The notes under the pieces: model-generated
Seen by the model: only the letters and a program-made list of their open reading frames with translations
The model's database searches: none
What the model was told of the DNA's origin: nothing
Origin: Trueperaceae bacterium
Lineage (GTDB): Bacteria > Deinococcota > Deinococci > Deinococcales > Trueperaceae
DNA: 56,065 nucleotides
Direction: 5' to 3'
NCBI GenBank assembly: GCA_020431825.1
Contig: JAGQHN010000022.1
Coordinates: forward strand, 1-56,065
Part shown: positions 1-56,065 of the stretch, piece after piece
Layout of the letters: every line of letters begins with the position of its first letter
How positions within the stretch are numbered: position 1 is the first letter of the stretch
Made by a program: the position numbers and the translations under genes

Positions 1-506
1 TAAGTCATGAGACCATCAAAGGTTAAGAAAGATTCTTGGCTGATTTTCCTGGCAAGCCTCATTGCTTGCTCTGGGGTCTGTACCCCGACCCGCTGGTTAC
101 CGGACTCAAACTCGACCAGCACTTTGATTTCTTTTTCTGCCATCCTGGTGGCTTCTGTAATTGTTGCTAAGGCTACTTCATTATCAATGGCAATCGACAA
201 ATTCACCTGTCTTGCAAGTTGCGCCAGCGGCTCAACTTTTGTCCTCCCTATGATGTTGTAGGTAATCAAGATATCTTTGATGCCAGCTGCTGCCATCACG
301 GCAGCTTCGGAGAGTTTTTGACAGGTTATACCAATTGCTCCGGCCTCGAGCTGTTTGTAAGCAAGTGCGGGTAGCTTATGTGTTTTTATGTGTGGCCTTG
401 ATTTGATGCCATGCGCATCAAGATAGGTTTGTAGCTTCTCGATGTTGCGCTCAACCCGATCGAGGTCAATGACAGGAACAGGAGTGTCTAAGTCTTCAAG
501 CTGCAT
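1..506 (-). CDS. D-threonine aldolase / D-serine dehydratase-like PLP enzyme (3' end outside window)
   Basis: The reverse strand reads open from an ATG at 506 to the window edge (168 complete codons), so the C-terminal part is missing. The N-terminus (MQLEDLDTPVPVIDLDRV) and the motif RPHIKTHK at residues 37-44 are typical of fold-type III (alanine-racemase-like) PLP enzymes of the DSD1/D-threonine aldolase family. That motif carries the expected PLP-binding lysine. These enzymes cleave or dehydrate D-3-hydroxy amino acids in the cytoplasm. It is the last visible gene of the leftward operon starting at 5576 and follows ridA by 5 bases. RidA removes the reactive enamines that such PLP enzymes release, so the pairing makes sense. 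The exact substrate cannot be told. Confidence 0.8.
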   Translation of the reverse strand, partial: MQLEDLDTPVPVIDLDRVERNIEKLQTYLDAHGIKSRPHIKTHKLPALAYKQLEAGAIGITCQKLSEAAVMAAAGIKDILITYNIIGRTKVEPLAQLARQVNLSIAIDNEVALATITEATRMAEKEIKVLVEFESGNQRVGVQTPEQAMRLARKISQESFLTFDGLMT

Positions 507-511
507 CTTGG

Positions 512-892
512 TTACTTAGGTGCGTAGGCAACCATGTCAATTTCGATGAGTAAGCCTAACCTCGCCAGAGGTGTACCTACCGTCGTTCTGGCTGGAGGTG
601 AATCTGGGAAATAACTGCGGTAGACCTCATTCATAGCGGCAAAGTTATTGACATCAGTCAGGTAAACATTAACTTTGACGACATCATCAAAGCTAGCATC
701 AGCAAGGGCAAGGGCTGCCTGACAATTCTTAAAGACTTGATGGGCTTGCTCACTTACGTTTGACCCCACGATATTCCCACCACTATCAGTGGGTACCTGT
801 CCTGAAATGTATACGGTGTCTCCAGCACGTACAGCTGGCGAGAGGGGGACACTTGAGCTGGCGTTTTTGTGGTTAAAGATTTCTCGTGGCAT
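512..892 (-). CDS. ridA: RidA family reactive intermediate deaminase
   Basis: This 126-residue protein has the usual length of the RidA/YjgF/UK114 family. It matches through VYISGQVP (residues 27-34), the conserved PPARTTV with Arg102, and E117 near the C-terminus; the Arg and Glu are the residues that bind and hydrolyse imines in the family. RidA trimers hydrolyse 2-aminoacrylate and related enamine/imine products of PLP enzymes to keto acids and ammonia. I chose the ATG at 892 because AGAAAGGA lies just upstream. An in-frame ATG at 934 would add 14 unlikely residues and overlap the upstream gene. It sits between an epimerase and a PLP enzyme in one operon. Confidence 0.92.
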   Translation of the reverse strand: MPREIFNHKNASSSVPLSPAVRAGDTVYISGQVPTDSGGNIVGSNVSEQAHQVFKNCQAALALADASFDDVVKVNVYLTDVNNFAAMNEVYRSYFPDSPPARTTVGTPLARLGLLIEIDMVAYAPK

Positions 893-903
893 GCTTTTCC
901 TTT

Positions 904-1611
904 CTACCTGATGGGTCTGGCTTTGGGCGCCCAATTTAGGAGACGCCTGGCTTTTGACATATTCATGAGTTTTTCTTCGTAATCGCCACTAATCATAAAG
1001 GTTTGAAAACCAGCTTTAAGCTCGAGCCCGGCTAACATGGCATTTGCAACATCTTCATCAACTGTGGCAATTGTCGGCGTTCCTGCAACAGTTTCCTCGA
1101 GCCATTTTTCTCTGGCGGTAGGTAAGCAAAGTCTCAGCGCAGTTATATTCATGCCCCAGCGGCGGCAGGCATTACGGCAGACTTCTTCGCCCAGCCATTT
1201 GGTAAAGCCATAAAGATTGGTTTCATCAGACGTAATTTCTTCATCTGAAAAATAGCGGTTATGCAGATTGGCATAAACCGACATACTGCTACAGTAGACC
1301 GCTTGTTTTATGCCATCAGAAGCTGCTGCCTTTAGCGCAAAATGAAGGCCTTTGACATTGGCATCAAACCCTGAGTTGGTGCCGGGCCATTCATCCCAGT
1401 CAAGGCTTCCCATAGCCATATAAACCAGAGCATCCAGGCCTTTGCTGGCTTTTAACAGGGCTTCATGATCGGTAACGCTGCCATGAAAATAGTCAAGACT
1501 TTCATCCTGTGGAGGACGCAGGTCAAAGACGCGCAGCTGGTGTTTTTCTTTTAAAAAAGGGGTGACCAAAGAACCAACAATGCCACTCCCACCAATGAGT
1601 AAAACCTTCAT
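904..1611 (-). CDS. NAD(P)-dependent epimerase/dehydratase family protein
   Basis: The 235-residue extended-SDR protein starts with the Rossmann motif GGSGIVG (residues 7-13). It has the catalytic pattern with S108/S109 (YCSSMSVY) followed by Y134-x3-K138 (YGFTK). This is the layout of nucleotide-sugar epimerases and sugar dehydratases. At 235 residues it is shorter than most (about 310) because the C-terminal substrate lobe is reduced, so a small uronate- or lactone-type substrate is possible. It lies 8 bases after the SIS gene in the same operon. The reaction is not determinable from sequence alone. Confidence 0.85.
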   Translation of the reverse strand: MKVLLIGGSGIVGSLVTPFLKEKHQLRVFDLRPPQDESLDYFHGSVTDHEALLKASKGLDALVYMAMGSLDWDEWPGTNSGFDANVKGLHFALKAAASDGIKQAVYCSSMSVYANLHNRYFSDEEITSDETNLYGFTKWLGEEVCRNACRRWGMNITALRLCLPTAREKWLEETVAGTPTIATVDEDVANAMLAGLELKAGFQTFMISGDYEEKLMNMSKARRLLNWAPKARPIR

Positions 1612-1619
1612 AGAACTCC

Positions 1620-2375
1620 TTAACCACTCTTGATTTTGCGTAAAGGAAATGAGGCCAAGCGTGGCCAGTATGTATCGATCATCGTTTGATTATGTGCGTC
1701 GCCTGCGGGTACGTTGGCACTTACCAGAACTGGGGGTGTTTGCCCTGCCTGAGCAAGATTAAAGGCAGTTTGGGTCACGATGGCATTTAAGATGGCCACG
1801 CCCGTCAAGGTGGAAGATGGACCCACTTTAAAGGAGTAACCAGGAATGTCTATACCTGCGTCTCCATCTGAACCGCAATTGTCCAGCACATAATCAGCAC
1901 ATTCGTAAAGCTTTTTACCCGAAGAATGTCTTGACTTCGCCTCCTGAGACTGAGCCAGATTGGTGAGAGCGATGACCTTTGCCCCCTGCGTTTTTGCCCA
2001 CATAGCAATTTCAATAGGCAAAGGGTTGATACCAGAGTTCGATATAACCAGCAGCAAATCGCCGCGTTCAACAGGATAGTTTTCTATAAAGGTTTCAGCA
2101 AAGCCCTCGAGCCTTTCAGCACTGCCCATACTTGGATCGTGAATGGTCATGACAGGGGCAAGGCCGCCCGCACGGAAATAGAGTTCTCCGGCAATGTACC
2201 TCGAGTGCCCAGAACCAAAACTATAAAGTAGGTGATTTGCCTGAATTGCCTTTGTCCAAAGCTCAGCGACTTCAGTCATAACAGATAGTTGGGAGTTTAG
2301 AATCTCAGCGAGTTGCTGATTTGCTAAATCAAAATACGCTTTTATGCCGCTCTGCACAAAGCCATCCTTTCCCAT
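1620..2375 (-). CDS. SIS-domain phosphosugar-binding protein (UPF0309-like)
   Basis: The 251 residues form one SIS (sugar isomerase) domain with FGSGHS at 53-58, ISNSG at 111-115 and KVGPSSTLTG at 183-192; the serine/threonine-rich loops bind the sugar phosphate. The motif YFRAGGLAPV matches the UPF0309 group, whose members cluster with amino-sugar transport and catabolism genes. A role as amino-sugar-phosphate isomerase or etherase is likely, by context. The ATG at 2375 has a poor ribosome site. The GTG at codon 7 (2357) is preceded by GGAAAGGA at good spacing and may be the true start. It follows the permease gene at 2394. Confidence 0.87.
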   Translation of the reverse strand: MGKDGFVQSGIKAYFDLANQQLAEILNSQLSVMTEVAELWTKAIQANHLLYSFGSGHSRYIAGELYFRAGGLAPVMTIHDPSMGSAERLEGFAETFIENYPVERGDLLLVISNSGINPLPIEIAMWAKTQGAKVIALTNLAQSQEAKSRHSSGKKLYECADYVLDNCGSDGDAGIDIPGYSFKVGPSSTLTGVAILNAIVTQTAFNLAQAGQTPPVLVSANVPAGDAHNQTMIDTYWPRLASFPLRKIKSG

Positions 2376-2393
2376 CTAGACGCTAACGAAGCT

Positions 2394-3233
2394 TTAACCT
2401 TTAAGGGCTCCAGTGGTAAGACCACTTTGTATTTGTTTCTGAAAAATGACATAGACGATGAGGGTTGGCACCATAATGATGGTTAGGGCAGCAAACAGCG
2501 CACTCCAGTCATTCTGGTAAAACTGCTTGGCGAGCATGAAATAAAGCCCTTGCGATAACACATATTTGTCTTCGCTGGTGACCAGAACCAGGGGCAAGAT
2601 GTACTGATTCCACATACCTAAAAAGTTAAAGATACCCATGCTGATAAGACCAGGAGAGGCAAGCGGTAACATGACTCTAAAAAAGACCTGATATTCATTG
2701 GCACCATCAATAATGGCAGCTTCCTCGAGCTCAGTGGGCAGAGTCTTAAAAAAGCCGGTCAGAAAGAAAATGGTAAAGGGCAGTGAATAGGCTATATAGA
2801 CCAGAATCAAGCCCTGAAACGTATTTAGCATATTCAAGGAATTGACCAGCGAAAAAAGCGGCACCAGCGCAAGAAAAACAGGGAAGAGCATGCCGGCTAG
2901 AAAGAGATAGAAAATGGCCCGATTACCCACAAAGTCAAACCTTGCCAGTACATAGGCCGCCATGGCCGAGATGATTAGGGTAAGCAGGAGGGCCGGTATG
3001 ACTACGATTACCGTGTTAAAAAAGAAATCACCTACATGGGCACTGGTCCAGGCTCTGGCAAAATTATTCCACTGTAATTCTTTGGGAAATGACCAGGGGC
3101 TAAAAAAAAGCTCCTGATCGGTTTTAAATGAGCTGAAGATCATCCAGAGCATAGGAAAAATAACGGCTATCGACCAGATAATCAAAACCAACTGCGTAAT
3201 AAAGCTGCTCCAGCGACTTTCCTGGTTGACCAT
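2394..3233 (-). CDS. Carbohydrate ABC transporter permease, MalG/NgcG type
   Basis: This 279-residue inner-membrane permease of the MalFGK class has about six membrane segments. The EAA loop that docks on the ATPase is at residues 171-190 (EAAIIDGANEYQVFFRVMLP). It lacks the large P2 loop and matches MalG-type length. Together with the permease at 3243 and the binding protein at 4182 it forms a sugar importer. No ATPase gene is present in this operon, so it probably uses a shared MsiK-type ATPase coded elsewhere, as Streptomyces NgcEFG does (established knowledge). It lies 9 bases after the partner permease. Confidence 0.93.
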   Translation of the reverse strand: MVNQESRWSSFITQLVLIIWSIAVIFPMLWMIFSSFKTDQELFFSPWSFPKELQWNNFARAWTSAHVGDFFFNTVIVVIPALLLTLIISAMAAYVLARFDFVGNRAIFYLFLAGMLFPVFLALVPLFSLVNSLNMLNTFQGLILVYIAYSLPFTIFFLTGFFKTLPTELEEAAIIDGANEYQVFFRVMLPLASPGLISMGIFNFLGMWNQYILPLVLVTSEDKYVLSQGLYFMLAKQFYQNDWSALFAALTIIMVPTLIVYVIFQKQIQSGLTTGALKG

Positions 3234-3242
3234 AGCGGACTC

Positions 3243-4124
3243 CTAAAACTCGATGGTTTGGCGCCGAGTTACGCGCATGAGAACAAAAGATAAGAACATG
3301 ACAATCAGGAAATAGGCCATAGCGATAGCGGTTGCGTAGCCAAAGCGGCTATGGGTAAAGGCTTCGCGGTAAAGCAAGGTTGCCAGCACATCGGTTGCGA
3401 GGTCTGGGCCAGCCTCACCAATCGTCATGGTGAAAGTGATGCCAAACATGTTCATGGCATTAATAACGATAAAGACAAGGGCTGAACGGGTGGTTTCCCA
3501 GAGCAGTGGCAGGGTAATTCTGAAGAAAATATTGCCTCGAGTCGCGCCGTCCAGGGCAGCAGCTTCGTAAAAAGAAGTTGGAATAGACTGCATACCAGCC
3601 ATAAAAATAACCATGTAAAAACCAGCAGCCTGCCAGATGGTCACTGCCGCAATAGCACCCAGAGCCGTGTTTGGGTCACCCAGCCAGACCGGAGGATTGC
3701 TAATGCCAATAAGTTTTAAAAAAGCATTGAGGATGCCAATACTGGGGTGATAAACAAAACTCCATAAAATACCAATGGCGACCACAGACATAACCTGTGG
3801 AAAGAAGAAAGTAACGCGGTAGAAATTACTAAAGCGCACTTTCTGGGTAATCATAAAAGCTAAAAATAAGGCAAAACCTAGAGTAACAATAGGCAGCACA
3901 ACAACATAAATTCCATTGTGATAAAGCGCGTTCCAGAAATGGTCATCGCCTAAGAGCTTTTGGAAGTTCTCGAGCCCTACAAAGCGAGGTGCCCGGCGCA
4001 AACCTCTCCAGCTGGTAAAGGCAATGTACATGGCCTGTAAATAGGGATATAAAACAAACGTCCCATAAAGAATGAGCGCAGGAGCCAAAAAGGGAATAAT
4101 GAGGCTGTATTTTCGTCGTCGCAT
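3243..4124 (-). CDS. Carbohydrate ABC transporter permease, MalF/NgcF type
   Basis: This 293-residue inner-membrane permease has six predicted helices. The first begins near residue 8, the N-terminus is short and basic (MRRRKYS), and the EAA loop is at 187-207 (EAAALDGATRGNIFFRITLP). It is the MalF-side half of the sugar importer; the MalG-side half follows directly. It is separated from the upstream binding-protein gene by 57 bases holding a perfect 28-base palindrome (4135-4162), which may lower expression of the permeases relative to the binding protein. Confidence 0.93.
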   Translation of the reverse strand: MRRRKYSLIIPFLAPALILYGTFVLYPYLQAMYIAFTSWRGLRRAPRFVGLENFQKLLGDDHFWNALYHNGIYVVVLPIVTLGFALFLAFMITQKVRFSNFYRVTFFFPQVMSVVAIGILWSFVYHPSIGILNAFLKLIGISNPPVWLGDPNTALGAIAAVTIWQAAGFYMVIFMAGMQSIPTSFYEAAALDGATRGNIFFRITLPLLWETTRSALVFIVINAMNMFGITFTMTIGEAGPDLATDVLATLLYREAFTHSRFGYATAIAMAYFLIVMFLSFVLMRVTRRQTIEF

Positions 4125-4134
4125 AACATCTCCT

Positions 4135-4162
4135 CTAGGGGCAAGGTTAACCTTGCCCCTAG
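4135..4162 (-). promoter_or_regulatory. Perfect 28-bp palindrome between binding-protein and permease genes
   Basis: CTAGGGGCAAGGTT is followed immediately by its exact reverse complement. In the leftward transcript it would form a long stem between the binding-protein stop (4182) and the permease start (4124). No run of U follows, so it looks more like an mRNA-stabilising or 3'-exonuclease-blocking hairpin (as between malE and malF) than a terminator. Confidence 0.75.
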
Positions 4163-4181
4163 GAAAAGTTCTAGAAAAGGT

Positions 4182-5576
4182 TTATGAACGCTCGTACTTA
4201 GGAATATCTGGGTCGTTTTTAACGTCGTCAGCGACTTCTTGAACCCGCTCAACAAATTCTTCAGCCGTGGCACGACCAGTGAGCAGTGCGCCCATACTGA
4301 GCTTCGCTTCTTCGTTAAGGTCTGAGTACCAGGTGGTATAAGAAGGGCGAGAAAGAATGTCGTTACCCGCTTGTTCTACCACTGACAGGGCAGAAGTCAT
4401 AGCTGAACTCAGCTCAACACCTTCAGCACCACCCACAACTGGCATAATAGAGCCGACATTTTGGGCAAACCACTTGGCGCTTTCTTTGGAGAGCAAGCAG
4501 CGCAGGAATTCCATACCAGCCTCTGGGTTTTTACCATTGGCAAAGACCATAAATGGCTCGCCAGCACTGGCAATTACGCTATGCAATTTGGCGGCGTCAT
4601 CGGCAGGAACAGCTTCAATCACCATGTCAAAACCTTCTGGTGTAATGCTGCGCATTTCGTTTTCCAACCAGGTACCGCAAGGTAAGAAGGCGGCTTTTTG
4701 TTGGAGCCACTCAGCCTGAGACTCGGTGTGGGTCAGGCCTTCCGTGCCGTCCATGATATAGCCATTATCATAGAGGGCTTTCATGTTGTTAAGCGAGGTC
4801 AAAATGGCTGGATGGCTCCAGGCGCCGTCCTCGAGGTTATCGACAGCTTTCCAGACATCTGGGCCACCAATTTTCTCAACCATTGGCTCTAAAACACCAA
4901 ACTGCATGTATTGTGGGTACTTACCTTGATAAGTCCAGGGAGCAATACCTGCGGCCTTGATATTATCAGAAAGGGCTAGCATTTCATCCCAGGTTGTGGG
5001 GTAAGTCCAGCCTTTTTCTTCAAACAAGGTCTTGCTGTGCCAGATGCCGAAAACGGTATAGGCAATATTGACATAGCGCTGAACGCCATCAAAGACACCG
5101 TCGGCTTGTGAACCAGGGAAGAGGGTTTCAGCAAAGGTTTTTCCTGGCGTATCGAGGGCAGGAGCACTCATAAGGGGAGCAAGGTCTAAAAGTTCTCCTT
5201 CGGCGACCAGGGCAGCGGTATCTAAGTTGCCGGCACCACTGTTGTCAATCACATCAGGCGGATCGCCTGCAATAATGCGTGGACGAAGTCTCTCGCCCAC
5301 ACGCTGAATACCTTCAACTGACATCGTGCTGCCTTCATGAATCTGAGCAAAAATGTCAGCGGCATACTGAATGTATTCGTGACCAAAGCCACCGCTAAAG
5401 AAAACGCCTTCAGCCTGAACATTGGCAATGTTGAAGGGGTTTAGTGCGCCATCTGCAACCTGAATTCCAGTTTGAGCATAGGCCAAACCAGGAGCAAATC
5501 GCCCGAGGCTGGCACCGGCACCAGCCGCTGCTGCAAGTTTTAAAAATTGACGTCTTGACAGGGGTTTTTTAAGCAT
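4182..5576 (-). CDS. Tat-exported sugar ABC transporter substrate-binding protein (NgcE-like)
   Basis: The 464-residue protein opens with a twin-arginine signal (SRRQFLK at residues 7-13, a hydrophobic Ala/Gly stretch, and cleavage probably after AYA). No lipobox cysteine is present, so it should be soluble in the periplasm. The mature part is a family-1 extracellular solute-binding protein. Segments such as VIDNSGAGNLDTAALVAEG and LDTPGKTFAETL closely resemble, from memory, NgcE, the GlcNAc/diacetylchitobiose-binding protein of Streptomyces. AAGGAGA precedes the ATG. It is the first gene of the leftward operon, with its promoter and operator at 5721-5771. Use of an amino sugar is inferred from resemblance and the SIS gene, not proven. 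Confidence 0.9.
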   Translation of the reverse strand: MLKKPLSRRQFLKLAAAAGAGASLGRFAPGLAYAQTGIQVADGALNPFNIANVQAEGVFFSGGFGHEYIQYAADIFAQIHEGSTMSVEGIQRVGERLRPRIIAGDPPDVIDNSGAGNLDTAALVAEGELLDLAPLMSAPALDTPGKTFAETLFPGSQADGVFDGVQRYVNIAYTVFGIWHSKTLFEEKGWTYPTTWDEMLALSDNIKAAGIAPWTYQGKYPQYMQFGVLEPMVEKIGGPDVWKAVDNLEDGAWSHPAILTSLNNMKALYDNGYIMDGTEGLTHTESQAEWLQQKAAFLPCGTWLENEMRSITPEGFDMVIEAVPADDAAKLHSVIASAGEPFMVFANGKNPEAGMEFLRCLLSKESAKWFAQNVGSIMPVVGGAEGVELSSAMTSALSVVEQAGNDILSRPSYTTWYSDLNEEAKLSMGALLTGRATAEEFVERVQEVADDVKNDPDIPKYERS

Positions 5577-5720
5577 ACTTTATCTCCTTGGGAAAAGCTC
5601 GAGAATCTTTTATCTTCACAGACTTCTGTGCTAGGGTCAGTGCTTTCACCTCCTAAAGACTAGCTCGCTGATTCATCAGTATATAGAAAGAGACACATTG
5701 GTCCGAAGCTATATCCATTC

Positions 5721-5771
5721 CTTTGAGCGAATTTGAGCGTTACTATACCTTACGCTCAAATTTGAATCAAG
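5721..5771 (-). promoter_or_regulatory. Promoter plus DeoR-type operator for the leftward sugar operon
   Basis: On the reverse strand a -35 box TTGATT (5765-5770) and a -10 box TATAGT (5742-5747) lie 17 bases apart. The inverted repeat TGAGCG (5734-5739) / CGCTCA (5753-5758) brackets the -10 box, with a second TGAGCG copy at 5724-5729. A bound repressor would cover the promoter. Almost the same sequence recurs at 19921-19971 in front of the deoR-type gene, including the tail ATTCAAG-like segment. The leader to the ATG at 5576 would be about 155 bases. Confidence 0.8.
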
Positions 5772-5859
5772 ACTTTGTCACTTTAGCAAGAAAAAAAGTG
5801 TAAAAACAATTGGATTTTGCTTAGCTTATTTTCATGAAGCTAATGCTCTTTAAATTGCG

Positions 5860-5907
5860 TTGACATTACTGGTATAGGGTTGGTATATTCGCTCATGAAA
5901 CATTCAA
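5860..5907 (+). promoter_or_regulatory. Promoter of the rightward peptide-transporter operon with operator half-site
   Basis: TTGACA (5860-5865) and TATATT (5884-5889) are 18 bases apart, a near-consensus sigma-70 promoter. Directly after the -10 box comes CGCTCATGAAACATTCAA (5890-5907). It matches the right half of the 19921-19971 operator (CGCTCAGAAATGATTCAAG, also directly after a -10 box). The left TGAGCG half is missing here. The remaining DNA between 5577 and 6068 holds the other operator, a CTCGAG at 5598 and 5928, and the leader with GGAGG in front of 6069. Confidence 0.7.
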
Positions 5908-6068
5908 AAAGCACAACGTTTTGCAGGCTCGAGTTAACGTTTTTGGTTTAACTGTTGCGTCAGGAATGATGTGTTTTTTGCGTGTTAATGTTACTTGCTA
6001 AGGGAGGTCAATCCTGAGCAAATACCTCTCAAAATAATCACTGATTAAAAAATTTTTAAGGAGGAAAA

Positions 6069-7778
6069 ATGAAACGTAGTTTACTGCTTAGTCTTATTGT
6101 GGGAGTATTTTTATCCCTCCCGGCCTTTGCGCAAACAGTTAATGTAGCCTGGCCTTATCAATTGCCACCTGATGGCCACTACAACACCTATGCCTCTGGT
6201 GCCATTAATCTGGGGATTTACCGCGATCTTATGGAGCCCCCGCTGGCTGTCTATATGTGGTCAAAAGGTGAGTATGAAGGAATGGCGGCTGAGTCTTTTG
6301 GTTTTGATGCTGATGGCAACTACACCGTTACCCTTGTTTCCGGCTACACCTGGAGTGATGGTAGTCCCATTACCTCTGCTGATCTTGTTGCGACCTTCAA
6401 TACTGGCTATCTGATTGGTTGGTCAGTTTGGGATAACCTCGAGAGTGTAGAAGCTGTTGATGAGCAAACTGCCAAATTTACTTTGGGTGAGCCTTCACTA
6501 GCTACAGAGCGCCTTATCCTTACCCAAAATTTGACACCTGCAAGCGTTTATGGCAGCTTTGGTGAAAAGGGTGCAGCCTTAAAAGCCTCAGGCGCTGCTT
6601 CAGATAGCGATGAGTTTAAAGCTGCCTTAGAAGAACTGACCACCTTTAGGCCGGAAAGCCTGGTTTCAGGTAGTGCCTACGTCCTGGATGATGTAGCTGA
6701 CGCCAAAGCCCATCTCAGCAAAAACCCTGGTGGTATTAATGCTGATAAAGTTGCCTTTGAAGACGTGGTTGCCTGGAACGGTGAAACCGAAACAGTTTTC
6801 CCACTCTTGCAAGATGGTCAGCTCTGGTATGCTACTCACGGTCTGGCCCCCGCACAAGAAGAAGCCCTCATAAATGCCGGTTTAGATATTATTCGTAACC
6901 CTTACTACAGTGGACCTGCTGTTTACTTTAATAACAAAGTCGAACCTCTGAACAATCCTGTTTTCCGTCAGGCTATTGCCTATATTATTGACCGTGAAGA
7001 AAATGGGTTTGTGAGCTTAGGTGAATCAGGAATTGCTACTGATTACATGGCTGGCGTCAGCGATACCATTCTCAAGACCTACGTGAGTGAAGATGTCCTT
7101 GATTCGCTTAACCCCTACTATGTGGACTTTGATAAGGCAACCGAGCTTTTAGAATCACTTGGTTATAGCAAAGGCTCTGATGGTAGCTGGGTTGATGGCA
7201 GTGGTAATAAACTTGCTTTTGAACTGACCTTTCCTGCTGAATATGCCGACTGGTCTGCTGCTGCTGAAAATGCGGCTCAAGCCCTGAATGACTTTGGCAT
7301 TGAGATAACTGCTCGTGGTGTACAGTTCCAGCAACATGTACAAGACGTCTATGATGGCAACTTTGAGTTAGCCATTCGTGACTGGGGTGCCGGTAGCCCC
7401 TTCCCCTATGAGTCCTATCTGGTGCCTTTCCGTCGTTACAATGGACAAGGTGAACTGGCGGGTGAAGGTGCTGGTGGTGGTATGAGCTTTGATAACAATG
7501 TGACCTACTCTGGTGGCGAGATTAACCTGCTTGACCTAACGGTGGCCTCGAGCCAGGGTACTGACCTTGACAAAATCAAGGCAGATGTCACTGAGCTTGC
7601 CAAAGCTTATAATGAGCTGCTTCCCGCTGTGCCTCTCTGGGAACGCTACGGTAACAATGCTCTCAACCGCGGTTCTTTAAGTGTGCCTGAAAATGGCGAC
7701 CCCATTTACCAAAATGCTGGTCTTGACCACTTCATGCCTTATATGATCCTTACGGGTATGGCTAAACCCGCAGAGTAA
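6069..7778 (+). CDS. Peptide/oligopeptide-type ABC transporter substrate-binding protein (family 5)
   Basis: The 569-residue protein begins with a Sec signal peptide ending AFAQT at about residue 22, without a lipobox. It continues as a DppA/OppA-like family-5 solute-binding protein: ESFGFDADGNYTVTL and TWSDGSPITSADLVATF (about residues 75-115) are the typical early motifs, and FRQAIAYIIDREE lies near residue 305. It should bind a peptide, glycoside or similar ligand in the periplasm. AGGAGG precedes the ATG. It is the first gene of a nine-gene rightward operon; a strong hairpin (7790-7820) separates it from the permease genes. Confidence 0.93.
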   Translation: MKRSLLLSLIVGVFLSLPAFAQTVNVAWPYQLPPDGHYNTYASGAINLGIYRDLMEPPLAVYMWSKGEYEGMAAESFGFDADGNYTVTLVSGYTWSDGSPITSADLVATFNTGYLIGWSVWDNLESVEAVDEQTAKFTLGEPSLATERLILTQNLTPASVYGSFGEKGAALKASGAASDSDEFKAALEELTTFRPESLVSGSAYVLDDVADAKAHLSKNPGGINADKVAFEDVVAWNGETETVFPLLQDGQLWYATHGLAPAQEEALINAGLDIIRNPYYSGPAVYFNNKVEPLNNPVFRQAIAYIIDREENGFVSLGESGIATDYMAGVSDTILKTYVSEDVLDSLNPYYVDFDKATELLESLGYSKGSDGSWVDGSGNKLAFELTFPAEYADWSAAAENAAQALNDFGIEITARGVQFQQHVQDVYDGNFELAIRDWGAGSPFPYESYLVPFRRYNGQGELAGEGAGGGMSFDNNVTYSGGEINLLDLTVASSQGTDLDKIKADVTELAKAYNELLPAVPLWERYGNNALNRGSLSVPENGDPIYQNAGLDHFMPYMILTGMAKPAE

Positions 7779-7789
7779 GCCTTTTCGGT

Positions 7790-7822
7790 GGGGGTGAGAT
7801 TCTCACCCCCGCTTTATTTTTT
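7790..7822 (+). terminator. Hairpin with T-run after the binding-protein gene (partial terminator)
   Basis: GGGGGTGAG (7790-7798) pairs with CTCACCCCC (7802-7810), followed by a T-rich stretch (7813-7822). It lies between the binding-protein stop and the next permease start at 7832. It should let most transcripts end after the binding protein while some continue, giving excess binding protein. Confidence 0.85.
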
Positions 7823-7831
7823 TGAGATGTC

Positions 7832-8896
7832 ATGATCCAGAGTTTAAGCGGTCCTGTTGATACTCGCCCGTGGTGGCAGAAGCTTGTACAAAACTATACG
7901 CTCCGTACCTTTGTACAGTCACTGTTCACCGTTTGGGCAGTCATAACGTTTGTATTTTTCTTGATTCGTTTGATGCCGGGTAATCCGGTTGAAATCTATG
8001 TTAATTATTTAATGAATACCGAAAACTTAACCTATCAGGATGCCTATAACCGGGCAGCTTCTCAGTTTAAGTTTGACCCAGATGCCAGCGTCGTACAACA
8101 ATATTTTGTTTATTTAGGACAACTCTTACGCGGAGACATGGGTGAGTCGATTACCTCAACCGGCACCAAGGTCTCGAGCCAGATTTTACGTTACCTACCC
8201 TGGACGGTCTTTTGTGTTGGCTCTGCGCTTTTAATCAGTTTTTTACTGGGCATGCTTCTGGGTATGCTGGCAGCTTATTTTAGGAATACCTGGGTTGACA
8301 ATGTTATTTCCTTTTTGGCTTCTATCGTCAGCGCGGTTCCAGACTACATCTGGGCTATTTTAATTTTAATTATTTTTGGTGTACAACTTAAGTGGTTTAA
8401 CGTGGGCGATATGCGTGGTACCTATGACCCGGCTACACCGCCTGGATTTAATTTGCCTTTTATCCTGAGTGCCTTGCAGCATGCCATATTACCGATTACG
8501 ACTTATGTCCTGGGCAGTATAGGGCGCTGGGTGCTTGCAATGCGCGGCTCTACTACCAGTACGCTGGGTGAAGATTATGTCAACATCGCCAGAGCAAGAG
8601 GTCTCAAGCAAAACCGAATTATGACGGCCTATGTGGGTCGCAATGCAGCGTTGCCACTGTTTACTCTGCTGGCCATTAGTATTGGTTTTGTCTTGGGTGG
8701 CAGTGTCATAGTTGAAGAGGCCTTTGTTTACAAGGGCCTGGGAAGTTTTCTTTTCTGGTCAATCAGCCAGCGGGACTATACCTCGATGCAGGGGGTGCTG
8801 TTAATTATTACCATTGCCGTAGTCTTTTCAAATATGCTGGCCGATTTGCTCTATAGCCGCTTAGATCCTCGAGTTCGTGTTACAGGGGATAAGTGA
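7832..8896 (+). CDS. Peptide-type ABC transporter permease, DppB/OppB type
   Basis: This 354-residue inner-membrane permease has an N-terminal helix (about residues 27-46, followed by RLMPGNP, the DppB hallmark) and five more helices. Its ATPase-docking loop is around residues 245-262 (EDYVNIARARGLKQNRI). It pairs with the DppC-type permease that follows; the stop codon overlaps that start. The ribosome site is weak and sits in the tail of the hairpin at 7790, so coupling to read-through transcription is plausible. Confidence 0.93.
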   Translation: MIQSLSGPVDTRPWWQKLVQNYTLRTFVQSLFTVWAVITFVFFLIRLMPGNPVEIYVNYLMNTENLTYQDAYNRAASQFKFDPDASVVQQYFVYLGQLLRGDMGESITSTGTKVSSQILRYLPWTVFCVGSALLISFLLGMLLGMLAAYFRNTWVDNVISFLASIVSAVPDYIWAILILIIFGVQLKWFNVGDMRGTYDPATPPGFNLPFILSALQHAILPITTYVLGSIGRWVLAMRGSTTSTLGEDYVNIARARGLKQNRIMTAYVGRNAALPLFTLLAISIGFVLGGSVIVEEAFVYKGLGSFLFWSISQRDYTSMQGVLLIITIAVVFSNMLADLLYSRLDPRVRVTGDK

Positions 8897-10065
8897 TGCG
8901 TACTTTCTGGCCCCTCTTATGGCAGAACAAAGTTGGACTTATTGGTTTTATTGGCCTGGTTTTTTATCTCTTACTTATTACCGTTTTTCAGTGGATGGTG
9001 GGTTTTGATAATGAGGTAAAGCTGGATCAGATTAACTCGCCACCGGGCTCGAGACTGGTTTTGCTGACACGTCCAGAAGATAAGGACAGCTATACAAAGC
9101 TGCAGGATCTGGTGGGGCACAAAGTTGGCATTTTAGAAAAGTCTGGGGCTCCTACGTTCCTTGAAAAGTCCAACGTTGAAGGGCTCGAGGTAGAAACCTA
9201 CCGCTGGCGTAGTGGTCGTGGCGTCCCTGAATCACTCGAGGCTCTAGCGGCTGGAGAGGTGGACGCCCTGATTATTTTTTCCAAGCTGGTAAGGCGCTAT
9301 GTACTGGACCCTAGCAGTCGCGATTACAAAGTTTCATTGTCTCACCTAACCGTTTCCAATCCCAAACTGGGTCCTGCCCTCCTTCTGGGCGCAGATACTC
9401 AGGGACGCGATATGTTTACCCATGTCATTAATGGCGGACGCATTCTCATCATAACGGCTATTATGGCGGGGCTCATCTCAACAGCTATTGCGTTTATTCT
9501 GGGTACCGTTGCTGCTCTGGCTGGTGGCATTGTTGACCGCATATTGGTGGCGATTGCCAACTTTATTATCGTGATTCCGCGCTTTCCGCTGCTTATTGTG
9601 CTGGCGGCCATGATTACTCTGAACAACTGGTTACTGCTAGCGACGCTTATTGGCCTGCTGGCCTGGCCAGCTCTTATGCGCGCTATTCGCGCGCAGGTTT
9701 TATCCTTGCGTGAAAGAGACTATGTAGAAGCTGCCATGGCGCTTGATTTAAGTCGGATGCACATCATTTTTAGAGAAATCTTACCCAATATGATGGGCTT
9801 TGTCGTGATTAATTTTGTGGTAGCCATTACCACAGCCATGTATGACCAGATAGGACTGATTTTCCTGGGCATGGCACCGATAAATGACTATACCTGGGGC
9901 GTCATGCTTTACTTTGGACGAAGTCGAGGTACCCTTTTTAATATTGATAGTGCAGCTATGCTGCTGGCGCCTGTTCTGGCGATTGCCTTCTTTCAGGTCT
10001 GTCTGGTGCTTTTTTCCCGTGCCCTCGAGGAAGCCTTTGATCCGCGCTTGCGGGGGGCGGCATGA
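8896..10065 (+). CDS. Peptide-type ABC transporter permease, DppC type, with extra binding-protein-like domain
   Basis: This is the second permease. The ATG at 8896 overlaps the previous stop and has AGGGGAT upstream; a GTG at 8893 is possible. It has 389 residues against about 290-300 for ordinary DppC. The first helix (about 16-35) is followed by a periplasmic segment of about 125 residues before the conserved GADTQGRD (about 166-173). Within that segment, residues about 70-130 read like the core of a family-3 solute-binding protein (LQDLVGHKVGILEKSG, then LEALAAGEVDALI). The ATPase-docking EAA loop is near 279-299. The extra domain may act as a fused ligand sensor or partial binding lobe; this is inference. 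Confidence 0.9.
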   Translation: MRTFWPLLWQNKVGLIGFIGLVFYLLLITVFQWMVGFDNEVKLDQINSPPGSRLVLLTRPEDKDSYTKLQDLVGHKVGILEKSGAPTFLEKSNVEGLEVETYRWRSGRGVPESLEALAAGEVDALIIFSKLVRRYVLDPSSRDYKVSLSHLTVSNPKLGPALLLGADTQGRDMFTHVINGGRILIITAIMAGLISTAIAFILGTVAALAGGIVDRILVAIANFIIVIPRFPLLIVLAAMITLNNWLLLATLIGLLAWPALMRAIRAQVLSLRERDYVEAAMALDLSRMHIIFREILPNMMGFVVINFVVAITTAMYDQIGLIFLGMAPINDYTWGVMLYFGRSRGTLFNIDSAAMLLAPVLAIAFFQVCLVLFSRALEEAFDPRLRGAA

Positions 10066-11075
10066 GCGAAGTCGTACTGAGTGTACAGGACGTATCCATT
10101 GTTTATCGGGTATCCAGGGGGCAGGTTAAGGCCAGTCAGCATATTAGTTTTGATTTGCATAAGGGAGAATCCCTGGCACTTATTGGCGAAAGTGGTAGTG
10201 GTAAGACGACGGTAAGTCTCAGTTTTATTGATATGTTGCCGAGCGCAGCCAAAATTACGGGTGGCAAGGTGCTGTACACCCGTGACGGTAAAACCGAAAA
10301 CATTTTTGAGTTTTCTGAAGCGCGTATGCGTGATTTTCGCTGGCACGATTGTGCTATGGTGTTTCAGGGAGCGCAAAATGCCTTTAACCCTGTGCTGAAA
10401 ATCAAGGAACAATTTCTAGATACGGCAAGAGCTCATGGTTGGCGTGATAAAGGAAAGGTTATTAAACGGACGCTCGAGTTACTGCGTCTGGTAAGGCTTG
10501 ATCCTGAGCGTACCCTGGAAAGTTTTCCTCATGAGTTATCAGGGGGGATGAAGCAACGTACCCTGTTGGCGCTTGGGGTATTACTTGATCCTCAGGTGGT
10601 CATTCTGGATGAGCCCACGACCGCGCTCGATATTCTTACGCAGCGGGCAATCATTGAAGTCTTAAAGGAAATGCAGTCACGTCTTGGTTTTAGCATTATT
10701 TTTATCTCGCATGACCTGGCGCTTGCGGCGGAAATGGCGGACCGTGTTGCCACCATGTATGCCGGAGAAATGGTTGAGTTGGGCAGTACCCAACATATTT
10801 TTTATGAACCCCTGCACCCTTATTCTTTGGGGTTATTACAATCAGTTCCTCGCCTTAGTCAGGATAAGGATGAACTAAGCAGCATCAAGGGGAATCCGCC
10901 AGACCTTATTGACCCCCCTTCGGGGTGTAAGTTTCATCCTCGCTGTCCTTTTGCTCAGGAGCTGTGTAATCAAGAGGAACCGGTCTTTAAAGAGCATGAA
11001 CCTGGACATTTCGCAGCCTGCCACTTCACGGAAAATGTGATTGAGGCAAGGGCTAATTTGTGGAAGAAAGACTAA
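10062..11075 (+). CDS. Peptide-type ABC transporter ATP-binding protein, DppD type
   Basis: This 337-residue ABC ATPase has Walker A GESGSGKT (42-49), signature LSGGMKQR (159-166) and Walker B ILDEP (181-185), followed by the switch region ISHDLALAAEMADR. The C-terminal oligopeptide-transporter extension contains CKFHPRCPFAQELC, a cysteine cluster typical of DppD/OppD. It energises the importer as a heterodimer with the next gene. Its ATG overlaps the preceding stop (ATGA). Confidence 0.95.
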   Translation: MSEVVLSVQDVSIVYRVSRGQVKASQHISFDLHKGESLALIGESGSGKTTVSLSFIDMLPSAAKITGGKVLYTRDGKTENIFEFSEARMRDFRWHDCAMVFQGAQNAFNPVLKIKEQFLDTARAHGWRDKGKVIKRTLELLRLVRLDPERTLESFPHELSGGMKQRTLLALGVLLDPQVVILDEPTTALDILTQRAIIEVLKEMQSRLGFSIIFISHDLALAAEMADRVATMYAGEMVELGSTQHIFYEPLHPYSLGLLQSVPRLSQDKDELSSIKGNPPDLIDPPSGCKFHPRCPFAQELCNQEEPVFKEHEPGHFAACHFTENVIEARANLWKKD

Positions 11076-12088
11076 TGTCAGACGCAATTATCGAGTTTAA
11101 ACAAATCTATAAGAGTTTTAAAAAAGGTCGAACGTCCATTCCCGTGCTGCAAGATATTAATCTGGCAGTGAAAAAGCTCGAGTACCTGTGCCTGGTAGGC
11201 GAGTCTGGCTGTGGTAAGACCACCAGTGGCAAAATTTTGGTAGGGCTACTTAAACCCAGCAGCGGACAAATTTTTTTTGAAGGGCAGGATGTCAGTACCT
11301 TGCGAGGTAGCGAGTACACGCGCTACCGGCGAGCTGTACAAATTATTCACCAGGACCCTTATGCCTCTCTCAATCCTACACACACCATTTATGACATATT
11401 GAGTTTTCCACTTTTTCGGCACAAGCTGGTAAAAAATCGGGCACAGGCGCGTGAACGTGCCGGGCAGTTGCTCGAGACCGTTGGCTTAACCCCGGTACGT
11501 GATGTTATTGACAAATATCCTCACCAGCTTTCTGGCGGGCAGCGTCAAAGAGTCAGCATTGCGCGGGCATTAACCACTAACCCTAAAGTGATTGTTGCCG
11601 ATGAATCGGTGAGCATGGTAGATGTGTCGATTCGCATATCTATCTTGAACATGATGATGAATATGCGCGAGAGTCTGGGGGTGACCATGATTTTTATCAC
11701 CCATGATCTGGCGCTCGCCAAATACTTTGCCTGGCAGGGTCGGATTGCAGTTATGTATCTTGGACGAATTGTTGAAATTGGGCCAACACCCGATATTACC
11801 CATTTTCCGCAACACCCTTACACCAAGAGCCTGCTCTCAGCGATTCCTGAACCTGATCCTGACCGTACCCGAACCAAGGATCAGATTCGGCTGCGCAGTG
11901 AAGATATTCCCAGACTTACCGAATTGCCACCTGGCTGTAGCTTTCATCCGCGTTGCCCCTGGTTTGTCCCGGGCCTATGTGATAAGCAATTGCCTCAGCT
12001 TGCTCCCGTTGCCGACAGCAAGGGTCCAGTTCAGGTTGCTTGCCTTCCTATGACTCAAGGAAAACCACTCATACCTTATGAGTCCTGA
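11075..12088 (+). CDS. Peptide-type ABC transporter ATP-binding protein, DppF type
   Basis: This is the partner ABC ATPase, with Walker A GESGCGKT (42-49) and signature LSGGQRQR (152-159). Walker B is VADESVSMVD (174-183), where the usual DEP has become DES; the catalytic Glu is kept. The C-terminal cysteine motif CSFHPRCPWFVPGLC is present. I chose the ATG at 11075, which overlaps the previous stop (TAATG) and has GGAAGAAAG upstream. The in-frame ATG at 11060 would give a longer overlap. It completes the importer encoded from 6069. Confidence 0.93.
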   Translation: MSDAIIEFKQIYKSFKKGRTSIPVLQDINLAVKKLEYLCLVGESGCGKTTSGKILVGLLKPSSGQIFFEGQDVSTLRGSEYTRYRRAVQIIHQDPYASLNPTHTIYDILSFPLFRHKLVKNRAQARERAGQLLETVGLTPVRDVIDKYPHQLSGGQRQRVSIARALTTNPKVIVADESVSMVDVSIRISILNMMMNMRESLGVTMIFITHDLALAKYFAWQGRIAVMYLGRIVEIGPTPDITHFPQHPYTKSLLSAIPEPDPDRTRTKDQIRLRSEDIPRLTELPPGCSFHPRCPWFVPGLCDKQLPQLAPVADSKGPVQVACLPMTQGKPLIPYES

Positions 12089-12260
12089 GATACTGCAACT
12101 GTTTTTTAGATTGGGCATGTTTGTTACCTTAACTGCTCTTTTTCTGGTCTTCGCGGTTCCTAAGGGTAGCGCTGAATTTGTAATCTCGGTACTGTCTCTG
12201 GCTATTGGTGTTGTCCTTTTGGGACTGGTTTTGCTGCTTTCTTTCTTTAGTCGCAAATAA
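12078..12260 (+). CDS. Small two-helix membrane protein, unknown function
   Basis: This 60-residue open frame overlaps the end of the DppF-type gene by 11 bases. It encodes two hydrophobic helices (about residues 9-27 and 33-56) separated by PKGSAE, and ends in FFSRK. I recognise no family. Translational coupling to the upstream ATPase and the clean two-helix pattern suggest a real gene, perhaps a small regulator or companion of the transporter or of the following carrier. No good ribosome site of its own is visible. Confidence 0.6.
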   Translation: MSPEILQLFFRLGMFVTLTALFLVFAVPKGSAEFVISVLSLAIGVVLLGLVLLLSFFSRK

Positions 12261-12261
12261 T

Positions 12262-12294
12262 AAGGAGCTTGCCTGCCTTGCAGGCATCACTATG
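12262..12294 (+). promoter_or_regulatory. Ribosome site separated from its ATG by a small hairpin
   Basis: AAGGAG (12262-12267) is 24 bases before the ATG at 12292, too far for normal initiation. Between them GCCTGC-CTT-GCAGGC (12271-12285) can fold into a 6-bp stem that would bring the ribosome site to an effective distance of about 9 bases. No other in-frame start codon has a ribosome site. Confidence 0.5.
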
Positions 12295-13491
12295 ACATCT
12301 AAACCCAAACCGTATTTGCTCTGGATTGCATTCTTAAGTTTTATCGCTATAGGTTTACAGGGTAGCGCCTTAAACATTGCCTGGTTATATATGCAAGCGA
12401 GTTTTGACAGGACGCTCGAGTCCATCGGTATCGTGCTCTTGGCAGGTACCCTTGGTGGCCTGGTGGTTAGTTTTTTCAGCGGACGGATCCTTTCTTTTAT
12501 GACCGTCGGTATGATGTGCCTGGTTGCCACGATAGTTGAAATTACTGCGCTGATTACCATTAGTATTACTCCTAACTGGTGGATATTTGTAACGGCATCC
12601 TTACTGCTGGGTTTAGGCCGTTCGGGCATTAATGTGGCAATGAATACCTTTGTGGCTGAGTATTATCCAACCAGTCGCATGAACTGGCTACACGCGATTT
12701 TTGGCTTTGGTTCTACGGTGGGACCCTTGCTGGTCACCTATCTGGTCGTTACCTTGGCCCACCCATGGCGAGAAGCTTATAGCTACATAGCTTTTATTCA
12801 GATTGGAATAGCCTGTCTGTTTCTTTTTACGCTTAAAGACTGGCGCCTGTCAGACCGTGCGGATGAGGGTGCAGAGAGGGTGGTACGGCCAAGTTTTAAA
12901 AGTACCTTGAGCCTGCTACCTGTCTGGTTGGGGGTTGGTCTTTTTGTTTGCCATGTGGCCCTGCAAATGTGTGCAGGTCAGCTCAGTAATAATCTTTTTG
13001 TCGAGGGCCGGGGCATTGACCCTGAACTAGCAGGCCTGTGGATTAGTTTGTTTTGGGCTTTTATTACGCTTGGGCGTTTGTTTTTTGGCAGTTTGATCGA
13101 TAGGTTTGGGGTAGCAGCCATTTTGCGTTTGTGTACCCTGGGAACGCTTTTGGGGGGCTTACTTATCTGGCTTAACCCCAGCGATGCAATTAGCTTTCTG
13201 GGGCTAGGACTAATGGGTTTTACCCTTGGGCCAGTTTTTCCCAGTTCGGTATCTCGCACGCCTGCTCTGGTGGGTCGTGCCCACAGCCCTAACGCCATTG
13301 GTTTTCAGATGACAGGTGCAGGCATAGGGGGGGCGTTTATTCCGGGTATGGTGGCATTTTTCGCGGATAACTCGAGTCTTGCCATTATTCCACCCGCCAT
13401 CTGCCTGATTGCCTTTTTACAGTTTCTGGTACATGAGTTTTTGAGCGCCCAGGAGCGTAAACAGCTGCCCGCGGTAAGCGCGAAACCCTAA
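12292..13491 (+). CDS. MFS transporter
   Basis: This 399-residue inner-membrane carrier has about twelve helices, with the central cytoplasmic loop near residues 180-205 (DWRLSDRADEGAERVVRPS). The segment SLFWAFITLGRLFFGSLIDRFG resembles the repeated MFS loop motif, and NVAMNTFVAEYYP is typical of the sugar-carrier branch that includes FucP-like proteins. The start at 12292 fits the first helix; an upstream in-frame ATG at 12205 lies inside the small membrane-protein gene. It lies in the operon between the ABC importer and the metallopeptidase, so it may import or export a product of the pathway. Confidence 0.88.
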   Translation: MTSKPKPYLLWIAFLSFIAIGLQGSALNIAWLYMQASFDRTLESIGIVLLAGTLGGLVVSFFSGRILSFMTVGMMCLVATIVEITALITISITPNWWIFVTASLLLGLGRSGINVAMNTFVAEYYPTSRMNWLHAIFGFGSTVGPLLVTYLVVTLAHPWREAYSYIAFIQIGIACLFLFTLKDWRLSDRADEGAERVVRPSFKSTLSLLPVWLGVGLFVCHVALQMCAGQLSNNLFVEGRGIDPELAGLWISLFWAFITLGRLFFGSLIDRFGVAAILRLCTLGTLLGGLLIWLNPSDAISFLGLGLMGFTLGPVFPSSVSRTPALVGRAHSPNAIGFQMTGAGIGGAFIPGMVAFFADNSSLAIIPPAICLIAFLQFLVHEFLSAQERKQLPAVSAKP

Positions 13492-13505
13492 GGAGGTCTG
13501 GCTTT

Positions 13506-14921
13506 ATGCGAATTGCTATTGGTGGTATAGCTACCGAATGTTGCACCTTTTCTCCCATTTTGAGTCGGGAAAAAGATTTTGTGGTTCAAGAACTCGAGGA
13601 CATCTTAGATGATGAGCGCTATCCCTTTTTAAAAGAGGCTGAAGCAGAGATTTTTCCAACCTTTAGGGCCAGGGCGCTACCGGGTGGTCAGGTAGAGCGA
13701 GCCACATATGAAAATTTCAAGGCTAGATTTCTTGATCATTTGCAGGCTGCTTTACCGCTTGATGGTCTTTACCTGGATATGCATGGCGCCATGAATGTCG
13801 AGGGTATGGATGATGCCGAAGGCGACTGGTATGCATCAGCGAGAAAAGTAGTAGGTCAGGATTGCCTGATTTCTGCCAGCTATGATTTGCACGGTAATCT
13901 CAGTGAGCGCATCTTGCAGAATCTTGATATGCTTACGGCTTACCGCACTGCCCCTCACGTAGATACGCTCGAGACGCGGAGCAAAGCGTTTAGCATGTTA
14001 GTGACCTGCTTAGAGCAAAACATCCGCCCTGAAAAGGTCTGGATTCCGGTGCCTGTTCTGGTTGCCGGAGAAAGATCAAGTACCGAGTATGAACCAGCAG
14101 CGAGTCTATATGCAAAATTAGGCGATGTTGACCCCATCCCGGGCATTATGGACGCTTCAATTTTGGTCGGTTATGTCTGGGCTGACGAGCCAAGGGCGAC
14201 GGCCAGCATTGTTTTAACCGGTACAGATCGGATTGTTATGGAGCGGGAAGCAAAAAAACTTGCGCTCGAGTACTGGAAAACCCGGGATGAGTTTGGTTTT
14301 AGCGTGCCTCATGGTTCCATAAAGGAAGCAATTGATTGGGCACTGACCCAGGATAATAACTGTCTCTTTATCAGCGATTCTGGTGATAATCCTACCGCGG
14401 GCGGGGTTGGAGACAGAGTTGATTTTCTGAAGGCGTTACTCGAGCATAAGGTAGAAAATGCAGTCTTGGGTGGTATTGCCGATGAGACTGCAACGATGGC
14501 CTGTTATGCTGCGGGACTTGGTGAAACGGTAGAACTAAGTTTAGGTGGTAGTCTTGATAAGGCGACAATGCCTCTTCCGTTAACAGCCAAGGTTCTATTT
14601 CTAAAAGAAACAAGCGAGCTACGTGAAAGGATTGCGGTTGCTCAGGTCGAAGGGGTCACTGTCGTTATAAGTCACAAGCGGCGACCCTTTCATGAAGAGG
14701 CAGATTTCCTGGCCTTAGGTATAAACCCTGAGGACTACAAAATGATTGTTGTGAAAGTTGGCTATCTGGTGCCTGATCTAAAGCGCATCGCTAAAGGCAT
14801 CTACCTGGCCCTCAGTCCGGGCGTGGTTGATCAGGCCATAGAGCGGCTGCCCTATAGCAGATGGCAACGCCCCAGATTTCCTTTAGATAAAAATTTTTTC
14901 TGGTATCCGGAGCTTAAATAA
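13506..14921 (+). CDS. M81 family metallopeptidase (MlrC-like)
   Basis: This 471-residue protein of the MlrC/microcystinase C family starts MRIAIGGIATECCTFSP, as the family does. It shows DMHGAM (91-96), YDLHGN (126-131, with D127 and H129) and TAPHVDT (148-154, with H151), the expected zinc-site segments. Known members hydrolyse linear peptide products of microcystin and probably other unusual peptides or amides. AAGGAGGT precedes the ATG. Placement behind a peptide importer and beside D-amino-acid-type enzymes suggests hydrolysis of an imported modified peptide in the cytoplasm. The stop overlaps the next start (TAATG). Confidence 0.93.
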   Translation: MRIAIGGIATECCTFSPILSREKDFVVQELEDILDDERYPFLKEAEAEIFPTFRARALPGGQVERATYENFKARFLDHLQAALPLDGLYLDMHGAMNVEGMDDAEGDWYASARKVVGQDCLISASYDLHGNLSERILQNLDMLTAYRTAPHVDTLETRSKAFSMLVTCLEQNIRPEKVWIPVPVLVAGERSSTEYEPAASLYAKLGDVDPIPGIMDASILVGYVWADEPRATASIVLTGTDRIVMEREAKKLALEYWKTRDEFGFSVPHGSIKEAIDWALTQDNNCLFISDSGDNPTAGGVGDRVDFLKALLEHKVENAVLGGIADETATMACYAAGLGETVELSLGGSLDKATMPLPLTAKVLFLKETSELRERIAVAQVEGVTVVISHKRRPFHEEADFLALGINPEDYKMIVVKVGYLVPDLKRIAKGIYLALSPGVVDQAIERLPYSRWQRPRFPLDKNFFWYPELK

Positions 14922-15982
14922 TGAAAAAACTAAAATTGGGTCTTATTGGTTGTGGCAATATAAGCCCGCTTTACTTGAAATCGGCAAGACACTTTGAGGG
15001 GCTCGAGTTTATTGCCTGTAGTGATCTTAATCTCGAGCTGGCGCATGCCAGAGCCAAAGAATTTGACATTCCTGAAGTGTTGTCAGTTGATGAGCTGCTG
15101 GTTCACCCAGAGGTGGAGTGTATTGTCAACCTGACAATTCCGGCCGCTCATGCTGAAATCGCGAAACGGGCGCTTAATGCTGGCAAGCACGTTTATAACG
15201 AAAAGCCACTGGCTGCGCGGCTTGAGGATGCCCAGGAGATTGTGGCATTAGCCAAGAGCAAAGGCTTGCGTTTAGCTTGCGCCCCCTCAACCTTTTTAGG
15301 CGCTACTGTACAAACGGCAAAACAGGCACTAGCTGATGGCATGATTGGTGAGCCCATTGCTGCTAACGCCTTTTTTATGAGTCACGGTATGGAGCACTGG
15401 CACCCAAATCCGGAGTCATTTTATCAACCTGGTGCCGGGCCAATGTTTGATATGGGCCCCTACTATCTGACAGCCCTCGTGAACCTGCTGGGGTCAGTAA
15501 AATCAGTAACTGCTTCCGCGCGAATTAGTTTTCCTGAGCGCACTATTTCCAGCGAGCCCAAGTCCGGGCAGACCTTCAAAGTTAATACGCCGACGCATAT
15601 TGCTGGAACGCTCGAGTTCATGTCTGGTGCCATTGCCACAGTCATCACCAGCTTTGATGTCTGGCACACGCAAATGCCCAAGTTTGAGATTTATGGTGCT
15701 GAGGGGACGCTCTCGCTAGAAATGCCCAATATGTTTGGCGTAAAAGTTGAACTGCGTAAGGCACAAGATAAGGATTGGCAGACCTTGCCTTTTGTCTCGG
15801 AGTTTCAAGACTTTGAGGCGTCCTGGGCGCTGGCACTGGCAGACCTCGCCTGGGCTATTGAGGAAGACCGACCCCATAGGGCGAGTAGCGAGCAGGCACT
15901 ACACGTGCTCGAGTTAATGCAAGCTTTTCTCAAATCGGCTGAGCTTGGTAAAAAAGTGGAGATTGACTCGAGGCTGCCTTAG
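14921..15982 (+). CDS. Gfo/Idh/MocA family NAD(P)-dependent oxidoreductase
   Basis: This 353-residue protein has the N-terminal Rossmann motif GLIGCGNIS (7-15) and the family hallmark EKP (94-96, in NEKPLA). The C-terminal substrate domain includes MFDMGPYYLTALVNLLG. Such enzymes oxidise sugar or inositol hydroxyls. It is the last gene of the rightward operon and ends 4 bases before the end of the convergent sulfotransferase gene; no terminator is visible between the two. The sugar substrate is unknown. Confidence 0.92.
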   Translation: MKKLKLGLIGCGNISPLYLKSARHFEGLEFIACSDLNLELAHARAKEFDIPEVLSVDELLVHPEVECIVNLTIPAAHAEIAKRALNAGKHVYNEKPLAARLEDAQEIVALAKSKGLRLACAPSTFLGATVQTAKQALADGMIGEPIAANAFFMSHGMEHWHPNPESFYQPGAGPMFDMGPYYLTALVNLLGSVKSVTASARISFPERTISSEPKSGQTFKVNTPTHIAGTLEFMSGAIATVITSFDVWHTQMPKFEIYGAEGTLSLEMPNMFGVKVELRKAQDKDWQTLPFVSEFQDFEASWALALADLAWAIEEDRPHRASSEQALHVLELMQAFLKSAELGKKVEIDSRLP

Positions 15983-15986
15983 AAAG

Positions 15987-17114
15987 TTAGCTCGGCATTA
16001 TTGTTTTTGGAAGAATGAAGTCCGGATTTTTTAAAAGGGGATGAATCTGGATGAAGTCCTGGACTATTTGCAGATGCTCCTGGGTAAGCTCGAGGTGTTT
16101 TAGTTCACGATTAGCTTTGCCAGAAAAACGTGTCCCTTCTTGAGAATCCTGTTCAAAGACGTTAAGCGCTATTTCGGCATTAACTCTCCCCAATTGACAA
16201 TGCTCAAAGAGGATAGGGAGCATCATGCCAGGTAGTGCAACCAGATCCTGATAACGCAACGCTACAAAAGGAATATGGCTTACGAGTTCAAGGTAGCGGT
16301 TCATCATTGAGAGCCAACTAAGGGTAAAGGATTCCAGCATGGACAAAGTTTTAGGTCTTGGGTTCATATATTTCAGATAAGTTAGGGCATTCTCTAACTG
16401 ATAATCACCCAAACGCTCTTGCAAAGGTTTTGGCTCGAGGCCACCGCGCTCGAGAAGTCGGGTTAAGCGAGCCATTGATTGCAGCCAGGCTTCTAAGTCC
16501 CGGTACAAAAAAATATTTGAGGCTGTGGGTGCTGCTCGGTGAATAATGTCAGCTATAGAAATAGCAAAGCCACGAAACTTAATTAACCAGGTGCCTGGAT
16601 GCCCGTGGAGAGGGCTTTTGCAGAGAAAACGCAAACAACTCTGAGCCAGTCTAATTTCTTCCTCATCAGTTAGCGGGGCATTTCTAAGACCAGTTAAATT
16701 GGCAAAAACATCTGGTTCAGAGAGCGTGAATACGTTTTCTAATTCATTAAAAGCCTTCCCCAATAAAGTTGAACCACTTCGCCCCAGGGAAAAAAGCATG
16801 ATGACTCTGGGTTCTGGCAGGTTTTGTGCTAGTTGATGAAAAATGTCCAGGGGCAAAGTATAAAGCTTTGTGGCATGTTCATACTGTGCCGCATATAAAA
16901 AGGGAAAGCTGTAAATATCAATCTCTGAAGGGGTTTCAACAAAAACGGCTAGCTGTGTCTTATGCTCGAGACAATAGAGACTGATATTGGGGTTGCTGAC
17001 TAAAGTTTTAGCTGCAACGGTCGCGATTTTTCTAACATCAAAATCACTCAGCCGGGCTGGCGCGGCAGAAGGACTACGATTTTTAGCGATAATATCGAAC
17101 TCGTGTGCCTCCAT
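15987..17114 (-). CDS. Sulfotransferase-like P-loop protein
   Basis: This 375-residue protein has a P-loop GRSGSTLL (111-118) preceded by VIMLFSL, the 5'-phosphosulfate loop of sulfotransferases. A second segment, NIFLYRDLEAWLQSMARL, sits where the 3'-phosphate site lies in the family. About 100 N-terminal residues before the P-loop are not recognised. The family transfers sulfate from PAPS to hydroxyls or amines of sugars or small molecules. It is the last gene of the leftward operon with the DeoR-type repressor, a sugar isomerase and an oxidoreductase. A sulfotransferase is unexpected in a catabolic operon. Family assignment is good; activity is inferred. Confidence 0.8.
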   Translation of the reverse strand: MEAHEFDIIAKNRSPSAAPARLSDFDVRKIATVAAKTLVSNPNISLYCLEHKTQLAVFVETPSEIDIYSFPFLYAAQYEHATKLYTLPLDIFHQLAQNLPEPRVIMLFSLGRSGSTLLGKAFNELENVFTLSEPDVFANLTGLRNAPLTDEEEIRLAQSCLRFLCKSPLHGHPGTWLIKFRGFAISIADIIHRAAPTASNIFLYRDLEAWLQSMARLTRLLERGGLEPKPLQERLGDYQLENALTYLKYMNPRPKTLSMLESFTLSWLSMMNRYLELVSHIPFVALRYQDLVALPGMMLPILFEHCQLGRVNAEIALNVFEQDSQEGTRFSGKANRELKHLELTQEHLQIVQDFIQIHPLLKNPDFILPKTIMPS

Positions 17115-17118
17115 AAAT

Positions 17119-18288
17119 TTATGTCATGACGGTGAAACTTGTCTTTAAGTCCTGTGCCTGCCCTGTCTCTGCCGAGCGGTACGCTGATTCAATAATGTCA
17201 ATAACATGCCGGGCGTGCTCGGCGGTAGCCAGACTGGGTTTATCGTCTAAAACCCAGTCAACCAGTTGCATGACATCTTCAAAGACGTGCGCTTCTTCTA
17301 CGTCTTCATGAGCGCCATTGACATGGGGTAAAGAAGCTGCGTAGCCCTTTTTCTCTGCTACTTCTCGTTTGGGGTAGTCGATGACTTTATCATTGAAACT
17401 GGCCCCATTTATGACGCCTTTGGTTCCAAAAATAAGAGGTCGCCCCATGTTTGGTAGGCTGCCAAAGGCTACCCCATAAACAAAGGCATAAAAGGCATGA
17501 CCAAAGTCCAGAACCATCATGGTTTGATCGTCCATGTCAGTAGGGAGAATCTGGCCCATAAATTCACGTTCTTTAAGGCGAACTCCGGAAAAAGCCGTGA
17601 CGCGTTTCGCCGGGCCAAGTACCGCTGTCATGGCATGAAGGCCGTAAACTGTCATGTCATAGAGGGGCCCACCGCCAGGTTTTCTGAAGTACCAGGCAGG
17701 GTTAATATTGCTTAAAGGGGTATCGCCCTGCCTGACGCTTTTTTCTTCTTCGTGGTAGCGCCCAAAGCTCGAGCCCGTAACTGCCCAGGTCAGCGTGCCT
17801 AAAGCACCCTCTTGTATAAGCTGGCGAATTGCTTGTAAGCGAGGATTAATCAGCTCACCCGGTGAGGCAACGAGCCTGACATTTTTCTCTTTAGCTAAGG
17901 CAATAAGTTCATCTGCCTCTGCGACCGTGGTGGTCATGGTCTTATTAAAATGCACGTGCTTACCGTGTTCTATAGCCAGTTTACCTTGCGCAAAATGCAG
18001 ACCTATGGGTGAGGCAATGCTCAGGGCGTCAAGGTTTGTCGCCTCAAGCATTTCTTCCATGCTGGCATAGGCAGCCGGAATATGGTATTTCTCGGCGGCT
18101 GCCTGTGCACGTTCAAAAACAGGGTCACAAAGAGCCGCAATTTGAACCCGGTCTGAAACATCCGCCATGGTTAAATGAGGCAGTAAGCCCCGCAAGGTAA
18201 TGCTACCTGTACCGACGATGCCAAGTTTTAAGGGCGCTTTCAACGTATTACCAGTCCATGAGTCATGACTTGAGCAGGTTCCAGGCAT
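17119..18288 (-). CDS. Gfo/Idh/MocA family oxidoreductase
   Basis: The protein is up to 389 residues long and has a Rossmann motif GIVGTGSIT. The hallmark EKP is replaced by NKT (HVHFNKTMTT); the active-site Lys is kept. The substrate domain contains PGGGPLYDMTVYGLHAMTAVLG. The ATG at 18288 overlaps the upstream gene by 26 bases and adds about 15 residues ahead of the fold. A TTG at 18243 is an alternative start nearer the Rossmann strand. It probably acts on the product of the neighbouring sugar isomerase; the exact reaction is unknown. Confidence 0.88.
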   Translation of the reverse strand: MPGTCSSHDSWTGNTLKAPLKLGIVGTGSITLRGLLPHLTMADVSDRVQIAALCDPVFERAQAAAEKYHIPAAYASMEEMLEATNLDALSIASPIGLHFAQGKLAIEHGKHVHFNKTMTTTVAEADELIALAKEKNVRLVASPGELINPRLQAIRQLIQEGALGTLTWAVTGSSFGRYHEEEKSVRQGDTPLSNINPAWYFRKPGGGPLYDMTVYGLHAMTAVLGPAKRVTAFSGVRLKEREFMGQILPTDMDDQTMMVLDFGHAFYAFVYGVAFGSLPNMGRPLIFGTKGVINGASFNDKVIDYPKREVAEKKGYAASLPHVNGAHEDVEEAHVFEDVMQLVDWVLDDKPSLATAEHARHVIDIIESAYRSAETGQAQDLKTSFTVMT

Positions 18289-19108
18289 CCTGAAGCATGG
18301 TCATGCTTTTAGGAACAGCGGTTTGGGGGGCTTCTTTACCTTCCATTTCAACCGAGAGATAACCTTTAAAGCCTGCGTCATTAAGGATGCGCAAAATGCG
18401 TGGGTAATCAAGGGGGATGGTAAAGACCTCACCACCACCCGGATAGGTCTTGGCGTGAGCCAGGTCAACCCATGGCGCGATTTTCTCCATTGCAGTATAC
18501 ATATCACCGTCAAAGTAGAAGTTGCCCATATCTAGAATGGCACGTAGCCAGGGAGAGTTGATCGTTTCTAAAATGCGCAGCATGCCGTCGGCAGTGGTGG
18601 TTAAACCCCAGTGGTTTTCTAAAAGTAGCATGACGCCTTGTTTCTGAGCATGCTCGAGACAGGCGCTTAAACCCTCAATAGCCCAGTTAAAGCCATCATC
18701 GTGAGTGAAACCCTCCCAGGGCGTGGTCCAGCCTCGAGTTTCTTTCAGATCTTCCCAACCACCCCGGCGCCAGGCACCGGCATTTATCCGAATAGAGGGT
18801 ATGCCTAAGTCATGCGCCAGATCAATGCAGTGTTTACTATGGTCAACATTCTGTTGTCTGGTTTCTTTATCATCCCAGACAAAATCCTGGCTGGTACCAA
18901 AGTTATACAGGCTTAGCCCATTTCTAAAGGCATGCCGTTTGAGGCTTTGTAAGTAGCTATTGTCTTCACTTTCTAATTGCTGGTGCAGGATTTCTACTCC
19001 CATAAAGCCCATTTCAGCTGCCTGATCAAAAATAGACTCGAGGCTTACTTTTTCTGGTGTGAAGTGCCAGAAGGAATAGCTCGAGACACCTAAACGCAAA
19101 TGTTTCAT
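18263..19108 (-). CDS. Sugar phosphate isomerase/epimerase (xylose isomerase-like TIM barrel)
   Basis: This 281-residue protein has the AP-endonuclease-2/xylose-isomerase-like barrel fold, with metal-binding features GVEILHQQ near residue 37, LLLENHWG near 161, ILDMGNF near 190 and LSVEMEG near 254. These are the Glu/Asp/His positions that bind the divalent metal in ketose epimerases. AAGGAG precedes the ATG. It lies 15 bases after the DeoR-type gene and overlaps the oxidoreductase, so the three are co-expressed. The substrate is probably a keto-sugar or keto-acid sugar. Confidence 0.9.
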   Translation of the reverse strand: MKHLRLGVSSYSFWHFTPEKVSLESIFDQAAEMGFMGVEILHQQLESEDNSYLQSLKRHAFRNGLSLYNFGTSQDFVWDDKETRQQNVDHSKHCIDLAHDLGIPSIRINAGAWRRGGWEDLKETRGWTTPWEGFTHDDGFNWAIEGLSACLEHAQKQGVMLLLENHWGLTTTADGMLRILETINSPWLRAILDMGNFYFDGDMYTAMEKIAPWVDLAHAKTYPGGGEVFTIPLDYPRILRILNDAGFKGYLSVEMEGKEAPQTAVPKSMTMLQDAWNLLKS

Positions 19109-19123
19109 TTTTAGCTCCTTAAT

Positions 19124-19909
19124 TTATATTTCGACATTTCTTTCGCTTTGTCCAAGACCGTGGACTCGGACACCCTGTTGACAGAACTGAGCAACCGTTC
19201 TTGGATTTGCCTTGGGATCGGTGATGAGATGGTTAAGCTCATGAATGGGTACAGCCACATGACTGGCTTCGGCCTCAAATTTACTGCTATCTGCCACAAT
19301 GAAAACGTCTCGAGCAATTTTGGCCATGCTGCGGTAGAGATAGGCATTGGCTTCATAGATAGACAGGGCACCAAATCTGGGGTCAAGGGCATTAACGCCA
19401 ATAAAGACTTTATCTACCACATGGGTTGATAGATTCTCGTGGGCAGTAGGGCCAATGCTTTCCATGTTGGCGTAGTCCAGATTGCCGCCGAGCAAACTTA
19501 GTCTCAGGTTTGGAAAATTAGCAGCTTCCTGAACAACAATTAAATTGTTTGTAACAATAAAGACTTTTTTACTTTGCTGAGCAAGGGCTCTGGCAATATA
19601 GAGGGTGGTTGTACCTGCGCCCAGCAAGACTGCCTCACCACTATTTATAAAGCTGGCGGCGATGTCGGCAATATAGGTTTTCTGTTTAATGTTGATCTGA
19701 GCGCGACGTTCAAAGGAAAGTTCAAAGTGATTTTTGCGGCTGAGTTTGGCACCACCGTGAAAACGCTCAATATGACCACTTTCCTCGAGGCTTTGCAGGT
19801 CGCGCCGTATGGTAGCAGGGGAGACGTGTGTTTTGGCCAAAAGCGTTTCAATATCGACCAGTGCCTGATCTCTAAGCATATCCAGAATCTTTTTTTGCCT
19901 TGCATTCAT
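19124..19909 (-). CDS. DeoR/GlpR family transcriptional repressor
   Basis: This 261-residue regulator has an N-terminal DeoR winged helix (residues 1-57, SPATIRRDLQSLEESGHIER). Its C-terminal sugar-phosphate-sensing DeoRC domain contains LLGAGTTTLYIARAL and VDKVFIGVNALDP. Such repressors let go of DNA when a sugar phosphate binds. Its own promoter lies inside an operator at 19921-19971 that is nearly identical to the operator at 5721-5771 in front of the sugar-transport operon. It therefore most likely represses itself, the divergent galactokinase-family gene and the transporter operons. The ATG at 19909 is about 25 bases from the predicted start of transcription. Confidence 0.93.
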   Translation of the reverse strand: MNARQKKILDMLRDQALVDIETLLAKTHVSPATIRRDLQSLEESGHIERFHGGAKLSRKNHFELSFERRAQINIKQKTYIADIAASFINSGEAVLLGAGTTTLYIARALAQQSKKVFIVTNNLIVVQEAANFPNLRLSLLGGNLDYANMESIGPTAHENLSTHVVDKVFIGVNALDPRFGALSIYEANAYLYRSMAKIARDVFIVADSSKFEAEASHVAVPIHELNHLITDPKANPRTVAQFCQQGVRVHGLGQSERNVEI

Positions 19910-19920
19910 CGGCAGGTTCC

Positions 19921-19971
19921 CTTGAGCGTTTCTGAGCGTAACTATATAATGCGCTCAGAAATGATTCAAGC
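19921..19971. promoter_or_regulatory. Overlapping divergent promoters with DeoR-type operator
   Basis: Leftward: -35 TTGAAT (19964-19969) and -10 TATAGT (19941-19946), 17 bases apart. Rightward: -35 TTGAGC (19922-19927) and -10 TATAAT (19945-19950), also 17 apart. The two -10 boxes overlap. The operator TGAGCG (19933-19938) / CGCTCA (19952-19957), with another TGAGCG at 19923-19928, surrounds both. One bound repressor would block both the deoR-type operon and the galactokinase-family gene. The layout matches 5721-5771 almost base for base. Confidence 0.82.
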
Positions 19972-20010
19972 AGACCATTGTAAATCCTCTGTACCGTTAG
20001 GTGTTTCGCT

Positions 20011-21354
20011 ATGAGCGCAGCCGATAAGCACTTTGTTTTCCTAAACACCATCTATTCGCAGCAGGTAGCTGGACAGCGAGAGCGTTATCAACAGGCGCTG
20101 CAACTTTTTAGAAGCCTTTATGGGGAAGGAGAGGTGCATATCTTTCGGGCACCAGGTCGGGTAAACCTGATTGGTGAACACACCGATTACAATCATGGTT
20201 TTGTCATGCCAGTGGCACTGGATAGAGATACTGTGGTTCTGGCGAGGGCCAGGGCTGATAGCCAGCTTCATTTAAGTAATGTTGAAGCAGAGTTTGAGAT
20301 CTGTCAGTTTGAGATAACAGAAAACATTCCGCTGGCGCCAAATAACCACTGGTCAAATTATGCAAGAGGAGTAGCGCAACATTTAAAGCATAGGCTTTCT
20401 CGCCCTATAAAGGGTGCTGATTTGCTGGTTGTCGCTGAGGCTCCCTGGGGAGTGCCGAGAGGCGCGGGCTTAAGCTCATCCTCTTCGCTGACCATTGCCA
20501 TTATGCTTGCCTTAACCGAACTGAACGGCTGGACTGGGTCTACCGCAGAGCAGGTTCAGCTTGCCTCCGATGCCGAGTGGTATGTGGGTACCAGAGGCGG
20601 CATTATGGATCACTATATTTCGCTCGAGGGTCAAAAAAACCATGCCCTGTTTCTCGATTGTCGCCCTGTAGCGGGAAGCTATCAGAGTCAACCCATTCCT
20701 CTGTCAGAAGGCTATGACTTGCTTATTATCAACAGTGGCGTAAAACATCAGAATGTTGGGGGAGGCTATAATTGGCGGGTAGCGGCTTGCCGTGCGGGAG
20801 TTGGGCTATTAAAGGCCCAATTTCCTGAGATCACCCATCTGCGGGATGTTCAGTCGGTACCCTGGGAGGTGCTCGAGCCACATCTTCCCGAGAAACAACT
20901 GGTGTCAGAACTTACGGCTCAGGGTACTGATCTTGATGATATTCCAACGCTTGTTCCCGAAGCCGTTCTGGAAGTTCGCGCTAAGTGCCGTCATGTTCAC
21001 TCGGAAAATGAACGAGTACAGGGTGCGATTGAGGCAATGTATCAGGGAAACGTGACCCGCCTAGGTCAGTTGTTAAGTGCTGCTCATCTGAGTGCCCGCG
21101 ATGACTACGACATAAGCTGTGCGGAACTCGAGCTTTTGCAGAGCTTTTTGCAAAAACAAGAAGCTGTTCTTGGGTCGCGCTTAACGGGTGCAGGCTGGGG
21201 TGGCTGCATGGTTGCCTTAAGCAAACGAGAATCAAGTCAGGAGCTGGCTCGAGCCGTTCAGGCTTACTACCATGAGGCTACGGGTATTGTGGCAGAAACA
21301 TTCGTTTGTCAGGCAAGTCAGGGTGCTGGGCTGCTTACCACGCTTACGGTTTAA
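20011..21354 (+). CDS. galK: Galactokinase family (GHMP) sugar kinase
   Basis: This 447-residue GHMP kinase has the galactokinase signature GRVNLIGEHTDY (49-60), the ATP loop GAGLSSSSS (151-159), the catalytic Asp at 200 in GIMDHY and the third motif TGAGWGGCM. It phosphorylates the anomeric hydroxyl of a galactose-type sugar. Usual galactokinases have GGF and MDQ where this has AGW and MDH. The regulatory context (DeoR operator, amino-sugar-type importer) leaves N-acetylgalactosamine or another amino sugar as possible substrates. It is transcribed from the bidirectional promoter at 19921-19971, with AGGTG before the ATG. Confidence 0.88.
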   Translation: MSAADKHFVFLNTIYSQQVAGQRERYQQALQLFRSLYGEGEVHIFRAPGRVNLIGEHTDYNHGFVMPVALDRDTVVLARARADSQLHLSNVEAEFEICQFEITENIPLAPNNHWSNYARGVAQHLKHRLSRPIKGADLLVVAEAPWGVPRGAGLSSSSSLTIAIMLALTELNGWTGSTAEQVQLASDAEWYVGTRGGIMDHYISLEGQKNHALFLDCRPVAGSYQSQPIPLSEGYDLLIINSGVKHQNVGGGYNWRVAACRAGVGLLKAQFPEITHLRDVQSVPWEVLEPHLPEKQLVSELTAQGTDLDDIPTLVPEAVLEVRAKCRHVHSENERVQGAIEAMYQGNVTRLGQLLSAAHLSARDDYDISCAELELLQSFLQKQEAVLGSRLTGAGWGGCMVALSKRESSQELARAVQAYYHEATGIVAETFVCQASQGAGLLTTLTV

Positions 21355-21497
21355 GCTTTTGGTGGTGGTATCACTCCAATTGCTGCCACAGAAATTTTCT
21401 CTGGCTTTTTGCTACCGTCTTCTTTTGCACCCTGATTAGACACCATCCCTGGCACTTGTGCCACTACCAGGCTTTTAAACAAAATCAGGGGTTTTAA

Positions 21498-21542
21498 CAC
21501 AGTTTGCCTATTCCTTCCATCAGCACATTAGGATAAACTGTG
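21498..21542 (+). promoter_or_regulatory. Inverted repeat over the potB-like start codon
   Basis: CACAGTTT (21498-21505) and AAACTGTG (21535-21542) are exact inverted repeats 29 bases apart. The right arm contains the GTG start (21540), and the loop side holds the ribosome site AGGA. If folded in RNA it would hide the start; as DNA it could be an operator. The rest of the gap 21355-21539 shows nothing clear. Confidence 0.4.
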
Positions 21543-22397
21543 CGAATGAATCGTAAGGACTACAAAGGCTTCTGGCTGGGCTTTCCAGGAATGTTCTGGC
21601 TTTTAGTGTTTTTTACGTTGCCGCTTCTCTTTGTTCTGTTTGCCAGTTTTATGACCAAAGGCACAGGAGCGACGGCAACTTTACCCTTTACGCTCGAGCA
21701 CTACACGCGCACCCTGACGGTCTTTGGTCCAATTGTTTGGCGCTCTGTGGTTGTTGCTCTACTCACCACTTTAGCCTGCCTCATTTTGGGTTATCCGCTG
21801 GCTTTTTTTATCAGTACGCGTAAAAGTCCCAGGATGCGCTTACTCATGCTGTTCCTGATACTTTTACCCTTCTGGACAAATTTTCTGGTCAGGACGTATG
21901 CCCTAAAGTCCATTCTTGGTCCAGAAGGCATTTTAAACACCCTACTCCTAAAATTGTCTTTGATTACCGAACCCCTAGCCCTCCTTTTTACCCAGTTTTC
22001 AGTCATTCTTGGGCTGGTCTATGGCTTTTTACCTTTTATGGTCTTACCCATTTACGCTGCGGTTGAGCGGCTTGATTTTCGTTTTGTTGAGGCTGCCAAT
22101 GATCTGGGTGCAAATGACTGGGACAGCTTCTGGCGCGTCATATTTCCCTTAACCTTGCCAGGTGTCGTTGCGGGGTCGATGCTGGTGTTTATTCCTTCGA
22201 TTGGTTCCTTTGTGACCCCCGATTTGCTCGGCGGAACCAAAGGACTTCTGATTGGCAATTTGGTGGCGCGCCAGTTTGGTGGTCGCGGTAACATTCCTCT
22301 AGGTTCTGCCATAAGCATGGTGATGATAGTGTTAGTTCTGATTGGCGTGGTTATTTATTTGCGCTTTGGTCAAGAGGAGGCGTCAGGTCGTGGCTAG
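21540..22397 (+). CDS. ABC transporter permease, PotB/spermidine-putrescine type
   Basis: This 285-residue inner-membrane permease has six helices and the docking loop EAANDLGANDWDSFWRVIFP (about residues 181-200). It closely matches the polyamine/iron/opine class (PotB). The GTG at 21540 has AGGA seven bases upstream; an ATG at 21546 is the alternative. It forms a pair with the next gene. No matching ATPase or binding protein is coded in this window, so the pair either borrows components or has been separated from them. Confidence 0.9.
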   Translation: MRMNRKDYKGFWLGFPGMFWLLVFFTLPLLFVLFASFMTKGTGATATLPFTLEHYTRTLTVFGPIVWRSVVVALLTTLACLILGYPLAFFISTRKSPRMRLLMLFLILLPFWTNFLVRTYALKSILGPEGILNTLLLKLSLITEPLALLFTQFSVILGLVYGFLPFMVLPIYAAVERLDFRFVEAANDLGANDWDSFWRVIFPLTLPGVVAGSMLVFIPSIGSFVTPDLLGGTKGLLIGNLVARQFGGRGNIPLGSAISMVMIVLVLIGVVIYLRFGQEEASGRG

Positions 22398-23292
22398 TCG
22401 TTCTCAGGCAGGTATGGAGATAAATCAGGGCAAGCTAGCCAGGGACATGCTTATTCGTCGGCTGGGCAATTTTGGACTGCTGCTATCTCCCATTGTGAGT
22501 TACTTTTTCCTTTGGGCACCTATTGTTGTCCTGATCGTTTTTTCTTTTAACGATGCAGCTTCCGTTTCGGTCTGGCGCGGTTTCACGTTTAAGTGGTATC
22601 AGCAGATTTTTGCAGCTGGGTCAGGAGATGCCAGTTTTGTTACGGAAAAGTTGCTCGAGGCTCTTGGCAATTCCTTGTTTGTCTCTCTAACAGCGTCGCT
22701 TTTAGCAACGACCATTGGTACCATGCTGGCAATTGCGATTCACCGTGGTAACTTTCCGGGGCGCCGGATTATTGATGGTTTACTCTATGTGCCTGTGGTC
22801 ATTCCTGAAATTACTCAGGGCGTTTCGCTGGCGATCTTTTTTCGGATTATCTTCGAGTATGTACAAACGATGACCGGGCAGAGGCTAACCCCCGGTTTTG
22901 CGACCATCATCATTGCCCATGTTGCCTTTAATATTTCTTATGTCGTCATTGTGGTTCGTGCTCGCCTTGCAACGATGAACACTAACTATGAGGAAGCTGC
23001 CAGAGACCTGGGTGCCAATAACTTTCAAACCTTCTGGCGCATTACATTTCCACTGCTCCTGCCCGGTATTCTCGCGGGTGGTCTTTTAGCGCTGACCCTT
23101 TCCCTTGATGATTTTGTGGTGACCTTTTTTACCAAAGGCGTTGGTGATGATACTCTGCCCATCTTTGTCTATGGCATGCTCAAGCAGCGTGTTTCGCCGG
23201 AAATCAATGCGATATCTACGCTGATGATTTTGGCCTCTACAGTGCTTATTGGCTTCTCCCTGATTTTGCAACAACGTGGTACCAATGACTAG
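22390..23292 (+). CDS. ABC transporter permease, PotC/spermidine-putrescine type
   Basis: This is the second permease of the pair, about 300 residues, six helices, with docking loop EAARDLGANNFQTFWRITFP. SLDDFVVTFFTKG near the C-terminus is characteristic of PotC. The GTG at 22390 overlaps the upstream stop, and GAGGAGG sits at good spacing. The earlier in-frame ATG at 22342 would overlap the upstream gene by 56 bases. No terminator is evident downstream. Confidence 0.9.
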   Translation: MASRSQAGMEINQGKLARDMLIRRLGNFGLLLSPIVSYFFLWAPIVVLIVFSFNDAASVSVWRGFTFKWYQQIFAAGSGDASFVTEKLLEALGNSLFVSLTASLLATTIGTMLAIAIHRGNFPGRRIIDGLLYVPVVIPEITQGVSLAIFFRIIFEYVQTMTGQRLTPGFATIIIAHVAFNISYVVIVVRARLATMNTNYEEAARDLGANNFQTFWRITFPLLLPGILAGGLLALTLSLDDFVVTFFTKGVGDDTLPIFVYGMLKQRVSPEINAISTLMILASTVLIGFSLILQQRGTND

Positions 23293-23438
23293 TGTAAAAG
23301 AATAACTAAGGTAAAAGAGGCTGGCACAAAACCGAGTGAGGCTGCGAAAAAAGTCGAAGGGAATTGCGAACTTACTTAGCAAAGGGTGGCATGGTGTCCC
23401 GGCAAGTTGCCAGGATGATTCTGCCACTCAAAAAAGAA

Positions 23439-23462
23439 CTCAGATTATGAAAGAAATCTGAG
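23439..23462 (-). terminator. Rho-independent terminator of the ribbon-helix-helix gene
   Basis: CTCAGATT (23439-23446) pairs with AATCTGAG (23455-23462). Read leftwards the stem is followed by TTCTTTTTT. It lies downstream of the small gene ending at 23547. Between 23293 and 23438 no gene or clear signal was seen. Confidence 0.65.
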
Positions 23463-23546
23463 AAGTGGAAAACTTATTATGCTAAAAGAAGGGTTTTTGC
23501 TAAACTGAGCTTAGCGAGCAAAAGAGTTCAGCCTCGGCTTAACAGC

Positions 23547-23771
23547 CTAGCTTTCCTCTTGCGATTCGCTCTCGAGCGCATCCAGAATCTCTGGAGGTAG
23601 TTCACCCTTTTCAACGGCTTGATTGAGCATTTCGATGCCTAGCCTGACAACTTCCGATTTGGAGATAAGCCTTTCGGGGTTTGACAGCTGATAGGCAGTT
23701 TTTGTAAGTAGAGCATCTTGTTTCTCTGTGATAACCACTTGCAAACGTTTGCTCTTTTCGCGTTTGGGCAC
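23547..23771 (-). CDS. Ribbon-helix-helix (CopG-like) small protein
   Basis: This 74-residue protein begins with a basic strand KREKSKRLQVVITEKQDALL. A helix-turn-helix-like segment SKSEVVRLGIEMLNQAVEKG follows, typical of ribbon-helix-helix DNA-binding proteins, with an acidic tail. The start is the GTG at 23771, supported by AAGGAGG seven bases upstream; the ATG at 23801 lacks such a site. No toxin gene adjoins it, so it may be a stand-alone regulator rather than an antitoxin. It is divergent from murA with a shared promoter region of about 125 bases. Confidence 0.78.
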   Translation of the reverse strand: MPKREKSKRLQVVITEKQDALLTKTAYQLSNPERLISKSEVVRLGIEMLNQAVEKGELPPEILDALESESQEES

Positions 23772-23799
23772 GTGCTCGCCTCCTTGTATGTAATGTACC

Positions 23800-23876
23800 A
23801 TTATAGGGATTTGCTTGACAATGTTTATAAAGCTCGATACACTACCGATGTGTCAGTTGTGTAATTAGTGTATAAT
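23800..23876. promoter_or_regulatory. Divergent promoters of the ribbon-helix-helix gene and murA
   Basis: Rightward: TTGACA (23815-23820) with TACACT (23838-23843) at 17 bases, and a second -10 box TATAAT (23871-23876) closer to murA. Leftward: -10 box TATAAT (23800-23805 on the reverse strand). The repeated GTGTA/TGTA words in this stretch could be sites for the ribbon-helix-helix protein; this is conjecture. Confidence 0.55.
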
Positions 23877-23895
23877 GCTAATTGAGGTTGGGTCG

Positions 23896-25200
23896 ATGAT
23901 GACAAAGAAACTAAACGAAGCCTATATTATCCACGGTGGTGTGCCGTTACATGGGGAAATTAAGGTCAACACAGCCAAGAACTCTGCCCTGGTTCTTATT
24001 CTGGCGGCCTTACTTACAGAAGAGAAGGTTGTTCTTAAAGATATACCTAAACTCAGCGATATTTTGATCATGTGTGAACTCCTCGAGCACTTTGGTGCTG
24101 AGGTTCACTGGTATGGTCATGACCTCCATATAGAAGCTAAAGACATCCATACCTGTACCGGCCCTTATCATCTGGTGAGCAAGATGCGTGCTAGCTTTGT
24201 CGCCCTTGGCCCGTTGCTGGGTCGCTGTAAAGAAGCGGGCATGGCGATGCCGGGCGGTTGTGCCTTTGGCCCCAGACCCGTAGACCGGCACATAAAAGCT
24301 TTCAAAGATATCGGTGCCATCATCGAGGAATCAGACGGGGATTTTCGGCTGAAGCTAAATGGGTCATTAAAAGGTACAGCTCGTTTTGTGGCACCTACGG
24401 TTGGTGGAACACAGAATATTTTGCTGGCAAGTGTCTTAGGTGAGCATGATGTCACCATTGAAAATGCCGCTAAAGAGCCTGAAATTACTGACCTCGTTCA
24501 GATGTTAAAAGCGATGGGAGCGCAGATTGAAGGGGAAGGTACGGACACCCTGAAGATTACTGGTGTTTCACGACTCCGCGGTCTTACGTATCGACCTATT
24601 CCTGACCGAATTGAAGCAGGTACCTTTATCTTAGCTGCTGCGGCAACGAGGGGTAAGGTTAGTTTGCATCAGGTTGAAATCAGTCATCTGAGCAGTGTAA
24701 TTGCCAAGCTTAGCGAAGCAGGCGTGAAATTTAGCAAACTTGGCCCCGCCAGTTTACTCGTAGATGCCACTGGTGATTTACAAAATGTCTCGCTTTATAC
24801 CAGTGAATATCCTGGCATCCCCACCGATGTTCAGGCACCTTTTACGGCTTTTCTGGCAACCCTCGAGGGTGACTGCACCATAGAAGAACGGGTTTACCCT
24901 GGTCACCGCTTTACCCATGTTGCTGAACTTCACAAAATGCAGGCCGATATTGAGCTCGAGGAGAGTACCCTGAGTATTCGTGGTGGAACCCTGCAAGGTG
25001 CCAAAGTTCACTCTGCCGATATTCGCGCAGGGGGCGCTATGGTCATTGCTGGACTTGCTGCTCAGGGCACCACGGTTGTTACTGGTCTTGAATTTATTGA
25101 TCGGGGTTATGAGGTTTTGGATGAGCGTCTCAGGGGTCTGGGTGCAGATATACACCGCCAGGAAATCATAGAGGCGCTCACCGGTACTTATGGAGATTAA
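23896..25200 (+). CDS. murA: UDP-N-acetylglucosamine 1-carboxyvinyltransferase
   Basis: This 434-residue enzyme of the EPSP-synthase fold catalyses the first committed step of peptidoglycan synthesis: enolpyruvyl transfer from PEP to UDP-GlcNAc in the cytoplasm. Substrate-binding K28/N29 are in TAKNSAL (KNA in most relatives). The active-site loop GGCAFGPRPVD contains the catalytic Cys122, so it should be fosfomycin-sensitive in principle. PTDVQAP carries the catalytic Asp. I chose the ATG at 23896, preceded by GAGGT; the upstream ATG at 23875 overlaps a -10 box. It ends 6 bases before the convergent oxidoreductase gene. Confidence 0.93.
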   Translation: MMTKKLNEAYIIHGGVPLHGEIKVNTAKNSALVLILAALLTEEKVVLKDIPKLSDILIMCELLEHFGAEVHWYGHDLHIEAKDIHTCTGPYHLVSKMRASFVALGPLLGRCKEAGMAMPGGCAFGPRPVDRHIKAFKDIGAIIEESDGDFRLKLNGSLKGTARFVAPTVGGTQNILLASVLGEHDVTIENAAKEPEITDLVQMLKAMGAQIEGEGTDTLKITGVSRLRGLTYRPIPDRIEAGTFILAAAATRGKVSLHQVEISHLSSVIAKLSEAGVKFSKLGPASLLVDATGDLQNVSLYTSEYPGIPTDVQAPFTAFLATLEGDCTIEERVYPGHRFTHVAELHKMQADIELEESTLSIRGGTLQGAKVHSADIRAGGAMVIAGLAAQGTTVVTGLEFIDRGYEVLDERLRGLGADIHRQEIIEALTGTYGD

Positions 25201-25206
25201 GCTTAT

Positions 25207-26697
25207 TTAGCTAACTTTAACGGTTAATGAGTGATAGCCTGTTGCCCCGTCGGGTAAGGGGCTATTTTTTTCATCGGTTTGCAGCTCGCCTGTGCCATCC
25301 GCCGCTCTTACCAGGATTTTATAGTTTCCGGGTTCGGCCTGCCAGCTAAAGCCCCAAAGGTTCCAGCTCAGGTCATTTAAGGCAGGTTTTAACTCGGCTT
25401 CCTGCCAGGTTCTGGCTGCATCGACCGAAACTTCAACCTTGGAAATACCGCGAATGCCAGCAAAAGCCACGCCGCCTATCACAACGCTGCCATCCTCGAG
25501 CCTGGTTGCTTCACGAGTATCAATGCGGCTCATGGTTTGCACGGTAGCCAGATCACTCCAGCCACGCGTTTGCCAGTACCCCTGATAGTCTTCATTCGTC
25601 AACTCAATTTCTGTGACCCATTTGACATTTTTCATGCCGTAAATGTCAGGTACCAGCACTCGAGCTGGAAAGCCGTGATCTACCGTCAGCGGTTCACCAT
25701 TTTGCAAATAAGCTACGATGGTGCCTTCGCGCATGGCCGCGTCAAGCACAAAGGAATCGGTATAGTTATCGGCTGCTTTAAGAATAAGCTCACTTGCACC
25801 ATCAGCAACCCCAACAAGCTCGAGCAGATCTTTGAGCAAAACCCCGGTCCAGACACTATTGCCAATCAGGTCGCCCCCAACTGAGTTGGAAATGCAGGTC
25901 AGAGTACTGCTACGTTCGACACTGGGCAGCGCTTTCAGATCTTCAAGACTAAGACTGAGCTTATTGCTTACCATTCCGGTAAATTTCAGCTGCCAGTCCT
26001 GTTCTTTAACGGTAGGGTTAAAAACGTTTTTGGACACCTGATAATGCTCTTCAGTTGGGGTTATCTCTGGGCTGAGCCCTTTAATCCTGGCGAGCAGATT
26101 AGCTACAGCTTCCTGTGCAAAGGCAGTAAAACTTCTTAAAACGGGCGCAAGACTGACGAGTGCCAAAAGCTGTGTCATCTTCTTGAGACTGGCACGCCTT
26201 TCTTCGACTTCAACCTGGGTCTTTATGCGCTGAACAAGCCAAAGTACAAGGGCAAATGCCAACCCAAAAGTGAGACTCCACAGAAGACTTGGTAGAACCG
26301 GATAAAAGAAATTCTGCTCTGATAGACCAAAAAAACCCAGACCTTGCAGGGGCATAAGCACGCAGCCGACCAGCAAGCTCGAGGCTATCGGGTAAATGAT
26401 AAAGCCCCAGATTGGTTTCATGAGCCGCAAAAAAAGCCAGCCAATTGCAAACCAGAGTCCAAGGTAAAAAAGATAGTTGAATCCGTAAAACACATATTTG
26501 GCATAGGCATCTAATCCCCAGGGTAGTTGATGGATAAGGTTAAACACCGAAGGTATGCCAAGAAAGCGGCTGGTGGTATTAAATAACATTTCGGGTCCGA
26601 TGGGTGCGCTAAAAAGCACTTTGCTCATCAACATAAGGATGCCTAACCCCAGACTTGCTGTCAGGCTTGCTAACCAGTTTGAAAAACGATAGGTCAT
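25207..26697 (-). CDS. Membrane-anchored molybdopterin-dependent oxidoreductase (sulfite oxidase fold)
   Basis: This 496-residue protein has about 200 N-terminal residues with roughly five membrane helices. A sulfite-oxidase-type molybdenum-cofactor domain follows (about 220-400; the Mo-ligand Cys268 lies in STLTCISNSVGG; later DHGFPARVLVPDIYGMKN) and then a C-terminal immunoglobulin-like dimer domain (about 405-496). There is no Tat motif, so the catalytic part is probably placed by the membrane domain; which side it faces is uncertain. It may reduce or oxidise a small sulfur or oxide compound using membrane electron carriers. AAGGAG precedes the ATG. Confidence 0.88.
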   Translation of the reverse strand: MTYRFSNWLASLTASLGLGILMLMSKVLFSAPIGPEMLFNTTSRFLGIPSVFNLIHQLPWGLDAYAKYVFYGFNYLFYLGLWFAIGWLFLRLMKPIWGFIIYPIASSLLVGCVLMPLQGLGFFGLSEQNFFYPVLPSLLWSLTFGLAFALVLWLVQRIKTQVEVEERRASLKKMTQLLALVSLAPVLRSFTAFAQEAVANLLARIKGLSPEITPTEEHYQVSKNVFNPTVKEQDWQLKFTGMVSNKLSLSLEDLKALPSVERSSTLTCISNSVGGDLIGNSVWTGVLLKDLLELVGVADGASELILKAADNYTDSFVLDAAMREGTIVAYLQNGEPLTVDHGFPARVLVPDIYGMKNVKWVTEIELTNEDYQGYWQTRGWSDLATVQTMSRIDTREATRLEDGSVVIGGVAFAGIRGISKVEVSVDAARTWQEAELKPALNDLSWNLWGFSWQAEPGNYKILVRAADGTGELQTDEKNSPLPDGATGYHSLTVKVS

Positions 26698-26784
26698 CTT
26701 GAGCTCCTTTGGTTTAGCTTAGCGCCAGAATTTCACAAAAAGGTCACAACCTGAATAGGTTACTGAAAGATTCAAAGGAGTCAG

Positions 26785-27981
26785 CTAGTCTTTTGGCTTC
26801 TCCCAGACGCTATCGGTTTCGTCGTCCCAGGTATCATTATCGGGGAACTCACCAATGCTTTTGACCTCTACGCTTTCTTTACGATCATCTGGAGAGTTGA
26901 CTTCTGCCTCCTCGAGCTTCGTTACCTCAAAGTCGGAATGAGCAGGGGAAACCGCATCATCTGACAAAAGCTCGGTCTCAGCGCTGTCACTGTCGGGTTC
27001 AAAATCAGGATCCCTAGACTCCGTAAGAAGCTGAAAGACCTCCTCGGCATCTTCAGTTTCACCGTCCTCATTTTCGGGGCTAGTCTCTTTCGTGTCAGCC
27101 TCATGATTGGCTAAAGCATCCATTTGACTTTCAGGGCTGTTAGGCATTTTTAAGAAGGCTTCAAAGGCAGCAACCGATTCCGGCGAACGCTCTGGAACGG
27201 TGCTAGGGGGTTCTTTTTCAGGAGTGGTTTCTGCTTGCGGGGCTCGAGTCCTTAGCCTTACCAGAAAGCCAAGGATGGCGAGGGCTAAGCCAGCAATCAT
27301 GACGTACATCCAGTAGTTGGGTGGACTCGAGCTGGCAATGGCGGTCATAACTTTATTATTGATAGCCTGAACCTGGGCCTGAGGGTCTGCGCTTATGACC
27401 TCGACGATGGGGCTTTGCTGATTTGTGCTCGAGTAAGCCCAGGGTGCCGGAGTCAAACTTATGCTCTGCCAGCCTGTGCTACTAAAAGGCGTGTAATAGC
27501 CAGCAATGCCGTAGGCAGTCAGTGCTTTGGGCGTTTGAATTCGCGTTCTGATGGTCAGGGTATTGTCCTGGCTGAAGACGCTTACGGGCTCAATAGACTT
27601 TAATCCTTCTGAGGTCCAGCTAAAGACTTCAGCCTTGTCCCCGGTAAGTCTGAGCGCGTAGGTCCAGAAACTACCTTTGGGAAAAAACATCCCCGAACCC
27701 TCGAGGCTGCTTGTTGCTCCTGTACTCTGGTCGTTGTCCTGGATATAAATTTCAATAATGGGAAAGGAGAAGCCCAAAACGCGGTCAAAAGGATTGGCTA
27801 GTGAAGCAAATTTTAGTTCAACTGTGAGATCGTCAGCATCCAGCAGCGAAAATTCAGTAATGTCCAGACTACCAGCAACAAATTCCTGTGAACTAGGTGG
27901 AACCAGCGTGCCACTACCTACGGCGTCATTGCTTGGGTCGGAAATGGTGAGTAACGTTGCTAAGACTAGCGCACTGATCAT
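26785..27981 (-). CDS. Glucodextranase C-terminal-like membrane-anchored protein with acidic tail
   Basis: This 398-residue protein has a short N-terminal hydrophobic signal (residues 1-12). The extracytoplasmic beta domain (about 13-190: TISDPSNDAVGSG, FDRVLGFSFPIIEIYIQD, GWQSISLTPAPWAY) resembles the C-terminal binding module of glucodextranase/pullulanase-like proteins. One membrane helix (224-243) is followed by a long cytoplasmic tail rich in Glu, Asp and Pro. It probably binds a carbohydrate at the cell surface or periplasm. Its ATG overlaps the yvcK stop (ATGA), so it is the last gene of the SPOR-rapZ-yvcK unit, which hints at cell-envelope control. Confidence 0.72.
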   Translation of the reverse strand: MISALVLATLLTISDPSNDAVGSGTLVPPSSQEFVAGSLDITEFSLLDADDLTVELKFASLANPFDRVLGFSFPIIEIYIQDNDQSTGATSSLEGSGMFFPKGSFWTYALRLTGDKAEVFSWTSEGLKSIEPVSVFSQDNTLTIRTRIQTPKALTAYGIAGYYTPFSSTGWQSISLTPAPWAYSSTNQQSPIVEVISADPQAQVQAINNKVMTAIASSSPPNYWMYVMIAGLALAILGFLVRLRTRAPQAETTPEKEPPSTVPERSPESVAAFEAFLKMPNSPESQMDALANHEADTKETSPENEDGETEDAEEVFQLLTESRDPDFEPDSDSAETELLSDDAVSPAHSDFEVTKLEEAEVNSPDDRKESVEVKSIGEFPDNDTWDDETDSVWEKPKD

Positions 27982-29321
27982 GCAGAAACAAGTTCTTTGC
28001 GCAAACTCGAGACAGGACCTCTTTTGGCATAGGTACTTATCCAGTTGGCAAGTGCCAGAGAGTCATGTTGTGCATGAGGACCACTTCCCAGAATAGGTAG
28101 CGGTAAAAGCTCTATGCCAAGTTGCTCAAAAGCTGCAGAATCAAAGGATACAATTTCGGCATTTTCTTCACGGTAACGCATCAGTCTCGCCTCATCAATG
28201 GGTGTGCCATTGACGATTACTTTATCAGGATAGCGGCCCAGATGATTGTATATTGCCTGCACATGATCCAGGGCGCTAAAGCCATCAGTTTCCCCGGCTT
28301 CAGTCATGATGTTGCAAACATAGATGATCTGAGCATGAGTTCCTTGCAAGGCGCGGCGAATAGCAGGAACCAGGAGTGGTGGCAAGGTACTGGTGAAGAG
28401 ACTTCCGGGTCCCAGAATAATGGCATCAGCTTCAATAATGGCATTCAGAACTTCGGGTGTTGGCGGCGGATGACTGGGTTCAATGCTTACTTTTTTGACG
28501 GCACCAGCTACCAGGCGCATATTGCTCTCGCCAATAACCTGTTCGCCACTCTGTTTTTCGGCATGCAAGGAGACGACTTCCGGCGTCGCCGGATAAACTG
28601 CTCCCGTTAAATTCAGGAGTGCATTAAGGGTGCGAATTGCCTTACCAAAATCGCCCTCTACTTCTGTGAGGGTCGTGATGAACAAATTGCCAAACGTGTG
28701 GCCCTTAAGCTCATTACCGCGTAAAAAGCGGTACTCGAGCAAGCGACTCAGCTCCGACTCGTTATCTGAAAGCGCTGCCAGACAGTCGCTAATATCCCCT
28801 GGTGCAGGCATATTAAACGCTGTTCTTAGCCTTCCGGAAGAGCCACCATCATCACTTACCGTAACGACAGCGGTGAGGTTAGAACTATGATTTCTCAAGC
28901 CTCGGAGCAAATTTGAAAGACCTGTACCGCCACCAAGCGCAACGATTTTTGGGCCTTTGGCAAGGGAAAGTCTCTGGGACAGGACATAAGCTGCTTCTTT
29001 AGGGCGAGGAAACCAGTTAGATAAGAGGGAGCGGTTAAGCCGGGCTACTGCACTGATACTGAGACTAAGGCCAATGAGGACACTAAACGCTGAAATCCAG
29101 CCGCCCCATAAATGCCAGCCCTGACTTACCAGCACTTCTTCTAAGGGCGTTGAGATAACGTCGCGTCTTTCCTGCAATATCCATAAGACGCCCAAAATAA
29201 CACCAACAACCAGTAACAGTGTGCCTATCACCGCGACACTTACATAACGTTTAACCCGCATCCCAGGGATAAGCCAGAGTCGCATAATACCTGCTTGCCT
29301 GAGGAGTCGTTTTCTAAGCAT
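27978..29321 (-). CDS. yvcK: YvcK/CofD-like gluconeogenesis and morphogenesis factor
   Basis: This 447-residue protein has two N-terminal membrane helices (about residues 23-45 and 57-80) followed by the YvcK domain: GGGTGLSNLLRGL, TVSDDGGSSGRLR and APGDISDCLAALS are the family's nucleotide-sugar-binding motifs. Members bind UDP-sugars and are needed for normal shape and growth on gluconeogenic substrates. The ATG at 29321 has AAGAGAA upstream and overlaps the rapZ stop by 8 bases; the ATG at 29411 would lie deep within rapZ. The membrane helices distinguish it from the soluble B. subtilis protein. Confidence 0.92.
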   Translation of the reverse strand: MLRKRLLRQAGIMRLWLIPGMRVKRYVSVAVIGTLLLVVGVILGVLWILQERRDVISTPLEEVLVSQGWHLWGGWISAFSVLIGLSLSISAVARLNRSLLSNWFPRPKEAAYVLSQRLSLAKGPKIVALGGGTGLSNLLRGLRNHSSNLTAVVTVSDDGGSSGRLRTAFNMPAPGDISDCLAALSDNESELSRLLEYRFLRGNELKGHTFGNLFITTLTEVEGDFGKAIRTLNALLNLTGAVYPATPEVVSLHAEKQSGEQVIGESNMRLVAGAVKKVSIEPSHPPPTPEVLNAIIEADAIILGPGSLFTSTLPPLLVPAIRRALQGTHAQIIYVCNIMTEAGETDGFSALDHVQAIYNHLGRYPDKVIVNGTPIDEARLMRYREENAEIVSFDSAAFEQLGIELLPLPILGSGPHAQHDSLALANWISTYAKRGPVSSLRKELVSA

Positions 29322-30189
29322 GAGAATTCTCTTCTTTGGGACTGTGCTCGGCAAGGGCCAGCTCAACGTCACGGTGCTCGATGGTGGTACTAAAGACTTC
29401 GGCAAAATCATTAGCCAGACGTTCGGCTATAGCTACAGAGCGGTGTTGTCCTCCGGTGCAGCCAACGGCTACTGTGTAGCTCGAGCGTCCACTTGCCTCA
29501 GTCATTTGACTCAGAACACGAATGAATTCACGCATCTGGGTGTAAAACTCAAAAGTATTGCCTTGAAACACATAAGCCTGTACGCGCTCGTCTCGTCCGT
29601 CTATGGCACGAAGCGCCGGATCATAGTAAGGGTTCGGCAGCGCTCTTAAATCAAAAATATTATCGGCATCTATTGGAATCCCTCTTTTAAAGCCAAAGGA
29701 CATAAGTCTGAGTCGAAAGCGCTCATTGTGACCAAAATGCCCTCTTAAGACTTCAATCAGGTCTTTAGCGCTATACCGTGAGGTATCAAGCACAAGGTCG
29801 GCACTGGCGCGTAGGGGTCCCAAAACATTTCTCTCAGTAACGATGTCATCTGATAGGGGAGCTTTGCCTAAAGGATGGGTGCGCCTGGTCAGGTTGTAGC
29901 GTTTTACCAGTACATCGTCAGCGGCGTCCAGAAAAATAACGGTTGGATTTATGCCCTGATCTCTTAGCTCGGCTAGGCAATCCAGTACCGAGTCCAGATA
30001 GTCTCGGGTACGGACATCGATGCCAACCACGACCTTTGATTGATTATGTTCTTTAACCTGCTTGACCAGATCGGGCCAGAGTTTGGGTGGCACATTATCA
30101 ACGGTGAAATAACCCAAATCTTCAAGTGCATGAAGACTGGTGGTTTTACCAGCGCCACTGAGACCTGTAAGTACAACAAAACTATCCAT
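29314..30189 (-). CDS. rapZ: RNase adapter / nucleotide-binding protein RapZ (YvcJ)
   Basis: The 291-residue protein has Walker A GLSGAGKTT (9-17) and the RapZ C-terminal motif GCTGGQHRSVAIAE. In E. coli RapZ senses glucosamine-6-phosphate and guides decay of the GlmZ RNA, thereby controlling amino-sugar synthesis; in Gram-positives the homologue YvcJ has nucleotide hydrolase activity. It is linked to yvcK as in many bacteria. The start overlaps the stop of the SPOR gene (TAATG). Together with murA and yvcK it ties this region to cell-wall precursor supply. Confidence 0.95.
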   Translation of the reverse strand: MDSFVVLTGLSGAGKTTSLHALEDLGYFTVDNVPPKLWPDLVKQVKEHNQSKVVVGIDVRTRDYLDSVLDCLAELRDQGINPTVIFLDAADDVLVKRYNLTRRTHPLGKAPLSDDIVTERNVLGPLRASADLVLDTSRYSAKDLIEVLRGHFGHNERFRLRLMSFGFKRGIPIDADNIFDLRALPNPYYDPALRAIDGRDERVQAYVFQGNTFEFYTQMREFIRVLSQMTEASGRSSYTVAVGCTGGQHRSVAIAERLANDFAEVFSTTIEHRDVELALAEHSPKEENSHA

Positions 30190-30872
30190 TAATCCCTATC
30201 CAAACTTAGCTGATAAGCAGCCAGGATATTATTTTCCAGAATAACCGCCGTTAAATCGTGTTGCCAAAGTAATTTTCCACTTGTGAGGGTAAGAACTGGT
30301 TCATTAGGGTAGTAAAGTTGAATTTGGCCATTGGTTTCGCGGAAGTAAGATGTAACGGACGCGGTACTCGAGCTAAGCAGAGGCGTTTCGTTTAAGTTCC
30401 AGCTCGAGCCACTATAGGCCAGATAGGCTCTAACACTTTGAACCTGAAACCAGAACTCTACCGCGGTCTGATCCTGCTGATAAATGCCCCAGTTGGCTGG
30501 ATCCAGCGGCAGCATGGCACCTACCTGACGAGCAATGCATATGCCCTGATGACTGCCTGCTGTCATAGGTACGGGATTGGCGCCGCTCAGTTGACTGATT
30601 TGGGCAAACTGTTCAGCGGTAGGCTTTGAGTCAAAACAACCCACGCGCACCCTGACCCACTGTTTGTCTTCCTGCATATAAAATTCACTGTAACTATCCA
30701 GACCTGAGATTTGCAGCTTATAGACTGCCTGAGTCGCTTCGCGGTAGTCCTGAAAAGCCCCTGTTTGCAGGGTCCAGAAGGTCTGTGCCCTGACCGAAGC
30801 GTAGCTTAAAGCAAGGCATAGATAAAGCCCGACCTTAAGCCAAGTTTTAAAACACGAAATTTCCCTCACCAT
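30189..30872 (-). CDS. SPOR-domain periplasmic protein
   Basis: This 227-residue protein has an N-terminal signal (residues 10-29, ending VRA-QT). A SPOR repeat follows (about 30-100: FWTLQTGAFQDYREATQAVYKL and VRVRVGCFDSKPTAEQF). SPOR domains bind glycan strands stripped of stem peptides, often at the division site. The C-terminal half (about 110-227) is beta-rich and unrecognised. It is the first gene of the unit with rapZ, yvcK and the glucodextranase-like gene. A possible -10 box TATAGG lies 10 bases before the ATG. Confidence 0.8.
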   Translation of the reverse strand: MVREISCFKTWLKVGLYLCLALSYASVRAQTFWTLQTGAFQDYREATQAVYKLQISGLDSYSEFYMQEDKQWVRVRVGCFDSKPTAEQFAQISQLSGANPVPMTAGSHQGICIARQVGAMLPLDPANWGIYQQDQTAVEFWFQVQSVRAYLAYSGSSWNLNETPLLSSSTASVTSYFRETNGQIQLYYPNEPVLTLTSGKLLWQHDLTAVILENNILAAYQLSLDRD

Positions 30873-30963
30873 TTGCAGCCTGCCTATAGTTTAACGGATG
30901 GACAATTAGCACGAGATGAGGTAGCTAGAGGCACTTCATCAGCAACTAGCCGATACTTAAGGT

Positions 30964-31611
30964 TTAATGAGATACTTTCTGGGCTCGAGCCGCAATAAGC
31001 TCCTCAGATAAATCCTTGAAGTTTTTTAAAATACTTAAGCCGATGGTCTGACTTTTCTCCGGATGAAACTGGGTAGCGTTCAGATGTCCTTTGGACACAG
31101 CACTTTTAAAGCTAATGCCTGCATAGTTCGTTTTGGCCCCTGGCAGATCTTCATCAAAACTTACATAGTAAGAATTACAGTAATAAACAAAACTGTCCTG
31201 AGCTATCCCTTTAAGCAGAGCGGGCTCGCCAACGATTTCCAACTGGTTCCAGCCCATTTGCGGTACGCTGTCCTGTCCTTCTGGAAACCGTAGCGTTTCT
31301 CCCTTGATTATGCCGAGCCCGGTAATGTCGGGTGCCTCTTCGGAACGCTCCATGAGCAGTTGTAAACCAACGCAGATGCCGAGGAAAGGTTTTTCTTCTT
31401 TGATATGCTGCCGCACCGCCGTTTCAAAACCAGAGTTTAAGAAGGCGGTCATCACCTGACCAAAGTGTCCCTGACCGGGTAAAACCATGGCTGGAACATT
31501 CCTTGCTTGCTCAGGCTCAGTTGCCAAAATGACCTTAAATCCGGCATGCTCGAGTGCCTTGGCGACACTGTGCAAATTACTGGCGCCGTAGTCGATAAGG
31601 GCAACGTCCAC
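30964..31611 (-). CDS. hisH: Imidazole glycerol phosphate synthase, glutamine amidotransferase subunit
   Basis: This 215-residue class-I glutamine amidotransferase has the nucleophile Cys80 in FLGICVGLQ and the His-Glu pair in FHPEKSQ. With HisF (not in this window) it makes imidazole glycerol phosphate and AICAR in histidine synthesis. The start overlaps the hisB stop. It is the last gene of the TPR-hisC-hisB-hisH unit; the 90 bases to the SPOR gene show no clear terminator. Confidence 0.95.
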   Translation of the reverse strand: MDVALIDYGASNLHSVAKALEHAGFKVILATEPEQARNVPAMVLPGQGHFGQVMTAFLNSGFETAVRQHIKEEKPFLGICVGLQLLMERSEEAPDITGLGIIKGETLRFPEGQDSVPQMGWNQLEIVGEPALLKGIAQDSFVYYCNSYYVSFDEDLPGAKTNYAGISFKSAVSKGHLNATQFHPEKSQTIGLSILKNFKDLSEELIAARAQKVSH

Positions 31612-32192
31612 TACAAGAGTCCTTTGGTAGAGGGCAAACTGTCTGAGGTGATGCGGGTGGCAGTAAAGAGTGAGCGAGCAAAGGCTTTGACGATGGCTTC
31701 ACATACATGGTGTGTTTCGGTGCCAGAAAGCACGCTGACATGCAAGGTAGCGCCAGCATGATTGGCAAAGCCTCTTAAGAACTCACGCAGATGATGAACA
31801 GTAAAGCCGTTAGAATCACCCTCATAGCCTTGAGGTTCGAAGGCGATAAAGGGCCTGCCCGAAAGGTCCAGAACAACATGTGCCAGCGTTTCATCCATGG
31901 GCACAAAGCTATCTGCATAGCGCTCTAAACCAACCCGGTCGCCCAGAGCCTGAGCCAAGGTTTGTCCCAGAACTATGCCGGTATCTTCGGCGAGATGATG
32001 CACATCAATATGTAAATCGCCTTTTGCTTCGACATCAAGCTTTAGTTTTCCGTGGCGCGTGATTTGCTCGAGCATATGATCTAAAAAGCCGTGCCCCGTG
32101 GCAATCGTGCCTGGCTCTGGTGAGTCTAAATCGAGACTTATATGAATGTCGGTTTCTTTGCTGGTTCTGCTAACCCTGGCCGTACGTGTCAT
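31611..32192 (-). CDS. hisB: Imidazoleglycerol-phosphate dehydratase
   Basis: This 193-residue monofunctional HisB has the two HHxxE-type manganese-binding repeats (VHHLAEDTG and the HHLREF region), plus GHGFLDHMLEQI and PMDETLAHV. It removes water from imidazole glycerol phosphate in the sixth step of histidine synthesis. Length and motifs match the bacterial stand-alone form, without the phosphatase domain found in E. coli. It sits between hisC and hisH with minimal spacing. Confidence 0.96.
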   Translation of the reverse strand: MTRTARVSRTSKETDIHISLDLDSPEPGTIATGHGFLDHMLEQITRHGKLKLDVEAKGDLHIDVHHLAEDTGIVLGQTLAQALGDRVGLERYADSFVPMDETLAHVVLDLSGRPFIAFEPQGYEGDSNGFTVHHLREFLRGFANHAGATLHVSVLSGTETHHVCEAIVKAFARSLFTATRITSDSLPSTKGLL

Positions 32193-32202
32193 TCCTTAAA
32201 GC

Positions 32203-33252
32203 TTACCCCAAAAGCTTACTAAGAGCACTTAGAAATGCGTCATTTTCTTCGGGTTTACCTACTGAAACCCTGACACAGCCTTCTAGCAGCGGCAGATGAT
32301 CCTGACGGCGTATGCAGATGCTGTGCTCGAGCATTCCTTTATACAGGCTGGCTGCATCCGGGACACGCAGGAGAAAAAAGTTTGCCTGACTGGGGTAAGC
32401 CTTAATCTTTTTAATTTGGCCAAGGTTTTGATAGAGCCGCTCACGTTCTTGCAGGATAAGCTCGAGGTTTTGCCTGATGAGATCCTGGTGCTCGAGCATA
32501 AACTCGCCAATCGCCAGTTGTAAGCCTGAAATTGAGAAGGGCAGGACGGTTTTTTGCACCTGCTCGGCGACCTTGTCAGCCATGAGCGCGTAGCCAAGTC
32601 TCACGCCACCCAGCCCAAAGGCTTTACTAAAGGTACGCAAACAAACGATATGAGGATAATCTTTTATAAGAAAGGAATAATCTGTTTTCGAAAACTGATG
32701 GTAGGCTTCATCTATCACCATAAGCCAGTTGTCTTTGGCAGCTTCAGCCAGTTCAATAATATCGGCTTTCTCAAATAAGTTAGCGGTTGGCGCAGCTGGA
32801 TTGGCTAAAAAGAAGACGCCTTTACCCCTTTTCAGACGTTCAATGAGCTGGTTTTTGGGCAGAGAAAAATCTTCTTCTAACGGGATTTCTACGAGATCAG
32901 TGCCTAAAATATTGGCCTCGAGGCTGTAAACTGAAAAACTGGGTTTTACTGTCAGGACCTGTTGACCCAGACCTGCTGCGACCACCAGCGCCTGAATAAG
33001 AATATTGGAGCCGCCACTTATCACCATACCGTCAGGAGACCAGTTGAGATACTCTGCAAGGTGCTTGCGCAGACTATGGGCGTTTAGTTCCGGGTAGCGG
33101 TTCAGGGCAACGCCTTTTAAGCGTTCAAAAAGGGCTTCCTGAAGATGATCAGGAAGCTCAAACGGGGATTCATTTTGATCAAGCTTGATAGTACAGCTTT
33201 GTTCCGTAAAGTGATAGGCCGGAACGAGATCGAGCTGAGGTCTTAAAGCCAT
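32203..33252 (-). CDS. hisC: Histidinol-phosphate aminotransferase
   Basis: This PLP fold-type I aminotransferase of about 349 residues has LDQNESPFELP near the N-terminus, the PLP lysine in TFSKAFGLGGVRLGYAL and the C-terminal CVRVSVGKPEEN with the phosphate-binding Arg. It converts imidazole acetol phosphate and glutamate to histidinol phosphate. The ATG at 33252 gives the usual family N-terminus (MALRPQL). An in-frame ATG at 33282 overlaps the TPR gene by 23 bases and is possible. Neither has a strong ribosome site, suggesting coupling to the upstream gene. Confidence 0.94.
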   Translation of the reverse strand: MALRPQLDLVPAYHFTEQSCTIKLDQNESPFELPDHLQEALFERLKGVALNRYPELNAHSLRKHLAEYLNWSPDGMVISGGSNILIQALVVAAGLGQQVLTVKPSFSVYSLEANILGTDLVEIPLEEDFSLPKNQLIERLKRGKGVFFLANPAAPTANLFEKADIIELAEAAKDNWLMVIDEAYHQFSKTDYSFLIKDYPHIVCLRTFSKAFGLGGVRLGYALMADKVAEQVQKTVLPFSISGLQLAIGEFMLEHQDLIRQNLELILQERERLYQNLGQIKKIKAYPSQANFFLLRVPDAASLYKGMLEHSICIRRQDHLPLLEGCVRVSVGKPEENDAFLSALSKLLG

Positions 33253-33259
33253 AGAGGGT

Positions 33260-35392
33260 TTACTGGGCTTTAGCTCTGGCATCTGCCAGCAGGTCAGAAA
33301 CGGTAGCGTCTAACGAAGGGTTTAGGTTTAATGCAGTCTCCCACTCGCTAATCGCCTTGTCATAGTCGCTTAGACGGTAGTAAACCAGCCCAAGATTTAG
33401 GTGTGCCTGATCGTTGGCAGAATTTTGACTTGTTGCTTTGGTGAGATAGTCCAGCGCCAGATCGAGTCTGCCCAACTCAATTTGAACCAGACCCAGGTTA
33501 TTCAGCACGATATCACTATTGGGGAAAGCCTCGAGCGCCCTGTTAAAACCGGGAACAGCCTGTCTTGGTTTGCCATCAAAGTAGTAAGCATAACCTTCGT
33601 AAAAGGCGAGTAGCCCGTTATCATCAAGCGTTCTGGCCTGAGCGAAGAGCGACGCGGCTGTGGCAAAATCACGGTTACTAAGAGCGTTTTGACCCTGACT
33701 AAAGAGCTGGGTTGCTTCCTGATTCATCTGGATGGCCTGACCACCAGATATCTGTACCTGTTGCTCGAGTTGCGTTTTCCCCTGCAATGCAATGGTTTGA
33801 TTGCTGTTGAGAGACAGTGACTTATCAAAGGCTTCGAGTGCCTGCTGATAGCGGCCTAGGCGCGCAAGAGCCACACCATAATAGGCAAGAGCATCTGCAT
33901 CATTTGGGTTGCTGGCAATGAGAGGCTCAAAAACGCTAAGGGCCGCTTCGTTTTCCCCTGCTTCTAAGTAAAGCTGACCCAGATTGTACTGTGACGTGGC
34001 GTTGTCGCCACCAAGGCTGGCAAAAGTTTCTTTGGCAGCCTCGAGCTTACCTTGTTTCGCCTGAACGATTGCCAGTCGATTGATGAGTTCCGGGCTCGAG
34101 TTGCTACTGACAGCCGTTTGCAAAAGGCTCTCGGCGGCGGCATATTCACCCTGACTCTCCAGCATTCGAGCGTCTAGCAGGGTGAGATTGGCATTATCAG
34201 GATAGCGACCGCGACCTTGCTGAATGATGGCAGCAGCTTCACTGGGGTAGGCAGACATAAGTTTGGCGGCAAGACCATATAAGCCTGCGGATGGACTGGT
34301 TTGTTTTGAGAGTTCCCCTTGAAGATAGGACAGGGCTCCCTGAGCGTCGCCTAATTGCAGGGCGTAGTCCATGAAGGCACTATGCAGTGCCACGGTTTCA
34401 GGGATGATCTGGGTACCGCGGCGCAGCGTTTGTAAAGCGGTCTGAGGATTGTCTTGAAACTGTAAATTAGCCAGTTCAAGATAGGCTTGTGATAAACGAG
34501 GATAGGCCTCGAGGGCCGCCTCGAGCCTTGTTTGCGCTTCAGCACTATTATCAAGGACTGAAGCAAGGCCGACCAGTGCCACCGCATGATTGGGGTTAAG
34601 GCTTAGAGCCTGCTCAAAGGCGGCGCGAGCTTCTGCCCCTTTGCCATTTGATCTTAAAATAATGCCGTAATTCACCCAGGCTTCAATATCGGTTGGACCT
34701 TGTTGTGTTGCCTCGAGGCCAAGGGCTTCGGCTTCATCGGGGGTATTGGCGATTGCCAGAGCCCGGGCGTACTCGGTTGTCACCCAGCTCGAGCCGTTAT
34801 CTAACTGCATGGCAGCACTCAAATTAGTCAGGTTGACTGTCGGGAGCTGCAGGGAGGTTTCTGCGACTGCACCTAAACTGGGTAAAGACGGCGTTTCTGC
34901 CAGGGTCAGATTGACTTCATCACGGTCAGTCTGGGTAATCGTTAATCCAAGATTATCGAGAATGCCGCTGGCTACGGTTTGACCCAGCGTAACAGCATCG
35001 TTGACAGGAACCGTGAAGCTCAGATTTTGAATTGTCGGGAAACTGGGACCTGCGAGACCAAGTAAAACTTCGGCTTGATCGCCACTCACGGATATTTGTC
35101 CGCTGATAACAATGTCGGCATTAAAGGCAGATGCGACATTATCAATGCTTAGCGTGTCGCTTTCAAGTTGGCGCTGGGTCACTAAAATAGCGTCTCCAAT
35201 AGGAGGAACGTAGACACCATTCAGATCATTTAGACTGCGTTGCAAGGCTGCAGCTAATCCTAGACGGTAAACCTCTATACCCCCACTGGTATTAAACGGC
35301 AGGATAACGATACGCTTGGTTCCCTGTGCCAGAACGGTAGAACCGAGCAGGCACAAGCAAAGTATCAGACATTTCATTCTTAAGCTTTTCAT
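33260..35392 (-). CDS. Exported tetratricopeptide-repeat protein
   Basis: This 710-residue protein has a signal peptide (ending VLAQG near residue 23). A domain of about 190 residues (IVILPFNTSGG, ADIVISGQISVSGDQAEVLL) resembles the FlgO/TolB-like fold that precedes TPRs in many envelope proteins. At least a dozen TPR units follow (e.g. GKGAEARAAFEQALSLNPNH, GRYQQALEAFDKSLSLNSNQ). It is probably a periplasmic or outer-membrane-associated scaffold. It heads the hisC-hisB-hisH unit without an obvious metabolic link. TATACT lies 8 bases before the ATG, suggesting a leaderless transcript. Confidence 0.85.
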   Translation of the reverse strand: MKSLRMKCLILCLCLLGSTVLAQGTKRIVILPFNTSGGIEVYRLGLAAALQRSLNDLNGVYVPPIGDAILVTQRQLESDTLSIDNVASAFNADIVISGQISVSGDQAEVLLGLAGPSFPTIQNLSFTVPVNDAVTLGQTVASGILDNLGLTITQTDRDEVNLTLAETPSLPSLGAVAETSLQLPTVNLTNLSAAMQLDNGSSWVTTEYARALAIANTPDEAEALGLEATQQGPTDIEAWVNYGIILRSNGKGAEARAAFEQALSLNPNHAVALVGLASVLDNSAEAQTRLEAALEAYPRLSQAYLELANLQFQDNPQTALQTLRRGTQIIPETVALHSAFMDYALQLGDAQGALSYLQGELSKQTSPSAGLYGLAAKLMSAYPSEAAAIIQQGRGRYPDNANLTLLDARMLESQGEYAAAESLLQTAVSSNSSPELINRLAIVQAKQGKLEAAKETFASLGGDNATSQYNLGQLYLEAGENEAALSVFEPLIASNPNDADALAYYGVALARLGRYQQALEAFDKSLSLNSNQTIALQGKTQLEQQVQISGGQAIQMNQEATQLFSQGQNALSNRDFATAASLFAQARTLDDNGLLAFYEGYAYYFDGKPRQAVPGFNRALEAFPNSDIVLNNLGLVQIELGRLDLALDYLTKATSQNSANDQAHLNLGLVYYRLSDYDKAISEWETALNLNPSLDATVSDLLADARAKAQ

Positions 35393-35494
35393 CAGTGTGG
35401 AGTATACCTAGAATGCAGTGAGAAGCTTATGAAACGAGATTACGTGTGGTTTAAGCTTTCTTGTTTGTATAGCCTTTCCAATAAGTATTGCACC

Positions 35495-35560
35495 CTTGAC
35501 CCCAGTAGTATTGGAACTTGAACCCGGTAGTATCGGAGCTTAAACCCGGTAGTACTGGTG
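35495..35560. repeat. Three tandem 22-bp repeats
   Basis: The units at 35495-35516, 35517-35538 and 35539-35560 follow the pattern CTTgAaCCCgGTAGTAyyGG with few mismatches. They lie between the divergent ends of the TPR gene start and the ppdK end. The rest of 35393-35852 holds a CTCGAG at 35650 and the ppdK terminator hairpin, and no gene. Tandem, exact-period sites may be an array of protein-binding sites. Confidence 0.75.
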
Positions 35561-35799
35561 GCGAGCTAATGCGAGATTAACAAGAAGGCTATTGTTAGCC
35601 GACGCCAAACTCAGAAAATGGTGCAAGTTCTGTTGAAACTGCAATTTGTCTCGAGTCCGGGACAAGGCCTTAGAGGCTGAGGTGTTTGTAGACGATAGTT
35701 GTTTCAAGTAGAGTCTGTCATAACTGTTCAGTGGCAGCGAGATCGATCGTTTCTCAATTCCTGAGGCGTGTTTTGTTCATCTATATTTAATACAAAGGA

Positions 35800-35825
35800 A
35801 CCTTCCCCTTGGATTAGGGGAAGGT
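35800..35825 (-). terminator. Hairpin downstream of pyruvate phosphate dikinase
   Basis: ACCTTCCCC (35800-35808) and GGGGAAGGT (35817-35825) form a 9-bp stem with an 8-base loop. Read leftwards it is followed by TCCTTTG and an AT-rich stretch rather than a pure T run. It lies 28 bases past the stop codon at 35853, so it is a likely terminator or mRNA end. Confidence 0.6.
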
Positions 35826-35852
35826 CAAAATGAACCCATCCTCAATCCACTG

Positions 35853-38606
35853 TTAAGCCACTGCTACCTCTTTGGTCTCAGCTTTATCCTTACGAGGATT
35901 TTTCAGCGCAGCATGAGCAGCAGCGATGCGGGCAACGGGTACTCTAAACGGTGAGCAGCTCACATAGTTCAGACCGAACTCATGGCAGAGCGTAATCGAC
36001 CGGGGGTCACCACCGTGTTCACCGCAAATACCGACCTCGAGCTCTGGGCGTACTTCACGACCATGATCAACTGCAAATTTAATCAGTTTGCCAACGCCAC
36101 CTGGGTCAAGTGTGGCAAAGGGGTTGTCAGGCAGCAATTCGTCTTTGAGATAGTCAACCAGGAAGCCGCGTTCAGCGTCATCACGGGAAATACCGTAGGT
36201 GGTTTGGGTTAAATCGTTGGTGCCGAACGAGAAGAACTGGGCATACTCGGCAAGCTCGTCTGCGGTAAGGGCAGCCCTTGGGATTTCTATCATGGTGCCA
36301 AATTTATACTCGAGCTCGAGCTTGGCTTCAGAGAGCACCGCTTTGGCAACGTTTTCCAGAGCGACCTGTTGAGCTTTAAGTTCATTAACGTGAGCAACCA
36401 GAGGAATCATGATCTTTGGTTGTACGTCCACGCCGTCTTTTTTACATTTGACAGCAGCTTCAAAAATGGCCCGAACCTGCATTTCAGTCAGTTCTGGAAT
36501 CAGTAAGCCCAAGCGTACCCCGCGTGTACCGAGCATGGGGTTAGCTTCACGCAAGGCTTCCACGCGCTCGAGGTAGTCTTCTTTTACCCTTATGTCAGCA
36601 AGAGCGCCATTAATGTCGCGCATACTCTGATGATGCTGAAGCTGGACTTTCAGATCGGCTAAATCGGCAACCAGTTCATCATAGGCAGGTAAGAACTCAT
36701 GGAGTGGGGGGTCAATCAGACGAATGACGACAGGCAGACCATTCATAGCTCTAAAGAGACCTTCAAAATCGCCGCGCTGCATGGGGAGCAGTTTTTGAAT
36801 GGCTTCGTTGCGCTCGGTTACCGTTTTCGCCATAATCATTTGCTGGACAATAGGTAAACGATCGGTTTCAAAGAACATATGTTCGGTGCGAACCAGACCT
36901 AAGCCTTCGGCACCGTAGTTGCGGGCGCGCTCGGCGTCGTGTGGGTAGTCAGCATTGGCCCAGACACCCAGATCTCTAATTTCATCGGCCCAGCCCAGGA
37001 CTTTACTCAAATAAGGGTTACTTATATCAGCAACGACTGTAGGCAATTCGCCAAGATAAACGTCGCCTGTGGTGCCATCTATTGAGATGAAATCGCCTTC
37101 TTTAATAAGAAGTTCATCAACGTGAATTTCACGGGTATCAAGGTCGATCTCGAGTTCGGCAATACCTACAACAGCGGGCTTACCAAATTGACGAGCAACG
37201 AGAGCAGCGTGACTGGTGCGGCCACCACGACTGGTCAATATGCCCTTGGCAGCGAGCATGCCGTGAACATCATCAGGTTTGGTTTCAGGTCTTACCATGA
37301 TGACGGCTTTGCCATCTTCTTTGGCCCAGCGTTCGGCGGTATCAGCGTCAAGAGCGACCACGCCAACGGCAGCACCAGGAGAGACATTTAGACCGGTGGC
37401 AATGAGGCGAGCTTCTTTACGAGCTTTGGGCTCGAGTTGTGGGTGCAGGAAGAATTCGATTTGTTCGGGTTTAACGCGTCCAATGGCTTCAGCTTTGCTG
37501 ATTAAGCCCTCTTCTACGAGGTCAGCGGCAATGCGCACTTCAGCTTGCGCGGTGCGTTTACCATCACGCGTTTGCAAGATCCAGAGTTTGCCATGTTCAA
37601 CGGTAAATTCCATATCCTGCATATTGCGGTAGTGTTTTTCGAGTTGCTTGGCAATGGCTTCGAACTCTTTATAAATACCGGGCATTTCGGTTTTTAAGTC
37701 CTCGAGTTGCTGGGTAATGCGGATACCAGCTACGACATCTTCACCCTGAGCATTGGTCAGATAATCGCCCTCGAGGGCATTTTCGCCCGTTGAGGCATTA
37801 CGAGACATCGCGACGCCAGTGGCGCAGTCGGTGCCCATATTGCCGAATACCATCGTCTGAATGTTTACGGCAGTGCCTAGTGTATGAGGAATGTTTGAAG
37901 CGTTGCGGTAGTCTCTGGCGCGTTTACCATTCCAGGACTTAAAGACGGCTTCGGTGGCCATTTTGAGCTGTTCCAGGGGATCTTCGGGAAATTCTTGAGC
38001 GGTATAGGTACGGAAGATTTCCTTAAACTTGTAGGTGATTGCCTGCCAGTCGTCAGCACTTAAATCAGCATCTACTTTTACGCCAGCAGCTTTGCGGCGA
38101 GCACTGATTACGGCTTCAAAAACTTCGTCTGGCACACCCATAACAACGCCACCAAACATTTGTACGAGGCGGCGGTAAGCGTCATAAACAAAGCGTGGGT
38201 CTGCCGTCAGGGCAATAAGCCCCTGAGCAACTTCATCATTTAAGCCAATATTTAAAATGGTGTCCATCATCCCGGGCATCGAGAATTTCGCGCCAGAGCG
38301 ACAGGAAACCAGAAGCGGTTTGGCGGGGTTACCGAAATTTTTACCTGTTTGCTTTTCAACCTCTGCCAGCGCTTTAAGTTCTTGCTCCCAGAGATCATCA
38401 GGAAAATTCTCGCCAGCATCCAAATAAGCATTACAGGCCTCGGTGCTAACACTAAAGCCTGGAGGTACAGGAATGCCCAGCCGAGTCATATCGGCGAGGT
38501 TGGCTCCTTTACCACCGAGGAGTGCTCTTACCTTGTCCCATTCTCCCCCAACATAGGTCTCAGCTTGGTCTACTTCGTTAAACAGGTAAACCCATTTACG
38601 GCTCAT
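35853..38606 (-). CDS. ppdK: Pyruvate, phosphate dikinase
   Basis: This 917-residue enzyme has the full three-domain layout. The N-terminal ATP-grasp domain begins LLGGKGANLADMTRLGIPVPPGF. The central phosphohistidine domain has the catalytic His in GGRTSHAALVAR. The C-terminal TIM barrel has the catalytic Cys in VGICGEHGGDP. It interconverts pyruvate, ATP and phosphate with PEP, AMP and diphosphate, reversibly, in the cytoplasm. AGGAGT precedes the ATG. With pckA in the same window it gives the cell two routes to PEP and gluconeogenesis. Confidence 0.96.
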   Translation of the reverse strand: MSRKWVYLFNEVDQAETYVGGEWDKVRALLGGKGANLADMTRLGIPVPPGFSVSTEACNAYLDAGENFPDDLWEQELKALAEVEKQTGKNFGNPAKPLLVSCRSGAKFSMPGMMDTILNIGLNDEVAQGLIALTADPRFVYDAYRRLVQMFGGVVMGVPDEVFEAVISARRKAAGVKVDADLSADDWQAITYKFKEIFRTYTAQEFPEDPLEQLKMATEAVFKSWNGKRARDYRNASNIPHTLGTAVNIQTMVFGNMGTDCATGVAMSRNASTGENALEGDYLTNAQGEDVVAGIRITQQLEDLKTEMPGIYKEFEAIAKQLEKHYRNMQDMEFTVEHGKLWILQTRDGKRTAQAEVRIAADLVEEGLISKAEAIGRVKPEQIEFFLHPQLEPKARKEARLIATGLNVSPGAAVGVVALDADTAERWAKEDGKAVIMVRPETKPDDVHGMLAAKGILTSRGGRTSHAALVARQFGKPAVVGIAELEIDLDTREIHVDELLIKEGDFISIDGTTGDVYLGELPTVVADISNPYLSKVLGWADEIRDLGVWANADYPHDAERARNYGAEGLGLVRTEHMFFETDRLPIVQQMIMAKTVTERNEAIQKLLPMQRGDFEGLFRAMNGLPVVIRLIDPPLHEFLPAYDELVADLADLKVQLQHHQSMRDINGALADIRVKEDYLERVEALREANPMLGTRGVRLGLLIPELTEMQVRAIFEAAVKCKKDGVDVQPKIMIPLVAHVNELKAQQVALENVAKAVLSEAKLELEYKFGTMIEIPRAALTADELAEYAQFFSFGTNDLTQTTYGISRDDAERGFLVDYLKDELLPDNPFATLDPGGVGKLIKFAVDHGREVRPELEVGICGEHGGDPRSITLCHEFGLNYVSCSPFRVPVARIAAAHAALKNPRKDKAETKEVAVA

Positions 38607-38732
38607 GAGATGACTCCTTTCGCAATGCCTGTGATGGCTTTTAACAGACTCGAGCCTAACAGCATGGCCCCTTAGCTACGTCCGTAAAACTCTGACGAAA
38701 ATTGTGGGATTTTTGCTGGAGATTGGGGTGCT

Positions 38733-39452
38733 CTACAGGTCTAACAGCGTTGCCTGACTGCGCAGAACTGCCGTGCGTATTTTAGAGGTCAGGGGAAACC
38801 TTGTTTGAGGATTATCCCAGAAGAGAGGGGCAGAACCTACGGGCTGGTTTAAAGGCCGTAAGACAAGGGCACTTAGCCGCTGGTAGTGCTGAAAAAACTG
38901 CTTGCGGTTTTGAAAACCGTAGCGTGTCACCAGACTGGGGTCATTTTTTTCGGCGCGCTGCTGAATCTGGAGCATAGCGCCGGGCAAGTCTGGCTGCCTG
39001 GTGTCGCTCTCAATTCCAATAATCAGGAGATTGCTCGAGCCCGCCTGCAGTTGACCAAGCTTATTAGCAATTAGGGTGACGAAGCGCTCACTTTGAAAGG
39101 GATGAGTTTGTGGCTCGAGTCCGATGGTACGGAGCCTGGTTACTTCAAGAAAAAACTGATTGCTGCTGGTAAACTTCACGGCAAAATCTGGCGCTCTGCC
39201 CTGACCAGCTGTAAGTGGTTCGTAGCTAAGGCTAAAGGCTTTTTCAGTCAGGAGTAGATAAGCCGTTTCAAGCTCGAGCCCGAGTTCTTCCTGCTGCTCA
39301 CGGGTTTTGGCTGACCGAAGTTTTTTACGAATCTTGGGTTTAAACTCGCTAACAAAGGCTCGGAATCTGCGCGATGATGCCAGCCACGCCTTTACTTGCT
39401 GAGCTAGTGGGTGGGCAGGATCATCCAAAAGATAGCCCAGCAATTCTTCCAC
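38733..39452 (-). CDS. Conserved hypothetical protein, possible PD-(D/E)XK-like fold
   Basis: This 239-residue soluble protein is one I do not recognise. Its middle resembles a restriction-endonuclease-like core: helix LELETAYLLL (E62), then RAPDFAVKF (D89) and FFLEVTRL (E103-x-T105). The usual E-x-K is E-x-T here, so catalysis is doubtful. The N-terminal 60 residues are basic and helical; the C-terminal part is mixed. It stands alone between ppdK and the sulfide module, 127 bases upstream of ppdK, and could be co-transcribed with it. No methyltransferase or mobile gene adjoins it. Confidence 0.6.
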   Translation of the reverse strand: MEELLGYLLDDPAHPLAQQVKAWLASSRRFRAFVSEFKPKIRKKLRSAKTREQQEELGLELETAYLLLTEKAFSLSYEPLTAGQGRAPDFAVKFTSSNQFFLEVTRLRTIGLEPQTHPFQSERFVTLIANKLGQLQAGSSNLLIIGIESDTRQPDLPGAMLQIQQRAEKNDPSLVTRYGFQNRKQFFQHYQRLSALVLRPLNQPVGSAPLFWDNPQTRFPLTSKIRTAVLRSQATLLDL

Positions 39453-39758
39453 AAGGACAAGGTAGCAAAGAATGAGTTATTTTGCCATTTTAAACATGAG
39501 GCCAGCAGGTGGGTTTGAGGCTAATCGAAAAGCTGGAAATCCTTAATTGGATGCAAAAAGTAGGCTGTGTACCGATTTTAGGTATGGCAGTGTATGAACT
39601 TCTGTGACTACCTAGGGCAAAGCTTTCTAGCGCACAAAATAGGCAACTTTCAAAATAAGACTCCTGAAAGCAAAACTGACCCAGCGTGGGAAAAAGTCTT
39701 ACAGCATCTGTCCGAGAAGCTTTGATGGCAATGGAAAAGGGGAGAGGTAAACTATTTG

Positions 39759-39780
39759 TATAAATACCCCACCGGGGTAT
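39759..39780 (+). promoter_or_regulatory. CsoR/CstR-like operator overlapping -10 box of the sulfide operon
   Basis: ATACCCC-ACC-GGGGTAT (39764-39780) is a perfect inverted repeat with a 3-base centre. It overlaps a -10-like TATAAA (39759-39764) and ends 16 bases before the ATG. TACCCC/GGGGTA palindromes are the known operator type of the CsoR/CstR/RcnR repressors. CstR senses persulfide and controls sulfide:quinone oxidoreductase genes. The rest of 39453-39758 shows no gene I can support. Confidence 0.7.
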
Positions 39781-39796
39781 GCCTAAGGAGGCAGCC

Positions 39797-41005
39797 ATGA
39801 CTAACAGACACTATCAGGTACTCATAATAGGTGGTGGGACTGCTGGCATTACTGTTGCAGCTCGCTTAAGAAACGCCGACAAAAACCTGGATATTGCCGT
39901 TGTGGAACCCTCGAGCAAACACTACTACCAACCTCTATGGACACTCGTGGGCGCAGGCATCGTTAAAAAAGAAATCACTGAACGTCAGGAAGAGCGCTAT
40001 ATACCTAAAGGCGTTCACTGGGTCAAAAACTACGTTACCTCGCTCGAGCCCGATCAAAATTCAGTAACCCTTGCTGATAAAACCCATATAAGCTATGACT
40101 ACCTCGTTATGGCTCCTGGTATTCAGCTTGACTGGGATAGGGTCAAAGGGCTCAAAGATACCATTGGTAAAAATGGTGTATGCAGCAATTATGCCTATAA
40201 TGAGGTGGACTACACCTGGGAAACCCTGCGTAACTTTAGCGGTGGTACGGCAATATTCACCAACCCAGCGGGACAGGTGAAGTGTGGTGGTGCTCCCCAA
40301 AAAATCATGTATCTGGTTGAAGACCATGTAAGGAAAAATGGACTTAGAGATAAAACTGAAATTGTTGGTGCTTTTGCCGGAAGTGTAATGCTCGGTGTTC
40401 CTGAGATCAACAGAACCTTAGAAAACATCGTGCGCGAACGTGATATCCATATGAAGTTCCACCATAACCTCTGCGCGATTGACGGAGAGAAAAAGGAAGC
40501 CACCTTTGAAGTGCTTGAAGACGGTAAAAAACGCCTCGAGACCCTTCACTTTGACATGATTCATGTAACCCCACCCCAAAGTGCCCCAGACTTTGTTAAA
40601 GCTAGTCCACTTGCCCTGCAAGAAGGCCCCAATGCTGGCTTTATAAAAGTAGATGAACATACTCTGCAACACCCTGACTATAAAAATGTCTTTGCCTTGG
40701 GTGACGCTGCTGCTCTGCCAACCGCAAAAACGGGTGCTGCTGTCCGTAAACAAGCCCCTGTCCTGGTGAAAAACCTGCTTCACCTCATGCATCAGGAAGC
40801 CTTAACTGAGCAGTACAACGGTTACTCGAGCTGTCCACTGGTCACCGCTAAAGGCAAACTGGTTCTGGCTGAATTTGTTTACGGTAATCAGTACAAACCA
40901 ACCTTTCCCATAGATCAGACCAAAGAACGCTTGGATATGTATCTCCTCAAACGCTTTGTCCTGCCGATTATGTACTGGTACGGCATGCTAAGAGGACGCG
41001 CCTAG
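39797..41005 (+). CDS. sqr: Sulfide:quinone oxidoreductase
   Basis: This 402-residue flavoprotein has the FAD motif IIGGGTAGITVAARL (10-24) and LGDAAALPTAKTGAAVRKQ near 301. Three cysteines sit where this family keeps its catalytic set: C129 (VCSNYAY), C163 (KCGGAP) and C346 (SSCPLVT). It oxidises sulfide to polysulfide or persulfide and passes electrons to membrane quinone through its amphipathic C-terminus. The ATG at 39797 has AAGGAGG upstream; the ATG at 39779 overlaps the operator and is unlikely. Two YeeE/YedE-type genes follow, forming a sulfide-handling unit. Confidence 0.92.
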   Translation: MTNRHYQVLIIGGGTAGITVAARLRNADKNLDIAVVEPSSKHYYQPLWTLVGAGIVKKEITERQEERYIPKGVHWVKNYVTSLEPDQNSVTLADKTHISYDYLVMAPGIQLDWDRVKGLKDTIGKNGVCSNYAYNEVDYTWETLRNFSGGTAIFTNPAGQVKCGGAPQKIMYLVEDHVRKNGLRDKTEIVGAFAGSVMLGVPEINRTLENIVRERDIHMKFHHNLCAIDGEKKEATFEVLEDGKKRLETLHFDMIHVTPPQSAPDFVKASPLALQEGPNAGFIKVDEHTLQHPDYKNVFALGDAAALPTAKTGAAVRKQAPVLVKNLLHLMHQEALTEQYNGYSSCPLVTAKGKLVLAEFVYGNQYKPTFPIDQTKERLDMYLLKRFVLPIMYWYGMLRGRA

Positions 41006-41014
41006 CTGGCTGCC

Positions 41015-41056
41015 CACCTGGTTTGGGTGCTGACCCAAACGGCCCCAAACCAGGTG
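41015..41056 (+). promoter_or_regulatory. Mutually exclusive hairpins between sqr and yeeE-like genes
   Basis: CACCTGGTTTGGG (41015-41027) can pair with CCCAAACCAGGTG (41044-41056). Its GTTTGGGT part (41021-41028) can instead pair with ACCCAAAC (41033-41040). The two folds compete for the same segment. No clear T run follows, so control of decay or translation of the downstream genes fits better than simple termination. Confidence 0.6.
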
Positions 41057-41097
41057 CATTTGAACCCCTAGACTTTTTCTGAATGGAAGTGATCTAC

Positions 41098-41658
41098 ATG
41101 CTCGAGCTACTCCGTCAACCCTGGCCCTGGTACATTGCTGGCCCCCTTATTGGTCTTATGATTCCTTTACTCCTTATTATGGGAAACCGGCACTTTGGCA
41201 TCTCCGCGAATCTGCGTCATATCTGTGCTATGCTTCCCAATCATAGTGAATTTTTTCACTATGATTGGAAGAAAGAAAGCTGGAATCTGGTCTTTCTGGT
41301 AGGTATCATTGTAGGTGGGGCGCTGAGTGTAAGTCTACTTGCCAGCCCTGAACCGCTAACCGTCGCTGCCAGTACGGCTCAAGATTTGCAAAGTCTAAAT
41401 GTCACGGTAGATGGTGGCTACATGCCCACGGCTATCTATAGCTGGGCCGGGCTCTTTACCTTAAAAGGTTTTATCTTAATGGTAGTCGGTGGCTTTCTGG
41501 TCGGCTTCGGTGCCCGCTACGCGGGTGGCTGCACTTCGGGTCACGCAATTATGGGCTTAAGCGAATTGCAACTGCCCTCACTGGTTGCTGTGCTCGGTTT
41601 CTTTGCCGGTGGCCTGCTTATGACCCACTTCATTCTCCCCCTTATTTTGAAACTCTAG
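41098..41658 (+). CDS. YeeE/YedE family sulfur transport protein
   Basis: This 186-residue inner-membrane protein has about five helices and the conserved [11 protein letters not shown] with Cys145, the relay cysteine of the YeeE/TsuA thiosulfate channel family; Cys43 is a second candidate. It corresponds to about half of full-length YeeE, and the next gene supplies the other half. It should carry thiosulfate or another sulfur species. The ATG at 41098 has GGAAGTG upstream; the ATG at 41083 lacks a site. Confidence 0.88.
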
Positions 41659-41668
41659 GAGCCCCAAA

Positions 41669-42130
41669 ATGACTATGACCGTCACCACCTATCAAAAAGT
41701 TGTATCTCACCTGCATCTTGAAAACGTCAAATACCTCTTCTCAGGCATGTTTTTTGGAGTCATTTTGGTTAAGTCAGAAGTGCTTAGCTGGTACCGCATA
41801 CAAGAAATGTTTCGCTTTCAAAGCTTCCACATGTACGGTGTTATTGGTTCTGCCATAGCCGTTGGCGCACTTTCTATCTGGCTAATCAAACGCTATAACG
41901 TCAAAACTATTCACGGTGACCCCATAACCTTTACACCCAAAGCCAGAACCTGGCCCCGCTACATACTCGGCGGTACGCTTTTTGGTCTTGGCTGGGCCAT
42001 GACCGGCGCCTGCCCCGGCCCCATGGCAGCGCTCTTAGGTACAGGCGCAAGCGTCTTTTTGGTCGTCATGATTAGCGCCATACTGGGCACCAGAGTTTAC
42101 GGCATGATCATGCACAAACTGCCCCACTAA
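41669..42130 (+). CDS. YeeE/YedE family sulfur transport protein, second half
   Basis: This 153-residue inner-membrane protein has about four helices and the motif WAMTGACPGPMAALLG with Cys115, the counterpart of the cysteine motif in the previous protein. Split pairs like this (DUF6691-type with YeeE) accompany sulfide:quinone oxidoreductase or persulfide dioxygenase in many bacteria. AGGAG precedes the ATG. It is the last gene of the sulfide operon, with a terminator 17 bases after the stop. Confidence 0.88.
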   Translation: MTMTVTTYQKVVSHLHLENVKYLFSGMFFGVILVKSEVLSWYRIQEMFRFQSFHMYGVIGSAIAVGALSIWLIKRYNVKTIHGDPITFTPKARTWPRYILGGTLFGLGWAMTGACPGPMAALLGTGASVFLVVMISAILGTRVYGMIMHKLPH

Positions 42131-42146
42131 GCTTGCCCAAAGGATT

Positions 42147-42187
42147 AAGCCACGCCTTCAGAAAGGGAGTGCGTGGCTTCATTTTTG
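42147..42187 (+). terminator. Rho-independent terminator of the sulfide operon
   Basis: AAGCCACGC (42147-42155) pairs with GCGTGGCTT (42171-42179), followed by CATTTTTG. It follows the YeeE-like stop codon at 42130. Confidence 0.85.
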
Positions 42188-42221
42188 ACTGGATATAGCT
42201 TTTCCACAAAAAAATATAAGT

Positions 42222-42427
42222 TCGTCGTGCCAGCGCAGGCTGGCACCCATGGCCTAGCGGAAAAAGAGGATGCAGCAAGCACTTATAGCCATTCTTAAAG
42301 TGATGAATAAAGAAATGCTGTAATCAAGGCTTAAATGCTGCAAAGTCTTTATGATCAAAAATGAGAAACACGATAATTGGCGTTGGTTTTTGCTGTAAAG
42401 CCATGGATTCCAGCTTTCGCTGGCATG
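42222..42427. repeat. Small element with hairpin-shaped inverted ends (copy A)
   Basis: The left end TCGTCGTGCCAGCGCAGGCT continues through GGCACCCATGG. The right end CCATGGATTCCAGC continues through TTTCGCTGGCATGA. The two ends are inverted copies of each other, and each also folds on itself (TGCCAGC/GCTGGCA at 42228-42245). The same pair of ends recurs at 54342-54464. The inner DNA has no coding potential. It looks like a MITE or REP-type element. No gene occurs between 42131 and 42564. Confidence 0.7.
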
Positions 42428-42519
42428 AAGTGATTGCAGTGAACCCCTTATATAAGTTTAGAGGAGAAAAACGATAACGCTAAGTACTTGGGTTTATTTT
42501 GGAGGAGTTGGTAAATACA

Positions 42520-42548
42520 AAAAGACGAGTCGTAATGACCCGTCTTTC
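42520..42548 (-). terminator. Rho-independent terminator of the lipoprotein gene
   Basis: Read leftwards, AAGACGGGTC and GACTCGTCTT form an imperfect stem followed by TTTTTG. It lies about 20 bases after the lipoprotein stop codon at 42565. Confidence 0.7.
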
Positions 42549-42564
42549 TCAAATCTAAAGAAAT

Positions 42565-43368
42565 TTAAAACGTCATATCCGCAGCAGGCGCACCAAAGGT
42601 TAGGGTAGCTTTGAGATTGGTGTCTAGTGAAGTATGTACAGTGTACCAACCTACAAAGTTAACACTGGCTTTAGGATCATCATTGCCATCTGGACCGATA
42701 AAGCTTAATAATCTGTGAGTTCCAGAAAAAGAGAATAGTGAATAGGTTGACTCAGGATCGGCTACTTTGTAAGCGCAGCGGTCAACACTACAATTGTCAT
42801 TGTCTTTCTGTAAGGTAATCGTCTTATTGTTAATTGCAGCAGCAATGCTAAAAAGTCCTGCCAATTTAGCCTTCCCCCAGGCAGATAAGTTATCGGGACG
42901 ACCAGCAATAAAGGCATCCCAGCCGGTAACATCTTTCTCAAGGGCACCATCATGGACCCACAGCACTGTGCCACTACCCATCTCAAGCTTAAGTTCTTCT
43001 GGAAACACCGTACTTTCTGTGCCACCACTTAAAACAAGCCTGGTTATACCCAGATTTTGTTTTAAGCTTTCAGGAGTAATAGCTATCGACTCTTTTAAAT
43101 CATCAAAGCCTCGTGAAAAGTAAAAGGGAATATTGGCACCACTAAACTGTGTTTTAAGTGCAGAAGAATCACCAAAATCAAAGTCTGACATGTCAGGCTC
43201 TTCAGTCATAAGCGCAGTTTCAGGCAAAACAATTTCAGAACTACCCCCATCACCAGAACCAAGCAAATCAACTTTCTGATCAGGAATGAGAGAAGAAATC
43301 ATGCTACATGAACTTAGAAAAAATGCAGCAGCGACTAAAAGAAAAAGTAACTTGACAGTCTTTAACAT
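42565..43368 (-). CDS. Putative lipoprotein, unknown function
   Basis: The 267-residue protein has a type-II signal with lipobox LSSC (Cys21), so it is lipidated and membrane-anchored. The following 40 residues are Ser/Gly/Asp/Glu-rich. The remainder is mixed, with two closely spaced cysteines (CSVDRC near 193-198) and an aromatic C-terminal region (FVGWYTVHTSLDTNLKATL). No family is recognised. AGGAG precedes the ATG. It lies inside the only stretch of about 3 kb in this window that has no CTCGAG and is bordered by two kinds of repeat elements, so recent acquisition is possible. Confidence 0.75.
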   Translation of the reverse strand: MLKTVKLLFLLVAAAFFLSSCSMISSLIPDQKVDLLGSGDGGSSEIVLPETALMTEEPDMSDFDFGDSSALKTQFSGANIPFYFSRGFDDLKESIAITPESLKQNLGITRLVLSGGTESTVFPEELKLEMGSGTVLWVHDGALEKDVTGWDAFIAGRPDNLSAWGKAKLAGLFSIAAAINNKTITLQKDNDNCSVDRCAYKVADPESTYSLFSFSGTHRLLSFIGPDGNDDPKASVNFVGWYTVHTSLDTNLKATLTFGAPAADMTF

Positions 43369-43656
43369 ATAGACTCCTGGGAAGTAGCAAGTACTACTCC
43401 AAAATGGGATTGATTGGCAGCTTAGCTACCTATGAAGTGTGTGAAATCGCAGTGCATCCTGAACTTCAAATTTCCTCAATGATTTTTCTGGCACGGTTAG
43501 TTGCCAGTCAAGGGAATCATGAGAAAGGTAAACTCAGTTTAGGCAAAGCGTCTTACAGAAACATTACATAGAGGTGGTGTGTTAAAAACCTAACGAAGCC
43601 TAAAGGCTAAAAAGACCGTTAGCAAAAAATAGTCTTAAGGGGTGGTTTGGTGAGTA

Positions 43657-43734
43657 AAATCCCTCTTAGTCCCCCTTTTTTAAGGGGGAGAGTCGTTGTC
43701 CTCCCCTTTTTTAAAGGGCAGCTAGAGGGGATTT
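43657..43734. repeat. 78-bp imperfect palindromic element
   Basis: AAAATCCCTCTTAG at the left is mirrored by CTAGAGGGGATTT at the right. Inside are two further inverted pairs (CCCCCTTTTTTAAGGGGG and CCCCTTTTTTAAAGGG). This resembles the AAATCCCC/TTTAAGGGGG class of short intergenic repeats seen in many genomes. The rest of 43369-43849 holds no gene I can support. Confidence 0.7.
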
Positions 43735-43849
43735 CAATATGCCCAAGTGCCAAGCCTCATTTTGCGCTCGCGAATAGAGCGAATTTAGCTACCTCACAGT
43801 TTCCAGATGTTGGGCATGAGTCATATCTATAAGTTAGAAAGGCCAAGTA

Positions 43850-44692
43850 TTAATCTTCGGCTTCGTCGGCATAAGGAATGCTTAATATAGGTACAGGGCT
43901 TGAGCGTAAGAGTCTGTCTGCCTGTGAGCCGAGCAGTAAGCCAAGCGTGTTTTTGTGATGTCTTATACCCAGGACAATCGCATCGGCACCAAGTTCTTTG
44001 GCGAGCCTAGGCAAGTCGCTTACTACATCGCCATTGTGTACCAGTTCATGAACAGCTTTACCCTGTGAGTAAAGCTCGAGGGCTTCGGTGACAGCCGTTA
44101 TATAACCCTTTTCTATTTGCAGACTGGCTTCATCTATGACATGAACGGTACTTAACTCTATGCCTTTATCTGCAAACTTTTGCACCCATGACCAGGCATG
44201 TTTGGCAGCTTCGGAAAAGTCGGTAGCAACCAGAAGTTTCTTGATTGAGCGGGTTTGGGCTTCATCTCTTACCGTTAATATAGGCACAGAGCTGCGTCTG
44301 ACTAACCTTCCGGCGACACCGCCTAAAAAGAAATTATCTAAACGGTTGGCGCCGTGAGCACCCATAACGATCAGGTCGTAGTTTTCTGAGAGCTCGAGCA
44401 GTTTGGCAACGGGTTCGCCCCAGAGCAGGTGCGCCTCGCCGCCGTCAGAGGTGAAGTACTCAAGTCTCGAGCGGTAGTGTTCAGTTTCCGCTTCTTTTGC
44501 CTCTTCGGCGCGTTTGGCATGATCAAGATGAAAACTGGTCTGTGCCGATTTTGGTGTGGGGGGTAGACTTTCATAGTGTTGTTGCACAAAAACCGTATCT
44601 AGTTTGGCATCAAAGCGTTGGCTCAGGTCAGTCGCCAGCTGATAAGCTTTTGCAGCCGTCGCAGAAAAATCTGTTGGATGCAGGATTTTCAT
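43850..44692 (-). CDS. Tandem-domain universal stress protein (UspA family)
   Basis: The 280-residue protein contains two Usp domains. The first ends with the nucleotide-binding motif GAHGANRLDNFFLGG-VAGRLVRRS. The second begins KKLLVATDFSEAAKHAW and ends GIRHHKNTLGLLLGS-QADRLLRSS. Both carry the G2xG9xG(S)-type ATP loop, slightly degenerate in the second. Such proteins help survival under stress in the cytoplasm. The ATG at 44692 has GGAGG upstream; the ATG at 44707 lies before that ribosome site and would make it part of the coding region. Confidence 0.92.
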   Translation of the reverse strand: MKILHPTDFSATAAKAYQLATDLSQRFDAKLDTVFVQQHYESLPPTPKSAQTSFHLDHAKRAEEAKEAETEHYRSRLEYFTSDGGEAHLLWGEPVAKLLELSENYDLIVMGAHGANRLDNFFLGGVAGRLVRRSSVPILTVRDEAQTRSIKKLLVATDFSEAAKHAWSWVQKFADKGIELSTVHVIDEASLQIEKGYITAVTEALELYSQGKAVHELVHNGDVVSDLPRLAKELGADAIVLGIRHHKNTLGLLLGSQADRLLRSSPVPILSIPYADEAED

Positions 44693-44764
44693 GAGGGCCT
44701 CCTGCATCTACCCTAGAGCTTTTGAGCCTGTTTCCGAAGTGAGCATTTCTGACCTTTCTGTCAG

Positions 44765-44794
44765 AAAAAAACCGATAGCTAAGAAAGCTATCGG
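44765..44794 (-). terminator. Rho-independent terminator of the SDR gene
   Basis: CCGATAGCT (44772-44780) pairs with AGCTATCGG (44786-44794). Read leftwards the stem is followed by seven T. It is 23 bases past the SDR stop at 44818 and separates it from the stress-protein gene. Confidence 0.9.
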
Positions 44795-44817
44795 CATTAA
44801 TGAAAGACTTTGGGTTT

Positions 44818-45525
44818 TTACGAGGAAAGTCTTGGCGGGTAGACGGCTATTTCTCTAAAACTTCCTCCTTCGCCAGAGAGGGCAGCCGTAACAAATGCTT
44901 GTGCTATCGCTTTGGGTTTAATCAGACTATCGGTATCAACGGATGCATTTTGTCGATTAAATAAGGTGTCAACGAGACCCATGGGGAAAATGATGGAGAC
45001 GTTGACTCTGGTACTGGCAAGTTCGGCGTCTAATGAGCGCAGAAAGGCAGCAACGGCACTTTTGGCTGCGGCAAAGAGACTCGAGCCTGCTTGTCCACCC
45101 CCCGAAATTTCCTGAGAGGCTATGCCTGCAATAAAGGCTTCATCTTTGCCCAGCAGCTCAGGTAAAACGGCCTTGACCGCATAAAACAGGGTTTGAATGT
45201 TGGTATTAAAGGCGGTATGGAAGTCTTCTGCGCTGACATCTACTACTTTGCCATTAACAATGTCTCCAACAAGGTGGACCAAACCGTCTATGCGCCCGGC
45301 TTCTTGTTTAATTTGACGGATGGTTTCCTGGGCCGAATCCAAACTACTAAAGTCGGCTTCTAAGGCCATGGTGCCGTAGGTGCTGGCTCTGCCCTGGATG
45401 CGCACCATCGCCTTATCTACCAGGATGACCCTGGCGCCTTGATTACGAAAGCTTTCTTCAACCGCACCAGCAATATTGCCCCCTGCGCCTGTGATTACAA
45501 TAACTTTGTCTTTTAAGGTTTTCAT
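44818..45525 (-). CDS. Short-chain dehydrogenase/reductase-like protein with altered active site
   Basis: This 235-residue classical SDR has the cofactor motif TGAGGNIAG (12-20), an NAG-like segment HLVGDI and the catalytic-site Ser137. The position of the catalytic Tyr is Phe151 (FAAAK, 151-155), with Lys155 kept. Loss of the tyrosine hydroxyl should cripple normal hydride transfer, so it may be a binding or regulatory protein or use another mechanism. AAGGAG with an embedded CTCGAG precedes the ATG. It is followed by its own terminator. Family is certain; substrate unknown. Confidence 0.88.
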   Translation of the reverse strand: MKTLKDKVIVITGAGGNIAGAVEESFRNQGARVILVDKAMVRIQGRASTYGTMALEADFSSLDSAQETIRQIKQEAGRIDGLVHLVGDIVNGKVVDVSAEDFHTAFNTNIQTLFYAVKAVLPELLGKDEAFIAGIASQEISGGGQAGSSLFAAAKSAVAAFLRSLDAELASTRVNVSIIFPMGLVDTLFNRQNASVDTDSLIKPKAIAQAFVTAALSGEGGSFREIAVYPPRLSS

Positions 45526-45600
45526 AGCTCGAGCTCCTTTTGCTTACGAGATGAATGGCAGTTTTCAACGTTCCTCAAATTACCATGAAGTCTAAAGGTT

Positions 45601-47235
45601 TTAAGCTAAAAGACTAAGCAACAATTGGGCAAACAATATTTTAAGAATGGTGGCCAGCGGGAAGACGGTGGCATAGCCGATATTGGGTAAATCGTTTCCT
45701 GTTTGTTCGTTGGCAAAACCCAGAACCGCAGGTTGGGTTTGCAGCCCTGAGAGCATACCGGTGAGCAGGCTCATAGGAATCTTAAAGAGCAAATGACCGA
45801 CGAACAGCGTAAGCAGAGCAGTTGTAAAGGTAATGATGGCTCCGGCAAGAAAGATCGCCAGACCCCCACTGCCAGACAGGGTACTGACAAAAGCATAGCC
45901 CGAACGGGTACCGACACCTGCGAGAAAAAGGACCAGGCCTAACTGCCGGATAGTCAAGTTTGCGCTGTAAGGCAGTTGCCAGATGATGGGCCCTGTACGC
46001 CCTAGCGTTCCTAATATAAGGGCGGCAATGAGTGGTCCCCCCGCAAAGCCAAGTGTAAAGCGAATCCCTCCAGGTAGCGGGATAGGAATAAGCCCCAGCA
46101 GCAGACCCAGTGAAATGCCTAGACTAAAGGACATGACATCTATTTCAGAAAGGGCTTTATAGGAGTCACCAAAGTAGTCAGTGAGTTCTGGCATGCGTTC
46201 ACGCCTTGCAATAACCCGAACCCGGTCACCAAGCTCGAGCCGCATAGTTCCCTTTGGCAAGAGGTCGCTGTCACCTCGTCTGACCCTGGTAATAAGTGCA
46301 CCAAGATGTTCTGGCAGTTTTAGTTCTGCCAGTGTTTTGTCGGCAACGGTAGCATTAGAAACAAAGATCCGGCGAAAGTCCAGCTCGCTGCGCTCGAGTT
46401 CCAGATGTTCCTTGGTGAGTTCGCCAAGCTGCCCTGCTACCTTGGCAATGGCATCATCACTGCCTATCAGGCTAACCAGATCACCGGGCTCGAGCACCGT
46501 TTCAGGGTGAACCAGACTTAGTTCATTGCCACGTTTTAAGCGTCCAAAAATGATGGGCCAGTTTTCCTGTTTGCGCCACTGGGCGACCGAGTGATCTCTT
46601 ATGTCCTCACGAGTGACTTTAACTGTCAGGTTGGACAAATTTTCGCCGCTTGCGCCCAGGTCGCGAAGGTCTTTTGCTTCTTTTTGATAGTCCGTTTTAA
46701 ATAAGGTTTGAGCTAACTGGATAGCCAGTATTACGCCAATAACGCCAATCGGATAGGTTACGGCGTAAGCCACGACGGGTTCAGCCTGCACAGCTTCGCT
46801 AGCGTTTGAGAGAAGCTCGAGTACGCTGGCCAGGGCTGGCGTATTGGTTAGGCTGCCAGCAAACATACCTGCAGTGAGGGTTGACTTAAGTCCAAAGATA
46901 AAATGAGCTGCCAGGGCCAGTCCAAAGGCAAGGCTTAGTAAGACCAGAACCAGCAGGTTGTCTCTTAAGCCCTGACGTTTAAAGGAGGCAAAAAAACTGG
47001 GGCCGCCACTTAAGCCAATGGTATAGACAAATAAAATGAGACCAAAAAGGTAGATAAAGCTGGGCAGGCTAAGCCGGGGGTCCAGTGCGCCAATAGCTAA
47101 ACCAACAAAAAGTACCGAAGCAACGCCAAAACCAAAACCTTTGACTTTGATTCTGCCCAAAGGGTAGCCGATAGCTGCCACCACAAAGAGCAGCAGCAGG
47201 GGGTTGTCGGCCAGTAAGTTAATCATGGAAATCAT
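45601..47235 (-). CDS. AspT/YbjL-family transporter with TrkA-C domains
   Basis: This 544-residue inner-membrane protein has about five to six N-terminal helices, two cytoplasmic RCK/TrkA-C-like domains (about 185-360, with GDLVSLIGSDDAIAKVAGQLG and LELGDRVRVIARRERMPEL) and five to six more helices. This is the layout of the aspartate:alanine exchanger family. It probably exchanges a dicarboxylate or amino acid. The start could also be the ATG three codons later, which has GGATGA upstream. It stands alone; no terminator is evident downstream. Confidence 0.87.
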   Translation of the reverse strand: MISMINLLADNPLLLLFVVAAIGYPLGRIKVKGFGFGVASVLFVGLAIGALDPRLSLPSFIYLFGLILFVYTIGLSGGPSFFASFKRQGLRDNLLVLVLLSLAFGLALAAHFIFGLKSTLTAGMFAGSLTNTPALASVLELLSNASEAVQAEPVVAYAVTYPIGVIGVILAIQLAQTLFKTDYQKEAKDLRDLGASGENLSNLTVKVTREDIRDHSVAQWRKQENWPIIFGRLKRGNELSLVHPETVLEPGDLVSLIGSDDAIAKVAGQLGELTKEHLELERSELDFRRIFVSNATVADKTLAELKLPEHLGALITRVRRGDSDLLPKGTMRLELGDRVRVIARRERMPELTDYFGDSYKALSEIDVMSFSLGISLGLLLGLIPIPLPGGIRFTLGFAGGPLIAALILGTLGRTGPIIWQLPYSANLTIRQLGLVLFLAGVGTRSGYAFVSTLSGSGGLAIFLAGAIITFTTALLTLFVGHLLFKIPMSLLTGMLSGLQTQPAVLGFANEQTGNDLPNIGYATVFPLATILKILFAQLLLSLLA

Positions 47236-47310
47236 CCATTTCTGATTTTTGAGGGAGCGTGGTCACCTTTAAAAATGATTAGGGTACAACAAAGGTTTCA
47301 CTTACAGAAG

Positions 47311-47334
47311 AAAAGGCGGTAGAAACCGCCTTTT
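47311..47334 (-). terminator. Rho-independent terminator of pckA
   Basis: AAAAGGCGGT (47311-47320) pairs with ACCGCCTTTT (47325-47334) around AGAA. Read leftwards the stem ends in CCTTTTC. It is 24 bases past the pckA stop codon. Confidence 0.8.
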
Positions 47335-47357
47335 CCCAGATTGCATACTGCCGGGCT

Positions 47358-48971
47358 TCAGGCTACAGGCTCGAGCCTAGGTCCAGCTTGTTTAACACTA
47401 TCACTGACCTCAGCTTCAAAGGTCTTAAAGTTTTCAGCAAACATTTTGGCAACTTTAAGCGCCTGAGCGTCATAGGCGGCCTTGTCGTTCCAGGTATTTC
47501 TTGGGTTTAACACTTCTGCAGGTACGCCTGGGCAGCTTTCTGGGATGGCGAGACCAAAGAGGTTGTCATCATTAAAGCTTACTTTGTCCAGGCGATGCTC
47601 GAGTGCCGAATTAATGATGGCTCTGGTGTAAGCGATGGGCATGCGCTGCCCGATGCCATAAGGCCCACCTGTCCAGCCCGTATTTACCAGCCATACATCG
47701 GTGGTGTTTTCTTTGATTTTCTTGACCAGTAGCTCACCATAAACATTTGCTTTTAAAGGCATGAAGGGTGAACCGAAGCAGGCTGAGAAAGTGGCTTTTG
47801 GTTCATTGACGCCGCGCTCGGTACCTGCAAGTTTGGCGGTGTAACCACTTAAGAAGTAGTACATAGCCTGCTCTTCTGTAAGTTTGGCGATGGGCGGTAA
47901 TACCCCAAAGGCGTCGGCCGTTAAGAAGATGATGTTGCTGGGGTGTCCGGCAAAGCCAACGGTACTGGCATTTGAGATATGAGATATGGGGTAGGCAGCC
48001 CGGGTATTTTGGGTTTTAGAGGTGTCATCAAGATTGACGTGCAGGGTTTCGGGGTCAATAACAACATTCTCCAGGATGCTGCCAAAGCGCCGAGTGGTTT
48101 GGAAAATTTCTGGTTCGGCCTGTGCGCTCAGGTGCTCGATTTTTGCGTAACAGCCACCTTCAAAATTAAAAACGCCTTCGTCGCTCCAGCCGTGCTCATC
48201 GTCACCAATCAGGGTGCGGTCATTGGTGGCCGAGAGGGTGGTTTTACCTGTACCTGACAGCCCAAAGAAAACGGCGACTTCATTGTCAGGGCCGACATTA
48301 GCAGAGCAGTGCATGGGCATAACATCTTGTGCCGGGAGCTCATAGTTCATCAGTGAAAAGGCTGATTTTTTCATTTCTCCGGCGTACTCGGTTGCGCCAA
48401 TGAGCACCAGTTTTTCACTGACATTCAAGGCAATAACTGTATCGGTGTGGCTACCGTGTTTGGTGGGGTCGGCTTTAAAACTGGGCAAATCAATAATGGT
48501 ATATACCGGCTCGTGGCTTTCCAGAGCGCGGCGTGTGGGGCGCACAAACATATTGCGTATAAAGAGATTATGCCAGGCAAACTCAGTAATGACCCGTACC
48601 GGAACGCGGAATTTGGGGTGGGTGCCGACAAAGACATCCTGAATAAAGAGGGTCTTGCCTTTGGTATGCTCGAGCATGTCTTTTTTAAGCGCTGTAAAGT
48701 GCACGGGGTTCATAGGCTGATTGACTTTTCCCCAGTCCACTTTGTTTTCACTTTGGGCATCTTTTACCACAAATTTGTCATTAGGGCTGCGACCCGTATA
48801 TTTGCCCGTATCTACGGCCAAAGGGCCAAGGTGCACGAGTTTACCTTCACGGCGTATCAATGCTTCGGAGTAAAGTTCGGGCGTGCTGAGATTCCAGAAA
48901 ACCGTCTCTGCATCACTTATGCCAAAAGCCTCTAGACTTTCTGCTTTAATAAAATGACCTGTATGTTTCAT
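47358..48971 (-). CDS. pckA: Phosphoenolpyruvate carboxykinase (ATP)
   Basis: This 537-residue enzyme of the ATP-dependent class has RSPNDKF in the oxaloacetate site, the P-loop GLSGTGKTTLSA and the metal-site segment IGDDEHGWSDEGVFNFEGGCY. It converts oxaloacetate and ATP to PEP, CO2 and ADP for gluconeogenesis. The ATG at 48971 has AAAGGAT at good spacing; the ATG at 48992 lies before it. Between 48972 and 49277 only the Hsp20 terminator and short hairpins are visible, with no gene. Confidence 0.96.
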   Translation of the reverse strand: MKHTGHFIKAESLEAFGISDAETVFWNLSTPELYSEALIRREGKLVHLGPLAVDTGKYTGRSPNDKFVVKDAQSENKVDWGKVNQPMNPVHFTALKKDMLEHTKGKTLFIQDVFVGTHPKFRVPVRVITEFAWHNLFIRNMFVRPTRRALESHEPVYTIIDLPSFKADPTKHGSHTDTVIALNVSEKLVLIGATEYAGEMKKSAFSLMNYELPAQDVMPMHCSANVGPDNEVAVFFGLSGTGKTTLSATNDRTLIGDDEHGWSDEGVFNFEGGCYAKIEHLSAQAEPEIFQTTRRFGSILENVVIDPETLHVNLDDTSKTQNTRAAYPISHISNASTVGFAGHPSNIIFLTADAFGVLPPIAKLTEEQAMYYFLSGYTAKLAGTERGVNEPKATFSACFGSPFMPLKANVYGELLVKKIKENTTDVWLVNTGWTGGPYGIGQRMPIAYTRAIINSALEHRLDKVSFNDDNLFGLAIPESCPGVPAEVLNPRNTWNDKAAYDAQALKVAKMFAENFKTFEAEVSDSVKQAGPRLEPVA

Positions 48972-49217
48972 GATAGTTATCCTTTCGGTCACGACGTTTG
49001 CGGATTGTGTAGCAACTGCTACCTCTTTATTGTCTCAGCCTTCAGTTATAAGGGCGTCAGTTAATGCCAAGACGATATGTCAGTTTTTTGCCTACAGATT
49101 TTTTACGCAAATCTGCTAGGGAAACCTTTCACAAGCAGATTTAGAGGAGCCACCCGTGGAAGTCTTAGCAGTGCTGTACGGTACAACGTAGAAGCTGCAC
49201 GTCTCCAAAGCAAAAGA

Positions 49218-49244
49218 AAACCCAGGTCACGGATACCTGGGTTT
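49218..49244 (-). terminator. Rho-independent terminator of the Hsp20 gene
   Basis: AAACCCAGGT (49218-49227) pairs with ACCTGGGTTT (49235-49244). Read leftwards the stem is followed by TCTTTTG. It is 33 bases beyond the Hsp20 stop. Confidence 0.85.
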
Positions 49245-49277
49245 AGCTGCTTAGTAAGGAATTTGCCTGAAAGCAAT

Positions 49278-49724
49278 TCAGGCCTTAGCGGTCACTTTTA
49301 TTTCTTTGCGCCCTGTCTCAGCTACTTTAGGCAGGCTTAGATGGATAACGCCATCTTTAAATTCGGCTTTGGCTTTGTCAGCATTGACATGATAGGGCAA
49401 CGTAACAAAGCGCTCGAGCCTGCCATAAGAACGTTCGCGAAGGTGATAGGTGTTTTCTTTGCTTTCTTTTTCTTCGCTGGCTTCAGTCCAGATGCGCAGC
49501 GTATCTTCATTAACTTCGACGTGTAAAGCTTCGGGTTTTACCCCTGGCACAGAAGCGGTAACGAGCAGATTATTGCCCACTTCTATAATGTCCACAGGGA
49601 TGTCCCTGCCTTCAAAGATTTCCGTACCGAAAACGCTTGGGCGAAGAGAAGTATCATCAAAAAAGCGATCAAAAAAGTCCCTCATATTTACCAGTTCATT
49701 TGGACGTCTGCGAATGAGTGCCAT
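49278..49724 (-). CDS. hsp20: Hsp20/alpha-crystallin small heat-shock protein
   Basis: The 148-residue protein has a short arginine-rich N-terminus (MALIRRRP, then MRDFFDRFFDD) and an alpha-crystallin domain (about 40-140: VPVDIIEVGNNLLVTASVPG, YGRLERFVTLP, AEFKDGVIHLSLPK). It is an ATP-independent holdase of the cytoplasm that keeps unfolding proteins soluble. The ATG at 49724 has AAAGGAG upstream, ruling out the longer ATG at 49748. Between 49725 and 50059 there is a CTCGAG at 49899, a small hairpin near 49912-49926 and the sulP terminator; no heat-shock operator was recognised. Confidence 0.94.
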   Translation of the reverse strand: MALIRRRPNELVNMRDFFDRFFDDTSLRPSVFGTEIFEGRDIPVDIIEVGNNLLVTASVPGVKPEALHVEVNEDTLRIWTEASEEKESKENTYHLRERSYGRLERFVTLPYHVNADKAKAEFKDGVIHLSLPKVAETGRKEIKVTAKA

Positions 49725-50012
49725 AGTTTCTCCTTTGAAGGTGTCCAATTTTTTGGCTATGACAAGGGTGAACTCAAGTAGCCTGGGTATTCACCTTTTT
49801 CACTACACAAAATCTGGTGCACCGTCCCTTTTTTAGGGGATCATGGAAAACACTGCCGCTTTTCCTAACGATGTTTTTGCACAAACTCACCATGGTGGCT
49901 CGAGCATAAGAACCTCCCTAGAGGGTTTCTACTCAACGCCCCTAGTCTACAGCAGGCATTGCAAGGACAAATCAGTAATTGTCTGACCCTAACTGTCAGA
50001 GCATTCAGGACA

Positions 50013-50042
50013 AAAAAAGCCTCAGTGCTTTGACTGAGGCTA
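50013..50042 (-). terminator. Rho-independent terminator of the SulP gene
   Basis: AGCCTCAGT (50019-50027) pairs with ACTGAGGCT (50034-50042). Read leftwards it is followed by seven T. It lies 18 bases after the stop codon at 50060. Confidence 0.92.
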
Positions 50043-50059
50043 AGGCTTAGAGGTTTAAT

Positions 50060-51553
50060 TTAGTGACCAGAGAGCTGCGTCCCTGGTCGGTCATGCACAG
50101 CTAGTTTGGTCATTAGGGTGCTGCTCGCATCATTGAGCCCCTGAAAACGCACGGTGGTATGGTTTTTGCGAAATTTGAAAACGATCTTGTCAATAGCGTC
50201 AATGGCAGTACCATCCCATAGATGCGCATGGTGCAAATCTATGACGACCTCATCTAGCGATTCGGAAAAGTCAAAGTGTGTAAAAAACTCTTCCGTACTG
50301 ACGAAGAAAAGTTGACCAATGACATGGTAGGTGCGTTGCTGCCCAGTTTCATCGAGCTCGCTTGTTACACTAATAAGCTTGGCAATCTTCCGGGTGAAAA
50401 AGACACAACTTAGAACGACACCAACCATGACACCCCAGGCAAGGTTATGCGTCATGAGCACCGTGCCAACGGTTGCCAGCATCACAATGCTTTCACTCTT
50501 CGGGTGGATGATCAAATTCGGTAAGCTGCGCCAATCAAAGGTATTTAAGGAAACCATAAACATGACAGCTACCAGTGCCGCCATAGGGATAACTCTTAGA
50601 ATAGGGCTTAAAAAGAGAATGAAAATAAGTAGAAAAACACCAGCTGCCAAGGTGCTAAGTCGGGTGCGCCCACCACTACTTACATTAATGACTGATTGAC
50701 CGATCATGGCGCAGCCAGCCATACCACCAAAAAAGCCCGTAATAATATTAGCGATGCCTTGCCCTTTAGCTTCACGGTTTTTATTGCTGAGCGTGTCGGT
50801 CATGGTATCGACAATGGTTGCAGTCAGCAGCGATTCGATAAGACCGACCAGAGCTAGAGGTATGGCATAGGGGAGAATGATCGTAAGGGTCTCCAGGGTA
50901 AAAGGTACATTAGGAATTAAGAAACTGGGCAGTGTTGAAGGTAACTCGCCCATATCTCCCACGGTGCGCAGGGGGCTTTTGGTAAAAATAGTAAACAGAG
51001 TGATGGCAAAAATGGCAACAAGCGGTGAGGGAATAACTTTGGTCAGGCGGGGAAACAGATAAATAATAGCCAGACCAGCTGCGACCATAGGGTAGATCAG
51101 CCAGCTTTCGCCAATAAAATGCTCGAGCTGTGCCTGAAAAATCAAAATAGCCAGGGCGTTGACAAAGCCAATCATCACAGCTTTAGGTACAAATTTCATA
51201 TAGCGACCCAGACGGAAAACCCCAAATAAGATTTGAATAATACCCGTTAGAATAGTGGTGGCAAAGAGGTACTCGAGGCCATAATCCTTAACCAGATGCA
51301 CCATGAGTAGTGCCATAGCACCTGTGGCAGCGCTAATCATGGCGGGTCTACCGCCAGTAAACGAGGTAATAATGGCAATGGAAAAACTGGCATAAAGCCC
51401 AACCTTTGGGTCTACGCCAGCAATGATGCTAAAGGCAATGGCCTCTGGAATAAGTGCAAGGGCCACGACCAAACCTGAGAGCAGGTCAGCCCGGAAGTTG
51501 CTAAACCACTCAGCTTTAATGCGAGAGGGCGTAAATTGTTGACTTTGTATCAT
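50060..51553 (-). CDS. SulP family anion transporter with STAS domain
   Basis: This 497-residue inner-membrane protein has the SLC26/SulP fold: [31 protein letters not shown] at the start (residues about 16-46), twelve or more helices, and a C-terminal STAS domain (about 400-490, [25 protein letters not shown]). It carries sulfate, bicarbonate or other anions; the substrate cannot be read from sequence. It is divergent from the DUF512 gene with 247 bases between, where no gene is seen. Confidence 0.92.
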
Positions 51554-51788
51554 GGGGCTTCCTTAGAGGGCTTGTCTGCACAGCACTGTCCAGACAAAAA
51601 CTTAAGGGTTTCACTCTTTGCTGAGTGAGCAAAACGATCAAGTTTATTTCTTTGGGATTCAGGCGGAACCTGCCTGCACGCTATATTATGACCTTATACC
51701 TATGAAGCATGCAAGTTGATAATTCACGCAAGTTTTTGCTTTTTCGTTCTTTGGCCTGGATAACGCGAACTTTGTGACGATTTGCTAC

Positions 51789-51803
51789 TATAGTGTGCTT
51801 ATG
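51789..51803 (+). promoter_or_regulatory. -10 box placed for a leaderless transcript
   Basis: TATAGT (51789-51794) is followed by GTGCTT and then the ATG at 51801. With transcription starting about 7 bases after the -10 box the mRNA would begin at the ATG. No ribosome site precedes either this ATG or the one at 51774. Confidence 0.6.
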
Positions 51804-53192
51804 TTGTCCTTACCAAACATGCGAGCTACGGCTGGCGCTAGCATCCGCGAAGTTACCGAGGATTCGCCTGCCTTTAAGGCAGGGGTTAAAGCAGGCTGGC
51901 AGCTCGAGACCATCAACCATGTTTCGGTACCTGACATTCTGGCTTACCGCCGCGAACTGGAAAAGGGCGAAGTTGAACTCACAGTTTCTGACCCTGAAAC
52001 GGGTAAGCAGCTTAGTTTTGAGGTCTCCTGGGAAGACCCGGGGCTCGAGTTTGAAGAGGTCATTTTTGATGGCATTAGACTTTGCGCCAACAAGTGCGAG
52101 TTTTGCTATGTCCACCAGATGCCTAAAGGCTTTCGCAAAAGCCTTTACATTATGGATGACGATTTTCGTACCAGTTTTCTTTACGGCAGCTTTGTCACCC
52201 TGACCAATTTAACGGAAGCCGAAATCAACCGCATCCTGGATGAGCATTTGAGCCCCCTTTATGTCAGTGTGCACACCATGAATCAGGACTTGCGTCACGA
52301 CATGATGAAGTGGTGGCGCCTCAAAGTAAAAGACCAGAAGGCTACCCAGATTAGAGACATGCTAAAAAGGCTCGAGGCCATAGACCTGTACACGCAGATG
52401 GTCCTTTTGCCCGGTCGCAATGATGGTGACTACCTGACAGAGTCGCTCGAGGCTCTGGCTACTTACCCCAATGTTCTGGCAGTTGCGGCTGTGCCCGTGG
52501 GCTTGACTGAGCACCGAGTGAATTTGCCCGACCTTAAGCCCTATACACCCAAAGAGGCAAAGGATGTCATAAGACGGGTACATGCTTTTCAGGAAAAAAT
52601 GCTTGCCGAGAGGGGTACGCGTTTTGTCTTTTTGAGCGATGAATTTTACATCGCCGCCGGAGAGCCCATCCCAGAAGATGACTACTACGAAGGCTATCAG
52701 ATGCTCGAAAATGGTGTGGGCATGGTACGTGACTTTTTGTCTAGCGGCTTGCCAGCTTTGCCCAAAGAACTGTCGCAGCCAAGGCGAGTTCTGCTGGCTT
52801 CGGGTAAACTTTTTGCGCCTATTCTAGAAAAAGCAGTTGCGCCTCTAAAAACAATTCAGGGGCTCGAGCTTGAAGTGCGTATGCTTAAGAACCGTACTTT
52901 TGGCGAAGCAACGACGGTTACTGGCCTTTTGGCAGGGCGTGATTTCCTTACCCAGATTGAACCTGGTGAGGCCGATTTGCTGCTGGTCTCGCCAAATGTC
53001 TTGCGCTTTGGCACCGAAGAATTACTGGACGGCCGTACCCTGAGTGATCTACGCCGTGACCTGAAGATGGATGTTCAGGTAGGCGGAACGAATCTTGCCG
53101 AACTCGCAGAAACGATTATAAGTGGCGTTGGGGGTCAGTATCTGCCGCAGTTTGGCTATTCTACGCATGCGGTTAAAGAGGGTAGTGGATAG
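51801..53192 (+). CDS. DUF512 protein with PDZ and radical-SAM-like CxxxCxxC
   Basis: This protein of about 463 residues has an N-terminal PDZ-like domain (IREVTEDSPAFKAGVKAGWQ, residues 15-34), the cysteine motif CANKCEFC (C95, C99, C102) as in radical SAM proteins, and the DUF512 region (about 200-430, including MVLLPGRNDG and FLSDEFYIAAGEPIP). Family members are widespread, and their biochemical role is not established to my knowledge; a [4Fe-4S] cluster is expected. I chose the ATG at 51801 because TATAGT lies 6 bases before it. The ATG at 51774 would start upstream of this promoter. Confidence 0.88.
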   Translation: MLSLPNMRATAGASIREVTEDSPAFKAGVKAGWQLETINHVSVPDILAYRRELEKGEVELTVSDPETGKQLSFEVSWEDPGLEFEEVIFDGIRLCANKCEFCYVHQMPKGFRKSLYIMDDDFRTSFLYGSFVTLTNLTEAEINRILDEHLSPLYVSVHTMNQDLRHDMMKWWRLKVKDQKATQIRDMLKRLEAIDLYTQMVLLPGRNDGDYLTESLEALATYPNVLAVAAVPVGLTEHRVNLPDLKPYTPKEAKDVIRRVHAFQEKMLAERGTRFVFLSDEFYIAAGEPIPEDDYYEGYQMLENGVGMVRDFLSSGLPALPKELSQPRRVLLASGKLFAPILEKAVAPLKTIQGLELEVRMLKNRTFGEATTVTGLLAGRDFLTQIEPGEADLLLVSPNVLRFGTEELLDGRTLSDLRRDLKMDVQVGGTNLAELAETIISGVGGQYLPQFGYSTHAVKEGSG

Positions 53193-53206
53193 GGATTGGT
53201 AAAGAT

Positions 53207-54313
53207 TTAGCAGGATAGGTCTCTAAGCCAGGGGTGGTTTGCGTTTTCAGTTTTAACTGCTTGAGCGAGCCATCTTTTTTGATCGTCTGATAGATAGGGT
53301 AAAACCCGTTCAAAATCCTTTTGATCTTTTGGTCGCGGTTTGTTGTCACTCAGTTTAGCCTTAAACGCCAGTACCAGTTCCGGGGAGAGGTAGGAAAGAC
53401 CGTCTCGTTCTAAAAAGGTTTTGTTTCGGGCTCGAGTCAGCTCAGGGTTTCGCCGATAGTGCCAGACATCGGTGAGGTTGGGCTCAATTAAGATGTCAAT
53501 AAACTCATCAGCTTTACGTGCATGAATCTGGTGGCTGGTTTCTGGAATAGGCTCGTTGTCTTCCCAAAAAACGTAGCTGTTATTGGCGACATAGTGAAGG
53601 AGCCAGCCTTTAGCTCGCAATTGTTTTTGAAAGGCCAGCTGGTGCTGCCGCTCAACGATTATGTCCAGATCATCATGATAACGAGAGGGCTTGCCTGTAA
53701 ACAGGTCGAGTGCCCAGCCGCTGGAAAAATGCCAGGGGGCAGCTACGCCCTCGAGTTCTGCTGCGACAAAGGCTAGAGGCTTAAAACCTGTCTCTGCAAC
53801 ATGCCAGAGGTGAGCTTCCTGAGTTAACTGTCCTATCAACTCCCCTTTGCCATTCTGGTAGGCCTGGCGGTTGTTTGGATAAAGTTGGCTGAGCTCGAGC
53901 TTTAAGTCTGCGTAGCGTTTTGCCGCGTTTGCATCTGCCCTGAGATAATTGCGAAAAAGCAGAAAGTTTTGCCACTGATAGGTTTCTATATTCAAAATAT
54001 GAACATGGAAGTCATGAGGGCCGCGGCTGAAATACTGCCTTCCGGATAGGCCATTTTCTCCAAGGTAGTCATAGCCAAGTTCCTGCATTGCCCGTATTTT
54101 TTCTTCGGGTATTGGGAAAGGCCAGACATCTATCATTATGTCGATAGTAGGTTTGGCGATCATGCCCGGGATGCTGGTGGAGCCAATGTGCTCGATTCTA
54201 AAGAGTACGCCGCCCTCGGTAGCATGCCCTAAGGCTTTGAGGAGTTTTGTGCGCTCGAGTTCGTATAAGTCTTTCCAGCCTTCTTGATAGGGGCTTAGTA
54301 CTACATCTGCCAT
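53207..54313 (-). CDS. GrpB domain fused to an aminoglycoside-2''-nucleotidyltransferase-like domain
   Basis: The 368-residue protein has a GrpB/UPF0157 nucleotidyltransferase-fold domain (about 1-170) with EHIGSTSIPGMIAKPTIDIM. A second domain (about 180-368) resembles aminoglycoside adenylyltransferases (WHFSSGWALDLFTGKPSRYH then DDLDIIVERQHQ); the DDxD metal-binding acids are present. So two nucleotidyltransferase-fold units are joined. Possible roles are nucleotide transfer to a small molecule or an antitoxin-like activity; resistance cannot be assumed. It converges with the DUF512 gene (14 bases between ends). Confidence 0.85.
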   Translation of the reverse strand: MADVVLSPYQEGWKDLYELERTKLLKALGHATEGGVLFRIEHIGSTSIPGMIAKPTIDIMIDVWPFPIPEEKIRAMQELGYDYLGENGLSGRQYFSRGPHDFHVHILNIETYQWQNFLLFRNYLRADANAAKRYADLKLELSQLYPNNRQAYQNGKGELIGQLTQEAHLWHVAETGFKPLAFVAAELEGVAAPWHFSSGWALDLFTGKPSRYHDDLDIIVERQHQLAFQKQLRAKGWLLHYVANNSYVFWEDNEPIPETSHQIHARKADEFIDILIEPNLTDVWHYRRNPELTRARNKTFLERDGLSYLSPELVLAFKAKLSDNKPRPKDQKDFERVLPYLSDDQKRWLAQAVKTENANHPWLRDLSC

Positions 54314-54341
54314 TGCCTTATCATAGGACTTTCACAACAAA

Positions 54342-54464
54342 TCGTCGTGCCAGCGGAAGCTGGCACCCATGGCTTAGCATTACAAATATTTCCTGAATGA
54401 AACCGCATTCGCATTATGCTTTAACTCTTTATGACATAGATTCCAGCCTTCGCTGGAATGACGA
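54342..54464. repeat. Small element with hairpin-shaped inverted ends (copy B)
   Basis: The left end (54342-54377, TCGTCGTGCCAGCGGAAGCT followed by GGCACCCATGG) matches copy A at 42222 with few changes. The right end (54435-54464, ATTCCAGCCTTCGCTGGAAT) is the inverted partner. A partial third end (CGCTGGAATGGG) occurs at 54489-54500. It is about 123 bp against about 206 bp for copy A. It lies in the gap between the GrpB fusion and icd. Confidence 0.7.
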
Positions 54465-54513
54465 AAGAATCGAATTGATACCTGTTCTCGCTGGAATGGG
54501 AAAGGGCAAAGGA

Positions 54514-54544
54514 AACGGAGCGTTGATTTAACCAGCGCTCCGTT
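54514..54544 (-). terminator. Rho-independent terminator of icd
   Basis: AACGGAGCG (54514-54522) pairs with CGCTCCGTT (54536-54544). Read leftwards it is followed by TCCTTTG. It lies 16 bases past the icd stop. Confidence 0.75.
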
Positions 54545-54560
54545 TAAGGGCAAAACTTTT

Positions 54561-55823
54561 TTACATATTGGCGATTAAAGCGTCACCAAATTCGCTACAT
54601 TTGAGCAGGGTTGCGTCATCCATGAGTCTGTGGAAGTCGTAAGTAACGGTTTTTGCGCCGATGGTTTTGCTCATTGAGCTTAAAATCAGATCAGCAGCTT
54701 CGTTCCAGCCCAGGTGGCGAAGCATCATCTCGCCTGACAAGATGACGCTGCTAGGGTTAACTTTATCCTGCCCAGCATACTTGGGAGCGGTGCCGTGGGT
54801 AGCTTCAAAGACAGCATGTCCACTGTCATAGTTAATGTTGGCACCAGGAGCAATACCAATACCCCCAACTTGTGCAGCAAGGGCATCAGAAATATAGTCA
54901 CCATTCAGGTTAAGAGTGGCAAGTACACCGTATTCTTTTGGGCGCAGGATGATTTGCTGAAGCATAGCGTCAGCAATAACATCTTTAATGGTGATGGTTT
55001 TGCCTGATTTGGGGTTTTTCAAGGTGCGCCAGGGGCCGCCGTCTAAAACGGTGGCACCAAACTCGGCATCGGCAAGCTGGTAGCCCCAGTCCATGAAGGC
55101 ACCTTCGGTAAACTTCATGATGTTGCCTTTGTGGACTAAGGTAACGCTGTCTCTATCATTATCGATGGCGTAGTTGATAGCAGCGCGGACAATGCGAGCC
55201 GTGCCTTCTTTAGAAACCGGTTTGATACCAATGCCGCTGGTTTCAGGAAAACGGATTTTTTCGAACGATTTAGGAAAGTTGGCTTTGAATAGCTCGAGGA
55301 ATTTCTTATTTTCCTCAGTACCTTCCTGAAACTCGATACCAGCATAGATATCTTCGGTATTTTCACGGAAAATAACCATGTCAACATCTTCCGGGTTTTT
55401 AACCGGGCTGGGTACGCCATCAAAGTACTGTACAGGACGTACGCAAGCATAAAGATCCATTTTTTGACGAATGGCAACATTAATTGAGCGAATACCACCG
55501 CCGACAGGTGTGGTCAAGGGGCCTTTTATGCCAACTAAATACTCATTGAGGGCGTCAATGGTTTCATCCGGTAACCAGACCACTTCGCCGTAGACATCAT
55601 TGGCCTTGTCGCCTGCATAGACTTCCATCCAGGCAATTTCTTTTTTGCCACCGTAAGCTTTTTCAACGGCAGCGTCCAGCACGCGTTTGCTGGCATTCCA
55701 GATGTCTGGTCCGGTACCGTCCCCTTCGATAAAAGCAATAATCGGACGGTCACTGACTTGCAGTTTGCCATCTTGAATGAAAACCTTATCGCCTTCTGGA
55801 ACCTTAATATGTTTGTAGCTCAT
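54561..55823 (-). CDS. icd: Isocitrate dehydrogenase (NADP-type)
   Basis: The 420-residue enzyme is of the E. coli type ([11 protein letters not shown], the substrate loop [24 protein letters not shown] in two parts, [46 protein letters not shown]). The serine in the substrate loop is the residue phosphorylated by AceK in enteric bacteria. It converts isocitrate to 2-oxoglutarate in the TCA cycle. Cofactor choice is inferred from overall type, not tested. AAAGGAG precedes the ATG. It is divergent from the partial gene at 55994. Confidence 0.95.
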
Positions 55824-55993
55824 AGATTCTCCTTTGGTTTCAGATATTTAAGATACGTTCAGGTTAAAAAACCAGCTTTAACAGTCTAACATCAAATGCC
55901 TTGTGGTAAAGAAAAGTATTAGGCATTCGAGCTGACCCTTAGATAATAGTACTTAGTACCTAGATGAAAGTTCTTTCGCTTTATGATGTAGCC

Positions 55994-56065
55994 ATGTCTT
56001 ACCCCAGTCAAATTAGTGTTGCAGAAGCGATCAAACGGGTGCAGCAAGAAGCAAAGCTACTAGAA
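55994..56065 (+). CDS. Start of an unidentified gene (3' part outside window)
   Basis: An open frame runs from the ATG at 55994 to the window edge (24 codons, MSYPSQISVAEAIKRVQQEA). A -10-like TATGAT (55982-55987) ends 6 bases before the ATG, as in leaderless transcripts. The pattern ISVAEAI near the N-terminus is reminiscent of MoeA-type molybdopterin transferases, but 24 residues are too few to decide. Confidence 0.5.
   Translation, partial: MSYPSQISVAEAIKRVQQEAKLLE

Follow-up and report, generated by a model that had tools for sequence, protein, structure and literature searches.

Conserved operator-promoters at two loci point to an autoregulated DeoR-family sugar regulon in a Trueperaceae bacterium

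Introduction

Two similar stretches of about 50 bp lie 14 kb apart in the genome of a Trueperaceae bacterium, one (site B) before a DeoR-type gene and the other (site A) before a transporter operon. Are both operators of a single regulator and, if so, of which one, and over which genes? We addressed this question in a window of 56,065 nucleotides, the whole stretch of DNA that was analysed, and in genomes of the same family. Sequence, conservation, genome specificity and gene content were obtained directly. They make it very probable, in our judgement, that the DeoR-family repressor encoded at 19124-19909 uses sites A and B as its operators, both of which coincide with core promoters, in an autoregulated system presumably released by a sugar and with site B apparently bidirectional.

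Results

Both sites combine three half-sites with an embedded promoter

The sites share a common core, TGAGCG-N4-TGAGCG-N13-CGCTCA, with identical spacings, and on the minus strand each carries TTGAWT followed after exactly 17 bp by TATAGT. The elements are arranged as follows.

5724-5770, minus strand: site A, operator-promoter of the NgcE-type transporter operon
5724-5729, 5734-5739 and 5753-5758, plus strand: site A half-sites TGAGCG, TGAGCG and CGCTCA
5742-5747: ACTATA of site A, the leftward -10 TATAGT on the minus strand
5765-5771: AATCAAG of site A, holding the leftward -35 TTGATT (5765-5770, minus strand)
19923-19969, minus strand: site B, operator-promoter between deoR and galK, with three half-sites and a leftward -35/-10
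19923-19928, plus strand: site B half-site 1, TGAGCG; the preceding T completes a rightward -35, TTGAGC (19922-19927)
19933-19938, plus strand: site B half-site 2, TGAGCG, a direct repeat at 10 bp
19952-19957, plus strand: site B half-site 3, CGCTCA, inverted
19964-19969, minus strand: leftward -35 TTGAAT for deoR, inside ATTCAAG (19964-19970)
19941-19946, minus strand: leftward -10 TATAGT for deoR (ACTATA on the plus strand)

Read on the minus strand, site A is TTGATTCAAATT-TGAGCG-TAAGG-TATAGT-AA-CGCTCA-AATT-CGCTCA and site B is TTGAATCATTTC-TGAGCG-CATTA-TATAGT-TA-CGCTCA-GAAA-CGCTCA. Each element that an earlier note on this DNA had listed (tandem TGAGCG, CGCTCA, ACTATA and an ATTCAAG-like segment, equally spaced) is present in both sites, as is the reverse-strand -35/-10 pair that it had placed inside the operator. 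The sites agree at 37 of 50 bases, where the runner-up match to site A in the window reaches 27 of 50. The 50-bp length given in the earlier note needs a small adjustment, as the conserved unit measures about 47 bp. Counting the usual 7 bp, transcription of deoR is predicted to start at ∼19934.

The third half-site confers specificity

With up to three mismatches, the two-box pattern TGAGCG-N13-CGCTCA proves nothing, since it occurs in the window at background level (23 matches against 20 expected). Its exact form is confined in the window to sites A and B, and is found at three places in the 5.63 Mb genome, which makes the two-box form by itself no more than moderately specific. The genome scan for this pattern, which the earlier note had proposed, is thus too loose as it stands; with the third box included (18 fixed bases), the only two exact matches in the genome are sites A and B.

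We rejected the two-box pattern as a regulon signature on account of its third exact match, C66:27988, which is flanked by another DeoR gene on one side and an amidohydrolase/SIS/binding-protein operon on the other and has no third box, -35 or -10. Because this place matches two boxes and lacks the third, the third box is needed for the regulon motif. The palindrome there (L063 3989-4013) has an equivalent before the orthologous sister operon (L125 642-666), and it is probably the neighboring DeoR paralogue's own operator, outside the present regulon.

Also set aside was TTGAWTCA-N4-TGAGCG, which is exact at sites A and B only and gives 80 matches with up to two mismatches against 41 in controls. 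A further half-site near 5891, before a divergent SBP5 gene, was judged to be due to chance because the sister intergenic stretch examined (L050) has only the three core half-sites. The nagA/kinase clusters (C12, C560) yielded no three-box match with up to three mismatches.

Motif and regulator occur in the same genomes

The independent proof of the observation, at the level of sequence, is conservation in other genomes. In the sister species G001, 47 of 50 bases of site A and 48 of 50 of site B are kept before orthologous genes, with site-specific bases retained in each orthologue, and the flanking 10-bp blocks are scrambled, mostly with 1-5 of 10 positions matching. Both operons are syntenic in the sister, with protein identities of ∼70-91%. 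The exact three-box core occurs there at three places, namely before the orthologous deoR/galK, before the orthologous ngcE and before a second ngcE copy. This second operon (L065, G001:C803) encodes a 78% identical protein, the range for its ngcE transporter genes being 76-81%, and its 35-bp core is letter for letter that of the first G001 ngcE operon.

The ngcE-operon leader (window ∼5640-5660, minus strand; L050, L053) carries a strong AGGAGGTG about 70 bases before the gene start. All three ngcE leader copies retain it even though they diverge around it, as does any peptide they might encode.

We searched 39 family genomes for a 47-base pattern of promoter and boxes, allowing up to three mismatches and using reversed-pattern controls. 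The pattern was found in this genome (G000), G001 and G010 only, always with no mismatch, and at up to three mismatches the 36 other family genomes were empty, as were the controls. A DeoR orthologue is encoded in exactly the same three genomes. A random draw would hit this trio among 39 genomes about once in 9,000 times, a figure to be read in the knowledge that G000 and G001 belong to one genus and are not independent. The three positive genomes themselves supplied the sites from which the pattern was derived, so the weight lies with the 36 empty genomes and with the location of both G010 sites on the deoR contig.

The G010 orthologue is 59% identical and stands before a BadF-type kinase; the gene adjoining it reads, by eye, as a GH3-type glycosidase. 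Across the 3.8 Mb of this genome, TGAGCR-N23-CGCTCA is exact at two places, and the 3.6-kb contig that bears deoR holds them both. At one of them the -35, the three boxes (TGCTCA as box 2) and the -10 all keep their spacing; at the other, just before deoR, one box has decayed to TAATCA and the promoter boxes are weak. The full operator-promoter (L062 44-90, G010:C451) faces the contig end, beyond which a regulated operon is predicted.

Because they are conserved in relatives only where the repressor gene occurs, sites A and B are very probably its operators. The proposal that this DeoR protein controls its own gene together with a remote transporter operon is borne out at this level by the sites kept over orthologous genes in the sister and by the agreement of motif and regulator in 39 of 39 genomes. 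On the same grounds, the binding motif predicted earlier stands as a candidate, with the third box as a necessary part.

The regulator and the genes under the two sites

The genes around the two sites are listed below.

512-934, minus strand: Rid-family (enamine/imine deaminase-like) protein, end of the transporter operon
904-1611, minus strand: NAD-dependent epimerase/dehydratase-like protein, transporter operon
1620-2375, minus strand: SIS-domain protein, relative of NagS (SCO4393)
2394-4124, minus strand: two sugar ABC permeases of the transporter operon
4182-5576, minus strand: NgcE-type solute-binding protein (TIGR03851, 475.6 bits, above the equivalog cut-off of 399.65)
17119-18288, minus strand: Gfo/Idh/MocA oxidoreductase, in line after deoR
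18263-19108, minus strand: TIM-barrel sugar isomerase/epimerase-like protein, in line after deoR; same order in the sister (L016)
19124-19909, minus strand: deoR, DeoR-family regulator of 261 aa (HTH_DeoR and DeoRC)
20011-21354, plus strand: galK, galactokinase-like GHMP kinase (TIGR00131, above cut-off)
21540-23292, plus strand: two PotB/PotC-like ABC permeases, after galK

The deoR product belongs to the DeoR family, scoring above cut-off for both PF08220 (8.7e-17) and PF00455 (1.1e-37). Its best NCBIfam model is AgaR (NF040755), for which it scores 167.3 bits, below the cut-off of 260. The three orthologues resemble one another in the recognition region, SxATIRRDLQxLE, and a search by sequence found no PDB relatives of the protein. 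A conserved operator stands before both the regulator gene and the target operons, as in a DeoR-type autoregulated regulon.

The SIS-domain protein is identical to NagS at all nine catalytic or phosphate-binding residues compared (H53, S54, R64, S91, E94, S119, S121, D179 and N228). SCO4393 is the GlcNAc-6P dehydratase NagS, which turns GlcNAc-6P into 6P-chromogen I and whose reaction has been described as limited to Streptomycetaceae (PMC12680351). These residues alone do not prove NagS activity, because 3cvj, another relative, appears to keep most of the NagS motifs too. A NagS-like SIS protein with conserved catalytic residues occurs in Trueperaceae, with a Rid-family gene in the same operon.

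Together in one operon, the NgcE-type transporter and the NagS relative suggest amino sugars. The galactokinase-like gene, whose product has galactokinases and GalNAc kinase as PDB relatives, and the NgcE/NagS-like genes point to different sugars. From this gene content, an amino sugar (GlcNAc or GalNAc) is our best guess at the ligand class, favored with modest confidence, and galactose is a possible alternative. The permeases after galK are ∼90% conserved in the sister species, and no binding protein or ATPase was found beside them.

A probable second, opposed promoter at site B

The earlier note overlooked a predicted plus-strand promoter that overlaps site B. Its -10, TATAAT (19945-19950), lies 17 bp after the TTGAGC at 19922-19927, so that TTGAGC-17-TATAAT points toward galK both here and in the sister species. 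The TATAAT overlaps the opposed leftward -10 by two bases, and half-site 1 would serve as its -35. At the equivalent place, the plus strand of site A has TTGAGC-17-TACCTT or TAACTT and thus no rightward promoter. The galK leaders differ between this genome and the sister and, by eye, have no good ribosome-binding site.

Transcription of galK is predicted to start at ∼19957, 23 bp from the predicted deoR start, and 23 bp is a common start spacing among bidirectional promoters (PMC12825309). Such promoters have overlapping symmetric -10 elements and divergent starts 7-25 bp apart; the sequence of site B fits, with its predicted spacing of 23 bp, in each of two closely related species. Because the rightward TTGAGC-17-TATAAT is present and conserved in the sister, site B looks like a bidirectional promoter of the 23-bp class that also serves galK. 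This added promoter is the most interesting detail of the regulon. We tentatively propose, giving it slightly less than an even chance, that site B is a compact 47-bp fusion of three half-sites, two opposed -35 elements and two overlapping -10 elements, in which one autoregulatory complex controls galK as well as the operon of the repressor itself; the paralogous site A would then retain the operator with a single promoter, the other having been lost or never present. If true, this would be a clear case of joint evolution of an operator and a bidirectional promoter, and the regulon would be one in which an NgcE-type importer is combined with a NagS-like enzyme in an organism other than Streptomyces.

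Discussion

Could the two sites be read mainly by another regulator, for example another DeoR paralogue? The genome holds several, and the one on C66 adjoins a similar two-box palindrome that is kept in the sister. We regard this as unlikely, however, since the family has many other DeoR proteins and yet the full pattern is restricted to the three genomes with this orthologue; the C66 site, moreover, has neither the third box nor the embedded promoter. It is very unlikely that the DeoR protein acts instead as an activator or dual regulator through the same sites: a few members of its family do activate, and NCBIfam includes an L-fucose operon activator, but here the boxes cover the core promoter and predicted start, where a bound protein should block polymerase, and DeoR-family sites mapped in Caldicellulosiruptor imply repression (PMC8579813).

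The resemblance of the sites, 74% identical over 50 bp and each with a plausible sigma-70-type promoter, might also reflect a duplicated promoter, similar by descent and under no common regulator. This is hardly credible, given that what stays invariant is the half-sites, which are not leftward promoter elements and of which the outer one lies beyond the predicted start, downstream of it. Site-specific bases persist in each orthologue amid scrambled flanks, and G010 retains the boxes in a different gene setting.

We therefore return to repression by the DeoR protein encoded beside site B. Proteins of this family bind as oligomers (PMC10991401), and their sites overlap promoters or leaders, at which they act as repressors (PMC8579813). 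Here, as the boxes flank and overlap the -35 and -10, steric repression is the simplest reading. We infer binding, repression, transcription starts and ligand as follows. Without the sugar ligand, a repressor oligomer would bind the three TGAGCG/CGCTCA half-sites, two direct at 10 bp and one inverted, and from positions on and between the -35 and -10 would keep RNA polymerase off. Occupancy of site A would shut the NgcE-type transporter operon (5576 to ∼512), and occupancy of site B the repressor's own operon (deoR, TIM barrel and oxidoreductase). The plus-strand promoter of site B would drive galK and the two permeases, and if site B is bidirectional, one bound repressor would therefore silence both directions. 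A phosphorylated (amino) sugar formed after uptake would release the repressor.

A literature search for this regulon or motif returned nothing specific in the collection searched. The regulon is well supported and newly mapped, and it is an ordinary kind of bacterial switch that leaves the general picture of DeoR-family repressor action unchanged. For an uncultured Deinococcota lineage, it supplies a well-supported pairing of regulator and operator whose motif is open to testing; it also links an NgcE-type transporter and a NagS-like enzyme through one regulator. Site B adds a small natural case of what is probably an autoregulated bidirectional promoter.

Among known systems, the RhaR regulons of Chloroflexus, Rhizobium and Thermotogales are likewise local sugar repressor regulons with short-box operators recognized by comparative genomics (PMC3870299). 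The sites of RhaR, also of the DeoR family, are repeats at 10-11 bp periodicity, in tandem (TCGAAA in Chloroflexus), whereas here TGAGCG forms two direct boxes and one inverted, with a promoter inside. E. coli AgaR, the DeoR-family GalN/GalNAc repressor and best NCBIfam match, is also an autoregulator of several operons in an amino-sugar context, but the deoR product falls well short of its cut-off (167 against 260), and no aga PTS genes were seen here. At E. coli PacrA/acrR (PMC12825309), a single symmetric -10 region serves both a repressor gene and, in the opposite direction, its target operon, and the repressor shuts off the two together, as we propose for site B; AcrR, in contrast, is of the TetR family, and site B differs in its predicted 23 bp start spacing and in a half-site that would double as a -35. 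The Streptomyces NgcEFG transporter for chitobiose/GlcNAc (PMC6167110) has a binding protein of the same family as ours, and Streptomyces NagS (PMC12680351) has its counterpart here in the NagS-like protein with conserved catalytic residues. In the present case a single operon encodes the two, its operator is of the DeoR type, and the host belongs to the Trueperaceae.
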